Assembly: GCF_000001735.4 (NCBI RefSeq)
Contig: NC_003074.8
Location: 16,623,261 to 16,687,260, forward strand
Direction: 5' to 3'
From: Arabidopsis thaliana
Taxonomy: Eukaryota > Streptophyta > Magnoliopsida > Brassicales > Brassicaceae
Length of the DNA stretch: 64,000 nt
Shown piece by piece: positions 1 through 64,000 of the stretch. Position 1 is the stretch's first letter. Every line of letters begins with the position of its first letter. Under the pieces are notes generated by a model that did no database searches, was not told the origin of the DNA, and saw only the letters and a list, made by a program, of their open reading frames with translations. A program made the translations under genes and the position numbers.

Positions 1-1588
1 AGAAAATCAGTTTCAGAAGTTAACATATGAGCTAAACTATATTACCAGTGTTTCAGCAGATGGACCATTAGTGCACCACATCTTGTTGCCATTTAGTATA
101 TAACCACCATCTACCTTCTCAGCCTTGCATTTCATGCCAACAACATCTGAACCAGCTGTAACGAAATAAAAAGTCAAATCAGTATACATCAGAACAAAGC
201 ATCGGCTATATGTATGTATTGATGTGTTTCCTTCTCACAATCTCAAACTCTTGATCCGAAAAATATATATCTTACCATTAGGTTCACTCATTGCAAGAGC
301 ACCAACATGCTCTCCACTGATAAGCTTCATAGCAGTGAATCAATAGTTAGCTAAAACTCTAACGACATTTTAAGAGAAAAAGATCAGGAGAAACATGCAA
401 CAGTTCACAGATGAAGAAAATAAAAAACGGTCTTTCTATAAGGTGAGATTTCCAACACCGGTGATATTGGCTGATAAACCATTTGCATAGCAGTGACAAT
501 ATCCGTAAGCTCAGACCATGATACAAAAGCTCAAGATGAAACCGTACCTTTGGCAAATACTTTTCCTTTTGGGCTGCAGTTCCATTCCTCACCTGTAAAA
601 TAGTATTAAATCTTCTCTCTCAGACTCAAAAACTCAGATACTGCAACATAGTTTGTGAGATATATATTTACCAATTGATTGATGCAAAGGTTGGAATGAG
701 CACCATAAGACAAAGCAACTGAACCCGAGGCCCGACTGATTTCCTCCATTGCAATACAATGATACAAGTAACCAAGACCTAGCCCTCCATATTCCTCTGC
801 AGGTAGAGGAACATGCGATTAGGCTACCGTTCTAGACATAAAACAAAACATGACTGAGCTAATAGCAGAAGCATATGATCTTGTGGTAGGAGAGAAATCT
901 ACCTGGCGCAGTGATTCCATGGAGATTAAACTCACCCATTAGCTTCCATAAGTTTACATCCTAGTTAAACAAGTACGAAAGATTAGATTTTGATGAGATA
1001 TATAAGCAACAAAAACCGTGAGAGAAAGGAGTTAACAACAAACCTTTGGAAATGAATTAGTTTTATCAATTCTTTCTGCATGAGGAGCGATATTATCTTG
1101 CGCAAACTTGGATACACTTTCTTTAAACTGCAGTTTCAATGGTAGTCACAAAAACAATTAGGTCGCAAAATGCATTCAAGAAAAAATATAAACGACTTAT
1201 GTCAATCAGCTGAAACAAAGTTAAATCAAATGATGAAGTGTTGTTCCCAATTCCATTTTCCACAACACACAATCATCAAATTAACTGACACAAATCTCTC
1301 AGATCATTTCGAATTGGCATGTCAAAACCCCAACACATCCAAGTCGAAAGCTACACTTAGAAAACACCAAACACCAATTTCCTTCGGCTCTCAAACGAGA
1401 AGATGGCAAATATACAGACACACAGATACACAACGAGAATCACAGATTTATGGAGAGAAGAGAGAGAGAGAGAGAACCTGTAACTGAGTGTCGTCGAATA
1501 GGAGAGACGAAGAACGAGAAGAGAAAGACCTCCTCCGCGTCTTGACGGCGTAACCGAGAATCGATCTGGCGGAGAAAAACCTCTGCAT
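1..1588 (-). CDS. IVD: Isovaleryl-CoA dehydrogenase, 5' part (gene continues past the left edge)
   Basis: Mitochondrial flavoprotein that oxidises isovaleryl-CoA in leucine breakdown and passes electrons to ETF. Seven exons can be placed: 1478-1588, 1044-1127, 903-960, 672-796, 548-592, 276-324 and 46-155, all with GT-AG borders and consistent phase, giving about the first 194 residues. Residues 1-25 are Arg/Ser-rich (MQRFFSARS..., [13 protein letters not shown]), a typical mitochondrial presequence. The acyl-CoA dehydrogenase N-terminal domain follows, with [10 protein letters not shown], the conserved [13 protein letters not shown] flavin-side motif and [15 protein letters not shown]. The start at 1588 is the first ATG ahead of the presequence. 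The catalytic base and C-terminal domain lie outside the window. A (GA)n run abuts the first 5' splice site, inside intron 1. Identification comes from recalled protein similarity and is strong. Confidence 0.95.
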
Positions 1589-2517
1589 ATCTTCGTTATT
1601 ACCGGTAAGTTAAAAACAAGAAAGATCGGAAGAATGTGTTCGTGTAAAAGAAATCCCAAACGGCTTTTTTTTTTTGTTATTAGAGAGCAGGCTTCTTCTA
1701 ATTGAGATTAAGTAGTTATAAAAATAGAAATTAATTTGAGATAAGGATTACAAAATTGGAATTGAGAAGAAGATATGAGCAATGAGTCATTGGTCCATCT
1801 AATCTAGTTCCGTATACCACTTTGCTATTTGCTACTCCTCCATACCACTGACACTGCTCTATTATACCATTTTCAAATCGACAAAAAAAAATTATTTTTT
1901 CATTTATAGTAAAGTTTTTGATATTAGAAGATATGTATATACTACAAGTCAAAACAATTGGTTGTGAGTGTTGATGAGAGAAGAACACATTAGTGTTTAG
2001 GAAATATTATATTATATTAACTCTCATCATGAATATGTAACACTAAAATTGTCAATATAATATTTTGTGAAAGTTAAATAACATATTTGTAGAAGACAGT
2101 GTATATGTAATGTGTCTTCATTTCATGTACAACGACGTTAAATGAGGTTATATATAATATACTTTAAAATTATGGATCACAAATATAGATCGTACTTATC
2201 CACAGGTATTTTAAGTTTCTACCAGTTTTTTTTGTATCAAATCGTATTCCATACTTGTATTCTTCCTTTGTATTATATATTAGAAAATCTTTTAGATAAA
2301 AAAGTGTTTAACATTGACTCATTGAGGTTATTTAGAGAAGATAAGTCTGATCTGATCCTTCTCCCTGGTTAACACAATGTGTATTCACTTACGGTGACTA
2401 TGTACAACATGTTAGTTGAATAAAATTTAGTTTTGGTATAGTAAGCTATATTCTTTTTTTTTTAAATAGTGAGTTATATTCATTTTCAACACTTTGTAAA
2501 AGTTACATGCTAAAAAC

Positions 2518-2981
2518 TAGTCGCCATAAAATGCGATACAATGTGTCAAATGGAAATGAATTTTAAAGAATATCTATGTAAAATTCTACTTTTATGTGTA
2601 AGATGTTTTTACCCCATTAGAAATTAGGTAAGTGCAGCATTGTTTGTTATGAAGGTTGGAAGTTTGAGAGATTTAGTCGCCATAATGCGATACAATGTAT
2701 CAGATGGAGATGAATTTTAAAATATATCTATGTAAAATTCCACTTTTATGTGCGAGATATTTTTAACTATTAGAAATCAGGTAAGTGCAGCATTGTTTGT
2801 TATGAAAGTTGGAAGTTTGAGAGATTTAGTCGTCATAATGCGATACAATGTATCATATGGAGATGCATTTTAAAGGATATTTCTGTAAAATTCTACTTTT
2901 ATGTGCGAAATATTTTTACTCCATTCGAATTTGGGTAAATGAAGCCTTGTTTGCTATGAAAGTTGGAAGTTTGAGAGATTT
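2518..2981. repeat. Three-copy tandem repeat, unit about 154 bp
   Basis: Copies begin at 2518, 2674 and 2827, each with TAGTCG(C/T)CATAA and ending near GGAAGTTTGAGAGATTT. The second and third are closest. The open frame at 2848-3123 arises from the repeat and is not a gene. Confidence 0.85.
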
Positions 2982-3708
2982 CCACTTCGGTTTAATGAAA
3001 AGTTTCTTAGATATATTAAATATATTAGTAGGTCTCCAGTGTAGATCCTCGTATCTTCTTATGGTTAGCAAACATATCAAATTAATGGTGCATGATATTC
3101 CTAATAGTGTCACTAAAACATGAACAATTTTATCTAGTGTCGTACTCGAAAGACTGGTATATATCACAATCACATGCATGAGAAAACGAGAGTTTGATAT
3201 ATCTTTGCTTATTATCATTGTCGTTTTATTTTTGCTAACTCTACATTATTCCTTCGACTTTGAGTTTTTCTCTTAATATATCATCTAAAAAGGTAATATT
3301 ATATTATTAATAGTTAATTCTCCTCTTATACTCCTTCTCATTATCATCCTCATTCACATCCATATTTATGACGACAAAATTAGTTAGTAGATGCATGAAT
3401 TCAGATGAGTCTCGAACAAAGACTTTTTGGTGTACCATCTACACCCACATAGATATGCAAAGTCGCGAAGATACATAAATATATCCATTATCACCCAGAT
3501 GATCGTCATGGCTATCTTTGCATTCAGCCACGAGTTTGTCATCCATTATGTCAATATATCCATAATCATAAAGTGATCTCCTAAGAACCATCATTTACTA
3601 ATTCGGCAGAACCATAATAAATAACCTTTCTTTATTCACCATTTTTGTTATGAAGTATGTCGGCTCCTATCGGAAAAATTAATCACACATTTATAGAAAT
3701 AGCAATAA

Positions 3709-3728
3709 TATATATATATATATATATA
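3709..3728. repeat. (TA)n microsatellite
   Basis: Ten uninterrupted TA units in an AT-rich spacer. Confidence 0.9.
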
Positions 3729-4514
3729 ATGTATGTACTGTATTAATCTTTGTTTGTTCAACAATCAAAATTATTTCAAACCAAACATATTATTTCACAA
3801 AATATGCACAACAAATTTGTCAACTTATTTCTATCACAATACTTTGGTTTTTCCTTTCAACATGATTTTGGTAGTACGAATGTTTAGGTTGAATGCAAAA
3901 ATAACCTTTTAATACGTTGATATAAATTTTTGTATAACCCCAATAAATTTAAGTATTTGATTTATACATTTCTAAAATGCATTTTGATGTAAAAAAGAGA
4001 GATTAAAAACATGCAAAACAAATGTTTACAACAAAATTTCTATAAATTAATACTCAAAAAATTAATATTTCGATAAATCAATATATTTTTAGGTTGGGAG
4101 TTAATTTTTGAATCAGTTTAATATATAAATTTATAAAGTATTCTTTTTTTTTCTTTCGATTGTTTTCTATTGAATGTTGACGATATTTTTTGGATACAAG
4201 TATAAAAAGGGTAATATTAGAATCTAGCCAAATTTTACACATAAATTAATAATGGTTAGTTTGTTGGGGTAACTGACTCTTTTTGTGGTGGGGAAAAGGT
4301 GAGGAAAGGACAATTAACCTTGTAAATTTATAGTTTTTTGCACTGATGCATTTGTTTTTGGTGGTGGAGACTTCAACGTAAGGTTCAGTGAAAAAAAGTC
4401 ATCTAATGACAAAGATTAATGGAAAGGAGAAAAAAACCATGTAATTTTAAGAAGTGACATGAATCAAATAAAAATAATGAAAGAAACAACTTGCATTTGA
4501 ACAAACTCGTATGT

Positions 4515-4905
4515 ATTTATGAAAATAGCATGTCTATATAAACAATAGCCATGACATATTGAAAGATCTTATGTAAAACAAAAATATAATATGTTAAACG
4601 GAAAGATATTAGTGCAATAGATTACACAAAATTCGATACAAAAACTTGAGATATCTACGACGGTGGAATTCCAATGAAGAGATAGAAGATGAAATAACTT
4701 GGAATTTAGATAGATCTCATGAATTTTTGTAAAATAGCATATCGAAAGAAACAAAAGTGTGGCATATTGAAAGATTGCCAGGTAAATAGAAAAATACAAG
4801 TACATGGAAAACAATTACACAAAATCGAGAAAAGTACAACTCATAAACAATAGAGATATCTTCGATAGTAGAGTTCCAAGGGAGAAAGATCCAATCTCAC
4901 GAAAG
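4515..4905. repeat. Degenerate two-copy tandem repeat, about 210 bp
   Basis: Shared blocks occur in the same order twice: AAAATAGCAT, CATATTGAAAGAT, ATTACACAAAAT, GAGATATCT, then AGAT(C)(C/T)AATCTCA-like ends. Copies are diverged and no coding sequence was recognised. Confidence 0.5.
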
Positions 4906-5110
4906 GAGAAAAAAATCGATTAGAAGGATCTTTAACTATTGGAGGGAGAGAGAGAGAATTTGACAAACTCTATCTTTGGATGAAAAAGAATCCATAGGTA
5001 AAAGATAAGAGAATAATATTTTTAAGTAATTTCAAATACACATTACCTCATAACTAGTTTCTATATGTATTTTGGATCCATTGTTAGATCATATAAATTT
5101 CTTAAAAAAA

Positions 5111-5448
5111 ATTACTCCCAAGTCCCAAGTGATATAAATCTATAACAATTCAAGTATTCAACCATTCATCCCAAATAACCAAAAGCCTCAGTCCCTTGTA
5201 AGTTAACGGGCTTAAACATCAGTCTCAGGCAGTCAGGCCTCTTGACATTATCTGGAAATAGTTTTCTTTTTTCTGTCGACTATTGAGTGTCAACCATATT
5301 ATTTGGAAACATAACCATACAAGTATAAAAAACAATTACTCCGAAGTCCCTAGTGATATAAATTCACAACAATTCAACCATTCATCCCAAGTAACCAAAA
5401 GCCTCAGTCCCTTGTAAGGTGTAAACGGGTTTAAACATCAGCCTCAGG
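5111..5448. repeat. Tandem duplication of the protease gene's 3' end
   Basis: The segment 5334-5448, which includes the stop codon (5444-5446) and 3' UTR of the aleurain-like gene, is matched by 5111-5230. Both have AAGTCCC(A/T)AGTGATATAAAT and a later block containing AAAAGCCTCAGTCCCTTGTAA, in the same order and orientation. The outer copy even retains the last-codon/stop context (CTCAGGC). It may matter for alternative polyadenylation, but no coding effect is visible. Confidence 0.8.
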
Positions 5449-7213
5449 CTACAACCGGATACGATGAACATGTTGCAACACCTGCCAAAATCAAAGGAAA
5501 AAAATCAATGGGATAGAGAAGAATTAACCGAACCAAACCGATTCGATTTTATTTCTTCTATGCTAACTTAATGATCTAAACCGAAATCAAAGCTGGTTAA
5601 AAGAACTTACCACACATGTTCTTTCCCATTTCCATCTTGAAGTAGCCATTGTCTCCCCATTCACCTCCCCATGAGTTCTTTATAAGCCAGTACGGGACGT
5701 CGTCTTCAACTCCATAACCAACTGCTAACACTGCATGGTTTACATCCTGTTGCCACCAAAAAAACCCGGTTTACTTACTAAACGTTGGTAATTGTAATAT
5801 TTTTGTGGTTTACAGCAGAAAAGTACTCACCATTGGAGTGTTACCACATGTATTGCTAGTAAAAACTCCCTTCTTATAAAACCTGAATTCATGTACAACC
5901 TCAAACGCCACACTCACTGGCCTTACCAACCCGACCGCGTGCTTCAGTTCATCTTCTGCACCCTATAATGTTTTCATATATTAGAGAATGTAAAATGTTT
6001 GCAGCTAAAGTGAGATTTCAATTACAAACTAGGCTTTACCAGGGTAATGTTGACAGAGTCACGGACTTGTACACCGATGTTTTTCGCTGAAAATTTGCAG
6101 CCACCGTCTTTTCCGGTGTAAGGATAAGCCTCCTCCGTGTCGAGCCCACCGTTGTATTTAATGTATTCAAAGGCTTGAGAAGGAAGTCCACCATGACAAC
6201 CAAAGTTATTGAAAGTACCAGCACAATCCACAAGCTGTTGCTCGGACAAAGATATTCCTTTTCCAAATGCTTGATGGTAAGCTGCTTCAAGAGCTCCAGT
6301 TGTGCTGAAGTTAGAATTGGATCATACATATCAGTGATCTTGCTTACATGGAGAAATCTCACTGAAAGAATCTTATCATAGACTTTACCTAAATGTCCAA
6401 CAAGATCCACAATGTCCCTGTTCTTTCACAGGGCTAACAATACCATCTTCTCTCCAATCTTTCTGCAGTTTACAAAGTATAAGGACTTAAACCAAGGATC
6501 CAAAATTTCTATCTTAAGAAGAGCTAAAGATCAAAGAACATGAAAGGAATGGTTACTGTGTCTGGAACTGTAGCTTCAGTGATCTTGTGGCTACCCTTTA
6601 AAGTAGCAGAACAGTTTTGAGCAGCTCCAAGCTTGTATCTTTGAAACTCTTGCCATGTCAAGTCAGCAAACTCTATAGAACAGAACAAATTCAACTTAAA
6701 GTTAAAACATCTCTCTCACTTTCTTGAACTATGTGAATTGAGACAAAGCTCAAATAAAACGTTCTTGAAGTATGTGATTAAGACAAGAAGGCTTAAAGCA
6801 AAGCATTAGAGAGTGAAGACTTACGATTAAGAGAGAGTTTATAGGATAAGCCTTTCTTATTAGTGGATCTGATTAAATCAAGATTCTCCTTAAAAACAGA
6901 GAATCTTAACTTCATCTCCTCCACACTCTGATACTTCTTCCCATACCTTCAAAAAACCCCAAATGTAAATTTTCACAGTTCAAAACAAGTCAACTGAGAA
7001 ATACAGATTGAGAATTTACCTGTGAGTGAAGCGAGAAAAGGATAGAACATGACGGGACTGTCCTAGGATCTGGACGACGGTGTCTTCAAGCTCATGGAGA
7101 TTGTCGGAGACCATTTTGATTGGATTAGATTCATCGAATCCGATCTCTTTACTCGCCGCCGCCGCAAAGAGAATCAATAGGATTGAGGAAGATAGGTTTA
7201 GTTTCACAGACAT
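5444..7213 (-). CDS. Aleurain-like vacuolar cysteine protease (papain family, cathepsin H type)
   Basis: Papain-family (C1A) protease expected in the vacuole. Eight exons: 7020-7213, 6825-6946, 6557-6672, 6389-6462, 6040-6304, 5831-5962, 5611-5746, 5444-5481. The joined frame is 1077 nt, 358 residues, the usual aleurain length. Residues 1-22 form a signal peptide. SNPIK near residue 29 is a variant of the NPIR vacuolar-sorting signal. The inhibitory propeptide ([14 protein letters not shown]) precedes the mature enzyme. Catalytic residues are visible: Cys about 165 in GHCGSCW, His about 305 in DVNHAV and Asn about 325 in KNSWGG. It ends [13 protein letters not shown]. From memory this is At3g45310. 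The better known aleurain AALP also sits beside a clade-I lectin-kinase cluster on chromosome 5, which suggests a shared block duplication (inference). Confidence 0.96.
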
Positions 7214-8385
7214 GGCTTCTCTCTGGTTCTTTACTCTAACAAAAGCTTCGAAGTCAAGAAGTAGAAGAAGAAGAAGATGCCAGTTTACACGTGGTGAGCT
7301 TTTATTGGTTAAACTTTTGGCTTTAATAATTGGATTACTGACGTGTATTGTGACGTTGACATTTATAACGGAACATTGTTTAGTTATTACTTTATCGTGT
7401 TGGAAATAGGAATCTGTGACAAGATAAATTAAAATAAGGGCTAATAAAAAATAATTTTACCAAATATTTCTGTTATTTTTTGGATCATTTAATAGTGAGG
7501 TACATGTTCAGTGGAGACCATGAATTTTATATGTTGTCAAATCTTTTGTGTGAGAGATTTTAGGTGAATGATAGAGCCCAAAGCCCTCTTGACCAGCTTT
7601 TGCTGTTATTTCTTTGCTTGTTCAAAACGTGCTAAACATTGATATGTGAATCAAATAAATAATAAATCAATAAAAGATAGGAATTTTGTGTATTCAACAA
7701 ATGTATTCAAAACGAATGACAAATAGTAAACAATCATAATAAACCCGATCAGTTAACCCAAACAAGCATTATACATTGAGATACAAAGTTAGGATTTTTA
7801 GCTTGCGAAACAAGTAATATAAATTTTTATAAAATATTCTATTGGACTTATAATAGGAATCCATATAACAAACATAATATGCATAACAAGTAATAACCTT
7901 CTAATTTAAAATTTATATGGCTTCGACAATTGCCATTCACACAAGAAAATAAATTGTATAGAGTGAAAAGGATAGAGAATAAAAGTATAGAGTAAACCTA
8001 GTTGAAACACTATATAACAGGGGAACTGGGCAGACAACCCTATTTCTAAATACACACTGAGAAGATTTAAACAAATTTTAAGAATTTCCGAAACAATTTA
8101 AATGGAAACTCTTCTTTTTTTTTTTTTTTAAACATCAAATGGATGTTTTCTAATTTCAAAATTTAAAGTAAAATTTATTTTTACGAAAATAACTTTGTTA
8201 GAAAAAAAAAATAGTTTAATTACTACAAGAAAATCGCCTAGTCAAATGAACAAAGAAAAAAACAAATCCACTAGATAACTAACAAAATCAAAATCACCAT
8301 TGATCTCTCCAACAATACATACCTCTCTTAACCTTTAACTTCATATGATCTCACATCTCTCTCAACGTTAGACTAAAAACAAAAA
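7214..8385. other. Intergenic region between protease and membrane-protein genes
   Basis: AT-rich spacer between divergently transcribed genes. It must hold the protease promoter (near 7220-7400) and the promoter of the plus-strand gene at 8386. A poly-T run lies near 8115. No further gene or element was recognised. Confidence 0.6.
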
Positions 8386-8886
8386 ATGGAGATGGAGAGT
8401 AGAACCTCTGGTTCTCGTGGCATCTCTTTCTGGTCAATCCTATTCCACTCTCTTTGGACAACTATTATCGGAATCCTCTTCTTCCGTCTCGCAACCACCA
8501 ATGGCCACAAGTCCGGTTTCATCCACTTCTTTGCCATTTCCGGAACAGTACTCATTACCTTACCTTGGATCATCCAACTTCTCATCTCCACGACCGTAAT
8601 ACTTCTGCATAAGACCAAAGGTTACAACCTCATGTGGATTGTTCAGTCACCAACAATAGCCAAAAAAGTTGTTGATCACACTAAAGCTGGTACTTGTTCT
8701 GTTACATCTTCTCCTTCCTCAAATTGTCAAGTTTTGAAGGAAAGTGATGCAGAAGAGATTGCGATTAGGATCGTGATTGGCGCTGCTGATGGTAAAAGAG
8801 AGGGTTCCTCTCCAGGTTCTTTAGGCATGCTCATGGAAATTGAAGGAAGAAATAAGACTAAACTGCTCACAAATGGATCCACTTGA
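8386..8886 (+). CDS. Small membrane protein of unknown function
   Basis: Single-exon frame of 166 residues. Two hydrophobic stretches are visible, about residues 14-36 (SILFHSLWTTIIGILFFRLA) and 47-73 (FIHFFAISGTVLITLP... to STTVILLH), joined by a short loop with TTNGHKSG. A polar, Ser/Lys/Glu-rich C-terminal half follows, including SSPSSNCQ. This fits a two-span membrane protein with a soluble tail. An in-frame second ATG lies two codons downstream, so the start could be 8392. I do not recognise a family. From memory the locus is At3g45320, annotated as a transmembrane protein. It sits alone on the plus strand, tail to tail with the first lectin kinase (stop at 9180). Function unknown. Confidence 0.75.
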   Translation: MEMESRTSGSRGISFWSILFHSLWTTIIGILFFRLATTNGHKSGFIHFFAISGTVLITLPWIIQLLISTTVILLHKTKGYNLMWIVQSPTIAKKVVDHTKAGTCSVTSSPSSNCQVLKESDAEEIAIRIVIGAADGKREGSSPGSLGMLMEIEGRNKTKLLTNGST

Positions 8887-9179
8887 TCCTTATAGTCATA
8901 GTCTTTGCTTTTTATTTGTCTCTCTTTCATTATGCACTACTCTAAAGACAATAATATTCATTGTTATCTTTGGTTCTGTTTTCATAAGAGCCCTGATTTG
9001 TTATTACAACATGATCCTTATTCTCTTTTAATCACAGACACAAAAACCATGTATAAACAAAAAAAATATTTAGACATTTCTGCTACATCTTGAGTGTTAC
9101 ATAAATAAAAACTTGTTTACAACAGAACTGATAGAAAGTTTAAACATTAATAAAGAAATGTGAAGCACATTGTCCAATG

Positions 9180-11228
9180 TCATCTTCCATCACCATATAT
9201 AATGGTGTGAGAAATGAACATTGAGTTGTTAGCAGAGGAAGGAGAGGCTGATGGTCCTGAAACTGATGAAGTCACTGAACTAGAAGTAATTGCCAAGGAA
9301 GGTAAACCCATTAACACCGGAGTTGAAACTCCGATCCCGGGAGTATTTGGAGAGAACTCAGGCAATCTTTGGTGTCTGTTTATGTATTGGACCACTTGTT
9401 CCATGTTAGGTCTTGCTTCTGGTATAATGCTTGTACAAAGCAACCCTAGCTTCAGAACCATTTCAACTTCCCCGGGTACAAATTTACCTCTCAGTCTTGT
9501 ATCCACAGCATTGACTAGAGAACCTTCTCTCCAGCATTCACAAACCCACTTGACCAAATGTCGTTTCTCAACCGGCATCGCAGGATCAAATGGTCTTCTC
9601 CCACATGTTACTTCAAGCATGAATGCACCAAATGCATACACATCTGTTCTAGTGGAAGTTCCTGTTGACGTTAGCTCGAGCGCCATGTAGCCTATGGTTC
9701 CTACAGCTGCAGTTGCAGAGAGGTTAGACCCATGATCATCAAACCTAGCCATTCCAAAATCTCCTAAAAACCCTTGGAGATTTCCATTTAACATGACATT
9801 AGAAGCTTTGATATCTCGGTGTAAAACAACTTGACTAGCTCCTGTATGCAAGTAACAGAGCGCAGATGCGATATCTCTCAATATTGATACTCTTTGAGAC
9901 CAAGAAAGAGGCGGTTTATCACCGTGAAATAAGTACTGATCAACACTACCTCCTTCCATGTACTTAGAGACCAGCAATAACTCGCCTTTTCGCCTACAAT
10001 ACCCGAGAAGAGGAACCAGATTCTTGTGTTGTAAGCTTCCCATTGTCACAACTTCAGCCACAAACTGTTTCATCCCTTGCTCTGCATCGTGTGATAGTCT
10101 CTTCACAGCTATATCTCCTAGAATAGGCAGAGTACCTTTATACACTTCTCCAAAACCTCCTCTTCCAAGACGACCATCTTTGTTAAACCCTCTTGTTGCT
10201 TTATATAAAGATTTGTATGAATAACGAAGTGGACCATATGGCTTTTCCCATGGCTCTCTAACTTCTGCATACTTTTTTCTTCTGTAAAGATAAAATCCTC
10301 CTACCACCACCATTACTATGATAGCGAGTATAATCAATAGCACAATAAGCAGAGGAGATGTTTTCTCCGGTTTCTTGGGACGTGGAACCGTGGGAAGTTT
10401 AGAGATGTCAAGACTCTGTAGTAATGCTCTGTTTCTGCTGAAACTCCATCCTAAGATGTATTGATAACTAATCAATGAACCAGTCGCAGCCGAAAACCCT
10501 ATGAATGCTTTTCGATCCGGGAAGATTGCGGTGAGATTGATAGTTATTGACAAAAGAGGCTTACTTGGCTTCTGAGTTTTAAGAGGTGCTAAAGTAACAT
10601 TGAGTAGAGTATCTTCATAATCAATCCATACCTGAATAGGATCTCCACTCAAGAGTTTCAAGCTTTTGTTCTTCCCTTCTTTATCTGAATAATAAGAAGC
10701 TGAAGCAGATTCCACAGACTGGAGGCTGTTTTCGTCTATACCAACATGGTTTTTGTCTCTATCATCAAACTCTGCGCTTTGGACCGTATCAAGCTCAATA
10801 GCTAAAAGGTGAGAAGAAGGAGAACCATTAGTTGAGATGTTGAAGAGTCCTAAGTACTGAGTTGGATCTGCTTGTGTAAGATCCATTGAAGATGATAGAA
10901 CAAAAGCAATCCCGTGACCACCATCAACTCCTGGCTTAGGGACAAGAGCGCAAACGAAATGAGTCGAGAAAGAAGGAGATTGAGATGAAGCAGAACCGAA
11001 TTCGAATGGTCGGTTGAAGAAAGCATGACCCTTTTGTTGAGTCGTGGCGTTTGTTAGCTGCAAAAGTCCATCTTGTAGGAATTTTGCAGAACCGTCAAGG
11101 TTTAGATTGGTTTGGTCTTGGTTAAAGCCATTGTAGATGAAACTTAAGTCTTGTTGACTTGAAAAAGAAATAAGATTAACAAAGCAAATCAAGAAGAGAA
11201 GAAGAAGGAGATGCAATCTTTGAGCCAT
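9180..11228 (-). CDS. LECRK-I.1: L-type lectin receptor kinase, clade I, copy 1
   Basis: Plasma-membrane receptor kinase encoded in one exon. The frame opens at 11249, but the ATG at 11228 ([16 protein letters not shown]) sits directly before the signal peptide and matches its paralogues, giving about 682 residues. The legume-lectin ectodomain begins with [11 protein letters not shown] and contains [13 protein letters not shown] and NHVGIDEN. A transmembrane helix ([23 protein letters not shown]) is followed by a basic stop. The kinase domain has [10 protein letters not shown] (glycine loop), IAVKRL (lysine), [11 protein letters not shown] (catalytic loop) and GDFGMARF. The APE motif reads ALE. 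Its C-terminal tail is Ser-rich and ends GDGR. Arg precedes Asp in HRD, so it is an RD kinase. Nearest relative is copy 2, now 13 kb away because a transposon lies between them. The ligand is unknown. Confidence 0.95.
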
Positions 11229-11569
11229 TGGTAATGGTAAAAAGAACACAAAGACAAGTTTTGTTTAGGTTCTGAGTTTCGAAAATCAAACAAGTTCTGG
11301 TTATAAGGGAACGGCTTCAAACGCAATTTTCTACGTTCTAAGTCCACGAAAAATATTCCCTGTATGTGACAAAAGAGTTGACATTGGACTTTTTGATTAT
11401 ATATAACCGTAATAATTACTCTAAAATACTATTTTTCTTCGTTTTAAAAAAAAATCTGCTAAAACTCCTTGAGAAAAGTATATGGTCTACTCGTCTTTTA
11501 AGTTTTAACAATGACAAGTCGGGATTAAATTAAAGCGAAATAACCTCAAAGCAAACCATTATTGGTTTT

Positions 11570-11710
11570 AAGGCAAGAAGACAAAGATTTTGAAGAAGGT
11601 GTGGTGAGTTCCGAGTCAATTGGAAGAGGAAGAGTGGGTAACGTGCTTAAGAAGTATGCGGTAAAAGCCCTACTTTGTCAAACCCATTTCTTGCTTTATA
11701 CGAATGATGA
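11570..11710 (-). promoter_or_regulatory. Promoter block conserved between lectin-kinase copies 1 and 2
   Basis: About 350-480 bp upstream of the copy-1 start. This stretch aligns closely with 27005-27125 upstream of copy 2: GTGAGTTCCGAG / GTTGAGTTCCGAG, AACGTGCTTAAGAAG, CCTACTTTGTCAAACCCATT. TTTGTCAA holds a W-box core (TTGAC on the other strand), and another TTGAC lies nearer the gene at about 11378. Conservation beyond the coding region suggests shared regulation, but it may only reflect recent duplication. Confidence 0.45.
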
Positions 11711-12590
11711 ATTGGTCCACTTTAAAGATGTATCCAAATGATTTCTATTTTTTTTTAATAGAAATAAATGAATGATAGTAACAATTATAAAAATGCAGCC
11801 GAGAAAAGCAAGCAAATATGTGAAAATAAAGATCGTACAATTTCCAAATGAAATGTTATCATCTAGGACATTAATTTGGCCTACGCATTCAAATTTCGAT
11901 TTGGTTTGATTCTAGTTTCGGAATTTAGAACTGGTCCACTTAAAAATATCGAAATGATTTGTACTTAAAAAAGAAGAAGCAAGTAGATGATTGATACTTG
12001 ACCCAAAAAGAGATGATTTATAGAATTTATCAAGCAATCCACAACAAATGTCAATGTGAAAATTAAGATCATTCCAAAGCAAAAACATTCTTATGTAAAT
12101 AATACCAAAAACTAACTCTTATGTCACTAATGTCATTTTTTTGGAGTAGCTTAAAATTTAATTTTGGATAATAATTGCGTCGTTTCTACAACCGACTAAT
12201 TTGTAAAAAAATTATAAGGTTTACTACAAAGATAAGTTTTCAAAGTCGTTACTTTCATTTTCTTAAAACATTGCCAATTCAAAAGTAATAAACAATATAA
12301 TTACTATTGTTTAGTATTCAAGTTTATAAAATTTGATAAATAATATATCCAAACACGTTTTCTTAATAACACTCCAATTTTTTCTTAATGTATAATACTG
12401 TAAAACTATTTTTAAAAATGTATATAAAATTATACTACATATATTTTAAATTTCTTAGAATTGATCCGTATTTTTTGATTTGCAGACTTAATGGATTGGA
12501 GTGTTTTACTATATCGCTTGTATTTGTGAATCAGTTTATTCATTCCGGTTGGACCAAAACAAAAGAAAGAAATTTCGAGTCCTGATCAAC
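11711..12590. other. Intergenic region left of the Mutator-like element
   Basis: AT-rich, with no recognised gene. A 65-codon open frame at 12388-12585 has no recognisable domain and stops just before the inferred transposon end. Confidence 0.5.
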
Positions 12591-12599
12591 AATGCCACT

Positions 12600-13270
12600 G
12601 AACCGGAAATTTGAATCCGGCGTGCCATCTTTTGATCTGCATGCCACTCTTGTAGTGGATAATATCTATTTACCTTTAATGAATTATATCAATTAATTTT
12701 AAAAGATAAATCAAAAACAAAATCCAAATCGAAATCGAAGTAATCAATTCCGACCCAACCCAATTAATTCCGACCCAATTCATTTAATTCGAGCCGACAT
12801 TTAATTCCGACGAGATAGGCGATTTCCGATTAACTTCCGACATCGGCGATTTTCGACATTGGCTCCGTCGAGTCTGGGGAGCCTTTGCTAGGTCAGCTAA
12901 TCCAATTCTCCGGCCGTCGATTTCTCCGGTGCTGCGTGCTACGTGAGTCGATACTGTTGGATCGAATTCTTTATCGATCTTTGCTGCGGCTAATCTGGAA
13001 ACGATCCTTCTTTAGTTCTTCCATCTCCTGTAAGTATTATAGTTAGTACAATGTAATTGAATTGAATCAATGTGTAAGCAGCATCAAACCATGGACGACC
13101 TGAAATTGAATCAGACACTGATACATCTCGTGGTTCAACTGGTACTAATATATTGTTTATATTTGTAGGAGGCGATGAAGAAGAGGATCTAGACGAACCT
13201 ACACTTTGACTATGGAGGGTAATATACAGCAGACCATGAGTGGAGTTGCAAAAATTCAATATACGGTATA
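12600..13270. other. Left non-coding arm of the Mutator-like element
   Basis: Contains a second GCCACT copy near 12645, a stretch of repeated CGACCCAA/TTAATTCCGA units (about 12750-12800), and a GC-richer leader from 12840 to 13000 with possible 5' untranslated exons of the transposase gene. No separate gene was recognised. Confidence 0.45.
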
Positions 13271-15575
13271 GTGTTTAAGACATCATCTTTGGAGAGAATA
13301 ACATATGCGGATTTAATAGATAAGATCTGTAGAAAGATTGCTCTAGGTGGTGAGAAAAGGAATCTGAAATTGAGTTACAAGATATCTAAAGCATGGAGAG
13401 AGTCTTATATTGTAGATAATGAGGATGTGTTGATATATTTAACGTCATTGGATAAAGAGGGATTTAGACCTGTTTTGCATGTAGAGTTATGCAGTGATTT
13501 GGAAAGTAATAATAGCCAAGTTCCAATAGTAGAGCGAAGAAGTTCATGCGGTGTGAATTTTGGGGAATTGGCTGCCAATGTTGTAATGGTTGCGGATGCA
13601 AATACAGGAATTCTGAGTACTAATGAACCTATTATTGAACTAGAGGAACAGCGTGAGACAGTTAGTGAACCTATGATGCTAGAGAATGGAGTTTCTGAAA
13701 CTGTTATTGAACCGCTGATGATAGAGTGTGGGGTTAATGAAGATTCTGATAATGATTATGTTAGGGAAGAATATGTTCATCTGGCACGTCCGATACAAGA
13801 AAGTGTGGCTGCCGTTGTCAAAGAATGGGAAGATGGTATTGGTGATTTAGTAGGTCAAGAATTTCGTTCTAAGGAGGCAGTATGGGATTTGATTAATAGA
13901 GCTTCGAAAGAGGAAGTGTTTGGTGTGAAAACTATTAAATCTGACACGGGCCGTCTTATGTTAGAATGCAGTCAAGCATCTAAGGGTTGTGATTGGTATT
14001 TAAGAGTTACAAAAACTTCTGAGACAGATTTTTGGTGTGTGAAGAAACACACACAAATACATAAATGCTCTCGGTGTCCGGAGGCAACTAGATATGAAAA
14101 ACAAAAAGGCACACCGCGATTAGTAGCAGATGTGTTGCATGAGGACTATCCGGGTCTTCTTAATACTCCGAAACCTAAACAAATAATGAGTATTGTTAAA
14201 GGAAGACTTGGTTTGGATTGTTCATACTCCACAACTTTAAGAGGAAAAAAAAAACATGTTAGTGATGTGAGTGGGAGCCCTGAAACTAGCTACAAGTTAT
14301 TGTTTGCTTATCTGCACATTTTAAGGTCTGTGAATCATGGGACAATAACAGAAGTGGAATTGGATGCAGATGACAGGTTTAAGTTCCTATTCATCGCTTT
14401 GGGCGCAAGCATTGAAGGGTTTAAGGCAATGAGGAAAGTTATAGTGATCGATGCAACTTTTCTGAAAACCATATATGGAGGGATGTTAGTTATTGCAACA
14501 GCTCAGGATCCTAATCATCATCATTACCCCATTGCGTTTGGTGTAATTGATAGCGAGAATCATGCTAGTTGGAACTGGTTTTTCAGAAAGTTGAATTCCA
14601 TTATACCGGATGACCCGGAATTGGTTTTCATAAGGGACATACATGGAAGCATCATCAAGGGAGTCGCGGATGTGTTCCCGAAGGCATCACATGGACATTG
14701 TGTATGGCATTTGTCTCAAAACATTAAGAAAATGCTGGCAGGTGACAAAGAAGCAGGTATGGCCAAATTTATGGAATTAGCTCATATTTATACAGCGACT
14801 GAGTTCAACATTAGGTATGCAGAATTTAGGAGAAAGCATCCTAAAGTAGCCACCTATCTGGATCGGGCAATTGGGATTGAGAAATGGGCTAGGTGCTATT
14901 TTCAGGGAGACAAGTACAACATAGATACTAGCAACTCCGCAGAGTCTATGAACGCAGTGTTTTCAGAAGTAAGGAAGTACCATCTGTTACCGATGATAGA
15001 TGCGATTTTGGAGAAGTTTTCTGAGTGGTTCAACACACATCGCAAAGATTCCGCGTCTGCATCGAACACAAGGCAAGTGGTGCCTGTTGTGGAGAATATA
15101 TTACACACGCGCTGTCCAATTGGTGCAAAGCTAAATGCAACTGAACTAAACAGCTTCCGACAAGAATACAACGTAATTGGAAATGATGGTTTTTCTTATT
15201 TGGTGGACTTGGAAAGGAATACTTGTTCTTGCAGAGAATTTGATATAGACAAGTACCCGTGCGTCCATGCTATAGCTGCAGCCATAAAGCGATCTAAGAT
15301 GGATTTGAATAGCCGTTCAATCTTAAATAGCCGTTCAATCTTGAATAGCATATTACAGAACGATTTATGTGGTGCCTCATCAGGCTCACTGGTTCTTTCC
15401 TCCTGATTATGTGGAGAAGGTCGCAAAACCGCCGGATTACACTCCAAAAAAAGGAAGGAATCAAGAAACCCGGTTCCCATCCACAGGTGAGAAGCGCCGA
15501 AAGAAGACTAATAACAAAGCTACTCCTGGCATCAACTTGGAGAGGTGGTTGCAGCCTGAAACCAATGATGATTGA
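13271..15575 (+). pseudogene. MURA-type (MULE) transposase, interrupted near its 3' end
   Basis: The main frame (13271-15406) encodes about 711 residues. It has an N-terminal PB1-like segment (ITYADLIDKICRKIAL), a MuDR DNA-binding module (FRSKEAVWDLINRASKEE to WCVKKHTQIHKC), and an RNase H-fold DDE core with Asp in VIDATF (about residue 393) and Asp in FIRDIHGS (about 455). A candidate Glu lies in SNSAES. A SWIM zinc finger (CSCREF... CVHAIAAAIK) follows. The frame opens with GTG, and homologous residues continue upstream (EWSCKNSIYG), so the true start is uncertain. Near 15350 homology moves to another frame, where the normal MURA tail (QAHWFFPPDYVEKVAKPPDY ... ERWLQPETNDD) runs to a stop at 15575. 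This implies one frame-changing indel just after an in-frame 18-bp duplication (15311-15346). Probably inactive. Confidence 0.85.
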
Positions 15576-15589
15576 CGTTAACTCGTCAA

Positions 15590-15830
15590 CTAGTACAAGA
15601 AGTTCAACTACGATAAAGTCTTTGTGTGTAAATTTGTGTTTCTCGGAATTGTCAAATATTGTTCGACATGTTCAATTAAGAACAATCCTTTGTTTTTAAA
15701 TTTGTGTTTTCGGAATTTTGAAGCATAGTTAAGTTTTTTAGTTCAACAGAATTGCCAAACATAGTTCAACAGGTTCAACTATGAACCAGTCGTTGTTTGG
15801 CAAACCTAGTACAACAGGTTCATCTGGGTC
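15590..15830 (+). repeat. Cluster of GTTCAAC-type motifs after the transposase
   Basis: AGTTCAAC or GTTCAACT occurs at least five times (for example near 15600, 15740, 15760, 15772), always in the GTTCAA orientation on the plus strand. A block with CTAGTACAACAGGTTCA near 15806 recurs near 17438. Confidence 0.6.
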
Positions 15831-16039
15831 AACTATAAATACGGGTGGCATCCCAGTCAACGCGTCAGTTGAAATACCAATCGTCGCGTCGGTTGACAGG
15901 TGGCACTGCGAGTACCAATCGTCGCGTCGGTTGGAATATTATTTAAGACAGGATTACAATCGATTTTACACCATTCATATTTCATCCTATCCAAAAAAAG
16001 AACCCACCCCACTAATAAAGGAAGCCGTCGTTTGTCAAC

Positions 16040-17251
16040 ATGGATGGATATCATTCTGTTTCCGAACTTTGTCCGACTATCAGTGGATGGATTATTTGCG
16101 TTTTCGTTGTGAATGTGTTCAAGAAGTTTGTGGCACCGGATGAGTTCGAACTGGGCGTCATATTGGCAGATCAAACGGTTATATATTGCGAATATGTTTA
16201 ATTTTGTTTCTTTCACATAACTTGCATGTATATAGTTAAAATTATTTGGTGTAGGGTCCCCGTTCCCGAATCAAGGCTACCATTCCTCGTCGTCTTGCGT
16301 CATTTTACTTTGATCGAATACGAGAATATGAGTATGAGTGGATAATTATCACTAATTTCTCGGTCCGAAACGACGCTGAGTCTGTGAGAGCAACATCCCA
16401 TGACTACCAGATATGGTTTATGGAACAGACTATTGTTACTAAAGCTTTGAAAACGGATGCACTCTCGTTTTGGAATTTTACTCCTTTCGAGAACATCATA
16501 GAGAAGACGGTTAACAAGAATGTGTTGGTCGGTGAGTTATTTTGACAATTTTATAGTATTTTCTTTGAGAAATTGTACGAATACTTACTTCTATTATTAT
16601 ACACAAGATGTGGTAGGTGCGATTATTTGGCAGAGCCGAGTGACCGAAGGCATCGACGGTGTGAAGTTTTCTCTCAAGATATTGAATCAGCAGTAAGTTC
16701 AAATGGTTACTTTTTTGGGATTAGTTCAAATGGTTCAAATGATATAGTTTAAACGGTTCACCTATTTTTAGTTCACATGGTGCACCTATTCTAGTTCAAA
16801 TAGTTCAAATGCTATAGTTCACATGGTGCACCTACTCTAGTTCAAATGGTTCAAATGCTATAGTTCACATGGTGCACCTACTCTAGTTCAAATGGTTCAA
16901 ATGGTTATAGTTCACATGGTTCACTTGGTCTATTCTGATGGTTCAAGTGCTATAGTTCAAATGGTTCAGTAGACCTGGTTCAGATGGTCATGTTCACAAT
17001 TTCTGATCAAGTAAATAATTTCTATGAACTGCAGCAATAAAGTTCTCTATTGTGAAGCACACAATCAACAAGCTTTGGACTTTCAAGCTCACTTTCGGAG
17101 TCTTTGTACTCCGAGAATTGTGGTTGTACTCGTTTGCTGGCGTGTGAGCGGTCATCCTAAACCGAAGCTTGTGAGTCATGGCCCCGTGTCGAAGGTGTTT
17201 GGTAATCTGGAAATTCCGGAAGTTGATGAAATTTATAATGTAGTATTTTAG
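16040..17251 (+). CDS. RPA-like OB-fold (DUF223) protein carried by the transposon
   Basis: Four exons (16040-16195, 16255-16531, 16608-16692, 17035-17251) join in frame to 735 nt, 244 residues, with standard GT-AG borders. The product starts MDGYHSVSELCPTISGW and has VFKKF and VILADQT, then IKATIPRRLASFYFDRI, WIIITNFSVRNDAESVR, the DYQIWFMEQTIVTKA block and LSFWNFTPFENI. That order is typical of plant DUF223 proteins related to the large subunit of replication protein A (single-strand DNA binding). It covers about one to two OB folds and lacks the RPA zinc-finger C-terminus. The third intron (16693-17034) is built almost wholly of the element's GTTCAA repeats. The frame is intact although the transposase is not. 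It may be an accessory transposition factor, perhaps the VANB slot of VANDAL elements (inference). Confidence 0.75.
16695..16995 (+). repeat. Left repeat array, GTTCAAATGGTTC orientation (inside intron 3 of the OB-fold gene)
   Basis: Short units TAGTTCAAATGGTTC, CTATAGTTCACATGG and TGCACCTACTCTAG alternate, with an imperfect 45-48 bp superunit (CTCTAGTTCAAATGGTTC near 16836 and 16882). The 15-mer TAGTTCAAATGGTTC is the exact reverse complement of the unit in the right array at 20540-21140. Confidence 0.85.
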
Positions 17252-17254
17252 TTG

Positions 17255-18358
17255 TTGGGTACTTTGTATTATTCGTATAAACGAAGGAATTTGTAGTTTT
17301 TGGGTACTTTGTATTATTCGTATAAACGAAGGAATTTGTAGTTTTTGGGTACTTTGTATTAGTTTTTGGGTACTTTATTATTTTAACTAATAAAACGTTG
17401 TTCTATGTTTCTTTTGTAATTCCCGAAATCTGTAAGCCTAGTACAACAGGTTCAGCCCGTTCAACTATAATCACTTAGTAAAATGTGTTTAACGATTTTA
17501 TAATATGTAGAAACGTTTGAAGTTTACTACTAGCTCAACAAAAAATCTACTATTACTATTAAAGTGTCATTGATAAATATTTTTTTATAAAAATTGAAAT
17601 CGTGGTATGTGTTCACATAAACAACCTCTTATATGATAAGGAGTAGTTACTATGAGATCACCTCAAATGAAGTAAATTACGTGAATATGGTCGTATATCA
17701 AATGTGATTCTGCCAAAACTTTCAATATGCAAAATAAATCACAGTTAGGTTGGGTTCGACATAGTTATCAAGTATGTACATTAAAGTTCAGCTGAAATAT
17801 ATGAAAACAGTGAAAAGTACATCTATGTGTATGATAGTTCAGCTGTACAACTATGTGTAAAATTCCAACTGATGAACTTGATAATTCCAGCTGGCATACC
17901 GCATAATTCCAGCTGGCATACTGTATATCAACTCAAGGAATAAATGAAATAAATGTCTGGATTTATCAAGTCAAGTTAGATTTTGGTGGGTCCATATGTT
18001 TAAAGTTTTTTTTTTTAATGGTAGGGTTTTGAGGATTTTCATCTATATTTAATCATTTACTTGTGTGAAAAATCGAAAATTCGAGAAAACCCTCTGCTGA
18101 AGAAGACGGCGGCGATTCTTTAGCGGCGTCAAGTATTTTCCGGCGACGAGATTTTTCCGACAAACGACGTCATTTCTTCACAAGGTTAGATCTTTTCTAT
18201 TAAAGATATAGGGTTTATGTGGTGTATTTTAGTTCAGATCTAGGGTTTATAATAGTCAAGATCTAGGCTTTATTTTAGTCAAGATCTAGTGTTTATTTTA
18301 GTCAATATCTAGGGTTTAGTCAAGTATTTGATAGTTTAATATTTTGTATTTGACAGAC
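17255..18358. other. Non-coding centre of the Mutator-like element
   Basis: Contains a short tandem repeat near 17255-17370 (units with TTTTTGGGTACTTTGTATTA and ATTCGTATAAACGAAGGAA), a CTAGTACAACAGGTTCA block near 17438, repeated ATTCCAGCTGGCATAC near 17880-17925, and a repeated TCTAGG(G)TTTAT motif at 18235-18320 just upstream of the GRF gene. No gene was recognised. The last part probably holds the GRF promoter and a 5' leader. Confidence 0.5.
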
Positions 18359-18739
18359 ATGCCTATCTCTTTTAACGGAAGCTCTGACTCCTCTCCTAGT
18401 GAGAAATCTGACGGTTTCGACTACTACAATGCAATACGGGACGGGAATTGGGGCATTCCGACTAAGTGCTACTGTGGAAGAGACGTTGAAAAGGGTAATG
18501 TGGTTGGTGGCAATCTCCACGGGAAAACAAGATTCCGATGTCCACTAAATCTGACTGAGGTGGATGGAGAACACTTGCAGAAGTGGTGGGAGGAAGCCAT
18601 TGAAGAGGAGTTTTCGAAGTACTATAGTCGGAAGGACAAGCGAGAAGAAGGACCTCCTGCTTGGCAAGTTCCGATGTTCGAGCCCATCCACGAGAAGATA
18701 CGCATTATGAATGACCGGATCACTGATCTTGAGACCTAA
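18359..18739 (+). CDS. Small GRF-type zinc-finger protein carried by the transposon
   Basis: The frame begins at ATG 18359 (MPISFNGSSDSSPSEKS) and encodes 126 residues. Residues about 33-75 match the GRF zinc-finger pattern of plant nucleic-acid-binding proteins: GIPTKCYCGRDVEK, then GKTRFRCPL, then EHLQKWWEEAIEEE. A basic and acidic helical tail follows (EKIRIMNDRITDLET). After the TAA the same frame continues for 25 codons (LFKELRSMRSAISILRARGG) to a second stop at about 18814. The present stop is therefore probably a premature one, from a Gln codon change, and the ancestral protein was about 152 residues. Role in the element is unknown. Confidence 0.6.
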   Translation: MPISFNGSSDSSPSEKSDGFDYYNAIRDGNWGIPTKCYCGRDVEKGNVVGGNLHGKTRFRCPLNLTEVDGEHLQKWWEEAIEEEFSKYYSRKDKREEGPPAWQVPMFEPIHEKIRIMNDRITDLET

Positions 18740-18809
18740 TTATTCAAGGAACTACGATCAATGAGGAGTGCTATTAGTATCCTCCGAGCTAGAGGAGGGC
18801 GTGGTTCTC

Positions 18810-19030
18810 GTTGAACCATGTATGAACCATGTGAACCACGTTGTTTTCATTATGCAAGTATTTAATTTTGAACCATGTGAAGCACTTTGTTTTAATTAAT
18901 GTATGAACCTTCTGAACCACTTTGTTTTAAATATGCAAGTATTTATGATTTATTACGATGTGCAACCAAAATATACAGTTGAACAGGGTAATGTGACGAA
19001 AGATGAACCATTTGAACTAAACTGTTTCGA
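18810..19030 (-). repeat. Scattered GAACCATTTGAACTA-type motifs right of the element's centre
   Basis: Several TGAACCATGTGAACCAC units at 18812-18925 and one full GAACCATTTGAACTA at about 19006-19020. These are in the reverse orientation compared with the motifs left of about 17.5 kb. Confidence 0.6.
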
Positions 19031-19519
19031 ACCAGATGAACTATCTCTACACGCACAATTCACCGGAAACCACGGGCTTCGTCAACCCCAGATGACACTG
19101 ACACTGAACTTGAACTCATCGGAGTAGTTAGAGAAGGCACTCACAAAACCCTAAATCAATTTTGGAATTCGAATGTTTCGATTTAGGGATTGATTGAAAT
19201 CGTTTTTGTCTTTTCAAATTTTGAATTATGAATTTTGCATAAAGCGGACTCTATTTTTTGAAATTTATTGGATTTTGTTTTTGGTAATTTATAAGCCCAT
19301 TAAAAATGGCAAAAGGCCCAAAAGGAATACTTATTTTAGGGATGCTAAAACCCCTAGTAAAAAAAGGCTCAAGCCCAGCCCATTTTCTTAATCGTTCGGC
19401 GTGAAAGTTCAGATGGGACAGGCGAAGAGTCACGTCTATTCAATTTACTCGTCTGCTTTTAATTTTACACGAAACCAGAGAATTCAAGAAATTGAAACTA
19501 TTCACTGGTGAAGTTCATC

Positions 19520-20372
19520 ATGGAGAGTCCTGATCATCGACAGACCATTCAGAGGGTAAGAACGTCGGCGCCTTCCTCTCTGGCGTCTGCGACTCCAACA
19601 TCACCGGATTGTTCTTCTCCACCACCACCTGAGTGGTTAGTTGACATCGGGTTTATCCGCCGACATTTGGGGGTTCCGCTTCACCGTGTAATCCCCCTTG
19701 GAGAAGTGGAGCCGACGGTACCGTGGATGAGGTCTCCTTTACCAGGAGATATGGGGCCGGATTTTGTTCCAGCCCCAAGAGATTTCGTCCCAGGTCAAGT
19801 TATTCATCCCGGAAAGTTTTTTGGTCAAACGAATCTATCCAATGAGATGCATGACACATGTCTAAGGTTCATTCAAAAGGTAAATGTAAGAATAGTGTTT
19901 CGTTGTTGCTCGTTTGGTTAGGTTTAGGGTTTAATGAAATTTCAGGTTTAGGGTTTAGTTGTGTTGATTGTTGGTTATATTAGGTGAATCATATAGTGGT
20001 CGTATAGTTGTATTGATGGATATTTTGCGAGAAATTAACATTTCTATTGTTGGACAGGTGGATAATCAACACCAAGCTTATAGAAGGCGTCACCGCCAAC
20101 TACTCATTAAGTTGCAAGACCTGGAGAGAGGTATGAGGCGGTTGGAGGTTCATCCGAAAGACTGGGTGAGATACGGTTTCGACAAAGTTGCTGACATTCC
20201 ACTGCCACTAAGGAAATGGTGTGTTGAGCACGATGGATCGTCACCGAATTGGTCGTTTTTCACGGAGCCAGATCCCATTGAGGAGGACGATGAACCAGAT
20301 GATGCGACCTCCTCCTACATGAGAGTGGATGAGCCTCCACGCGAGTATCCTCCTGACTCTCTCTTTCAATAA
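19520..20372 (+). CDS. Unrecognised two-exon protein carried by the transposon
   Basis: Exons 19520-19879 and 20058-20372 (GT-AG, phase 0) join to 224 residues. The start at 19520 gives MESPDHRQTIQRVRTSAPSS, a Ser/Pro-rich leader to about residue 38. It continues with EWLVDIGFIRRHLGVPLHR, many prolines, then a charged helical segment (QAYRRRHRQLLIKLQDLERG) and an acidic tail (EPDPIEEDDEPDDATSS). I do not recognise a domain. The low-complexity ends and central coiled-coil-like helix could suit a structural or DNA-associated partner of the other element proteins, but this is only inference. The frame looks intact. It is followed at once by the right repeat array. Confidence 0.55.
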
Positions 20373-20539
20373 ACATTATGCCTTTGTTTTGCTTAAGTTT
20401 GTAAGATAAATCTAAATCTAAATTGTGGTTTTAAATCTTTATTTTGCTAACTATCTATGTTTTGAATACAATGTATGAATCTAAATGTTTGAATATAACT
20501 ATCTGTGTTTTGAAAGGAAATTTTGCTAACAATTATATA

Positions 20540-21140
20540 ATCAGTCGAACGGATGTTTGGTCGAACCATTTGGACTTCTTAGTCGAGCCATTTGGGCTTT
20601 AGTCGAACTATCTGAACTATTTGAACTAATCAGTCGAACCAAATTGAACCATTTGAACAAATTAGTCGAACCGGATAATCCTAGTGTTGAACTATCTGAA
20701 CTATTTGAACTAATCAGTCGAACCGGATGAACTATATAGGTCGAACCGTTTGAACTAACCAGTCAAACACATTTGAACCATTTGAACTAATCAGTCGAAC
20801 CAAATTGAACACATTTGAACTAATCAGTCGAACCGGATGAACTATATTGGTCGAACCGTTTGAACTAACCAGTCGAACACATTTGAACCATTTGAACTAA
20901 TTAGTCGAACCAGATAATCCTAGTGTTGAACTATCTGAACTATTTGAACTAATCACTCGAACCGGATGAACTATATAGGTCGAACCGTTTGAACTAATCA
21001 GTCGAACACATTTGAACCATTTGAACTAATCAGTCGAACCAAATTGAACCATTTGAACTAATAAGTCGAACCGACTAATCCTAGTGTTGAACTATCTGAA
21101 CTATTTGAACTACTCAGTCGAACCAAAATAAACAGTTGAA
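20540..21140 (-). repeat. Right repeat array, GAACCATTTGAACTA orientation, with a higher-order period
   Basis: Roughly twenty-five short units of AGTCGAACC, ATTTGAACCATTTGAACTA and GAACTATCTGAACTA. A larger unit starting TAATCCTAGTGTTGAAC recurs at 20676, 20915 and 21076 (spacings 239 and 161). The core unit is the exact reverse complement of the core of the left array at 16695-16995. Confidence 0.88.
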
Positions 21141-21260
21141 CCTAAAAGACCAATTACAAGCCAAATGTTTAAAAATTCACAAAAGTAAACATCATTACAA
21201 TGCAAATCAAGCCAAACGTTTTTAAATAAACCAATTGTTCCACAACTACCAGTAACTGGA

Positions 21261-23912
21261 TCAATCTGCCTTCCGCATTCTCTTACGCTTCTTATCATCC
21301 GCCACAAACGGTGATGTAATAAGGCGGGATGCTCCCCTTGTTCGCTTCTTTCCGGTTTCTATTACAGGTGGCACCTCCTGCTTCTTCTTGCCCCCGCCAT
21401 TCTTCTTCGCTTTTCCTTTCACCTCTTTCTCCGTCGTGTTTGTCTCCTTATTACCTGCATACATTTTAAAACAAAACCTAAGTCATATATTCACATTTTT
21501 ATACCCAACAGACATTAATTATTATACTTACTGTTTTCTGCAACCTCTGGAGAATGTTCACTGATCAGTATATCCCGTTGTTGCTTGTTTCCGGTGGTCA
21601 CATAACCATCTGGCGAAGCAAATAACACGTCATCGTCTCTTGCATGCCCATGTTGACTTGCCTCCTCTGTTTGCTTCCCATGTTCCCTTTCCTTCAGATC
21701 TGCCACAAATAACTTAATAGACTGCACTCTCACATCAATGGCATCAATCTTATCTTTTGTTTCATCAAAGCCTTTGGTCATCATCTGCGTCAGTGAGGTT
21801 ATAGATGCCACAAACTGTATCTAAATCAGGGAATCGAGGAGGGACAGCAGTCTCGGGGACCTCATTCTCAATCTCATGGACTTCCTCATCCGAAATCTCA
21901 TTTACAATACATCGAGAAGAAATGTCCATCTCACACATTCCTTTCCACCATATCCTACTGTTCTCTACTAATAGTCGCTCTCTCCAACTGTCAATAACAA
22001 TATCTATTGGACCGCAGTCATCATCAACATCATCGTCTAAGAGATCTTTCAACAGATATTTCTCATGATAGGCAGGTACCAAAATGCTTGGAAAATCCTG
22101 TTAAAAGAAATTCATTTAGCAATCAATCAATCAATCTCATGATAGACTAGACACACAATCAAGTAAATACAGAAACTCTAACCTTAGTATTCCCAAGCTC
22201 TTTATATATAACTTCCAACGGGACACCTTTCATGCTACATTCTTTAAACTTATGCTTGCACATCCTTGGACAGTCACTCAAAGCGGAGCGTACATGGACT
22301 CTAAATTTCAGTCCAAGCTGTGGAATAGCCTCATAAGGCAGAATCTACAAATAACAAAACAATGTTAATATCATAAAACCTGTACATTACACCTTATACT
22401 CATATAATAATCATAAATTACTTACCTCAAGAGGCACAATGAATCCACTGAAGCAAGGTTGAGCTTTTGGTTTCACGAAACCATTCATGTTCTTCATCAT
22501 TTTCCTTATTCCTGCCATACATTCCAAAAAGGTGTAACGGCCCCACGGAAACGTCTCGCACGCATTCAAATCGCCAACAATCCTTAACAGAAACTCTTCA
22601 ATGTTTCCATCATTCTTTGCACCAGCTTTTACTACCTTGACCAAGAAGTACAACAGCACTAACTTCAACCTATCTGAACCATGCTTCATCTTCGAGCACT
22701 TAGCAAGAACATCTACAACCTTTATCCCAGATTCTTTTTTAAATATCCTCTTCACAAAGTTAATATTCCCCATTGTATTCATTTCTTTTGGGTAACTGTG
22801 GCAATCAAACCCACTTAACAACGCATGCTCTTTAATGGAATACCTAATAGGTACTCCATTTACCACAAACCAAGCCTCCTCGAGCAAACTGTCTTCACTG
22901 TGCGCAGCATAAGCACCCACATGCCTTGCGTCTGGTGGTTAGGCTCCTGAGGCATGTGGAATATATGCTGGAACTGATCGTGTCTTTTGAACCATACAGC
23001 TTCTTCTTTAAACTTCCTCTCTATCAGTTCAATTGTCTGCGTGACCTGGCACCTACTGCTTATCTTGCACACTTTGCCGTATTCTGAAAAAGGAAAATGC
23101 ATGGTCTGTTGCGGCAGTGGCTGAGAATCTAAATCATCATCCTCCAAACCATCATTGCCAGCCTCATCTTCCTCTGTCTCTTTAACAGAAACCTCATCAT
23201 CCTCGGCCTCATAAGTATCCTGCAAATTCAATAAACATTAACCAATTGAAGAATTCATATGTACCAAACTAACAATTCAAATGTACCAATTGAACTAGTT
23301 CCATCAAATTACTTAAATCAAACATGTGTCACAGATGAACTAGTTGAACATTTCTAACTAATACGAGAACTAATACTCAAACAAAACAAATGTGTGTCAT
23401 AGAGATTCAATTGTATATACCTGACGATTAACGTTTTCTACCCCTTCTTTTGGAATTGTATTCACCATTTCCTCCTCCTCCAACTCCTCCCCATTCCCGT
23501 CTTTCGCTTCTTCGAATTGTTGAATGACAGCGTCAATTAGAGGTTTCAAAGTTGTCCCTGTCTGATCCTCTTCAATTTCGGCGGTTCCTTTAGGAGAAGC
23601 CTCATCACCAACACGCGGTTCCTCCATAGCCTTTTCAATTTCAGCGGTTCCTTTAGGAGAAGCCTCATCACCATCACGCGGTTCCTCCATAGCCTTTTCA
23701 ATTTCAGCGCTTTCTTTTGTAGTATCATTCGCCGCAACATCTCGTGCTGCTGGTTCTGTCGGACCTGCTGGTTCGGTCGGAACCAAGTCGGCGGCATCTC
23801 CGTCGTTCTCAATTTCTGAAGTAACTTGTTCTGATGTCGAAACTTCACCGGACAACGACTTCTCCGTCGAATCATATACAGGGCCAGCAATACCGTCTCT
23901 AACACGAGCCAT
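21261..23912 (-). pseudogene. DUF1985-type protein gene of the transposon (possible VANC-like factor), interrupted
   Basis: Multi-exon minus-strand gene. Exon 1 (from 23912, MARVRDGIAG) is Glu/Thr/Pro-rich and carries a 25-residue tandem duplication (AEIEKAMEEPR(D/V)GDEASPKGT). Exon 2 (23220 downwards) is acidic, then matches the DUF1985 fold: FSEYGKVCKISSRCQVTQTI, RHDQFQHIFHMPQEP, EEAWFVVNGVPIRYSIKEHA, LLSGFDC. Later exons hold ILPYEAIPQLGLKF..., DFPSILVPAYHEKY and a C-terminal basic tail (KKKQEVPPVIETGKKRTRG ... RMRKAD). Homology changes frame near 22945 and again near 21815, so this copy is broken at least twice. The Ulp1-like peptidase that often follows DUF1985 is absent. The acidic N-terminus and basic tail fit a DNA-associated protein. 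The VANC assignment is inference. Confidence 0.65.
23265..23355. repeat. Short motif cluster in the first intron of the DUF1985-type gene
   Basis: Contains AATTCAAATGTACCAATTGAACTAGTTCC and GATGAACTAGTTGAACATTTC type motifs related to the larger arrays, in mixed orientation. Confidence 0.4.
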
Positions 23913-24218
23913 CAAACTATTAGACGAATCAAGAATTCGTCGAAAAATCGCGAAAGGCGAGAAATTATGAATTTGATTTTGGAAAATTTGAATTGAATGA
24001 GAGCAGAAACGGTTTGATTTTAAAAATTAGGGATTTCGCTTAAGTTTGGAATGGGTTTTAGGTCGCTGGGCATGGATCTTAATTGGATCGGATACTTTGT
24101 TGGGTCGTCTGGGTTTTTGGTCTTTTGCCAATTATTTGAATTTTCTCTCATTTATTTTTAATTCGACAAAAAATAGGAATTAGAAGAGTCTGGTTACTTT
24201 TTCGCAGATAGTGGCATT

Positions 24219-24660
24219 CTCTCTATCGGAGCTAGTATAGAACAAGCAACTGTATCTCCCGTGGCAATTTTCTTCTCCAATCACAAGTTGATAAGGTTCG
24301 TAATTCATATTTAATTTGAGAAAATTGCGACGTTTGATTAAATAGCTTGAATTTAACAAAGGATTCTTCGTATTGAATTTTCAGATAAGGTTTTCGACAA
24401 TGAGCCTCAAAGATCAGAAAGCAAAATTTGAGTTCAAGGTAAATACCCAATCAGATCGCAAATTGATTGACTAATAACAAACCATCATGAAATGTACTAA
24501 GTTTCACAAAACATTTGAGTGTTACAGAAATATAAGTAACTGAAATAAAAACATAACTGATACAAAATTTAAACATTAGAGACAATAAGACAGATAAGGT
24601 GGTTTGGTACTAAGATCTGAATCATGTACAACAAATAAATGTGAAGAAAGTTGTTAAATT
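24219..24660. other. Spacer with an exon-like fragment right of the transposon
   Basis: Near 24365-24440 a plus-strand stretch looks like a spliced exon: TTTTCAG, then an ATG frame MSLKDQKAKFEFK, ended by a GTAAAT donor. I do not recognise the protein. 24480-24660 is the 3' flank of lectin-kinase copy 2 and resembles 9070-9175 behind copy 1 (TTGAGTGTTACA(T/G)AAAT), so the array duplication included the 3' UTR. Confidence 0.4.
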
Positions 24661-26717
24661 TCATCTTCCATCACCATTTAAGATGGTGTGAGAGATGAAC
24701 ATTGAGTTGTTGGTAGAGGGAGGAGAGACTAATGGTACTGATGCTGATGAGGTTACTGAAGTGGAAGTGATTGCCAAACCAGGTATTCCCATTACCATCG
24801 GAGTGGAAACTCCGATTCCGGGAGTATCTGGAGAGAAATCAGGCAATGCTTGGTCTCTGTTTATGTATTGCATCACTTTTTCCATGTTAGGTCTTGATTC
24901 TGGTATAATGCTTGTACAGAGCAAACCGAGCTTCAGAACCATTTCGACTTCCCCGAGTGTAAATTTATCTCTCAACCGTGTATCTATAGCGTCAACTAGA
25001 GAATGTTTCCTCCAGCATTCACAAACCCATTTGACCAGATGTCGTTTCTCTACTGGCATCTCAGGATCAAATGGTCTCCTACCACATGTTACTTCAAGCA
25101 TGAATGCACCAAATGCATACACATCGGTTTTTGTGGAAGTTCCTGTTGATATTAACTCCAGAGCCATGTAACCTATGGTTCCTACAGCTGCTGTTGCAGA
25201 GAGGTTAGCTCCATGATCATCAAACCTAGCACAAAATCTCCTAAAAAAGCTTGAAAATTTTCGTTTAACATGACATTAGAAGCTTTGATATCTCTGTGTA
25301 AAACAACTTGACTGGCTCCTGTATGCAGGTAACAGAGTGCAGATGCAATATCTCTCAGTATTGCGAGTCTTTGAGACCAAGAGAGAGGTGGTTTATCGCC
25401 ATTAAACAAGTATTGATCGACGCTACCTCCTTCCATGTACTTAGAGACCAGCAATAACTCGCCTTTTCTCCTGCAATACCCGAGAAGAGGTACTAAATTC
25501 TTGTGCTGTAAGCTCCCCATTGTCACAACTTCAGCCACAAACTGTTTCATGCCTTGCTCTGCATTGTGTGATAGTCTCTTCACAGCTATATCTCCTACTA
25601 GAGGCAGACTTCCTTTATACACTTCTCCAAAACCGCCTTTTCCAAGACGTCCGTCTTTGTTAAACCCTTTTGTTGCTTTGTACAAAGATTCATAGGAATA
25701 ACGAAGCGGACCATATTCTTTTTCCCATGGCTCTCTAACTTCTGCATACTTCTTTCTTCTGTACAGATAATATCCTCCAAGACCCCCGATCACTACGAGG
25801 GTGAGTATAACCAAAAGAACAATAAGCAGAGGAGATCTTTTTCTCTTCTGTTCCGTGAAAAGAGGAACTGTGGAAAGTTCAGAGATGTCAAGGCTCTTTA
25901 ATAATCGTCTGCTTCTGCTGAAACTCCACCCTAAGATGTATTGGTTACTAATCGATGATCCAGTTGCAGCCGAAAACCCGACAAAAGCTTTTCGATCCGG
26001 GAAGATTGCGGTGAGGTTGATGGTTCTTGACAAAAGAGGCTTACTTGGTTTCTGATTTCTTAGAGGTGCTAAAGTAACATTAAGTAGAGTATCTTCATAA
26101 TCGACCCATACCTGAATAGGATCTCCACTCAAGAGTATTAAGCTTATGTTTTTCCCTTCTCTGTCGGAATAATAGGAAGCTGAAGCAGAAACGACAGATT
26201 GGATTCTGTTTTCGTCTATACCGACATGGTTGTTATCCATGTCATCAGTCTCTGCGCTTTGGACCGTATCAAGCTCGACAGCTAAAACGTGAGAAGAAGG
26301 AGATCCGTTAGTTGATCTGTTGAAAAGTCCTAAGTAACTACTTGCATATGCTTTTTTGAGATTATGTGCAGATGATAGCACAAAAGCAATCCCGTGACCA
26401 CCATAAAATCCTGGCTTAGGGACAAGAGCGCAAACGAATTGAGTAAAGAAGGAGAGAGACTGAGATGAAGCTGAACCGAAATCGAATGGTCGGTTGAAGA
26501 AGGCATGACCCTTTTGCTGAGTCGTGCCATCGGTTAGCTGCAAAACTCTTTCTGGAGATTGGATTCTTGCAAAGCCATCAAGGAGAAGTTCATCACCAGC
26601 TTGGTCTTGGTTAAAGCCATTGAAGACGAAACTTAAGTCTTGTTGACTTGAAAAGCAAATCAGATTAACTAAGAAGATCAAGAGGAGAAGAAGAAGATAA
26701 AATCTTTGAGCCATTGG
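24661..26717 (-). pseudogene. LECRK-I.2: L-type lectin receptor kinase, clade I, copy 2, frameshifted in the kinase domain
   Basis: Close paralogue of copy 1. The start at 26717 ([14 protein letters not shown]) follows the family. Signal peptide, legume-lectin domain ([31 protein letters not shown]), transmembrane helix ([20 protein letters not shown]) and the kinase N-lobe with [16 protein letters not shown] and [11 protein letters not shown] are intact. At the DFG motif (about 25228) four bases present in copy 1 are missing. The frame then reads [10 protein letters not shown] and stops at about 25182, losing DFG and the C-lobe. The remaining kinase half ([16 protein letters not shown] to NGDGR) is still fully open in the other frame from 25167 to 24661, so the lesion is probably recent. 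A truncated receptor with lectin domain and half a kinase could still be made. Sequencing error is possible but less likely. Confidence 0.85.
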
Positions 26718-26739
26718 TATTGAAAAAACCAGAGACAAG

Positions 26740-28702
26740 CCTCGTTTATTTTCTACGTTCCAAGTCCAATAGAAATATTCTCTCCAGGCAAGAAAGAGTT
26801 GACTTAGAACTTCTTAAGATGTATAACCTGATCATTACTCTCAAAATAATAGTTTTGTACGTTTTAACAATGTCAAGTCGGAACTAAATTAAAGCGAAAT
26901 ACCCTCAAAGCGTTTACCAATTACCATTATTGGTTTAAGACAACCTTGAAAAGATAGACTCTGCATCTTTTTCAATATCGTTTAGCTCTAAAACAGCTAT
27001 ACAACTTTGGAGACGAAGGTGTGTTGAGTTCCGAGGTCATGTGGAAGAGAAGAGAGGATAACGTGCTTAAGAAGCATCCCGTTAAAGACCCTACTTTGTC
27101 AAACCCATTTCTTGCTCTATGCACGAACCGGTTCACATTAAATGATCGAACTCACGAAATGATTTGTACTTTTGTTCTTAACGAAAAATAAATGGATGAT
27201 TGATACGCAAAAAAGGCAAGCAGATTAATCTCAACCCTGACAGAAACATGAGGCAGTGTAGAAAAGATCATGGAGTCAGAGTTTTTCCAGTGCCTGATTA
27301 GCCTCCATAGATCTTCTAAGTCCTTTGATCCTCTTGAGTATAAAGTGCCCTTATACTCTGTGATTTAAAATTTTTGGGGTAAGGTATGCTTTGTTTACTT
27401 AGGAAATAAAGTTCTTTTAGTTCAAGATGGTGTGTGATGAGAAATAACCTTTTTGGAGCAAGGTTTTATCACTTTTTAGTTCTAAGTGTTGCAGTTTGCT
27501 GGGTCAAAATTTGGAGATTTCCATGAAGTCCTCAAAAGTTCTACTAATAGTCTATGGTCTACTGATAAGATGGTGAGCGAGAAGCTGTCATGACATATGC
27601 ATAAGATCAGATTCGAAACTTAGGTTTTTCGTTTTTCCGTTCAGCTTTTCACAATTGCTCCCATGTTCGAACTTCTCCTTTAGTAGATGAACATTTTGTA
27701 CCTTTCGCTTTATTTCCTTGCTTGTAAAGTTAATGTTTTCTCTCTTTACTTAGTCTTCTTTGGTTTGTAAAGTTATCTACGTGTATCATTTCTTGTACTT
27801 GTACATGCCTCTCCAAAATGGTTCTCCATGGATGGATGATGGGCTTGTTAATATATATATATCAGTCACTCTTGGAAAAAAAAAAAAACTGTGGCTCTAT
27901 GTATGATTGATCAACTAAAATGGGAAGAACAAAAGGAAAATAAGACACAAAAAGAAAGAAAAAAATGTTGATTGAAATTGAAGGAGTAATTTTCAAAGTC
28001 CCAATGATACATGTCTCACCATTACAATAGAGAAACATTTCATTAGTGGCCTCCAAATAAATTTCTTACACAATCTTTTTTGTTATTAATGTTAAAAAAC
28101 ACAAAAAAAAAAAGAGATTAATTATTTGTTTTCTTTTTATAGTAACTACTAGTTAAATTATTTTGTTTCTTAAAGTAAACTATTCTTACCTTTTTTTTGG
28201 GACTTTGTGTCTACAAAAAGTAGTGTAAAAAAAAAAGAAACAAAAAAATCGAAAAGTAATTGGAATATAAATTTGATAACAAAAGACCATATACATAAAA
28301 ACAACTAAACAAGTATAACAAATCCATAAATACGAATTAAAAATGAAAGAGTTAATTATAGAAAACTTTCCGATCTCTGAAGCTTCAACACCGTTTGTTC
28401 ATCCTTGTTCTCCGCCGCATTGTCTCTTTCCATGAGAGATCAATTTCTTCACAAAGAAGCTTCTTCTTCTTCTACTACATTCCTCTCAGCACCAATCTCT
28501 CTTTCGCATCTCAATTCGAAACGTGAGTATTTCCTTTTTCTCCATTCTCGAATCGAGCACAAGTCGAGTCTCGCAACAACACTTAACCTAGAATTGATGA
28601 TTCGGTATACAATTTTCCGGTGTGTATCGAGCTGATTCTCTGATGTAGAAGCCCTAATTTCTGTGTATATTTGATTTGATTCTCTTTTGTGATTGATTGA
28701 TT
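26740..28702. other. Intergenic region between copy 2 and the glycosyltransferase gene
   Basis: 26750-27130 is the copy-2 promoter and aligns with 11326-11720 upstream of copy 1 (TTCTACGTTC, AGAGTTGAC W-box core, AACGTGCTTAAGAAG). 27270-27366 has a 30-codon plus-strand open stretch (EFFQCLISLHRSS) that I could not place. 27850-28380 is AT-rich with poly-A runs. 28380-28702 is the probable 5' leader of the plus-strand gene, with an upstream ATG at 28431 and a splice-like GTGAGT near 28522. Confidence 0.5.
28431..28635 (+). promoter_or_regulatory. Possible upstream ORF / leader of the glycosyltransferase gene
   Basis: The leader has an ATG at 28431 (MRDQFLHKEASSSS) that stays open to 28635, ahead of the main ATG at 28703. 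A GTGAGT at about 28522 could be a 5' UTR intron donor that would remove part of it. If unspliced it could dampen translation. No peptide similarity was recognised. Confidence 0.3.
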
Positions 28703-30219
28703 ATGGCAATGGTAGAGAAGAATAGTTCTGCGATTGGCTATGTAGCTAGAAATCTGTTACTGAGCTTATTCGTCGTCACGACGATCCTCTTTGCTCTTTC
28801 CTGTTACTTTGTGTTACGTTCCACTGCTCATAATCGCTTCCTTAGCTCTACATTTCCATCTAAATCATTCGTCGATGTAAGGCCGGAGAAAGCGAATTGT
28901 AGATGTGTTAAGGACGAGAAATCGTCGGTAATCGCGGGTCCTTTGAAGGTTTATATGTATAATATGGATCCAGAGTTTCATTTTGGATTGTTAGATTGGA
29001 AGAAGAAGGAAGGTAGTGATAGTAGTGTATGGCCTGATATTCAGAAGTATATACCACCTTATCCTGGAGGTTTGAATTTGCAGCATAGTATCGAGTATTG
29101 GCTTACGTTGGATTTGCTTGCATCGGAGTATGAGAATGCACCGAGAAGTGTTGCGGCGAAGCGTGTTTATAATTCTAGTGAAGCTGATGTTATCTTTGTG
29201 CCGTTTTTTTCTTCGTTGAGTTATAATCGGTTTTCGAAAGTGAATCCTCATCAGAAAACTAGTAGGAATAAGGATTTGCAAGGGAAGTTGGTTACGTTTT
29301 TGACTGCTCAAGAGGAGTGGAAGAGGAGTGGTGGTAGAGATCATGTTGTTCTTGCTCATCATCCGAATAGTATGTTAGATGCTAGAAATAAGTTGTTTCC
29401 TGCAATGTTTATACTTTCGGACTTTGGAAGGTATCCTCCTACTGTGGCTAATGTTGAGAAAGATGTCATTGCGCCGTATAAGCATGTTATTAAAGCTTAT
29501 GAAAACGATACATCGGGTTTCGATAGTAGACCGATTCTGCTTTACTTTCAGGGTGCTATCTACAGGAAAGATGTGAGTTCTTCTGTTACCTTGCTTTAGT
29601 TCCTTGTGTTTCCTTGTTTGTTCTCTAAATATGGTTTCCTCCAATGTGTCAAATATCTCAGGGCGGGTTTGTGCGTCAGGAGTTATTCTACCTCTTGCAA
29701 GATGAGAAAGATGTGCATTTCTCGTTTGGGAGTGTGAGAAACGGAGGTATAAACAAAGCAAGCCAAGGAATGCACAATTCCAAGTTCTGTCTCAATATTG
29801 CCGGAGACACTCCTTCGTCAAACCGTCTCTTTGACGCCATAGCCAGTCACTGTGTTCCTGTCATTATCAGCGACGACATTGAGCTTCCTTTTGAGGATGT
29901 TATTGATTACTCTGAGTTCTCGGTGTTTGTTCGCACCTCTGATGCATTGAAAGAGAACTTCTTGGTTAACTTAATACGAGGAATAACCAAAGAGGAATGG
30001 ACACGAATGTGGAATCGATTAAAGGAAGTGGAGAAATATTATGAGTTCCATTTTCCATCAAAGGTAGATGATGCGGTGCAGATGATATGGCAAGCGATTG
30101 CCCGTAAAGTTCCGGGTGTTAAAATGAGGATTCATAAGTCTAGAAGGTATTCTGGATCTGTTTCTGAGACCGGGAAAGAATCAAGATGGTCTTCATTGAT
30201 ACCTCGGAGTTTCTGGTGA
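28703..30219 (+). CDS. GT47 exostosin-family glycosyltransferase (Golgi, type II membrane)
   Basis: Two exons, 28703-29572 and 29662-30219 (GT-AG, phase 0), give 475 residues. A short N-terminal cytoplasmic part precedes one hydrophobic anchor at about residues 16-37 (LLLSLFVVTTILFALSCYFVL), as in type II Golgi enzymes. The catalytic region begins PLKVYMYNMDPEFHFGLLDW. It has the exostosin blocks EYWLTLDLLAS, ADVIFVPFFSSLSYNRF, DHVVLAHHPNSM, ILLYFQGAIYRKD and, in exon 2, GMHNSKFCLNIAGDTPSSNRLFDAIASHCVPVIISDDIELPFEDVIDYSEFSVF. That last block is the GT47 nucleotide-sugar-binding signature. Plant members make cell-wall polysaccharides, and the ARAD-like subgroup (pectic arabinan) is a guess. 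From memory At3g45400. It lies on the opposite strand between lectin-kinase copies 2 and 3, so it was there before, or was moved in during, array growth. Confidence 0.93.
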
Positions 30220-30758
30220 ATAAAGATGAGATTTTTTTGTCTTCATTTTCCCAGAGGACATCAAATTGTTTTTTTGTTTTTGTTTTTGTGTAGAGATAAG
30301 TTTATGTTGGATCAAGATGATTTGTCAACTTTTTCCCCTAATCATAGGTTATAGATAGAGAGACAAGTCTTCACTCTAATTTGATTTCTTCTTTTCACCA
30401 TAGAAAAAAACTAATAATGTTGTAAGTTGATTTGTTAAAATTGTTCATTTTGATCTCTCTTTTTTTTTTTAAGTTGTTAAGTTGACTTTGTATAGAGAGA
30501 CTTGTGTTTCCCCAGGTGTTGCCATTTGCCAAACTGTTTTGTACTTGAAGGCCGTTTTGATTCAAAAGCCAAAAAACTAAAAACTTGTCAGTTTACAATG
30601 ACTAGAAGAACTGTTTTATTTGTCAATTGATACCTAAAGAAGTTTGAGTACAACATCAACCAACAACATAGTCAATACATTAAGTTAAAACATTTACGTA
30701 GCTAAACAGATTTAGATGCAGAGAGTAAAAGAGTATAGAGTATAGAATTTCTTAGATC
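30220..30758. other. Convergent intergenic region
   Basis: Holds the 3' flanks of the glycosyltransferase gene (plus) and lectin-kinase copy 3 (minus). Several poly-T runs are present. No gene was recognised. Confidence 0.6.
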
Positions 30759-32753
30759 TTATCTTCCATGCCCGTCCAAGATTGTGTGAGTAACAAACAT
30801 AGAAACTGATGAGTTCCTTACACTGGAGACCCCAATGGCAGATAATGCTTCCATAGAAACTGGCATAAAAGCCCCGATACCTGGAGTAGACGGCGAGAAA
30901 ATCGGTAAGGGTAAGTCTTGGTTAAGGTATTGCACCACTTGTTCCATCGCAGGCCTTGATTCTGGCATAGCATTTGTGCAGAGTAACCCAAGTTTCAGAA
31001 CCATCTCGACTTCCTCGGGTAAGAATTCTACTCCCAATCTTGGATCTCTGGTCTTGAATAAGCAAGCCTCTTTCCAGCATTCATAGACCCACTTGACCAA
31101 ATATTGCTTTCCGACTGGTAGCTCAGGTTCCACTGGTCGCCTGCCACAAATTACTTCAAGAAGAAAAGCACCAAAAGCATACACATCGGTTTTCATAGAC
31201 GTGCCCATTGTTATTAGTTCAGGTGCCATGTAACCTATGGTTCCCACAGCGGCTGTTGCAGATAAGTTGGTTCCACGGTCGTGAAACTTGGCCATTCCAA
31301 AATCACCTAACCTCCCGTTGAACTCGGAATCCAACATGACGTTAGAAGCTTTTATATCCCGGTGCAAAACAACTTGCTTGGTTCCTGTATGCAAGTAACT
31401 GAGAGCTGAGGCAATGTCCTTAAGAATAGAAATTCTTTGATACCATGAAGGAGATGGGTTTCCCTCATGAAACAAGTACTGGTCAAGGCTACCGTTGGGC
31501 ATGTACTCAGACACCAAAAGTAACTCACATTTTCTCCTGCAATACCCGAGAAGAGGAACCAAGTTCCGATGTTGTAAATTTCCCATGGTTACAACTTCTG
31601 CCACAAACTGTTTCATCCCTTGCTCTGCATCGTGGGATAGTCTTTTCACAGCTATATGCCTGCCTCCGGGCAAAGTTCCTTTGTAGACTTCTCCAAACCC
31701 ACCTTTCCCAACACGACAATCTTTACGAAACCCATTTGTTGCTTTGTACAGAGACTTATAGGAGAATCGGTGTGGGCCGTATTCCTTTTCCCACCATTCT
31801 TTTACTTCTGCATATTTCTTTCTCCTGTACCAATAAACTCCTCCAAGAACCATCACCACAGGAATCACTAATAAGATGACCAAACCAATAAGTAATGGAG
31901 ATAATTTCTTTTTTTCCTCTTTAGGAAGAGGAACCCGAGGAAGTGTAGAGAGGTTCAGGCTCTGTAATTGTTCTTTTCTTCTACTAAAACTCCATCCAAG
32001 TATATAATGGTTACTGAGAAGATTCCCTGTTGATGAAGAGAACCCAACATACATCTTCTCTTGAAAGATTTCTGAAAGATTGATGGCTCTTGATATAAGA
32101 GGCTGATTTGGCTTCTTGATTTCTATAGGGGCCAGTGTAACATTTAGAAACGAGCCATCGTAATCTACCCAGACCTGTATAGGCTCCCCACTAAGAAGAT
32201 TTATGCTTATATTCTTCCCCAAAGCGTTGGAAAAGTAAGATGGCAGAGCAGATTCAACAGATATTGGGCTGTTCAAATCAATACCAACATGAGGCTTCTC
32301 CAGCTCATTAAACTCTACTGTCTTAACGGTATCGAGCTCAATAGCTAGCAGATGTGAAGAGGAAGTCCCATTTGTTAAGTTGCTGAAGACCCCCAAGTAC
32401 TGAGTTGCGTATGCATGAGAGAGATCAATGGAAGGAGATACAACAAAGACAATCCCATGGCCACCATCAGCTCCCAACTTAGGAGGCACAAGCGCACACA
32501 CAAAATGTGTATAGAACGATAGTGATGAAGATGGATCAAAATCAAACGGCTTCTTGAAGAAAGCATGACCCATTTGCAACTCTGTAGTATTTGTCAACTG
32601 CAAAAGCCCATCAGGTAGTATTTTGGCGATCCCATCAATAAAAAGATCTGCTTGCTCGAAGCCATTGTAGACAAACCCGGTTTCTTGTTGACTTGACAGG
32701 CAAATCAGATAAACGCAAGAGAAGATCAAAGCCAAATATAGTCTACAAGCCAT
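30759..32753 (-). CDS. LECRK-I.3: L-type lectin receptor kinase, clade I, copy 3
   Basis: Single exon, 664 residues from the ATG at 32753 ([20 protein letters not shown], signal peptide). The frame opens further upstream at 32810, but that extension is unlike the paralogues. The lectin domain runs from [11 protein letters not shown] through [11 protein letters not shown] and HVGIDLNS. The transmembrane helix is [23 protein letters not shown]. The kinase is complete: [35 protein letters not shown] and MAPEL. The RD-type catalytic loop predicts an active kinase. From memory this is At3g45410, described as a salt-induced gene under ethylene control (established knowledge, not visible here). It shares the sequence after the helix ([11 protein letters not shown]) almost exactly with copy 4, its closest neighbour. 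Confidence 0.96.
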
Positions 32754-34002
32754 TGCTAAGGAAGGAGAGAGACTGAATTCTAAGAAAATAATTATTCTTT
32801 CTGGTAACAAGCAATCTCTAGAGCTAATAAAACAAAGTCTAGTAATAACTTAGAGGCCAAGAAGTCAAACTCAATTTTCAACGTTCCATATCCTCCACTT
32901 TTCCTAGCATTTGCTAAAGAATGTTGTCAGCCAATGCAATTATATTCCCAAATTGGCATCACCAAGTTGACTTCATGATTAAATAACAAAATATGACCTT
33001 ATCATACCAGATTTTTTGCATAATCTTATCCGTCATGTAAATTAAGTAAAGCCGGAGAAAGATCTAACGGTTTACACTAGTTATTCTAAGGTCATCAAAT
33101 TAAACACTCCATGATAACCATTATGCATAATCTAAAACCATCATGTAAATATGACTGCTACAGAAACATTTTGTGCTCTACTATGGTTTTTCCAAAGCTA
33201 ACTGAAGAAAACAAAAGCAAGCTAAATACTTCCCTCTTGCAGAAATATTTCATGTAACTCCCAAAGGAATGTCAAAGGCCTTGGAGTACAAGATGTTTAT
33301 AGCATTCAGAAAGTCAAGGGTTAGATAGATAACACATATATTCAACAGGGACAATCCTAAGCAAACACACTTTTCTTGGCCAACTTTGATAAATTCCAAC
33401 TAAGTTAATGTAACGTTCCAAGGTAAAGTGACATGTAAACTAAATTTGAATCCAGAGGCAAAATCTCTATAACTAAGATACTACCAAGAATATGATTACA
33501 AAAGTCACAATCTTTAACTAATTCAGCTCTTAAGAATTCCAATTAAACAAAAACATGAAAGAGCATATACAAGTCTCACATAAAACATACCAGTCATACC
33601 TAAAGTTCTAATCCAATAAATTAACATCTTTTGAAACTCGATCATCATCCATTTAGCTCAATATCTATAAAATCAACCAGGATAAAACTTCTAGATCCCA
33701 ATACAAGAACAAGACCGTTAAAGTGTTGTTTCAAGTTTAAGGAAGAGAGATGGTAACAAATCAATGCATTCGAACTGGCGATGGTCATGTCACATATACC
33801 AACACAAGAAATTTTTATACATGTTATAAACTTTCTTGGCCTTACAGTCAAGGAAATTAATATCTTCTCACTTAAAAACTATACAGAAGACAAGATCACT
33901 TAAAAAAAACAACAACTAGCAATATAGTTAATTCCTTAAAATAAAATATTTGGGTAGCTAGCTATAGAGATTTAGATGCAGAAATACTGAGTTTCTTAGA
34001 TC
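32754..34002. other. Intergenic region between lectin-kinase copies 3 and 4
   Basis: Promoter of copy 3 with a TTGAC W-box core near 32964 (CCAAGTTGACTTCATG), then AT-rich spacer. No gene or mobile element was recognised; the 68-codon open frame at 33645-33851 has no domain. Confidence 0.55.
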
Positions 34003-36006
34003 TCATCTTCCATACCCTTCCAAGATCGAGTGAGTAACATGCATTGATGAATCTGGGATACCAATGGTAGATGATGGTTCCACTGAAACTGGCATAAAAC
34101 CCCCAATACCTGGAGAATCTGCTGAGAAATCCGGTAAGGGTTGTTTCTGGCTTAGGTATTGCATCACTTGTCCCATGTCAGGCCTTGATTCTGGAACATC
34201 ATTTGTGCAGAGCAACCCAAGTTTCAAAACCATTTCGACTTCCTCGGATAAGAATTCCCTTCCCAATTTTGGATCTCTGGTCTCGAGCAAAGAAGCCTGT
34301 TTCCAGCATTCACAAACCCACTTGACCAGATATTTCTTTTGCACTGGTAACTCGGGTTCAAATGGTCGCCTTCCACAAGTTACTTCAAGAAGGAAGATAC
34401 CGAAGGCATACACATCAGTTTCTTTAGAAGTTCCAGTTCTTATTAGCTCAGGTGCCATGTAACCTATGGTTCCCACAGCAGCTGTTGCAGATAGGTTGCC
34501 TTGGGGGTCCTGAAACTTGGCCATACCAAAATCTCCTAATCTTCCATTATACTCAGAATCTAACATGACATTAGAAGCTTTTATATCCCGGTGCAAAACA
34601 GCTGGATTGGCTCCTGAATGCAGGTAATTGAGAGCCGAGGCAATGTCCTTAAGAATAGAAATTCTTTGCAACCATGATGGAGATGGGTTTTGGTTATAAA
34701 ACAAGTACTGGTCAAGACTACCGTTGGACATGTACTCAGAGACCAGTAGTAACTCACCTTTTCTCCTGCAATACCCGAGGAGAGGAACCAAGTTCCGATG
34801 TTGTATATTTCCCATGGTTACGACTTCTGCCACAAACTGTTTCATCCCTTGCTCTGCATCATGGGATAGTCTTTTCACAGCTATATGCCTGCCTCCGGGC
34901 AGAGTTCCTTTGTAGACTTTTCCAAACCCACCTTTACCAACAAGAGCATCTTTGACAAACCCATTTGTTGCTTTGTACAGAGACTTGTAGGAATATCGGT
35001 GTGGGCCGTATTCCTTTTCCCATGATTCTTTTACTTCTGCATACTTCTTTCTTCTGTACCAATAAACTCCTCCGAGAACCATCAGCACAGGGATCACCAA
35101 TAAGATGACCAAACCAATAAGTAGCGGATGTAATTTCTTTTTTTCCTCTCTAGGAACGGGGGCCTGTTCATTTCTAGGAATAGGAGCCTGGGGGAGTTTA
35201 GAGAGGTCCAGAGACTGCATAAATTCTTTGCTTTTACTAAAACTCCACCCGAGTATATACTGGTTACTGGTCAATCTCCCATTTGATCCAGAGAACCCAA
35301 TATACATCTTATCTTGAAAAATTTCTGACAGATTGATGTCTCTTGATATAAGAGGCCGGTTTGGTTTCTGAATCTCTATAGGGGCCAGTGTAACATTTAG
35401 CAACGATCCATCATAATCAATCCACACCTGAACAGGCTCCCCACTCACGAGATTTATGCTTATATTCTTCCCCAAGGCGTCAGAAAAGTAAGACGGGAGA
35501 GCAGACTCAATAGATATCGGGTTGTTCACATCAATCCCAACATGAGCCTTTTCTAGATCATGAAAATCTACTGTCTCAACAGTATCAAGCTCAATAGCTA
35601 GCAGATGAGAAGAGGAAGTCACATTTGTTGAGCTGTTGAAGACACCCAAGTACTGAGTTGGAAACGCGTGAGAGAAATTCATGGAAGGAGATACAACAAA
35701 GGCCATACCGTGGCCTACCTCAGCTCCGAACTTAGGAGGCACCAGCGCGCATACAAAATGTGTATAGAATGAGAGTGATGAAGATGGATCAAAACCAAAG
35801 GGCTGCTTGAAAAAAGCATGACCAATTTTCAACTGTGAAGCATTTGTCAACTGCAAAAGTCCACCAGGAAGGATCATGGCGATCCCATCAATAAAAAGAT
35901 CTTCTTGATGGAAGCCATTGTAGACAAACCCAGTTTCTTGTTGACCTGACAAGCAAATCAGACAAACACAGGAGAAGAACAAAACCAGATGCAGTCTACA
36001 ATCCAT
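34003..36006 (-). CDS. LECRK-I.4: L-type lectin receptor kinase, clade I, copy 4
   Basis: Single exon, 667 residues from the ATG at 36006 ([20 protein letters not shown]). The longer frame to 36087 adds 27 residues not shared with relatives. Lectin domain: [33 protein letters not shown] short insertion relative to copy 3 lies before the membrane span ([17 protein letters not shown]), apparently a small internal duplication of the PxPR linker. Transmembrane helix [19 protein letters not shown]. The kinase is complete: [35 protein letters not shown] and MAPEL. Very close to copy 3 throughout, so they are probably a late duplicate pair. The ligand is not known to me. Confidence 0.96.
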
Positions 36007-37498
36007 ATCTACCAAAAGAGAGAACTTTATGTGCAGAAACTTTTTCTCCGGTAACAAGCAATCTATGAAGCTGCTACTGCAATACAAGGTCTATTCACAA
36101 CTTCAGGAGAAGATGTCAAACACAATTTTCAACTTCAGGAGAAGACGTCAAACTCAACATTTTCCGACCTGTTCTCCTTTGGAATTGTAGCCATATAACG
36201 GTAAAATATATTCCCAACAGGCATAAACTATGATAATAAATCATGACAAATACCATCATTTTTTGCATAATCTAATCCATCATGTCAATTAATTACTACC
36301 GGAAAAACACTTGATAGTCTACTACTATGGTTATTCCAAGGTCAACTGAAACAGAAATTAATCCCGAAAGACTCTCGAATACCTTGGACTACAGGCTGGT
36401 TCTAGCATTCAGACTTTACTTAGATATTATATATGCAAAAGTTTAACGAGTACTTAAAGTAGTCCCCTTAACTTTTCAACAGAGCCAATGTCTATAGAAA
36501 CAGTAAACAAACTTTGCTTGGTGAAATTGATGCAATCCTTGAGAAGTAATCCACAAACTTTGGATGAGATTTTTTCAACAAAATTAAATTCCTTTGCCAA
36601 TAAAGAGAAACGAAAAGTAAGTAGAATCCAGATGTACTAGTAAAAAAATCACAATCTCTGGTCCGATCAAGTCATGCCTTATGAATTCCAATAAACTTAA
36701 ACGCGAAATGGCAAATGCAACTCTAACATAGAACAAACCAGTCCCGATCAATTTTTTTCTCCGACTATTCAAAGTCCTTAAACCCTAAAATTTCTCTTTG
36801 AACATTCCATCATTATCCAACAATGTGAGACGTACATACCTTCCAGGATAAGAGCTTCGAGGTCTAAATCTTTGGCGACGTTTTTCTCTGTCGCCGGTTG
36901 AACAAAGACGGCACCGTCATCGGAAACGATATTCCGGGACGGAGAGCTTCTAATTTAGGCACGTGTGTGGTTCACGCGTTGGAATATGTTTAGATGTTGT
37001 TTTAATTATTTGGCCCATGTTGAGGTCAGTATTAGTCCAAAGAAGCCCAAATGTATTAACCGGGTGAATCAAACCGATTCTATCTGAACCAAGTCAATAG
37101 AAATTGATTTGAAACCGTTTTTATTTGGTTAAGGGGGTAGTTAACAATGTACTACAAAAGTTTTTACATTCAAACTTCAATTCACAAAAACTTTTATTTT
37201 GTCTATCAAATCAATCAAATAAATTTAGCACAATATTTTCAATTCAATTTCATGCGATTTTATTGAATCCTAAATATTATTATATTCATTTTATTACCGC
37301 TTAAACCACAAATTTTAAATTGTAGTTCTATATTAATTGAAAATAAAAGAAAACTAAACCGAATTCTTTTGGCAACAATAGTAATAAATAATTACCCGAA
37401 CACTAAAAGTAAAACAGTGAAATATAACAAAGAAACCTGAAACATTGACAAGTTAAATGATACATTTTTTAGAGAATGAACTACTTCAATAAGATCCT
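36007..37498. other. Intergenic region between copies 4 and 5, with an exon-like piece
   Basis: A repeated AACTTCAGGAGAAGA(T/C)GTCAAAC unit lies at 36101 and 36132. At 36840-36955 a GC-richer minus-strand stretch is open and ends in a GTATGT donor (reading ... DDGAVFVQPATEKNVAKDLD ...). It may be a 5' untranslated or upstream exon of copy 4 or a gene fragment. 37000-37490 is AT-rich with no gene seen. Confidence 0.45.
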
Positions 37499-39523
37499 TC
37501 AGCTCTTAAATTCCAATGGTTGTTCATGATCCTTTGAGTTATTGGCTGAAGAAGAAGAGGCCGAAGGAGCTGACCAGTTCCTCGAAGTAAATGAGACGGT
37601 AAGTGAGGCTGCATCGACAACTACAGGAGTAAACGAGCCGATTCCAAGTGTATATGGTGAGAAATCCGGCAATGGTAAGTTCCCACTTAAGTAAAGAACC
37701 ACTTGTCCCATTGCTGGTCTAGATTCTGGCACAATGTTTGTACATAGCAGCCCGAGTTTCATAACCAACTCGACTTCCTCGGGTACAAATTCTTCTCCCA
37801 ATCTTGGATCTTTAGCATCAAGCAAAGAATCTTTCTTCCAGCATTCACAAACCCATTTGATCAGAAATCGTTTCTCAACTTGCACCCCGAATTCCACAGG
37901 TTTCCTCCCACAGGCTACTTCAAGCAAGAAAACACCGAAAGCATATACATCGGTTATAGTGGAAGCTCCCATTGTTATTAGCTCAGGTGCCATGTACCCT
38001 ACAGTGCCAACCGCTGCTGTTGTGGCTGCATTGCCTCCATGGTCATGAAACCTAGCCATACCAAAATCTCCTAACCTACCGTTCAACTCAGCATCTAACA
38101 TAACGTTGGAAGCTTTGATATCTCGGTGCAGAACAACTTGTTCAGCTTCTGTATGGAGATAGAAGAGAGCTGAGGCTATACCCTTGAGAATCACAAATCT
38201 TTGGGACCAAGAAAGAACCGGACTTTGATCATCAAACAAGTGTTGGTCAAGACTACCATTAGGCATGTACTCGGAAACCAGTAAAAGCTCGCCTTTTCTC
38301 CTGCAATACCCGAGAAGTGGAACGAGATTCCTGTGTTTCAGACTTTTCATGCTCACGACTTCAGCCACAAATTGCTTCATCCCTTGTTCGCCATCATGGG
38401 ACACTCTCTTCACAGCTACAGTTTTGTTCAAAGGGAGATCTCCTCTGTACACTTCTCCAAAACCTCCTCTTCCAAGAAATCTATCCTTGTGGAAACCTTT
38501 AGTTGCTATGTATAAGGATTTGTAAGAGAACCGGTGTGTACCATATTTCTTTTCCCATGGTTCACTTACTTCTGCATACTTCTTCTTCCTGTGGTAATAA
38601 ACTCCTGCAAGAACAGCCATTACTACGATAGCAAGTATAACAGGCAGAGCGATAATCAGCGCAAATTGTACTTTCTTATGCTCAGCTCTAGGCCGTGGAA
38701 CTTGAGGAAGTTTTGAGAAGTCAAGTAACTGAGATAATTCTCTGTTTGTGCTGAAACTCCACCCAAGAAGATAATGGTAACTGATTGATGTCCCTGTTGC
38801 TGCAGCGAAGCCAACAAACAATCTTCTCCTCGAGAAGATTTCTGAGAGATTCATGGATCGTGACAAAAGAGGCAAACTTGGCTTCTCAGCTTCAAGAGGC
38901 GCCACAGAAACATTAAGTACATTTCCATGGTAATCAACCCAGACCTGTATAGGTTTTCCACTTGAGAGGTTTATGCTCACATTCTTCTGTGCTGTCTTGG
39001 AAAAGTAAGAAGCCGGTGCTGATTCGACTGAAATGGGATTGTTCACATCAATCCCAATGTGATTATTGTTTGTCTCACGAAAATCTGGATTCCTAACAGT
39101 GTCGAGCTCAACAGCAAACAGGTGAGAAGAGGGAGATCCATTTGTTGATGCGTTGAATATCCCCATGTACCGAGTTGGTTGCGCCCGTGTGAAATCCACA
39201 GTAGGAGATATCACAAAGGTAATGCCGTGACCGCCTTCAAATCCCGGCTTAGGCACCAGAGCACAGACGAAATGTGTTGAAAATGAGAGTGGTTTAGAGG
39301 AGCTGAAGTCAATTGGCTTCTTGATGAAAGCATGACCCATTTGATGCTGGGAGTCTTTTGCAAGCTGTAGTAATCCATTGGGAAGCAATGTAGCAGACCC
39401 ATCAAGAGCAAGATTTGATTGACCAAAGCCGTTGAAGACAAAACTGGTATCTTTTGATGAAGTTGAGAAAGAGATAAGATGAAAAGAGGAGATCAACCAG
39501 ATTAGAAACAATCCTTTAGACAT
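37499..39523 (-). CDS. LECRK-I.5: L-type lectin receptor kinase, clade I, copy 5 (extracellular-ATP receptor type)
   Basis: Single exon, 674 residues, start [20 protein letters not shown] (signal peptide). Lectin domain from [10 protein letters not shown] with [11 protein letters not shown] and NHIGIDVNN; transmembrane helix [22 protein letters not shown]. The kinase is complete: [35 protein letters not shown] and MAPEL. The tail differs from its neighbours: the usual end (HTI...GDGR or GYGR) is replaced by [16 protein letters not shown]. From memory this is At3g45430, reported as P2K2, a second extracellular-ATP receptor acting with P2K1/LecRK-I.9. That function comes from the literature, not from this sequence. 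Confidence 0.95.
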
Positions 39524-41614
39524 TGCTGCTGATGAAACAGAGAGCTCTGTCTAGCTGCAGAGAAAAGAGAAATAAATATGATTATAAGAATCACACAATG
39601 TAATAGCATCATCTGCATACATATCTGTCTTGACTGCAACAGCTTGATAATATTATATAAATCATCTGAACTACACGTGGTTCTCAAATTTTTTAATTCA
39701 GATACTAGTTTAACAAAACTAATCCAAATTTCGTTCAAAAAAACTAAGGAAAGTGCTAGAAGCGTACTAACAAGCAGTAAACGTTGTTAAATTAATCATT
39801 ACATGTGTCTTGGATTCAGTACCCAAAATCTTTCACCGGATTTTTCTCATACTTCACCTACTTATACAGATAATTAGTAAGAAAACATCTATTGTTAAAC
39901 ATACCAGATCTGAAGCATTCCTTGAGCCATTGCTGCTACGAATAAGAGAGTTTATTGTTCTTTGTGCAAGATCTTTTTCCTCTCTGATCAAGCTTAGCTG
40001 GCTGCAGAAAACAAATTATGAACTTATGATAATGGTAATCACAGCCTAACAGCATCATAGTCATTTACTTTTCATTTTCTTTACAAACAGGACTATCACA
40101 AGTTTGTAATATTATATTAATCAAGAATCACTTCATGTTGTAGATATTTTAATCCAGACATTACTTTAACATAAATTATCCCAGCATCAGTTAATAACAA
40201 AGGCAACTGCTAAACAAACAGAAAAGAAAATACTCAAAAGTAAAAGGCATCAAAAGCCTAGGGAAAGCCAAAGCACCCACCTTTTATAGAATATTGAAGT
40301 AGCTAGATAGAATCAAGTTCAGGCAAGTCAAATAGAGAAATTGCAGTCTTAATTTCATAATGTGATAAGAATACTACAAATAAAATACAGACCACATTTC
40401 TCACACTAGTATATTTAAGTCTATATCGTCCTATTTACTTTTTATTCACACAGAATCGCATCTGAAACATCGATAAAAATTTCCTGAAGAAGCAATAGCA
40501 AGTTCTTCCATAATTCCCAAGTAAACGGTACCCCCAAACAGTAAAAGAACATAGAAGACACAAAACTTGATGATCACATGTTTGAGACTAGCTACATATA
40601 TTCTTAAATCCTTTAGAAACAGAAAGTTATGATAAACTTTGAGGAAATCAACTCTCTATTACCTCAGACCATAGCTGAATATGTTACGGATATAAAAACA
40701 TAAGTGTAGTCCTTTAACAATTTCAAGAATAAACCTCTAAACTTTACCTGTCATGGGGTGAAACAACCAACCATCTCTAATTCTATTATCAGTTGGATCA
40801 CAAACTTGATGATGCTCTCTTGTGATCCCAATCAGCTCCACTGACGAAACTGGCCTCATTTCAACTATTCAAGAAAACCAGTGGAATATAAGAAAACAGA
40901 TGAAGATTTAATGTGAACAGTTAAGAAAACTTCATCACAAACAAGCATGAAATTCATAGCAACGACGTTAGCAACAAAACCTGAACTCCAGGACTTGTAG
41001 ATGGAACAAAAGTCCGAACAAGATGGGATATATGCTCACTTGACAAAGGATTCAAAGGAGTCTCCGCAGATGGAAGGTCATTGCATCATTCAAGCCAAGA
41101 AATATCAAAAATACAGATACAGATAGTGCATGAAACCATCACACTGAAACCGACCCACCGCAGATGGAAGGTCATTGCATCATTCAAGCCAAGAACCAAA
41201 ACACTGGTTTCTGCTAATCTGGGGCTTGATCATACAAATTATTTTTTGTCGTACAGAGAAGTAACAGAATGAGATCAAATTAGCAGACAGAGTGAAGAAC
41301 AACTAATAAACATATGAACAAAAGCCTTATTTATTGGAAAATGCAATAAACTAATGAAGAAAGAGATATGCAGATAGTACGGTTACATAATAGAGTAAAG
41401 TGTAAAGAAACATCAAAATTTACAAAGCTTAACATCATTTCTACAAAAGACTCCAAACACTACTTTTCAGTGCTGGATGTCTTTGAGAAATATCAAAAAT
41501 AGACTTCACAAGGAGAGCACAATGCCAAACTAAAGTACCTTCACACAAGCCTAGCATGGCTTTTCCTCATTCCGAAAAAAAAATCTAAGAGAAGAGGAGC
41601 AAAGTTGTCAAAGT
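39524..41614. other. Long 5' flank of copy 5 with internal duplications
   Basis: The segment near 39520-39620 (start context CATTGCTGCTGATGAA, CTAGCTGCAGA, AGCATCAT) is echoed at 39930-40065 (CCATTGCTGCTACGAA, TGGCTGCAGA, AACAGCATCAT). This suggests a second, start-less copy of the 5' leader about 430 bp upstream. A 37-bp direct repeat beginning CCGCAGATGGAAGGTCATTG lies at 41064 and 41159. No gene was recognised. Confidence 0.5.
41064..41195. repeat. 37-bp direct repeat pair
   Basis: CCGCAGATGGAAGGTCATTG and the following 17 bases are identical at about 41064-41100 and 41159-41195, about 95 bp apart. They lie between lectin-kinase copies 5 and 6, outside recognised genes. Confidence 0.8.
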
Positions 41615-43633
41615 TTACCGTCCATCCCCATGGATAATTGAGTGAGTGACAAATGTGGAATCGTTGGCTGAGGAAGAAGTGTAAAAGGTCTTGGTACTGG
41701 GGGAGACAGGGGGGTTTGATCCGATAATCAGCGGGGTAAAGGACCCGATACCAGGAGAATTTGGAGATATATCAGGCAGCTCTAAGCTTCCGTTTAAGTA
41801 TTGAACAATATCTTCCATAGAAGGTCTCAGGTCTGGCACACCATTTGTGCAAAGCAACCCTAGTTTCAGTACCATTTCAACTTCCTCAGCTGAGATTTCA
41901 CCTCTCATTCTTGGATCTCTTGCTCCTAGCAAAGAAGCCATTTTCCAACATTCGCAGACCCACTTAACTATATACCATCTTTCAGCTGACAACCCAGGTT
42001 CCACAGGTCTCCTCCCACATGTTACTTCAAGTAAAAAGGCACCAAAGCCATACACATCCGTGGCAGTGCAAGCTCCCACTGTAGCAAGCTCTGGTGCCAT
42101 GTAGCCAATGGTTCCCACAGCAGCAGTTGTAGCAGGGTCTTTCCCATGATCATGAAACCTTGCCATACCAAAGTCCCCTAACCTTCCATTAAATTCGGTG
42201 TCTAACATAACGTTAGAGGCCTTGATATCCCGGTGGAGAACAACTTGGGGAGCTCCTGTATGCATGTAATTGAGAGCTGTAGCTATATCTTTAATGATTA
42301 AAAGTCTTCGACGCCATGAAAATGGCGGTTTTTCGTCATTGAATAAGTATTGGTCAAGGCTACCATTGGGCATGTATTCAGATACCAGAAGTAACTCACC
42401 TTTTCTTCTACAATACCCAAGAAGTGGAACCATATTCTTGTGCTTCAGATTACCCATGCTCACGATTTCAGCCACAAACTGCTTCATCCCTTCCTCTGCA
42501 TCATGGGACACTCTTTTCACTGCTATTTGTCCTTTGGAAGGCAGAGTTCCTTTGTACACTTTTCCAAAACCTCCCTTTCCAAGAAGTCCATCCTTGTTAA
42601 ACCCATTCGTTGCAATGTACAGATCTTTATAAGAAAAACGGTGTGGGCCATATTCTTTTTCCCATTCTTCTCTTATTTCTGCATATTTCCTTCTTCTGTA
42701 GACATAAGCTGCTCCAAGAGCCAAAAACACTATGATTGCCAGTAAAATGAGTAGAACAATAAGGACCACTGATGGTCCCTTATTTTTAGCTCTATGACGA
42801 GGAACTCGAGGAAGTTTAGTGACATCAAGGGTCTGCAATGACACCTTGTTTCTGCTTAAACTCCACCCGAGTATGTATTGGTAGCTGATCAATGTCCCTG
42901 TTGCTCCAGAGAACCCAAGAAAGAACTTTCTATCTGGAAATGTTTCTGAAAGGTTGATGGATCTTGACAAAAGAGGCCGGCTTGGCTTCTGAATTTTAAG
43001 AGGGGCCAGCGTAACATTAAGTACATTCCCTCCATAGTCCACCCAAACTTGAATAGGATCTCCACTCAAAAGCTTTATGCTTTTGTTCTCCCCATCTATC
43101 TCGGAAAAGTAAGCAGCCGGAGTAGATGCGATAGACATAAGGCTGTTGACATCAATTCCTACATGATTGGCATCAATGTCATCAAACTCAGCGCTGAGGG
43201 CAGTGTCTAGCTCAACAGCAACTAGATGAGAAGAAGGGGATCCTTGAGTCGAGATGTTAAAAAGTCCCAAGAACTGTGTTGCATCTGCCTGTGTGAGATC
43301 CATGGAAGCAGATAAAACAAAGGCAATACCGTGACCACCAATAAATCCTGGCTTAGGCACCAGCGCACACACAAAATGTGTTGAGAAAGAGAATGATCTA
43401 GGTGACTTGAACTCAAAAGGCTTCTTGAAGAAGGCATGTCCCATTTTCTGTCCGGAACCATCGGTCAACTGCAACAGTCCGTTGGGAAGAATTTTGGCTA
43501 CCCCATCAGTATAAAGATCTGCTTGACCAAAGCCATTAAAGATAAACTCTGTCTCTTGTTGACTTGAGATGCAAATCAGATGAAGACAGAAGATCACCCA
43601 GATCAGATGCAATCCTTGAGCCATTTCTGACAA
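41615..43633 (-). CDS. LECRK-I.6: L-type lectin receptor kinase, clade I, copy 6
   Basis: Single exon, 672 residues from 43633 ([23 protein letters not shown]). The internal Met at 43624 is the family-like alternative. Lectin domain: [33 protein letters not shown]. Transmembrane helix [24 protein letters not shown]. The kinase is complete: [35 protein letters not shown] and MAPEL. The tail ends HSIIHGDGR. About 1 kb of its upstream DNA is duplicated in front of the gutted copy at 44875-45351, so gene and promoter were duplicated together. From memory At3g45440. The ligand is unknown. Confidence 0.96.
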
Positions 43634-44874
43634 AACAGAGAATCTGACTATTCTGAACGAATCTTGTTTTCTGCACCAATGGTGGATAATAATGTATCCA
43701 GCTGCAAAACACAGTCAGGTCAAAACTTCTCAGTATATAATATAAAGTCCAATCTTTTTCATTGCCAAGTCAATCATAATTTCAATACATTTCCACCCAT
43801 TGAATTCGTCCAGAGCAATGAAAACAATTTATGTCTGAGCATTTCAAAGTTGACTTAGGAAATGTAATGGTATTATTATTATCAGAAAACAATTGCATAT
43901 TCTAACCCATCAAATATTTTAAACAAACCAAGTCCTAAAATAGTAAACTAAACGGTGGCTATAATATGAGACTTGTCTATCATTCCCTGGTTCCAGAATA
44001 TTCTCCACTACTCCCATCCCATATCATCAACAACACACCCCACTATCCTGAAGACAAAATCTTTAGTTATAAAAGTATGTTTACTAGCTTTATTAAATAC
44101 TTGAACTGTTCTTAACTCCAATTATAAACAAATTATTTCCAAATTCCAACAGAGAAAACAATTTAAGGTCCAAGAAAACGATTAACAGTTATCTATTGTC
44201 TAGGCAAATGCACCAAAATTATTAAAATATTCATCATACCAAGCTGAATCCAAAGGCAAGTCCATCATGTTCTCACCAAATATGAACACTGCTAACAAGT
44301 CCATGTTCCCACCAAAGCCTCCTAAAGTAAACTTGGCTGACATCCTCTTCTTCAGCATTGTTACCTATGATTTTGAAAGGAAAAGCCATCAATAAGACAT
44401 GATTATCAGGCAGAAATCGAACGGACAATATGCTGCAGTGGCAAATCCCAAAGAGTTGACCTTGAACAACAAGAGACATACATCACATTATCTGCCTTTT
44501 GGGAACAGATCGATCAATATAGCCCTATCAACTCATTACAATTTCTAGCTAGGAATTGCTCAACACACTGCAATTGAGGCATGGGGGAAACAGATGCAGC
44601 GTCATCTATGCCTAGAGATTTAGCGACAGTGGTGGACATACTACACTGAAGCTTCTAGGGTTTCTCAATTGCGCAAACTTGAAAGAAGGGAAACACAGAA
44701 AGTCACAGAGACAAGTAGTGCAAAAGAGCTGTATAAAGTGGAATAAATATTCTTATGTTACAGCTTCATATCTGAGTTTTATACATATCGACATATCGGT
44801 TGAACTCAAAAGGATTGCAGAGAGATTGAGAAAGAATCCCACAAATAGTTATCCCATTGTTCTTGAGAGTTGAT
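43634..44874. other. 5' flank of copy 6, duplicated upstream of the pseudogene
   Basis: 43660-44640 aligns in order with 45390-46340: CAATGGT(G/C)GAT, GTCAGGTCAAAACTT, CTATATAAT-like TATA region, GAGCATTTCA(A/G)AGTTGACTT (W-box core) and AT(C/T)GAACGGACAA. A short plus-strand frame at 44582 (MGETDAASSMPRDLATVVD) lies inside this block and has no known relative. Confidence 0.6.
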
Positions 44875-45351
44875 TCATTTTCGATTCTTCCTCTCCTTTC
44901 TTCTTCTTTCTCTTCTCGTCTCTATCGGAGTTCCTCTGTTTACTTCTCTGAAACCTCTTTTTCTGACAAGTCCATCCTTGTTATACCATTTCCTTTCCAG
45001 ATAGACAATAACTGCTCCAAGAGCCAAATACATTATGATTGTCGGTAAAACGAATGCCTGTACAAGCAAGGCCGTAACACAATCACAAACAAATCCTGCC
45101 TTAGACGCCAGTGCACACACAAATTGTGTTGGGAAAGAGAGTAATCGAGTTGAACCGAACTCACAAGGGTTCTTGAAGAAGGTATGACCCATTTTCACTC
45201 TGGATCCATCGGTCAACTTCAACAATCCTTTGGCAACTCCATGGCCTGTTTCACCAAAACGTTTATAGATAAACCCCGTTTCCTGTTGACTTGAGAAGCC
45301 AATCAGATGAACACAGAAAATCATCCAGATCAGATGCAATTCTCGAGCCAT
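44875..45351 (-). pseudogene. Gutted lectin receptor kinase copy 7 (158-codon remnant)
   Basis: Starts like copy 6 ([20 protein letters not shown], then [11 protein letters not shown]) and keeps the first lectin strands ([22 protein letters not shown]). The sequence jumps from there to the transmembrane segment ([13 protein letters not shown]), skipping most of the lectin domain. It jumps again from YLERK to [13 protein letters not shown], at the start of the kinase N-lobe, then ends in a basic tail ([13 protein letters not shown]). All catalytic motifs are gone. At least two internal deletions and a 3' truncation are needed. The frame is open, so a small signal-peptide/one-span protein is possible, but the degraded glycine loop (RKRGFREV for GKGGFGKV) argues for a pseudogene. 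Confidence 0.85.
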
Positions 45352-46582
45352 TTCTGAAGAAACAGAGAGTCTGATTATTCTGAAAGAAACTGTCTTTCAC
45401 ACCAATGGTCGATGAAATTTTCTCCAGCTGCAAAAAAGGTCAGGTCAAAACTTTTTCACTATATAATACAACATCCAATATTTTTTCAATGTCAAATCCA
45501 CCATAATTTATTAACTTTTCTTGTATCCATTGAATTTGTCTAAGAGCAATGAAAACATCTTATCTTTGAGCATTTCAGAGTTGACTTGAGAAATGTAATG
45601 ACATGCAACATTTACATATACTAAGCCATCACATATTTTAAACATAACAGCTCCTAAAATACTAAACTAAAATAGATATAAAAAAACTGAGACTTCTATA
45701 ACATTCCCTGGTTCAAAGAATATTTTCCACTATCATCAAGAACAAACCCACAATACTAAAATCAGAATCTCTAGTTAAATAAGTATATATCTACTAGTTT
45801 CTTCTCAACTCCAATATATCTTCAGGTATTAAGCAAATACATCCTAACAAAGAAACAATTCATAATCCAAATTAGGTAGACACAGAAACTTGTAAAAATA
45901 TTCATACCAAGCTGAATACAAAGTCAAGTCCACCATGTTCACGCCAAGTACTCGTCTTTGGCATTTGATACCTATGATTTGCAGCTCCCGTGTTCTCATC
46001 AACACCAAACAATGATTTTGAACGAAAAAAGGCCATCAATCAGACAGAAATTGAACGGACAAGATACTGTAGTGGCGAATCAGAAAAAGTTTACTTGAAC
46101 AACAGGAGATGTGCATCAACATTTGCCTGCATTTCTCAGATGAATCATAATTCAAGCTCAAGCTAAGCTTTCTTCTCTCCCTTCCCATGGCTCAGAAAAT
46201 CATATCCTCAATTTAGAAAATCACAATGAAATCAAGCCGATGGGAGAAAGCACAGTGTCGCCATGAGCCGCCTCTGAGAAAGAAAACTGCGAAATCATCT
46301 CGGCCGACAGATCTTGCGACGGAGATCAGATGGTAATGCCCATAAAGGAATCGTTATCGACGTAAAGCGACGCCGTTTTGGAAGTACACGTTTTACTCTT
46401 TATTTCAATTTGTTTTTTGGTTCAACTCTCGTGTTATTTTATTATTACCTTAATTAATCTACCAGTTTACTTTTCATCTAATTATACTAAATCAACAGTC
46501 ACTTTTCCCAAAACTGCAAGTCTCTCCTTTTGCCATGTATGCTTAAGTCTAAAATTTTGGTCTTTCACATTCGTAAAACAAT
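45352..46582. other. 5' flank of the gutted copy, then junction with the retrotransposon remnant
   Basis: 45390-46340 is the duplicated counterpart of the copy-6 upstream region. 46340-46582 is AT-rich, with no gene recognised, and leads directly into the retrotransposon remnant. Confidence 0.5.
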
Positions 46583-48776
46583 TCACTGCCTTCTACTATT
46601 ATTTTTCAATCGCACTTGATGATATCCTTCACGTAAATCAATCTTAGAGAAGACAACAGACCCTCCCAGTTCATCCATTAGATCTTCAATAAGAGGAATT
46701 GGAAACCTATCTTTCACAGTCATTCCATTGAGTTCCCGATAATCAACACATAAACGCCAAGATCCATCCTTCTTTTTGACTAGCACCACCGGTGAAGCAT
46801 AAGGACTAGAACTTACTTGAACTGTACCACTTTGTAACATCTCTTCAACCAACTTGTCAATCTCATTCTTCTGGTGAATAGAGTACCGATAGGGTCGTTG
46901 ATTAACGGGATTAGAGCCCTCCAACAACTCAATTTTGTGGTCATGTTGAGTCCGAAATGGAGGCAATTCAGTTGGTTCAGCAAAAATATCAGGGAAGTCT
47001 TTGACAAGCTCCTCTATCTCCGTATCATCACCCTCCGTCTTTGCTACTGCATTCACAGAACAACTCAATCCCTGTTCCAACAACTCTTCTTCTGCTGGCA
47101 CTTCACGAACATACAACAAAGCAATCTGAACTTGATCATCATCCAACTTTCTTAATTTCTGTGCTTTCACATCTCGGACAGAACCTTCACGAATTCCACG
47201 TAATAGCACCTTCTGGTTATTGTACTTAAACTTCATTTCCAACTCCTTAAACTCCCATGAAATGCGGCCCAAAGTTTCCAACCATTGTACTCCCAACACC
47301 ATATCAATACCTTGTAGTGGAATTAGTAAAATATCAGACTGAAATGTTGTAGTCTGCAGATTCCAAGTGAACTTAGAAATCTTGCCATCCACATTAATTT
47401 TTCTCCCATCTGCAACAGAAACTCTAGTTAAACCTGCATATTCAATCGCACAACCAAGTTTAGCAGCCACAGCAGAGTCAATAAAATTGTGAGTTGACCC
47501 TGAATCAATCAAAATAAACACAGGCTTCTTCCCATATGTTCCCCTGACCCGCATTGTTCGATAACCAGCAACTCCTGAAACTGCATTAACTGAAATCTGA
47601 GGTTCCTCTTCATTGTACAAAACTTCCTCAGCATCCTTGTATTCATCATCAACATCGATACTAAAAAGCTGAGTTTTCTTATGAACCAAATAGTGTTCCG
47701 GTGTAAACTTCTCATCACAAAAATAACAAAGCCCCTTAGCACGCCTATCACTCATCTCTTGCTGTGTTAATTTCTTTGTATTTTGAGGTTTAAAAGACAC
47801 CTTGTTGCCATAATTCTCACCTTTCTGATCCACGTCACGCGAAGTCTTAGAAACACCCGTAGTAACCCCTGCTTTAGATTGCCAATTTGTAGAAAAAGTT
47901 TTCTTAGGATGAGCCTTTTCATACAAACGTCCCAAACGCAAACAATCACGCACTATTCTCGGCTGAAACATCTTCACATGCATTTGTGTATCCAAACGTA
48001 AACCCGCCAAATACACACACACCAAATAATCTTCAAACAAATTCACTCTCATCTTAATATTCTCAAACTTCTGATGACATTCCACAATTCCATCTGTCTC
48101 TTGCAATTTTTTCAGCTCTGCCATTGGATCATCATCATCTTCATCAAATCTGTCTTTCAACAATTTCACATATTCAGGCCAATCAAACATAACATCCAAA
48201 CCCACACCAGACTGAATAAACGTGTATGGAAGCCATTTTAACCTTCAAATCCTCAGGAGTAAAATCAACACCAAAAAATTCTTCAACCTTAAACAGCCAT
48301 TCATTGATTCTGCTTCCATCAAACCTGGGAAAATCGATTTTGCCTAATCTAGTAAGACCTCCACAATAAGGATTTGGTTCAAGTCTTACCGGTTCAGCTC
48401 GATACTCCCTCTGATGATCAGATCCACCGGATCTTGCCATCGTTGATGTTGATGACCTTGGTAAGCTCCGATCTAACACCTCATCCTCATCCATAACCTT
48501 CTTCGCTGTCGATCTGCTCATCGCACCCATCATATCAGCAATCTGCTTCAACATCGCCTTATGTTGCTCAGCGACCAACTCTTCCAACCTCGACATGCGT
48601 GAGGCAATCGGATCTTCCCTCTCAACACCTTTCCCTTTCAAATCCTCTTCCTGCGATCTCGTAGTCACCATCTTTGCCGAGAAACGACACAGCTTTGATA
48701 CCTTTAATACAGTAAAGTCACCGATGCTCACCGGACTCTTCACTTCTCCGATCAACGAACAAATATGTAACCTCAC
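46583..48776 (-). mobile_element. Ty3/gypsy-type LTR retrotransposon remnant, broken
   Basis: Minus-strand remnant of a plant Ty3/gypsy element. Visible parts, in order, are a gag-like region, a retroviral-type aspartic protease (DSGST motif) and the beginning of the reverse transcriptase. The remainder of pol and the downstream end are absent, and no matching pair of long terminal repeats was found, though 48780-49300 may be related 5' sequence. It is an incomplete, broken copy with more than one defect. Age cannot be judged without paired LTRs. It lies between the gutted lectin kinase and the decayed ClpC copy. Confidence 0.85.
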
Positions 48777-49732
48777 TCCGATGTTCCTGAAACACGAAAA
48801 TGATAAAGCGTTAACTCTCGAGACGAGAGAAACTTAGCTCATGAATTGTTTTTGGGTTTTTTAGATTTTTACAAATGATTCTCGATGATGATGGAAATGA
48901 TCTGCTCATGACTCATATAGCTCCTAACGGCCTTCTCACATCTGCCCGTTATAAGCTTCCACGCGTCACTTCCAGATCTTTCTTATTTGCCACTTGATTC
49001 CACACGTGCCAACTCACACGTGCGATGGTTCTGCAACAACAATACTTGAAATCGACAAAATTAAACGGATCTCCAATTGTATAAATTCGAGAACGTTACT
49101 CTCCCCAAACAAACCATCATTGGACATAGACGAGCCACACGATCTCAATCTCACGCTCATATTTCACGTGATTCCACGCCACCTGCTCACGCCGTTTTCT
49201 TCTCAGACAACAATGGAGTTCTATTAGTTTCAACTAGTTACATATATATAGAGTTCAATCAATGTTGTTACAAGTTTACAGTGGCTCCATCGTTGAAGGC
49301 TTAATTACAGCTGCAGGGAATCGTCGGTTCGACACTAGGTTGTGTCCGATTTTCTTCTTAACTTTAATTTTTAAAACGACGTCGTTTTGAACTGTTAACG
49401 GAAAGTTGACTCCGTTATTTTTCTGTTAACGGAAATTTCACGGCATGCCTTAAATGACCAAGTCAACGAAACTTAGACATTTTTTAAGAAGTTAACTCAA
49501 ACTTTGAGGTTTAAATGACATTTCGAAAGTTCATGCTTTTTTCGTCCCAAATTTGAAAGTTTGCGCATTTTCCGACATTTTTCCCATTATTACGTAACTA
49601 TAAATTTTAGCATTTTTATATTTGACATTAATAAATTGAAAAATCCAGTTAAATATTATAAACAATTTAGAAAAAAGATCCTTTATACTTGATCAATCAT
49701 TTGAAAGCCTAAATTTTTAACCTGTTTCGAAT
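48777..49732. other. Region between the retrotransposon remnant and the ClpC-like copy
   Basis: 48777-49320 may be the 5' non-coding part of the retrotransposon remnant (TATATATA at about 49243-49250), but no LTR borders can be fixed. 49330-49570 contains GTTAACGGAAA repeated near 49397 and 49424. No gene was recognised. Confidence 0.4.
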
Positions 49733-51620
49733 ATGAAACCTGTTTCGAGAATTCAAAGGTTCTCAGGGTTAGGGAACTTAAGGGCTTCCAGTGCACTGGA
49801 TTTAATGGCAAGGCCTTTCCTTTTGAAGTTTAACCTTTCAATCTCATCCCGGAAATAAAAAGCTAGCCGATGCATACCCTAATCGATGTTTGAGCGTTTT
49901 ACTGAGAAAGCAATTAAGGTCATAACGTTGGCTCAAGAGGAAGCTCGGAGACTTGGCTATAACTTTTTTGGGACTGAGCATATACTGCTAAGTCTAATTG
50001 GGGAAGGGACTGGGATCGCTGCAAAGGTTCTTAAATCCATGGGGATCAATCTTAAAGATGCACGTGTGGAAGTGGAAAAGATAATTGGGAGAGGCAGTGG
50101 ATTTGTTGTAGTGGAGATTCCATTTACTCCTCGCAAAGCGTGTGCTGGATTTGTCACTAGAGGAAGCTCGACAACTCGGTAAAGATCTTTCGCTATTTAT
50201 TATTATTTAGGCTCGGAGCTTGTTATGTGTTGTACAAGGCATAAGGTTACTTGACTCTTGTTGCTATTGTTGATCCTAGGGCATAACTACATTGGTTCAG
50301 AGCACCTTTTGCTTGGTCTACTTCGTGAAGGGGAGGGTATTGCAGTTCGTGTCTTGGAGATATTGGGTGCAGATCCTAGTAATATCCGGACACAAGTAAA
50401 TGCACCAATTCTTGTTAATGTTATGTCTTAGTAAACAATTTCTTGATTACAGTTTGAGATACATATATCATTTTCAGGTTATACGTATGGTCGAGGGAAA
50501 CAATGAAGTCACAACAAGCGTTGGTGGCGGAAGTAATGGAAACAGCAACATGGCAAGTTGGCAACACTAGAAGAGTATGGGACTAATTAACTTAACTAAA
50601 CTAGCAGAAGAGGTAATAAATATATGTACTCATCTTGAAGAGAGTGTCATGTTAATGCTTGAAGTTTTATGCTGAATTTTGGTTTTTTACTTTCTATGGT
50701 AGGGTAAACTGGATCCGGTTGTTGGAAGGCAGCCACAGATAAAACGAGTGGTCCAGATCTTGGCTCGAAGAACCTGCAGGAACAACGCGTGTCTTATTGG
50801 AAAGCCTGGAGTTGGGAAGAGAGCAATAGCGGAAGGAATTGCACAGCGAATTGCTAGTGGTGATGTTCCTGAAACAATCAAGGGGAAGATGGTAAATATT
50901 TTCCCATTGGATCATTTTGTAATGAATTTGAGAGGCTTAGCTAGAGTGCAAAAATGTGTATATATGTTTTAAGTAATTTACTTTTACTTTTTATGACGGT
51001 CAAGACTTCATCTCATTCTTTCTTTCCTTGAGAATGTGGCAGGGAATTGGTGTGATTATATTGATGAATGCGCAATTAAAAAAATATTACTTCTACTTTT
51101 TTATCAGGTTATAACATTTGATATGGGTCTTCTAGTGGCTGGAACGAAATCCGGTGGAGAAGCCGAGGGAAAATTGAAGAAGTTTATGGGCAAAGTGATG
51201 ACATAATTCTGTTTATTGATGAAATGCACTTGCTCATCGGTGCAGGAGCCGTTGAAGGTGCGATAGATGCTGCTAACATCTTAAAACCAGCTCTAGAAAG
51301 ATGTGAATTGCAGGTAAATTTTATAAATTCTTTTTATATCTAATGATGTCAAATTTTTCAATTCATAGAACTGGAAACTCAATTTTTACCAAATGTTTTT
51401 TTATTTGGGTACGGTTGTAGTGTATGAGTACAGGAAGCACATTGAGAATGATCCTGCATTGGAGAGACGGTTCCAGCCTGTGAAGGTACCTGAACCAACT
51501 GTAGAAGAAGCTATACAGATCACTACTGTTTTAGCTAAAGGCAAAGAAGTGAACAAAGCCGATAATGAAGCCGAGGAAGGAAGACCTACTGTTACGGAAG
51601 CCGATAATGAAGCTGAGTAA
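49733..51620 (+). pseudogene. Decayed partial copy of a chloroplast ClpC chaperone gene
   Basis: 49733-49856 encodes a vestige of the ClpC transit peptide (RIQRFSGLGNL, SSALDLMARP) but stops before the mature start. The double Clp-N domain follows in exons 49886-50178 ([20 protein letters not shown]) and 50280-50395 ([20 protein letters not shown]). The D1 ATPase lies in 50702-50890 ([11 protein letters not shown]; Walker A altered to [13 protein letters not shown], Thr to Arg) and 51108-51312 (Walker B ILFIDE). The last piece ([22 protein letters not shown]) jumps from EEAIQI straight to [14 protein letters not shown], i.e. to the ClpC middle region, so about 150 residues are missing, then stops at 51620. 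Frame changes lie near 50115, 50560 and 51180. Introns are kept, so it is a DNA-level duplicate. From memory At3g45450. A short Clp-N protein might still be made. Confidence 0.85.
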
Positions 51621-52153
51621 GTGTTACTGAATTGAGTCGCATATGATTCATATTTGTACTTAAATCTCTTTTTTTGTATGGATATTGATTGCTCAGTAAC
51701 CATAGAGTCATAGAGAATTTCCCACAAAAAAAAACGAGATTTGGTTAGTGTTCAATGAGATATGAGTGTCAAATTTTATTTATATTTGATCAACGAAACA
51801 TGTTTTAAAGAAACCCTAAAAACCTAGCTCCCATACCAAAATCATAAGAGATAAGTAGCTCTCCACTGTTTGCCTCCTGTCTCAAGATTCTATCGTCCTA
51901 CTCTATTCTTAGTCGTCTCCATGTATTTCCGCTAGAGGAACGGAATAACAAGGTTTCCTCTATACGGTTTCTTAGACCTAAATAAAAACAGCCCTAGCCC
52001 TAGCTGGTTCACTCAGAGGTCACACAAATCATTCACCAACATATATATTTCTATGGTTTTAGCCAAAAAAAGAAAAAGAAAAAAGATGAGTATATGGTGA
52101 GTCACACAACTTAATCAAACATTAATGTAGTTGTATCTAAAAAAATCAGGTGT
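51621..52153. other. Intergenic region after the ClpC-like copy
   Basis: No gene was recognised. 51800-52010 is less AT-rich and contains AAACCCTA- and CTAGCCCTAGC-type stretches, but no domain or repeat could be assigned. Confidence 0.4.
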
Positions 52154-53174
52154 GTAAGAGCAAGTCCATTGGGGGAACCTTATGAGTTTCTTAAAAGAAT
52201 CCTAAAGAAAACAAACCAAAAAATAAAGCAGAATTGAGATATTAAGCAAGGTGCGCACCTTGCATTAGGTGTTTTTTGGTCTGTAAGGTACGCTTACGTG
52301 GCATGATTCCATTGGATTACTAAACAAAACAATTTTCTCTTTTTCATGTTTTTTTCTTTCTGTCGCAAATCTCTTTCTCTTCTCACAATCTCTTCATCAT
52401 CTCTGAGCCTTAGTGTATCAAGTTTCTCTCTATCTCTCTTGCGATTTCTCTCTCTCGCATTGCGTTCTTCTCGTTGTCTCTCTTTGTCTATTTGTATCTT
52501 TGTCTCTCTCTGTCTCTCTTTGTGTCTCTGTGATTGTTTCAATCACTTTCTCTAAGAAAGTGTAATTGCAATGAGAAGACGAATTTGTTCATGGGTTTAC
52601 TCCACAGTGGTTACTTTCTTTGTTGAATTCATATGAAGCTTTGTGACGATTGGATTTTGTGATCATATTTGCTATGAGGTAAATTAGTTCCAATTTGAAT
52701 GATTAGAAGTGCTTTGGTACTATTACCAGGTTTATGAATTAATAGTTGAGTGTTTTTGAAGAATCTAGAGCTTGTAATTGTTGATGCCAACCACGTGTTT
52801 GATGAAATGCCTCACCGGATCAATAGCTATTTATGAAAAGTAAATTCATGTTATGATAAGTTGGTTTTGGTTTTGTGTGTTGCTTTTCTTCATGCGTTTC
52901 CTTTGGAGGATCACATAAAAATCTGCATCTTGTAGTTCTTTTATGAGTTCCTGCAGTATTTGTGGAACAAAATTTAGTCATCTTTCATAGGGCTTTATTG
53001 TAAAAGCTGGGAAATCATTTTGTTTATATGCTTTGTGATTAGAAGAAGGATATTTCAATGTTTATACTAATTGAACGATTATATGTGATGTCTGAAACTG
53101 GTTATTGTTTTGCAGGCAAGGAAAGGATGTTGTGATTGACATTAAAAACGGATTGGTAGCAGGAATCTAAAACA

Positions 53175-53300
53175 GGGCCTTACTTGCAGAGGTAAAATGA
53201 CAACTATCCATGGTACTGATGATAATATATTCGAGGCATTGAGGTAATTGATGTTTGGTTATTTGTTACTGAACAAACAGGGCCTTACTTGCAGAGGTAT
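53175..53300 (+). repeat. Duplicated 23-bp block before the VPS29 fragment
   Basis: ACAGGGCCTTACTTGCAGAGG is present at about 53175 and 53276. The second copy runs directly into the frame that leads to the VPS29-like residues. Confidence 0.7.
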
Positions 53301-53330
53301 GAAAAAGAGTTTCTCTACATGCTATATGTA

Positions 53331-53420
53331 AAGGTGATCCCATGGGGTGATCTAGACTCACTCGCCATGCTTCAAAGACAACTCGGCGTTGACATACTCG
53401 TAACAGGCCATACCACTAGT
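53331..53420 (+). pseudogene. VPS29 (retromer subunit) gene fragment
   Basis: About 29 codons read [19 protein letters not shown] followed by VDILVTGHT. This is the highly conserved metallophosphoesterase-fold segment of VPS29, the retromer subunit that sorts vacuolar receptors. In the full protein it follows GHQ and precedes HQFTAYKHEGG. Homology stops exactly after GHT, and the surrounding frame (EKEFLYMLY before, TSLVLYHLS after) is unrelated. This is a captured or duplicated exon piece, not a working gene. From memory the parent gene is elsewhere on the same chromosome (At3g47810). Confidence 0.8.
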
Positions 53421-54357
53421 TTGGTTTTGTATCACTTATCTTTGTTACCACTATTTTGGTTTTGTATCATTTTTGTTTGACACCACAAAACAATATTCAC
53501 ACAAGTACTTTTCTTGCAATTCTACTATATAATTATCTCTATAAAATCATATATTCATATGAAACCTATCTTATTTCTCTACTTAATTTCACTCTTCTTT
53601 GTTCCAATCTTCTTTTTCACTACCAGAAACCCAATAACCAATCTTATTTTTTAATAAAAGAAACTCAAGAAACAATCTTCTTTAAAGCCAAACCCCAAGA
53701 AATTCTACTTCATCCAAAATTATGTTGCTACAAAATTTTTTTCTTTAAGAAACCCACTTAAGAATTCCACCATTGGACAATAAAATTTTTAAGGATTCAA
53801 CAAAAACTCTAAAACTCTTATTTACTCAAAGTTTAGTATTAAAAAATTATAAGGAGTCCTTAATTAGGACTCCCCAATGGGGGTGCTTACTACAAGTCTT
53901 GCGTGCATGTAGATGTTCTCAAGTTGTTGAATAAGTTGTTGTTCCTTGGTTTCCACTCATTGCTTCTGACACAATATTTGACATAAAACTATATTTGATG
54001 ATAATACTTCGTTGGTAAGAGGATTAGATTCTGATTTGTTAGAAATTTTGAAATTATCCTTGGTTTAGAAATGTGTGTGATATGAGAATAAAGAACTAGA
54101 ATGTAATGTGCAGAGAAAAGTAATAGAGATTAGAAGGTGATAACTTATTCACAAGAAATATTAATTAACATTGAAGAAATTATTAAAAAATTAATAGATT
54201 TAAGGTAATATTTTAACATATACATTATTATTTAAATGCATATGAATTTCACAAAAGAAAAGAAAATATCTAATTCAAAATAACTGTGAACTAAAGATTG
54301 AACTCCACGATTTAACGTATAATGTGCTTCTGATGCGGCATACGAGATTATACTAAT

Positions 54358-55242
54358 CTATATATACATTTTTGCAGCCATTTTAGCAAATAAATCCTGG
54401 ACTTGGACTTATTTACAATCTAATGCAATTAGCATTAAATCTTTTTTCCAAAATAATTCATTTTACTTTAAATTTTTTATTTAAATTGTCAATCACATTA
54501 TCAATCAAATTTAATCCCACTAAACTTCAAATCAATCCCTTAAAATTAGCATAAACATATTTGTTAACAATATTTTAAAACAAAGTTTTTTGTTAAATAA
54601 ATATTATTCTTACTAAACGTTTTTTGTTTAAATAAATAAATTTTGTATTTGAACTTATTTACAATGTCATGTCACTGATATTAATTATTTATTAATGAAA
54701 ATATTTAATTAAAGATTTAAATCTTCTAAATCCTTGCTTTTAGAGTTATTATGTCATTACCTTATAAGCAAAAATATTAATTCTTTAAATATTATTATTT
54801 ATATATTTAAAATTTATAAAACATTATTAATATTTAAACTTATAAAAAGTTTGATATATTACAATTTTTTAACATCATTATATAATATATAGAGTTTAAA
54901 AAAATTTTAATTTTTTCCGTCATATTTTATGATTCAAAATTTTAAAAAATGAATATATATTAATCAATTAGCAAAAAATGTGTGGGTGCAACGTTCCGCA
55001 TCGACAAAAATATTTAGACAATGATTTATAAACATATCATAAATAAGATCAATATTAATATAAATAAATGGTTTTTTTACGGGACGGGTTTGGCGGGATG
55101 GGTTTGGCAGGACGTTACTTAATAACAATTGTAAACTATAAAATAAAAATATATTATAAATAGATACAATTTGCAAAAAAAAAGTTATACGAACTTTAAA
55201 AAGATAAATTGTTACCGCGGTGTACCGCGGGATAAAATCTAG
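54358..55242 (+). mobile_element. Helitron-like non-autonomous element (ATREP type), 3' end clear, 5' end tentative
   Basis: The 3' end has the Arabidopsis Helitron signature: a GC-rich palindrome (ACCGCGGTGTACCGCGG, 55214-55230) ten bases before CTAG at 55239-55242, followed by T. A TCTATATATA start preceded by A at 54358 is a possible 5' terminus. The interior is very AT-rich and non-coding. Confidence 0.5.
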
Positions 55243-55288
55243 TCTCTATAGATATTCAGAGCAATAATTGTATTCAACAGTAAACTAA

Positions 55289-55330
55289 TCTATACTATAT
55301 AAAAAGAAAATCCAAAACCTCAGAAATTAA
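55289..55330 (+). mobile_element. 5' terminus of a second Helitron-like element
   Basis: TCTATACTATATAAAAAG preceded by A matches the common 5' end of Arabidopsis ATREP Helitrons. No matching 3' end is seen before the gene at 55420, so it is a truncated end. Confidence 0.5.
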
Positions 55331-55419
55331 ATCTTAAAATTGTCAAATTTAACAAAGCAATATAATAAGAAAGATATGGAAAAGAGAATTCAAAACACCT
55401 ATTAATCTATGTGTTTGGA

Positions 55420-56798
55420 TTAAACACGACGACTAATTGACCACATAATCATTGAATGAAAAATAAAGAAAAAAACGAGAACCAACACAGCCGCCACCAT
55501 TTGGTTATGATGACGGCAACCTCCAAGCTTCCATTGAGCTCCACATGTGTAGCAAAATGAATAACCACACCTATACATCAACCATAAACATTACAATGTT
55601 AAATACCCGAGAACATAATCAAATTCCAACATGATTTATATTTATAATCACAGTTAATAGCTATAGAATGTGATTAATGATAATACCTGCAATATACATT
55701 GATGGTTTTATGCGACAGTTTGATCATGTGTTGGCACTTTTTACATTGACGCGATATTGTTTTAGGATTTCGACCCAACGTCTTGTATTCCTTGCATGAC
55801 AAGTCACTATGCCACAGAACTTTGCAGTTAATGCAAAAGGCTTTGCGGCATTTAAAGCAGCATCTCCTAACTCCATCTTCAGTAGACTCAACGAGCTCGG
55901 TTTTCGACATCAAAGCCCAACACCTTGGATTTGGGCAATGAAATCTGTCACATACAGGGATGAACTCCTCTTTGATCCTATGTTCCCACATCTCTTCTAG
56001 TTTAGGTGTCAAAAGATGGGAACAGCTTTTAAGAGATAGGATTGATTTGCAGCCATCATGAGGACATCTCGGAACATCTCCCTCGATTAGTCTCACTTCT
56101 ATATGTTGTTTCATCCACTCTACACCGAATTGATGACGGCATAAAGCAACAGAAAACATCAGTTCATGTTCGATATTAACCTCACCGCAAGCCTTCTGCT
56201 CGGTAGGAGGCGTACGTATGCTTATTGATTCCTTTGCAAGCTTAAACGCAAACTTGGCTTGATTTTCAGTCACAGTAACAGGAATGCTAGATGTCAGTTC
56301 TCGCCTTATGCATTGCACATCATCCATTAGCAAGGCGATGTTCTCTTTCTCAGGCGCTAATCTGCCCATGACCTAACACATTCAAGGTAAAACATCAATA
56401 ACAAAAATAAGCAAAGGGATATGTGAACCTGAACAGCCAAGAAAGCTTACCAATTCATATAACTCTAAACGATCACAGCAGATTGAGATATGATTGATTC
56501 CCAAACTCACGGCTTCGGTTAATCCTCGCTTCAATGCCATAAGCTCAGCCTCCAAAACTGTAACTGTGGAGTCATGAAGTGATCCTTTCATCTGAAACAA
56601 GAGATATTCATCCTCTTCTCTGAAAATTGCAACCTCAAATCCCGCCGATAATTGAGCTGATGTTTTCTCCCTTACCAAACCCTTAAAGTAAAGGTTGTAT
56701 GTGTCAGAATGAAAGTCGCCCGGTGAGGGTTTTCCGGTGGGGTTTCGGCCATAGTCTCTTTCCAGGGTTCCTTCTTTCTCCATGAATCTGTTGCACAT
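55420..56798 (-). CDS. RNase H-like / RING-IBR-RING fusion protein with a degenerate RBR and hydrophobic tail
   Basis: Exons 56451-56798, 55687-56372 and 55420-55570 join in phase to 394 residues. Residues about 35-116 form an RNase H-like fold (YNLYFKG, EAELMALKRGL, ICCDRLELYEL); the first catalytic Asp is Lys (YFKG). The RBR module follows. RING1 is damaged (CGEVNIEHE and QFGVEWM, where paralogues have CxxC and CVEC). The IBR region (CDRFHCPNPRCW, CCFKCRKAFCINCKVLWHS) is good. RING2 keeps its zinc ligands (CKKCQHMI, CRCGYSFCYTCG), but the catalytic Gly-Cys-x-His is KTIN, so Cys and His are both gone. The C-terminus is a hydrophobic segment (MVAAVLVLVFFFIFHSMIMW), a likely tail anchor. It is probably not an active ubiquitin ligase. 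From memory At3g45460. Confidence 0.88.
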
Positions 56799-57244
56799 AC
56801 TTGAAGATTTGTTTTTCGTAGGGGGCCTAAGGTTTAATGACTCGACACATACAATTCTAGGTTTTATAGATTATATATCAGAAGCGGCTCCTAGCTCGTT
56901 CGTGTGATTAAACTAATTAACTTTATAATTAAAAGGGAACTAAGAGAAATTAAAAAAGAAAGAGCCCTATGCAAAAAAAAGAAAATTAAACTTTTATCAA
57001 ATTAAGGAATATTTTTTCATATATATCAAAAAAGTAAATTAAAATTAAAAAACCTAAACAAAAACGATAGGGAAAAGTAATGTTATCGGAAAAGTAGTAC
57101 TATTAAAAAAAAAAAAAAGTATTTTTGTTGATCTCTAGACCTCATAAGATACAAAGAATTGAGAAAAGAGTGTTTCATAACAACTATGGATATTCAGCAT
57201 ATACGACCAGTCCACCATGAGCATACAAATCATCCCAATCATCT
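56799..57244. other. Intergenic region in the RBR cluster
   Basis: Promoter side of the 56798 gene and 3' flank of the 58190 gene. AT-rich with a poly-A run near 57105. Nothing else recognised. Confidence 0.55.
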
Positions 57245-58190
57245 TCATTCACCATCATAAAAATAACCTTGGCCAGTACGTGGACAACCAGTAGGACAAG
57301 TCACTTGACCCTTCTTCCATTCAACTCCACATTTGTAGCAAAATTGATACCCACATCTACAAAGGCCACAACGACATTACAATAAAACATAAACGTTTTG
57401 TCTCTAGTTATGTCTTAATTGAGTTAAATATGTATTATATGTACCTGCAAGTCATGTGGTTGCACCCTTGGTTAAGCTCAATCAAGTGTCGACACTTGAC
57501 ACATTGGCGCCATTTTTGATCGTTTGCTAGAAGCTTTAGCGTCAAGTCATCAAGTACAGGGTCAGGGTGAAGTTTCTTGTACTCAGCACACGATAAATCA
57601 GAATGCCATGGTACTTTACAATCAATGCAAACGAGTCCAGAACATTTGATACATGCACGGTCATTGGATTTATTAGACCGAGAAATCTCGGTTTTGGACA
57701 TCAATGTTGAACAGTTTATATATGGGCAATAGATTCTCTTTGCTAAAGGAATGGACTCTTCTTTCATCATGTGTTTCCATAGCTCAATCACCTTAGGTTT
57801 CAAAACCTTGAAACAGTTTTCAAGACTTAGTTTTAACTTGCATTCATAGTCAAGACATGTAGGCACAGTTCCGTTTCGCAGTTTCACTTCTACTAACTGA
57901 TTAACACAAGGATAGCAATGACGGTGAAGACATTTATCCATTACGAACATGCGATCGGCCTTGGTTTCTTCCAGACAAATGACACAAGTTTCTCCCTTCA
58001 TCTCTGAGGCCCTACTGGTTTGAGAAACAATTGCCTCTCTTGCAAGTTTAAAATCAAACTTGATATTGTTTTGAGAAACCAGAATAGCTTTACTAGAATC
58101 AAATTTTTGGCTAAGAAGTTGGACTTGTTCCAATAGTTGTTGGACAACTCGTTCCTGCTTTGGATTACATTTACTATTTGTTATCTGCAT
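57245..58190 (-). CDS. RING-IBR-RING (RBR) E3 ubiquitin ligase with intact catalytic cysteine
   Basis: Two exons, 57445-58190 and 57245-57356, give 285 residues. RING1 is complete: CVICLEETKADRMFVMDKCLHRHCYPCV. The IBR is present: YCPYINCSTLM, CIKCSGLVCIDCKVPWHS. RING2 reads [30 protein letters not shown], with the catalytic Cys and His of the Gly-Cys-Asn-His motif in place. It therefore looks able to form a ubiquitin thioester. The RNase H domain of its neighbours is missing. The chosen start, ATG at 58190, sits within TTTTTCAATGCAG, which looks like an old intron acceptor, so an ancestral upstream exon was probably lost. No hydrophobic tail; the C-terminus is CPTGCPRTGQGYFYDGE. An unseen upstream exon cannot be excluded. 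From memory At3g45470. Confidence 0.88.
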
Positions 58191-60002
58191 TGAAAAATCA
58201 GATTCATTCTTGTTAAACCAAATCAGATATATAAATTATTTCTCGCAAGAATTACAAGCCAGCAATTAATTCACAACAATCTAATTAATGGCAAAACATA
58301 AGAGAGAATATAATTTGTTTAGTTAAGAAGTACGTATAACTGAACTGCTCTGCTTTTTTTTTTTTGTATAAGAAACTATTTTCATTTAAAAAACTGCAAC
58401 TAATTTAGGGTCTCATGAATAATTTAAAGTGCATATTATGTCACACTGCACTAAGGACGTTTAACTTCTCCATTTTTGTCTTTTCATCTTGACAAATATT
58501 TATGTTTCATTCAATGTATGAAAATGTTGTAAGTTTTAAAGAAACTGATTCATTTAAGTACGCCCAACGGATTCTCGATAGTTTCTCGTTATAATGTTAT
58601 TATTATTTTTTTTTTTTAAAGTATACAGTAGTAGTTTTTCCTTGATATCCTTATTTTTAAAAGGGTGATTTGCAGATATATCACTTTTTCATTAAATAAT
58701 TAACTAACTAACACCATAAATTTATAAATGTAGTAAATAACCTTTAAGGGGTGTGAAAAGACATCACTGGCCTGGTGTTACGTTTGTCAGCGAGGAAGGA
58801 GAATGTTTAGTGTGAGCTGACGTGACTTTATTATTGGTGTTGAGGTGAGAAAAAAAATCAGGTGGTAGGAGAGAAGTCCTTTTTCTCTTTCTTTTTTCTT
58901 TACCCCTTCCCAATTGTAATTCATATTATCTAATCTTAAAAAAAATAATTCAAGTTCATGATATATCAATTAAAAAGTTGTATAGTTTTCTACATATATC
59001 ATGACTTAAATTTTCAAGGCAGACACAAAATAATTTAGATGTGAATAGTGTTGTCAATGAATAACATAACCTTTTATATAGATACACAATATTTTTTGAT
59101 GGAAAGATATTAAACCCTAAGGGATAATATATAGGGAACCCAATGGTTTAAATCTAAACCAATAATTAAATCACTTAACATCCTTAATTAAAAGAAATAA
59201 TTCATTTTAAAACGTATATAGAACAAGGTATACGGAAATAGTATATTTACAAATAGAATAGTATCTCTCAAATTGCAACAACAAAACTCAATTTCATCAC
59301 CAAGACACCAAGCGCAATAACGAAAGTCGACTCTCTGAATCCAAATTGTGTTCCTTCCTCTGTAATTCGAAACCCCCAGATCAAATCTCACCCAAAAGTA
59401 ATTAAGAGACTCTGATTTGAAAACAAAAATAAGTAACGATGTAGCTGTAAGGACTTTACTGGGGAGAAAGAGAGAGGGGGAGGGAAAAAGAAAGAGAGAG
59501 AAAGAGAGAGGGGGAGAGGGAGAAAGAGAGAGGAGAGAGAGAACGGAAGAGAGAGGTACACAGAAAGAGAGATGAGAGAAATAGATAGAAAGGTGAATTT
59601 GGAATTAATATACAAAATATAGAGGATATCAGTTTTTTTTTTTTTTATGATAGTTTCTTAATTATAAACTTTTTGTTGGTTAGTTTTGCCAATTTCCCTT
59701 TTTAAAATTCCCTTTTTGGTTTTTGACTTCGTTGTTTTTTTAGACTTTTAAAATATGCCTAAGAAATAGTTAAATAATTAATCATCCGAATATCAAGTAT
59801 AACCGAAAACGTAGCATACGATTAGAAAAGATCTTAAAACTCTTAGAATTAAAAATAAAAAAGAGATAAAAAGTGTTTCAAAACAACAACTATTAATCTA
59901 TGTGTTAATCAAAACACATAGACTAAACACCATACCAATCCATCTAAATAGTCACGGGGAGAACAAACACAACCACAACCCTAGCTAAGTACTTAAACAT
60001 TA
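58191..60002. other. Intergenic region between RBR genes, with a GA-rich tract
   Basis: AT-rich. A purine tract of GAGAGA/GGGAG lies at 59460-59580, and poly-T runs lie near 58350, 58600 and 59635. No RNase H-like exon is seen upstream of the 58190 start. No gene was recognised. Confidence 0.6.
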
Positions 60003-61353
60003 TCAGCTGTACTTAACTATGAGCATAAAACTAACAACTAAAAGACTTACGAAAGCAAGAAAAATGAGGACTATTGCTACCCAATCCATCACCTCTTGGA
60101 GATGATGAGAGCAACAACCTCCAAGCTTCCATTGAGCTCCACATGCATAGCAAAACTTATAGCCACACCTACACATCAACCACGAACATTACAGTAGCCG
60201 AAAACATAATCCAATTCCAAAGAGGATTCGGAAATCATAATGACTATAGAATGTGATTATAGATAATACCTGCAAGTTACAGGCATGCGTTCTTCCGATA
60301 GTTTTATCTTGTGTAGGCAACTTCTACATTGACGCCACACTGTTGTAATAGGCTCACGACCGGAACTCTTGTGTTCCTTGCACGACAAGTTACTATGCCA
60401 CGGAACTTTGCAGTTAATACAAAAGTGTTTGCGGCATTTATAGCAACATCTCCTAACTCCATCTTCTTCAGTAGATTCAGTGAGCTCCGTCTTCGACATC
60501 AAAGCCCAGCACCTTGGATTTGGGCAATGAAATCTGTCACATACAGGAATTGACTCCTCTTTGATCCTTTTTTCCCACATCTCTCTTTGTTTAGGTGTCA
60601 AAAGATGGTCACAGCTTCTAAGAGTTAGGTTTGATGTGCAGCCATCATGAGGACATCTCGGTAAACCTCCCTCGTTTAGACTGACTTCTATATGTTCCTT
60701 CATGCACTCCACACAGAAGTAATGACTGCATAAATCAGCGGAAAACATGTTCTCACCTTTGATACCATCGTTAAAACAGTTACCACAAGTCTTCTTCTGA
60801 GGCCTAGGTATGCTGATGTTAGAAACTAGTGTTTCCTTTGCAAGTTTATACACAAACTTAATTTCATTACTAGCCACAAGAAAAGGGATGCTAGATGAAA
60901 ATTGTTGTCTTATGCGTTGCACCTCATCCATTATCAAGGCGATTTTCTTATCCTTAGGCACAGATCTCCCCATGACCTAATTATTCAAGGCAAAACATCG
61001 ATTACGATATTGAAGCTAACGCATGTGAACCTAAATGAACAGCCAAGAAAACTTACCAATTCAAAAATCTCAGGATTATCAAAGAACATTGAGATATGAT
61101 TGATCCGAAAACTCACGGCTTTGGTTAGTCCTAGCTTCAATGCCATAAGCTCAGCCTCCCAAGCTGTAAAGTCGGGGTAATGAAGTGAAACTTTTTTCTT
61201 AAACAAGATACTATCATCCTCTTCTCTGTAAATTGCAACCCCAAATCCCGCCAATGAACCCTTGAAGTAAAGGTTGTACGAGTCAGAACTTGAACCGTCA
61301 GGTGAGGGTTTTCCAGTGGGGTTTGGGGCCATCTTCTCGTACTTTTTGTGCAA
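60003..61353 (-). CDS. RNase H-like / RING-IBR-RING fusion protein, catalytic Cys lost, hydrophobic tail
   Basis: Exons 61057-61353, 60270-60976 and 60003-60168 join in phase to 389 residues. N-terminal RNase H-like domain: YNLYFKG (Asp replaced by Lys), EAELMALKLGL, MFFDNPEIFEL. RING1 is complete: CGNCFNDGIKGENMFSADLC, HYFCVECM, CPHDGC. IBR: CDRFHCPNPRCW, CCYKCRKHFCINCKVPWHS. RING2 has CRSCLHKI and CRCGYKFCYACG, but the catalytic Gly-Cys-Asn-His is Glu-Arg-Met-Pro, so the ubiquitin-accepting Cys is Arg. The tail WVAIVLIFLAFVSLLVVSFML is a likely membrane anchor. It is a close paralogue of the 55420-56798 gene with identical exon layout. It could still bind E2 through RING1 without ligase activity (inference). 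From memory At3g45480. Confidence 0.9.
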
Positions 61354-62177
61354 ACTCTAAGATTATTTAGTGTTAAGGTAGGTTTTATGACTCGTAGAAC
61401 TCTCTTAAACAAATCTTATATGATAAGTTAAGGATAACTATTGAAACAAGAAACGAGAGAGAAATGGAAACTTAAAGCATATCTACTTGTTTAGATACTC
61501 TCACGAATATCTCAACAAAACATAATATTTTAAGAATTTTAATTATTTAATTAAATTTAAATTAGTGAGGGAAAAAAAACTAATTACTAAGATAAATGTG
61601 AAAAAACCCATAATATCCTATATAAGATATAAATGAAAAATGTGAAATGGGGTTCTTAATAAGATTATTACGGACCTTTTATTAAGCCTAACCAAATGTG
61701 AAATGGGGTTATTATAAGTAATTTCGGGGATTGGCAACTATTTGTTTCTCTTGAATAAATCAATACGTATTTTACCAATCATTAGGACTCTCGTCTCACT
61801 TATGTTTTTAATTAAAATTTTGGATAAATTAACAATAAGACATGAGTTCTTGATTTTTTTCCAAATACAAAGCTCCACAAATCAAAAGAATCAGAGACTA
61901 TAATTAGAGATAGAATATCAAATGAGAGTAAACATCATGGGACACAAACAAGGCAAGAGATCAGCGGCTAGACTTTTCGAGAGAGAAGCAATTTTTATAG
62001 GATTTTCTTAATCTTGTTTTACTTTTTTTTTTGTAAGTTAACAACATAACATTATTCTGTCAACAATATTCATTAATTTAATAGGTTTAGAAATGTAAAC
62101 CGGAAGTGAAAACGTTTACAAATCTGATGTCATAAATCATAAAGCTAGAGTTTCAGGCTAAAGAATGAGCTTGTATT
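61354..62177. other. Intergenic region right of the RBR gene
   Basis: AT-rich promoter side of the 61353 gene. Contains a repeated AAATGTGAAATGGGGTT unit at about 61638 and 61693. No gene was recognised. Confidence 0.55.
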
Positions 62178-62873
62178 AGTGTTTTCACGCTCGACTCGGA
62201 CTGTCCGGTCCGACCGGTTGAACCATGACCCAAACACTTTTTTTGTTTGGGTTTAGTTCTAAAACCCGAAAAATTTAAAACCAAAAAAATCCACAAAAAC
62301 TCACCATTAACCCATAACCTGGTGAACCGGTTGAATCGGTCGGTGTGGGTTTTAAAATATTTTCTTTATTTTGGAATAAAATATGGGATTTTAGATTTTA
62401 TTCAATCATTTTTAGAAATTTTTTCAGTTCATAAACTCATTTGATGTTTTAGATTTTGATGAAGACTTCACAATGCCGCCTTAATAAATGAATCGAATGG
62501 TGAGTGAGACACGCAATATTAGTTATGTGAATTCACCATGTTTTATTAGTTTATTTTCGTCATTGGTGATATCCTACTATATTTGTTACGGTATTAGACA
62601 TTTAGTTGGATTTTAAAAATTTAATCACTTTATTTTATTGTTTGATTACATATATATAAAATATATTTTTATTTTTTTGGTGTAAATGATTTTATATTTT
62701 ATTAAACATAATCTGATTTTATATTTTATAAACATGATATGATTATTTTAAATTAATAAGAACTCTAAAAACTCTATCATCTCTATTAATATTAAATTTA
62801 TTAAATAAATTTTAATCAGTTGACCCGTGGTTCAACCTAGTTGACCCGATGATCCAGTAACACAGAAGATAGC
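62178..62873. mobile_element. hAT-like non-autonomous element, older copy, right end missing
   Basis: About 700 bp that aligns end to end with the element at 62882-63638: AGTGTTTTCACGC..., GTCCGGTCCGACCGGTT, GTGTGGGTTTTAAAA and TTAGACATTTAGTTGGATTT. It stops before the right terminal repeat. No target duplication could be assigned. Confidence 0.65.
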
Positions 62874-62881
62874 CCTGTAAT

Positions 62882-63638
62882 CAGTGTTTTCACGCCCAAC
62901 CCGAACCGTCCGGTCCGACCGGTTAACCCGTGACCCGAACACTTTTCCGGTTTGGGTTTAGTGCTAAAACCCAACAAGTTCAAAACCGAAAAAACCCACA
63001 AAAACTCGCAATTAACCCGTGACCCGGTGAACCGGTTGAACCGGCCGGGTGTGGGTTTTAAAAAGTTCTCTTGATTTTACAATAAAATATGGGATTTTAG
63101 ACTTTATTCAATTATTTTTAAAAGTTTTTTCAGTTCTTAAATTCATTTGATGTTTTAGATTTTGTTGAACACTTTAAAATACCGCCTTAAAATTGAATCG
63201 AATGGTGAGAGAGACAACCGAGATTAGTTGTTTGAATTCACGATGTTTTATTAATTTATTTCTGTCATTGATGATCTCCTAATATATTTGTTACGGTGTT
63301 AGACATTTAGTTGGATTTCAAATTTTTAACCACTTTATTATTATTGTTTGATTTTTTCTATATATATATATATATATATATATATTTGGGTGTAAATGAT
63401 TTTATATTTTGTTAAACATAATATAATTTTATATTTGATTAAATATGATATGATTATTTTTGTTTTATATTTATAATACTAATTTTGTTTTTTATAAAAT
63501 ACTCTAAAATTTCTATTAATATTAAATTTATTAAATAAATTTTAACTAATTAACCTATGGTCCAACCCGGTTGACCTGATGACCCGGTGACCCAGAAGGT
63601 AGTCCGGTTCATCGTCCGGGTCGGGTTTAAAAACATTG
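62882..63638. mobile_element. hAT-type non-autonomous DNA transposon with perfect 8-bp target duplication
   Basis: 757 bp, flanked on both sides by CCTGTAAT (62874-62881 and 63639-63646). Ends are imperfect inverted repeats: CAGTGTTTTCACGCCCAACC on the left and CAATGTTTTTAAACCCGACC (reverse complement of the right end). The CA(R)TG end and 8-bp duplication are hAT features. The inside is non-coding and includes a (TA)n run at 63361-63384. It inserted at the broken end of the related copy to its left. Confidence 0.8.
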
Positions 63639-63805
63639 CCTGTAATTAAATGTTGTGGAATAGGAGAAAAGTAAAAAAAAAAAGGTTGACATTTTTGTAA
63701 AATGTGCAAAATGAAACTTAAATTAATCGAATAACAATATAGAAAATCCAAAGAAAGAAAATTCAAAACAACTTTGAAATCTATGTATTAATCCAAACAC
63801 AGAGA

Positions 63806-64000
63806 CTAAAGACTATAAAATTCAATGTAATCGGCATCGTAATTGGGCTTAGTGGGAGGATCAGGTAAACACCAATCACAACCACAACCGTAAGCCCAAG
63901 GATTATCATCTTCATCGTCATTATTGTCACCATCATGTCCATCATCATCGGCACTGGTTGTTTGAGAAACAATTGCTTCTCTTGCAAGTTCAAAGGCAAA
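63806..64000 (-). CDS. 3' end of a fourth RBR-family paralogue, apparently lacking its RING module
   Basis: The minus-strand frame entering from the right edge reads FAFELAREAIVSQTTSADDD, an acidic Asp/Asn run, then NPWAYGCGCDWCLPDPPTKPNY and DADYIEFYSL before the stop at 63806-63808. The first part matches the segment just before RING1 in the 57245-58190 gene (FDFKLAREAIVSQTSRASEM). Where RING1 should begin there is instead an acidic stretch and a short Cys-containing tail (CGCDWC). So this is a paralogue that is truncated or diverged after its N-terminal part. The start and most of the gene lie outside the window. No ATG is needed within it. Confidence 0.6.
   Translation of the reverse strand, partial: FAFELAREAIVSQTTSADDDGHDGDNNDDEDDNPWAYGCGCDWCLPDPPTKPNYDADYIEFYSL

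Follow-up and report, generated by a model that had tools for sequence, protein, structure and literature searches.

Opposed arrays of a hexamer-pair motif as putative VANC target sites in a VANDAL-type element of Arabidopsis thaliana

An 11.6-kb VANDAL-type Mutator-like element in Arabidopsis thaliana DNA (12577..24219, + strand, bounds from blastn alignment to genomic copies) carries arrays of one short motif that face forward in its left half and in reverse in its right half. It lies in the window, the whole 64,000-nucleotide stretch analysed here. Since the element encodes a protein with DUF1985 and DUF287 (VANC-type), both array sets are best read as putative DNA target sites of this anti-silencing protein of the family, which we consider probable (roughly 70%) from the sequence. 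The preliminary description had proposed a new VANC-type site set with a directional arrangement. The first proposal gains from the VANDAL parts, a near-private word, motif pairs outside the exon model and array sizes that vary between copies. The second is not supported as something special, as the arrangement is a new example of one already known in VANDAL elements. With its hexamer-pair word, five long copies of differing array size and clean strand layout, the family provides a test case for self-recognition by a transposon protein.

Features of VANDAL elements include terminal inverted repeats of degenerate sequence and target duplications of 9 bp. Near the ends of the window copy short inverted AATGCCACT/AGTGGCATT are present, and inspection of the end sequences revealed no clear target-site duplication. 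The VANA-type transposase (13213..15575, +) matches Pfam Plant_all_beta, MULE (E 1.8e-20) and SWIM (E 5.5e-11), as expected of the MULE-type transposase of VANDAL elements, and its region is 42-55% identical to the VANA region of five related elements. Three further genes follow on the plus strand: gene 2 (16040..17251, approximate model), with introns and DUF223 on two exons (Pfam); gene 3 (18359..18739), a small ORF with only a sub-threshold DUF730 match and relatives in other copies; and gene 4 (19520..20372), with Pfam DUF3287 in the second of two exons. The VANC-type gene (21261..23912, -), delineated by Pfam and frame reading, has an N-terminal repeated-peptide exon followed by DUF1985 (E 7.2e-23) and DUF287 (E 3.6e-23), both of which are annotated on VANC proteins in PMC5735166. 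In the window copy the VANC frame is shifted inside the DUF1985 exon region, and the VANA frame appears interrupted (longest frame 13223-15406, with a coding stretch downstream in another frame); both count against reading the arrays as VANC targets. The copy at C4:2.16 Mb has a single frame across the shifted stretch of VANC. No VANDAL number could be assigned to the family, a further point against this reading. A literature search of limited coverage found no paper joining VANDAL and GTTCAAATG, and none with three of VANDAL3, VANDAL5, VANDAL17, VANDAL20 and Arabidopsis.

The repeat unit is a hexamer pair, RGTTCR-NNN-RGTTCR (searched as RGTTCRNNNRGTTCR), with 29 occurrences in the element vs one, at 63028, in the remaining 52 kb; the 30 in the whole window compare with 0.18 expected per window (100 shuffles). 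The exact 15-mer of the preliminary description is found at 48 places genome-wide vs none for its reversed control, 43 of them in seven copies of the window element, two partial (counted from the listing), so that the word is nearly private to this family. Allowing up to two mismatches, AGTTCAAATGGTTCAAATG has 54 places in the genome vs one for the control, of which 39 are in family copies by our own count. A looser form of the pattern, RGTTCANNNGGTTCAN, is common across the genome (153 vs 44 for the control) and motif sites are also present in or beside other VANDAL-like loci, observations that count against a VANC-target role. Placement had been described as exclusively non-coding; this stands for the pairs, none of the 29 lying inside the approximate exon model, but not for single RGTTCA hexamers, 14 of 90 of which are within coding sequence. 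The motif is thus family-specific, short, dense, tandemly repeated and non-coding, as in VANC target arrays.

The opposite orientation claimed for the two halves was borne out, with seven forward pairs on the left (15763-16968) and 22 reverse pairs on the right (18823-21111). Strand bias is complete for [AG]GTTCAAA, with 10 forward and no reverse copies left of 18.1 kb and none vs 18 to the right. Single hexamers are imperfectly segregated (left 31 forward and 9 reverse; right 6 and 44). The pairs form four blocks, none of mixed orientation, in keeping with the shared orientation of motifs within a region of VANC target arrays: a lone forward pair 3' of VANA (15763..15777, +); a forward array of six pairs within an intron of gene 2 (16696..16990, +), built of a 23-bp unit in a 46-bp higher-order repeat; a small reverse block of four pairs 3' of gene 3 (18812..19042, -); and a large reverse array of 18 pairs flanked by gene 4 and VANC, each with its 3' end towards it (20556..21142, -), with periods of about 22, 32, 110 and 239 bp. 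Counted block by block, single hexamers number 19 forward and 1 reverse in one main block, 28 reverse in the other, and 5 forward and 1 reverse in a small block. The impression that the 15-mer fills 15.6-17.5 kb was overstated, as exact copies number four forward (16722-16953) and five reverse (19005-21046) and six of the seven left pairs lie at 16723-16968, within 0.25 kb of intron. The element midpoint, 18398, does lie in the pair-free gap where orientation switches, but the coincidence is weak because this gap covers 1.9 of 11.6 kb, and a single orientation switch among four blocks is unremarkable. A role of the centre as a functional midpoint was not supported, other families switching elsewhere or more than once. 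A tie between motif and gene orientation was likewise rejected, since arrays of both orientations adjoin genes 2, 3 and 4, all on the plus strand. Distances between motifs, taken pairwise, show peaks at 10.8 bp for the right array and at 7.7 and 11.6 bp for the left one; helical phasing is given little weight because the spacing null ignores tandem duplication.

As targets of VANC, the tandem RGTTCA-type hexamers, 9 bp apart, would be recognised in introns and intergenic stretches of the element. The protein would bind where hexamers are dense, and its own family would be demethylated and freed of silencing with little effect elsewhere. Uniform orientation within each block may reflect growth by tandem duplication, and differences from block to block may reflect their separate expansion. 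The central switch would then be the junction of the intronic block with the blocks nearer VANC, requiring no functional device.

The tandem structure with its several periods would also fit neutral internal satellites without a binder, spread by slippage, and across the five long copies motif columns are not measurably better conserved than spacers (13/219 vs 77/892 variable; difference not significant, p = 0.21), which counts against a VANC-target role as well. We regard such an origin as unlikely, as the word turns up again in arrays whose repeat units otherwise differ, as well as in isolated small blocks, and none of its pairs falls in the exon model. The two main arrays share 17 12-mers, all 17 containing the motif's GTTC, and thus have the word and little else in common; higher-order periods are 46 and 92 bp in the left array and 110, 129 and 239 bp in the right. 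Origin by one inverted duplication was therefore rejected. The same comparison bears on the idea that a transcript spanning the opposed arrays pairs with itself as an inverted repeat, the resulting double-stranded RNA then entering a small-RNA pathway that silences the element. In its favour, one array aligns in inverted orientation with the other at 67% over 305 bp (blastn), and VANC target regions are enriched in RdDM targets (PMC10398659), but at this identity, about 3.8 kb apart and with 12-mers shared only at the motif, the arrays would make a poor hairpin, and we consider this very unlikely.

Other plant DNA transposons are known in which subterminal transposase sites are oriented. By analogy, the arrays could bind the VANA transposase or a small accessory protein (DUF223, DUF3287), all encoded by the window element, for transposition or transcription. 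The arrays, however, are internal, more than 3 kb from either end, with no motif pair nearer the ends, and it is VANC21 that binds the VANDAL21 motif and VANC6 that bound a motif-rich region (PMC5735166), which makes this alternative distinctly unlikely. VANC remains the favoured binder.

The block layout is repeated in four other long copies, A, B, C and D, which with the window copy make up the five long copies; D is included though its VANC region is partly missing, and B2 and E, as partial copies, are left out. Right-array pairs number 6, 11, 19 and 6 in A, B, C and D vs 18 in the window copy, a variation resembling that in VANDAL21, for which gains and losses of repeats have been reported (PMC5735166). 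Copy B2 has five reverse pairs only. Copy E, 70-85% identical by stretch (blastn) and lacking most of the left array region, has one forward and five reverse pairs, the forward pair sharing a block with a reverse pair.

Motif polarity around VANC was compared across eight elements from four families with three motifs, leaving out C1_14, a VANDAL-like locus without a DUF1985 match by tblastn. In the 2.2 kb on the 5' side of the DUF1985 exon, 36 sites vs 0 face one way, antisense to VANC (8/8 elements agree), and from VANA to the DUF1985 exon 35 of 36 sites face the opposite way in the six VANDAL21- and VANDAL6-type elements. Polarity might be conserved as part of the VANC system: the letters of the motif would vary between families and its strand at a given position would not, as though VANC loaded or spread directionally; the centre switch would be one form of this layout. 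We find this improbable. Several observations count against it: the window element is without a motif pair 5' of its DUF1985 exon; between VANA and VANC it has both orientations, a feature shared with two other families; and 18 sites out of the 36 depend on a motif whose reading strand was chosen by the analyst. Were polarity conserved across families with differing motifs, it would bear on how VANC, bound at short sites, frees a whole element from silencing.

About ten VANC systems in Arabidopsis, VANC1 and others, were reportedly described by Sasaki et al. in 2022 (EMBO J 41:e110070), with VANC specificity said to be set by motif sequence, density and helical periodicity. Arrays of known VANC motifs were not found in the window element, 10-28 kb of the window holding one YAGTATTAY and two AGTTGTMC. 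In VANDAL21 (Hiun), VANC21 binds YAGTATTAY (Hosaka et al., 2017, PMC5735166). The VANDAL21-type elements resemble ours in their MULE transposase and DUF1985 gene, in a short motif in non-coding tandem repeats and in mostly one-orientation blocks that switch along the element (2/2). They differ in the motif (0 YAGTATTAY in the window element), in a DUF1985 only 41-44% identical, in blocks at two places where the window element is without pairs, one upstream of VANA and the other 5' of the DUF1985 exon, and in the lack of a DUF223 gene by tblastn, whereas the window element encodes a DUF223 protein. The VANDAL6 group resembles ours too, with both DUF1985 (56-57% identical) and DUF287, AGTT common to both motifs, and block orientation switching in 4/4 elements read; again no DUF223 gene was found (tblastn), and the window element, whose main unit is the 9-bp hexamer pair, holds only two VANC6-type sites. 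The VANC6 motifs are AGTTGTCC/AGTTGTAC, and the region bound by VANC6 was rich in its motif (PMC5735166). As a control, an 8-mer enrichment scan recovered the VANC21 motif in 2/2 VANDAL21-type elements (AGTATTAC first in one, second in the other). For VANC6, three VANDAL6-type elements were scanned (C2_17 included); AGTTGTCC headed the list in one and was absent from it in the other two, which counts against the VANC-target interpretation. Comparison with related elements thus gave the same layout in four other long copies of the family, but also switching common to VANDAL21- and VANDAL6-type elements, the published VANC21 and VANC6 motifs changing orientation from block to block in all seven related elements counted. 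Because direction-switching sets occur in these related transposons too, the window element is a further example of a known arrangement.

The repeated word in the VANDAL-type element is best described as two RGTTCR hexamers 9 bp apart, RGTTCRNNNRGTTCR, and 30 such motif pairs occur in the window, 29 of them inside the element; 100 shuffled sequences averaged 0.18 and never held more than 2. The preliminary description held that the two halves carry the motif in opposite orientation, and this was borne out by the pairs: on the left side of 18.1 kb each of the 7 reads forward, and on the right side each of the 22 reads in reverse. By the 5′ ends of their sites, they form a single forward pair at 15763, a forward block of six at 16723-16954, and reverse blocks of four at 18837-19042 and 18 at 20618-21111. 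The left array consists of a 23-bp unit nested in a 46-bp repeat; the right array has periods of about 22, 32, 110 and 239 bp. Single RGTTCA hexamers segregate less cleanly (31 forward and 9 reverse on the left, 6 and 44 on the right). Restriction to non-coding DNA, also proposed earlier, holds for the pairs, with 0/29 in our own approximate exon model (6376 coding and 5267 non-coding bases), but not for the single RGTTCA hexamers, 14 of 90 being coding in that model. The motif copy that opens the left array (16693-16708) overlaps the presumed 5′ splice site of the intron of the DUF223 gene, gene 2 (GTAAGTTCAAATGGTT), and the array could have begun from this copy.

The motif is not comparably dense in unrelated DNA. 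In the 119.66 Mb genome searched, whose contig 3 contains the window at 16623261-16687260, the exact 15-mer is found at 48 places and its reversed control at none; by our count, 43 of the 48 lie inside seven copies of the element, two of them partial. A 19-base form with up to 2 mismatches has 54 places versus 1 for the control, 39 of them in copies of the family; among the remaining 15, five belong to or adjoin two other VANDAL-like loci, and a further three lie in one locus similar to the left end of the element. The looser pattern RGTTCANNNGGTTCAN is far less specific (153 places versus 44 for the control). Three sites similar to the motif lie at C4:2108000-2117000, adjoining sequence like that left end. 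A VANDAL6-type element (C2:1755000-1769999) has three RGTTCR pairs about 2 kb 5′ of its DUF1985 exon and a VANC6-type array in its middle. No paper in the literature library searched mentions VANDAL together with GTTCAAATG, though the motif may nonetheless be published.

The element spans 12577-24219, as bounded by alignment with other copies. Its genes specify a MULE transposase, a protein with DUF223 and two further small products, of which one carries DUF3287; the gene for a DUF1985+DUF287 protein lies on the minus strand. Such a gene set is that of a VANDAL element with additions. The VANC-type gene of the window copy has a shifted frame, two frames there aligning at 97% identity with a frame that is continuous in copy C, and the transposase frame looks interrupted as well. 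A 63-bp tandem repeat in the first VANC exon (23567-23717) codes for repeated peptides, which are also reported in variable regions of other VANCs (PMC5735166). About 530-610 bp present in copies A, B, C and D and in partial copy B2 are absent from the window copy at 19045-19049, where the flanking alignments overlap by 5 bp. The stretches 9149-11273 and 24630-26754, which flank the element, are 85% identical across 2.1 kb and have further relatives at 30.9-43.6 kb; we take the right one to be a lectin-receptor-kinase-like gene.

All four remaining long copies keep the forward, forward, reverse, reverse layout: A (C2:6.07 Mb; 6 pairs in the left array, 6 in the right), B (C3:14.10 Mb; 5 and 11), C (C4:2.15 Mb; 6 and 19) and D (C4:5.95 Mb; 4 and 6), the window copy having 6 and 18. 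Because of shared descent, these five copies represent one event, not five. Partial copies B2 (5 reverse pairs) and E (1 forward, 5 reverse) were kept apart.

The idea that this directional arrangement is special to the element did not survive comparison with its relatives. Published motifs were counted in related elements, each turned so that VANA lies left. The VANDAL21/Hiun and VANDAL6 elements are presumed to be such from their position and motif; the remaining type names are our own and follow DNA kinship (94% identity in the best stretch between the two VANDAL21-type elements; 97, 97 and 89% for the further VANDAL6-type elements). With F and R for forward and reverse sites, the VANDAL21-type elements read 3F2R, 5R, 1F2R, 3F and 2F2R, 4R, 3R, 3F. 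Two VANDAL6-type elements read 1F, 2R, 2R, 2F and 1F, 7R, 1R, 2F, and two more have forward ends and a reverse middle. The element at C5:9.56 Mb reads 1R, 1R, 5F, 2R, 5F, and in that at C3:5.28 Mb the sites upstream of VANA are 6R, those from VANA to the DUF1985 exon 7F/3R, and those past the exon 18F. Mostly single-orientation blocks that switch are thus seen in 8/8 comparison elements, and such blocks are common in this group. By hand count, 8 of the 16 possible orientation strings of four blocks switch once or not at all, so the single switch of the window element needs no explanation. No statement on orientation switching was found in the available text of Hosaka et al. (PMC5735166).

The motif counted in the C3:5.28 Mb element, which is VANDAL-like, is AGWWATAC and was derived from that element's own enriched words. 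Its 18 sites 5′ of the DUF1985 exon (C3:5277500-5287499) are spaced mostly 21 and 46 bp alternately, and three 9-bp-spaced pairs lie upstream of VANA; the array is a candidate for a further VANC motif.

Within 2.2 kb 5′ of the DUF1985 exon, 36/36 sites in the eight comparison elements are forward and none reverse (3, 3, 2, 2, 2, 1, 5 and 18 per element), a count that represents four related families and three motifs, with four of the elements being of one type and half of the sites coming from the C3:5.28 Mb element, where strand hangs on reading the motif AG-first. The window element has no motif pair in this region, and the intron there holds two single hexamers, at 23296 and 23341, both reverse. 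Between VANA and the DUF1985 exon, the VANDAL21- and VANDAL6-type elements have 1F and 35R, the window element 7F/22R, and the two other families 5F/3R and 7F/3R. One-way polarity 5′ of the DUF1985 exon as a regularity across related families is worth testing.

By analogy with VANC21 and VANC6, anti-silencing proteins with known target motifs, the arrays are most likely target sites of the family's own VANC, which would bind and demethylate there. Motif finding by 8-mer enrichment, controlled on elements with published motifs, gave a mixed outcome: AGTATTAC is the top word of one VANDAL21-type element and the second-ranked word of the other, AGTTGTCC heads the list for one of the three VANDAL6-type elements and is absent from the lists for the remaining two, and both VANC6 words are listed lower down in the C5:9.56 Mb element. 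In the window element, the highest-ranking words include some of TAGTTCAA type. The published VANC21 and VANC6 motifs and the motif described here all have AGT at the start, a likeness that would fit descent from one ancestral site.
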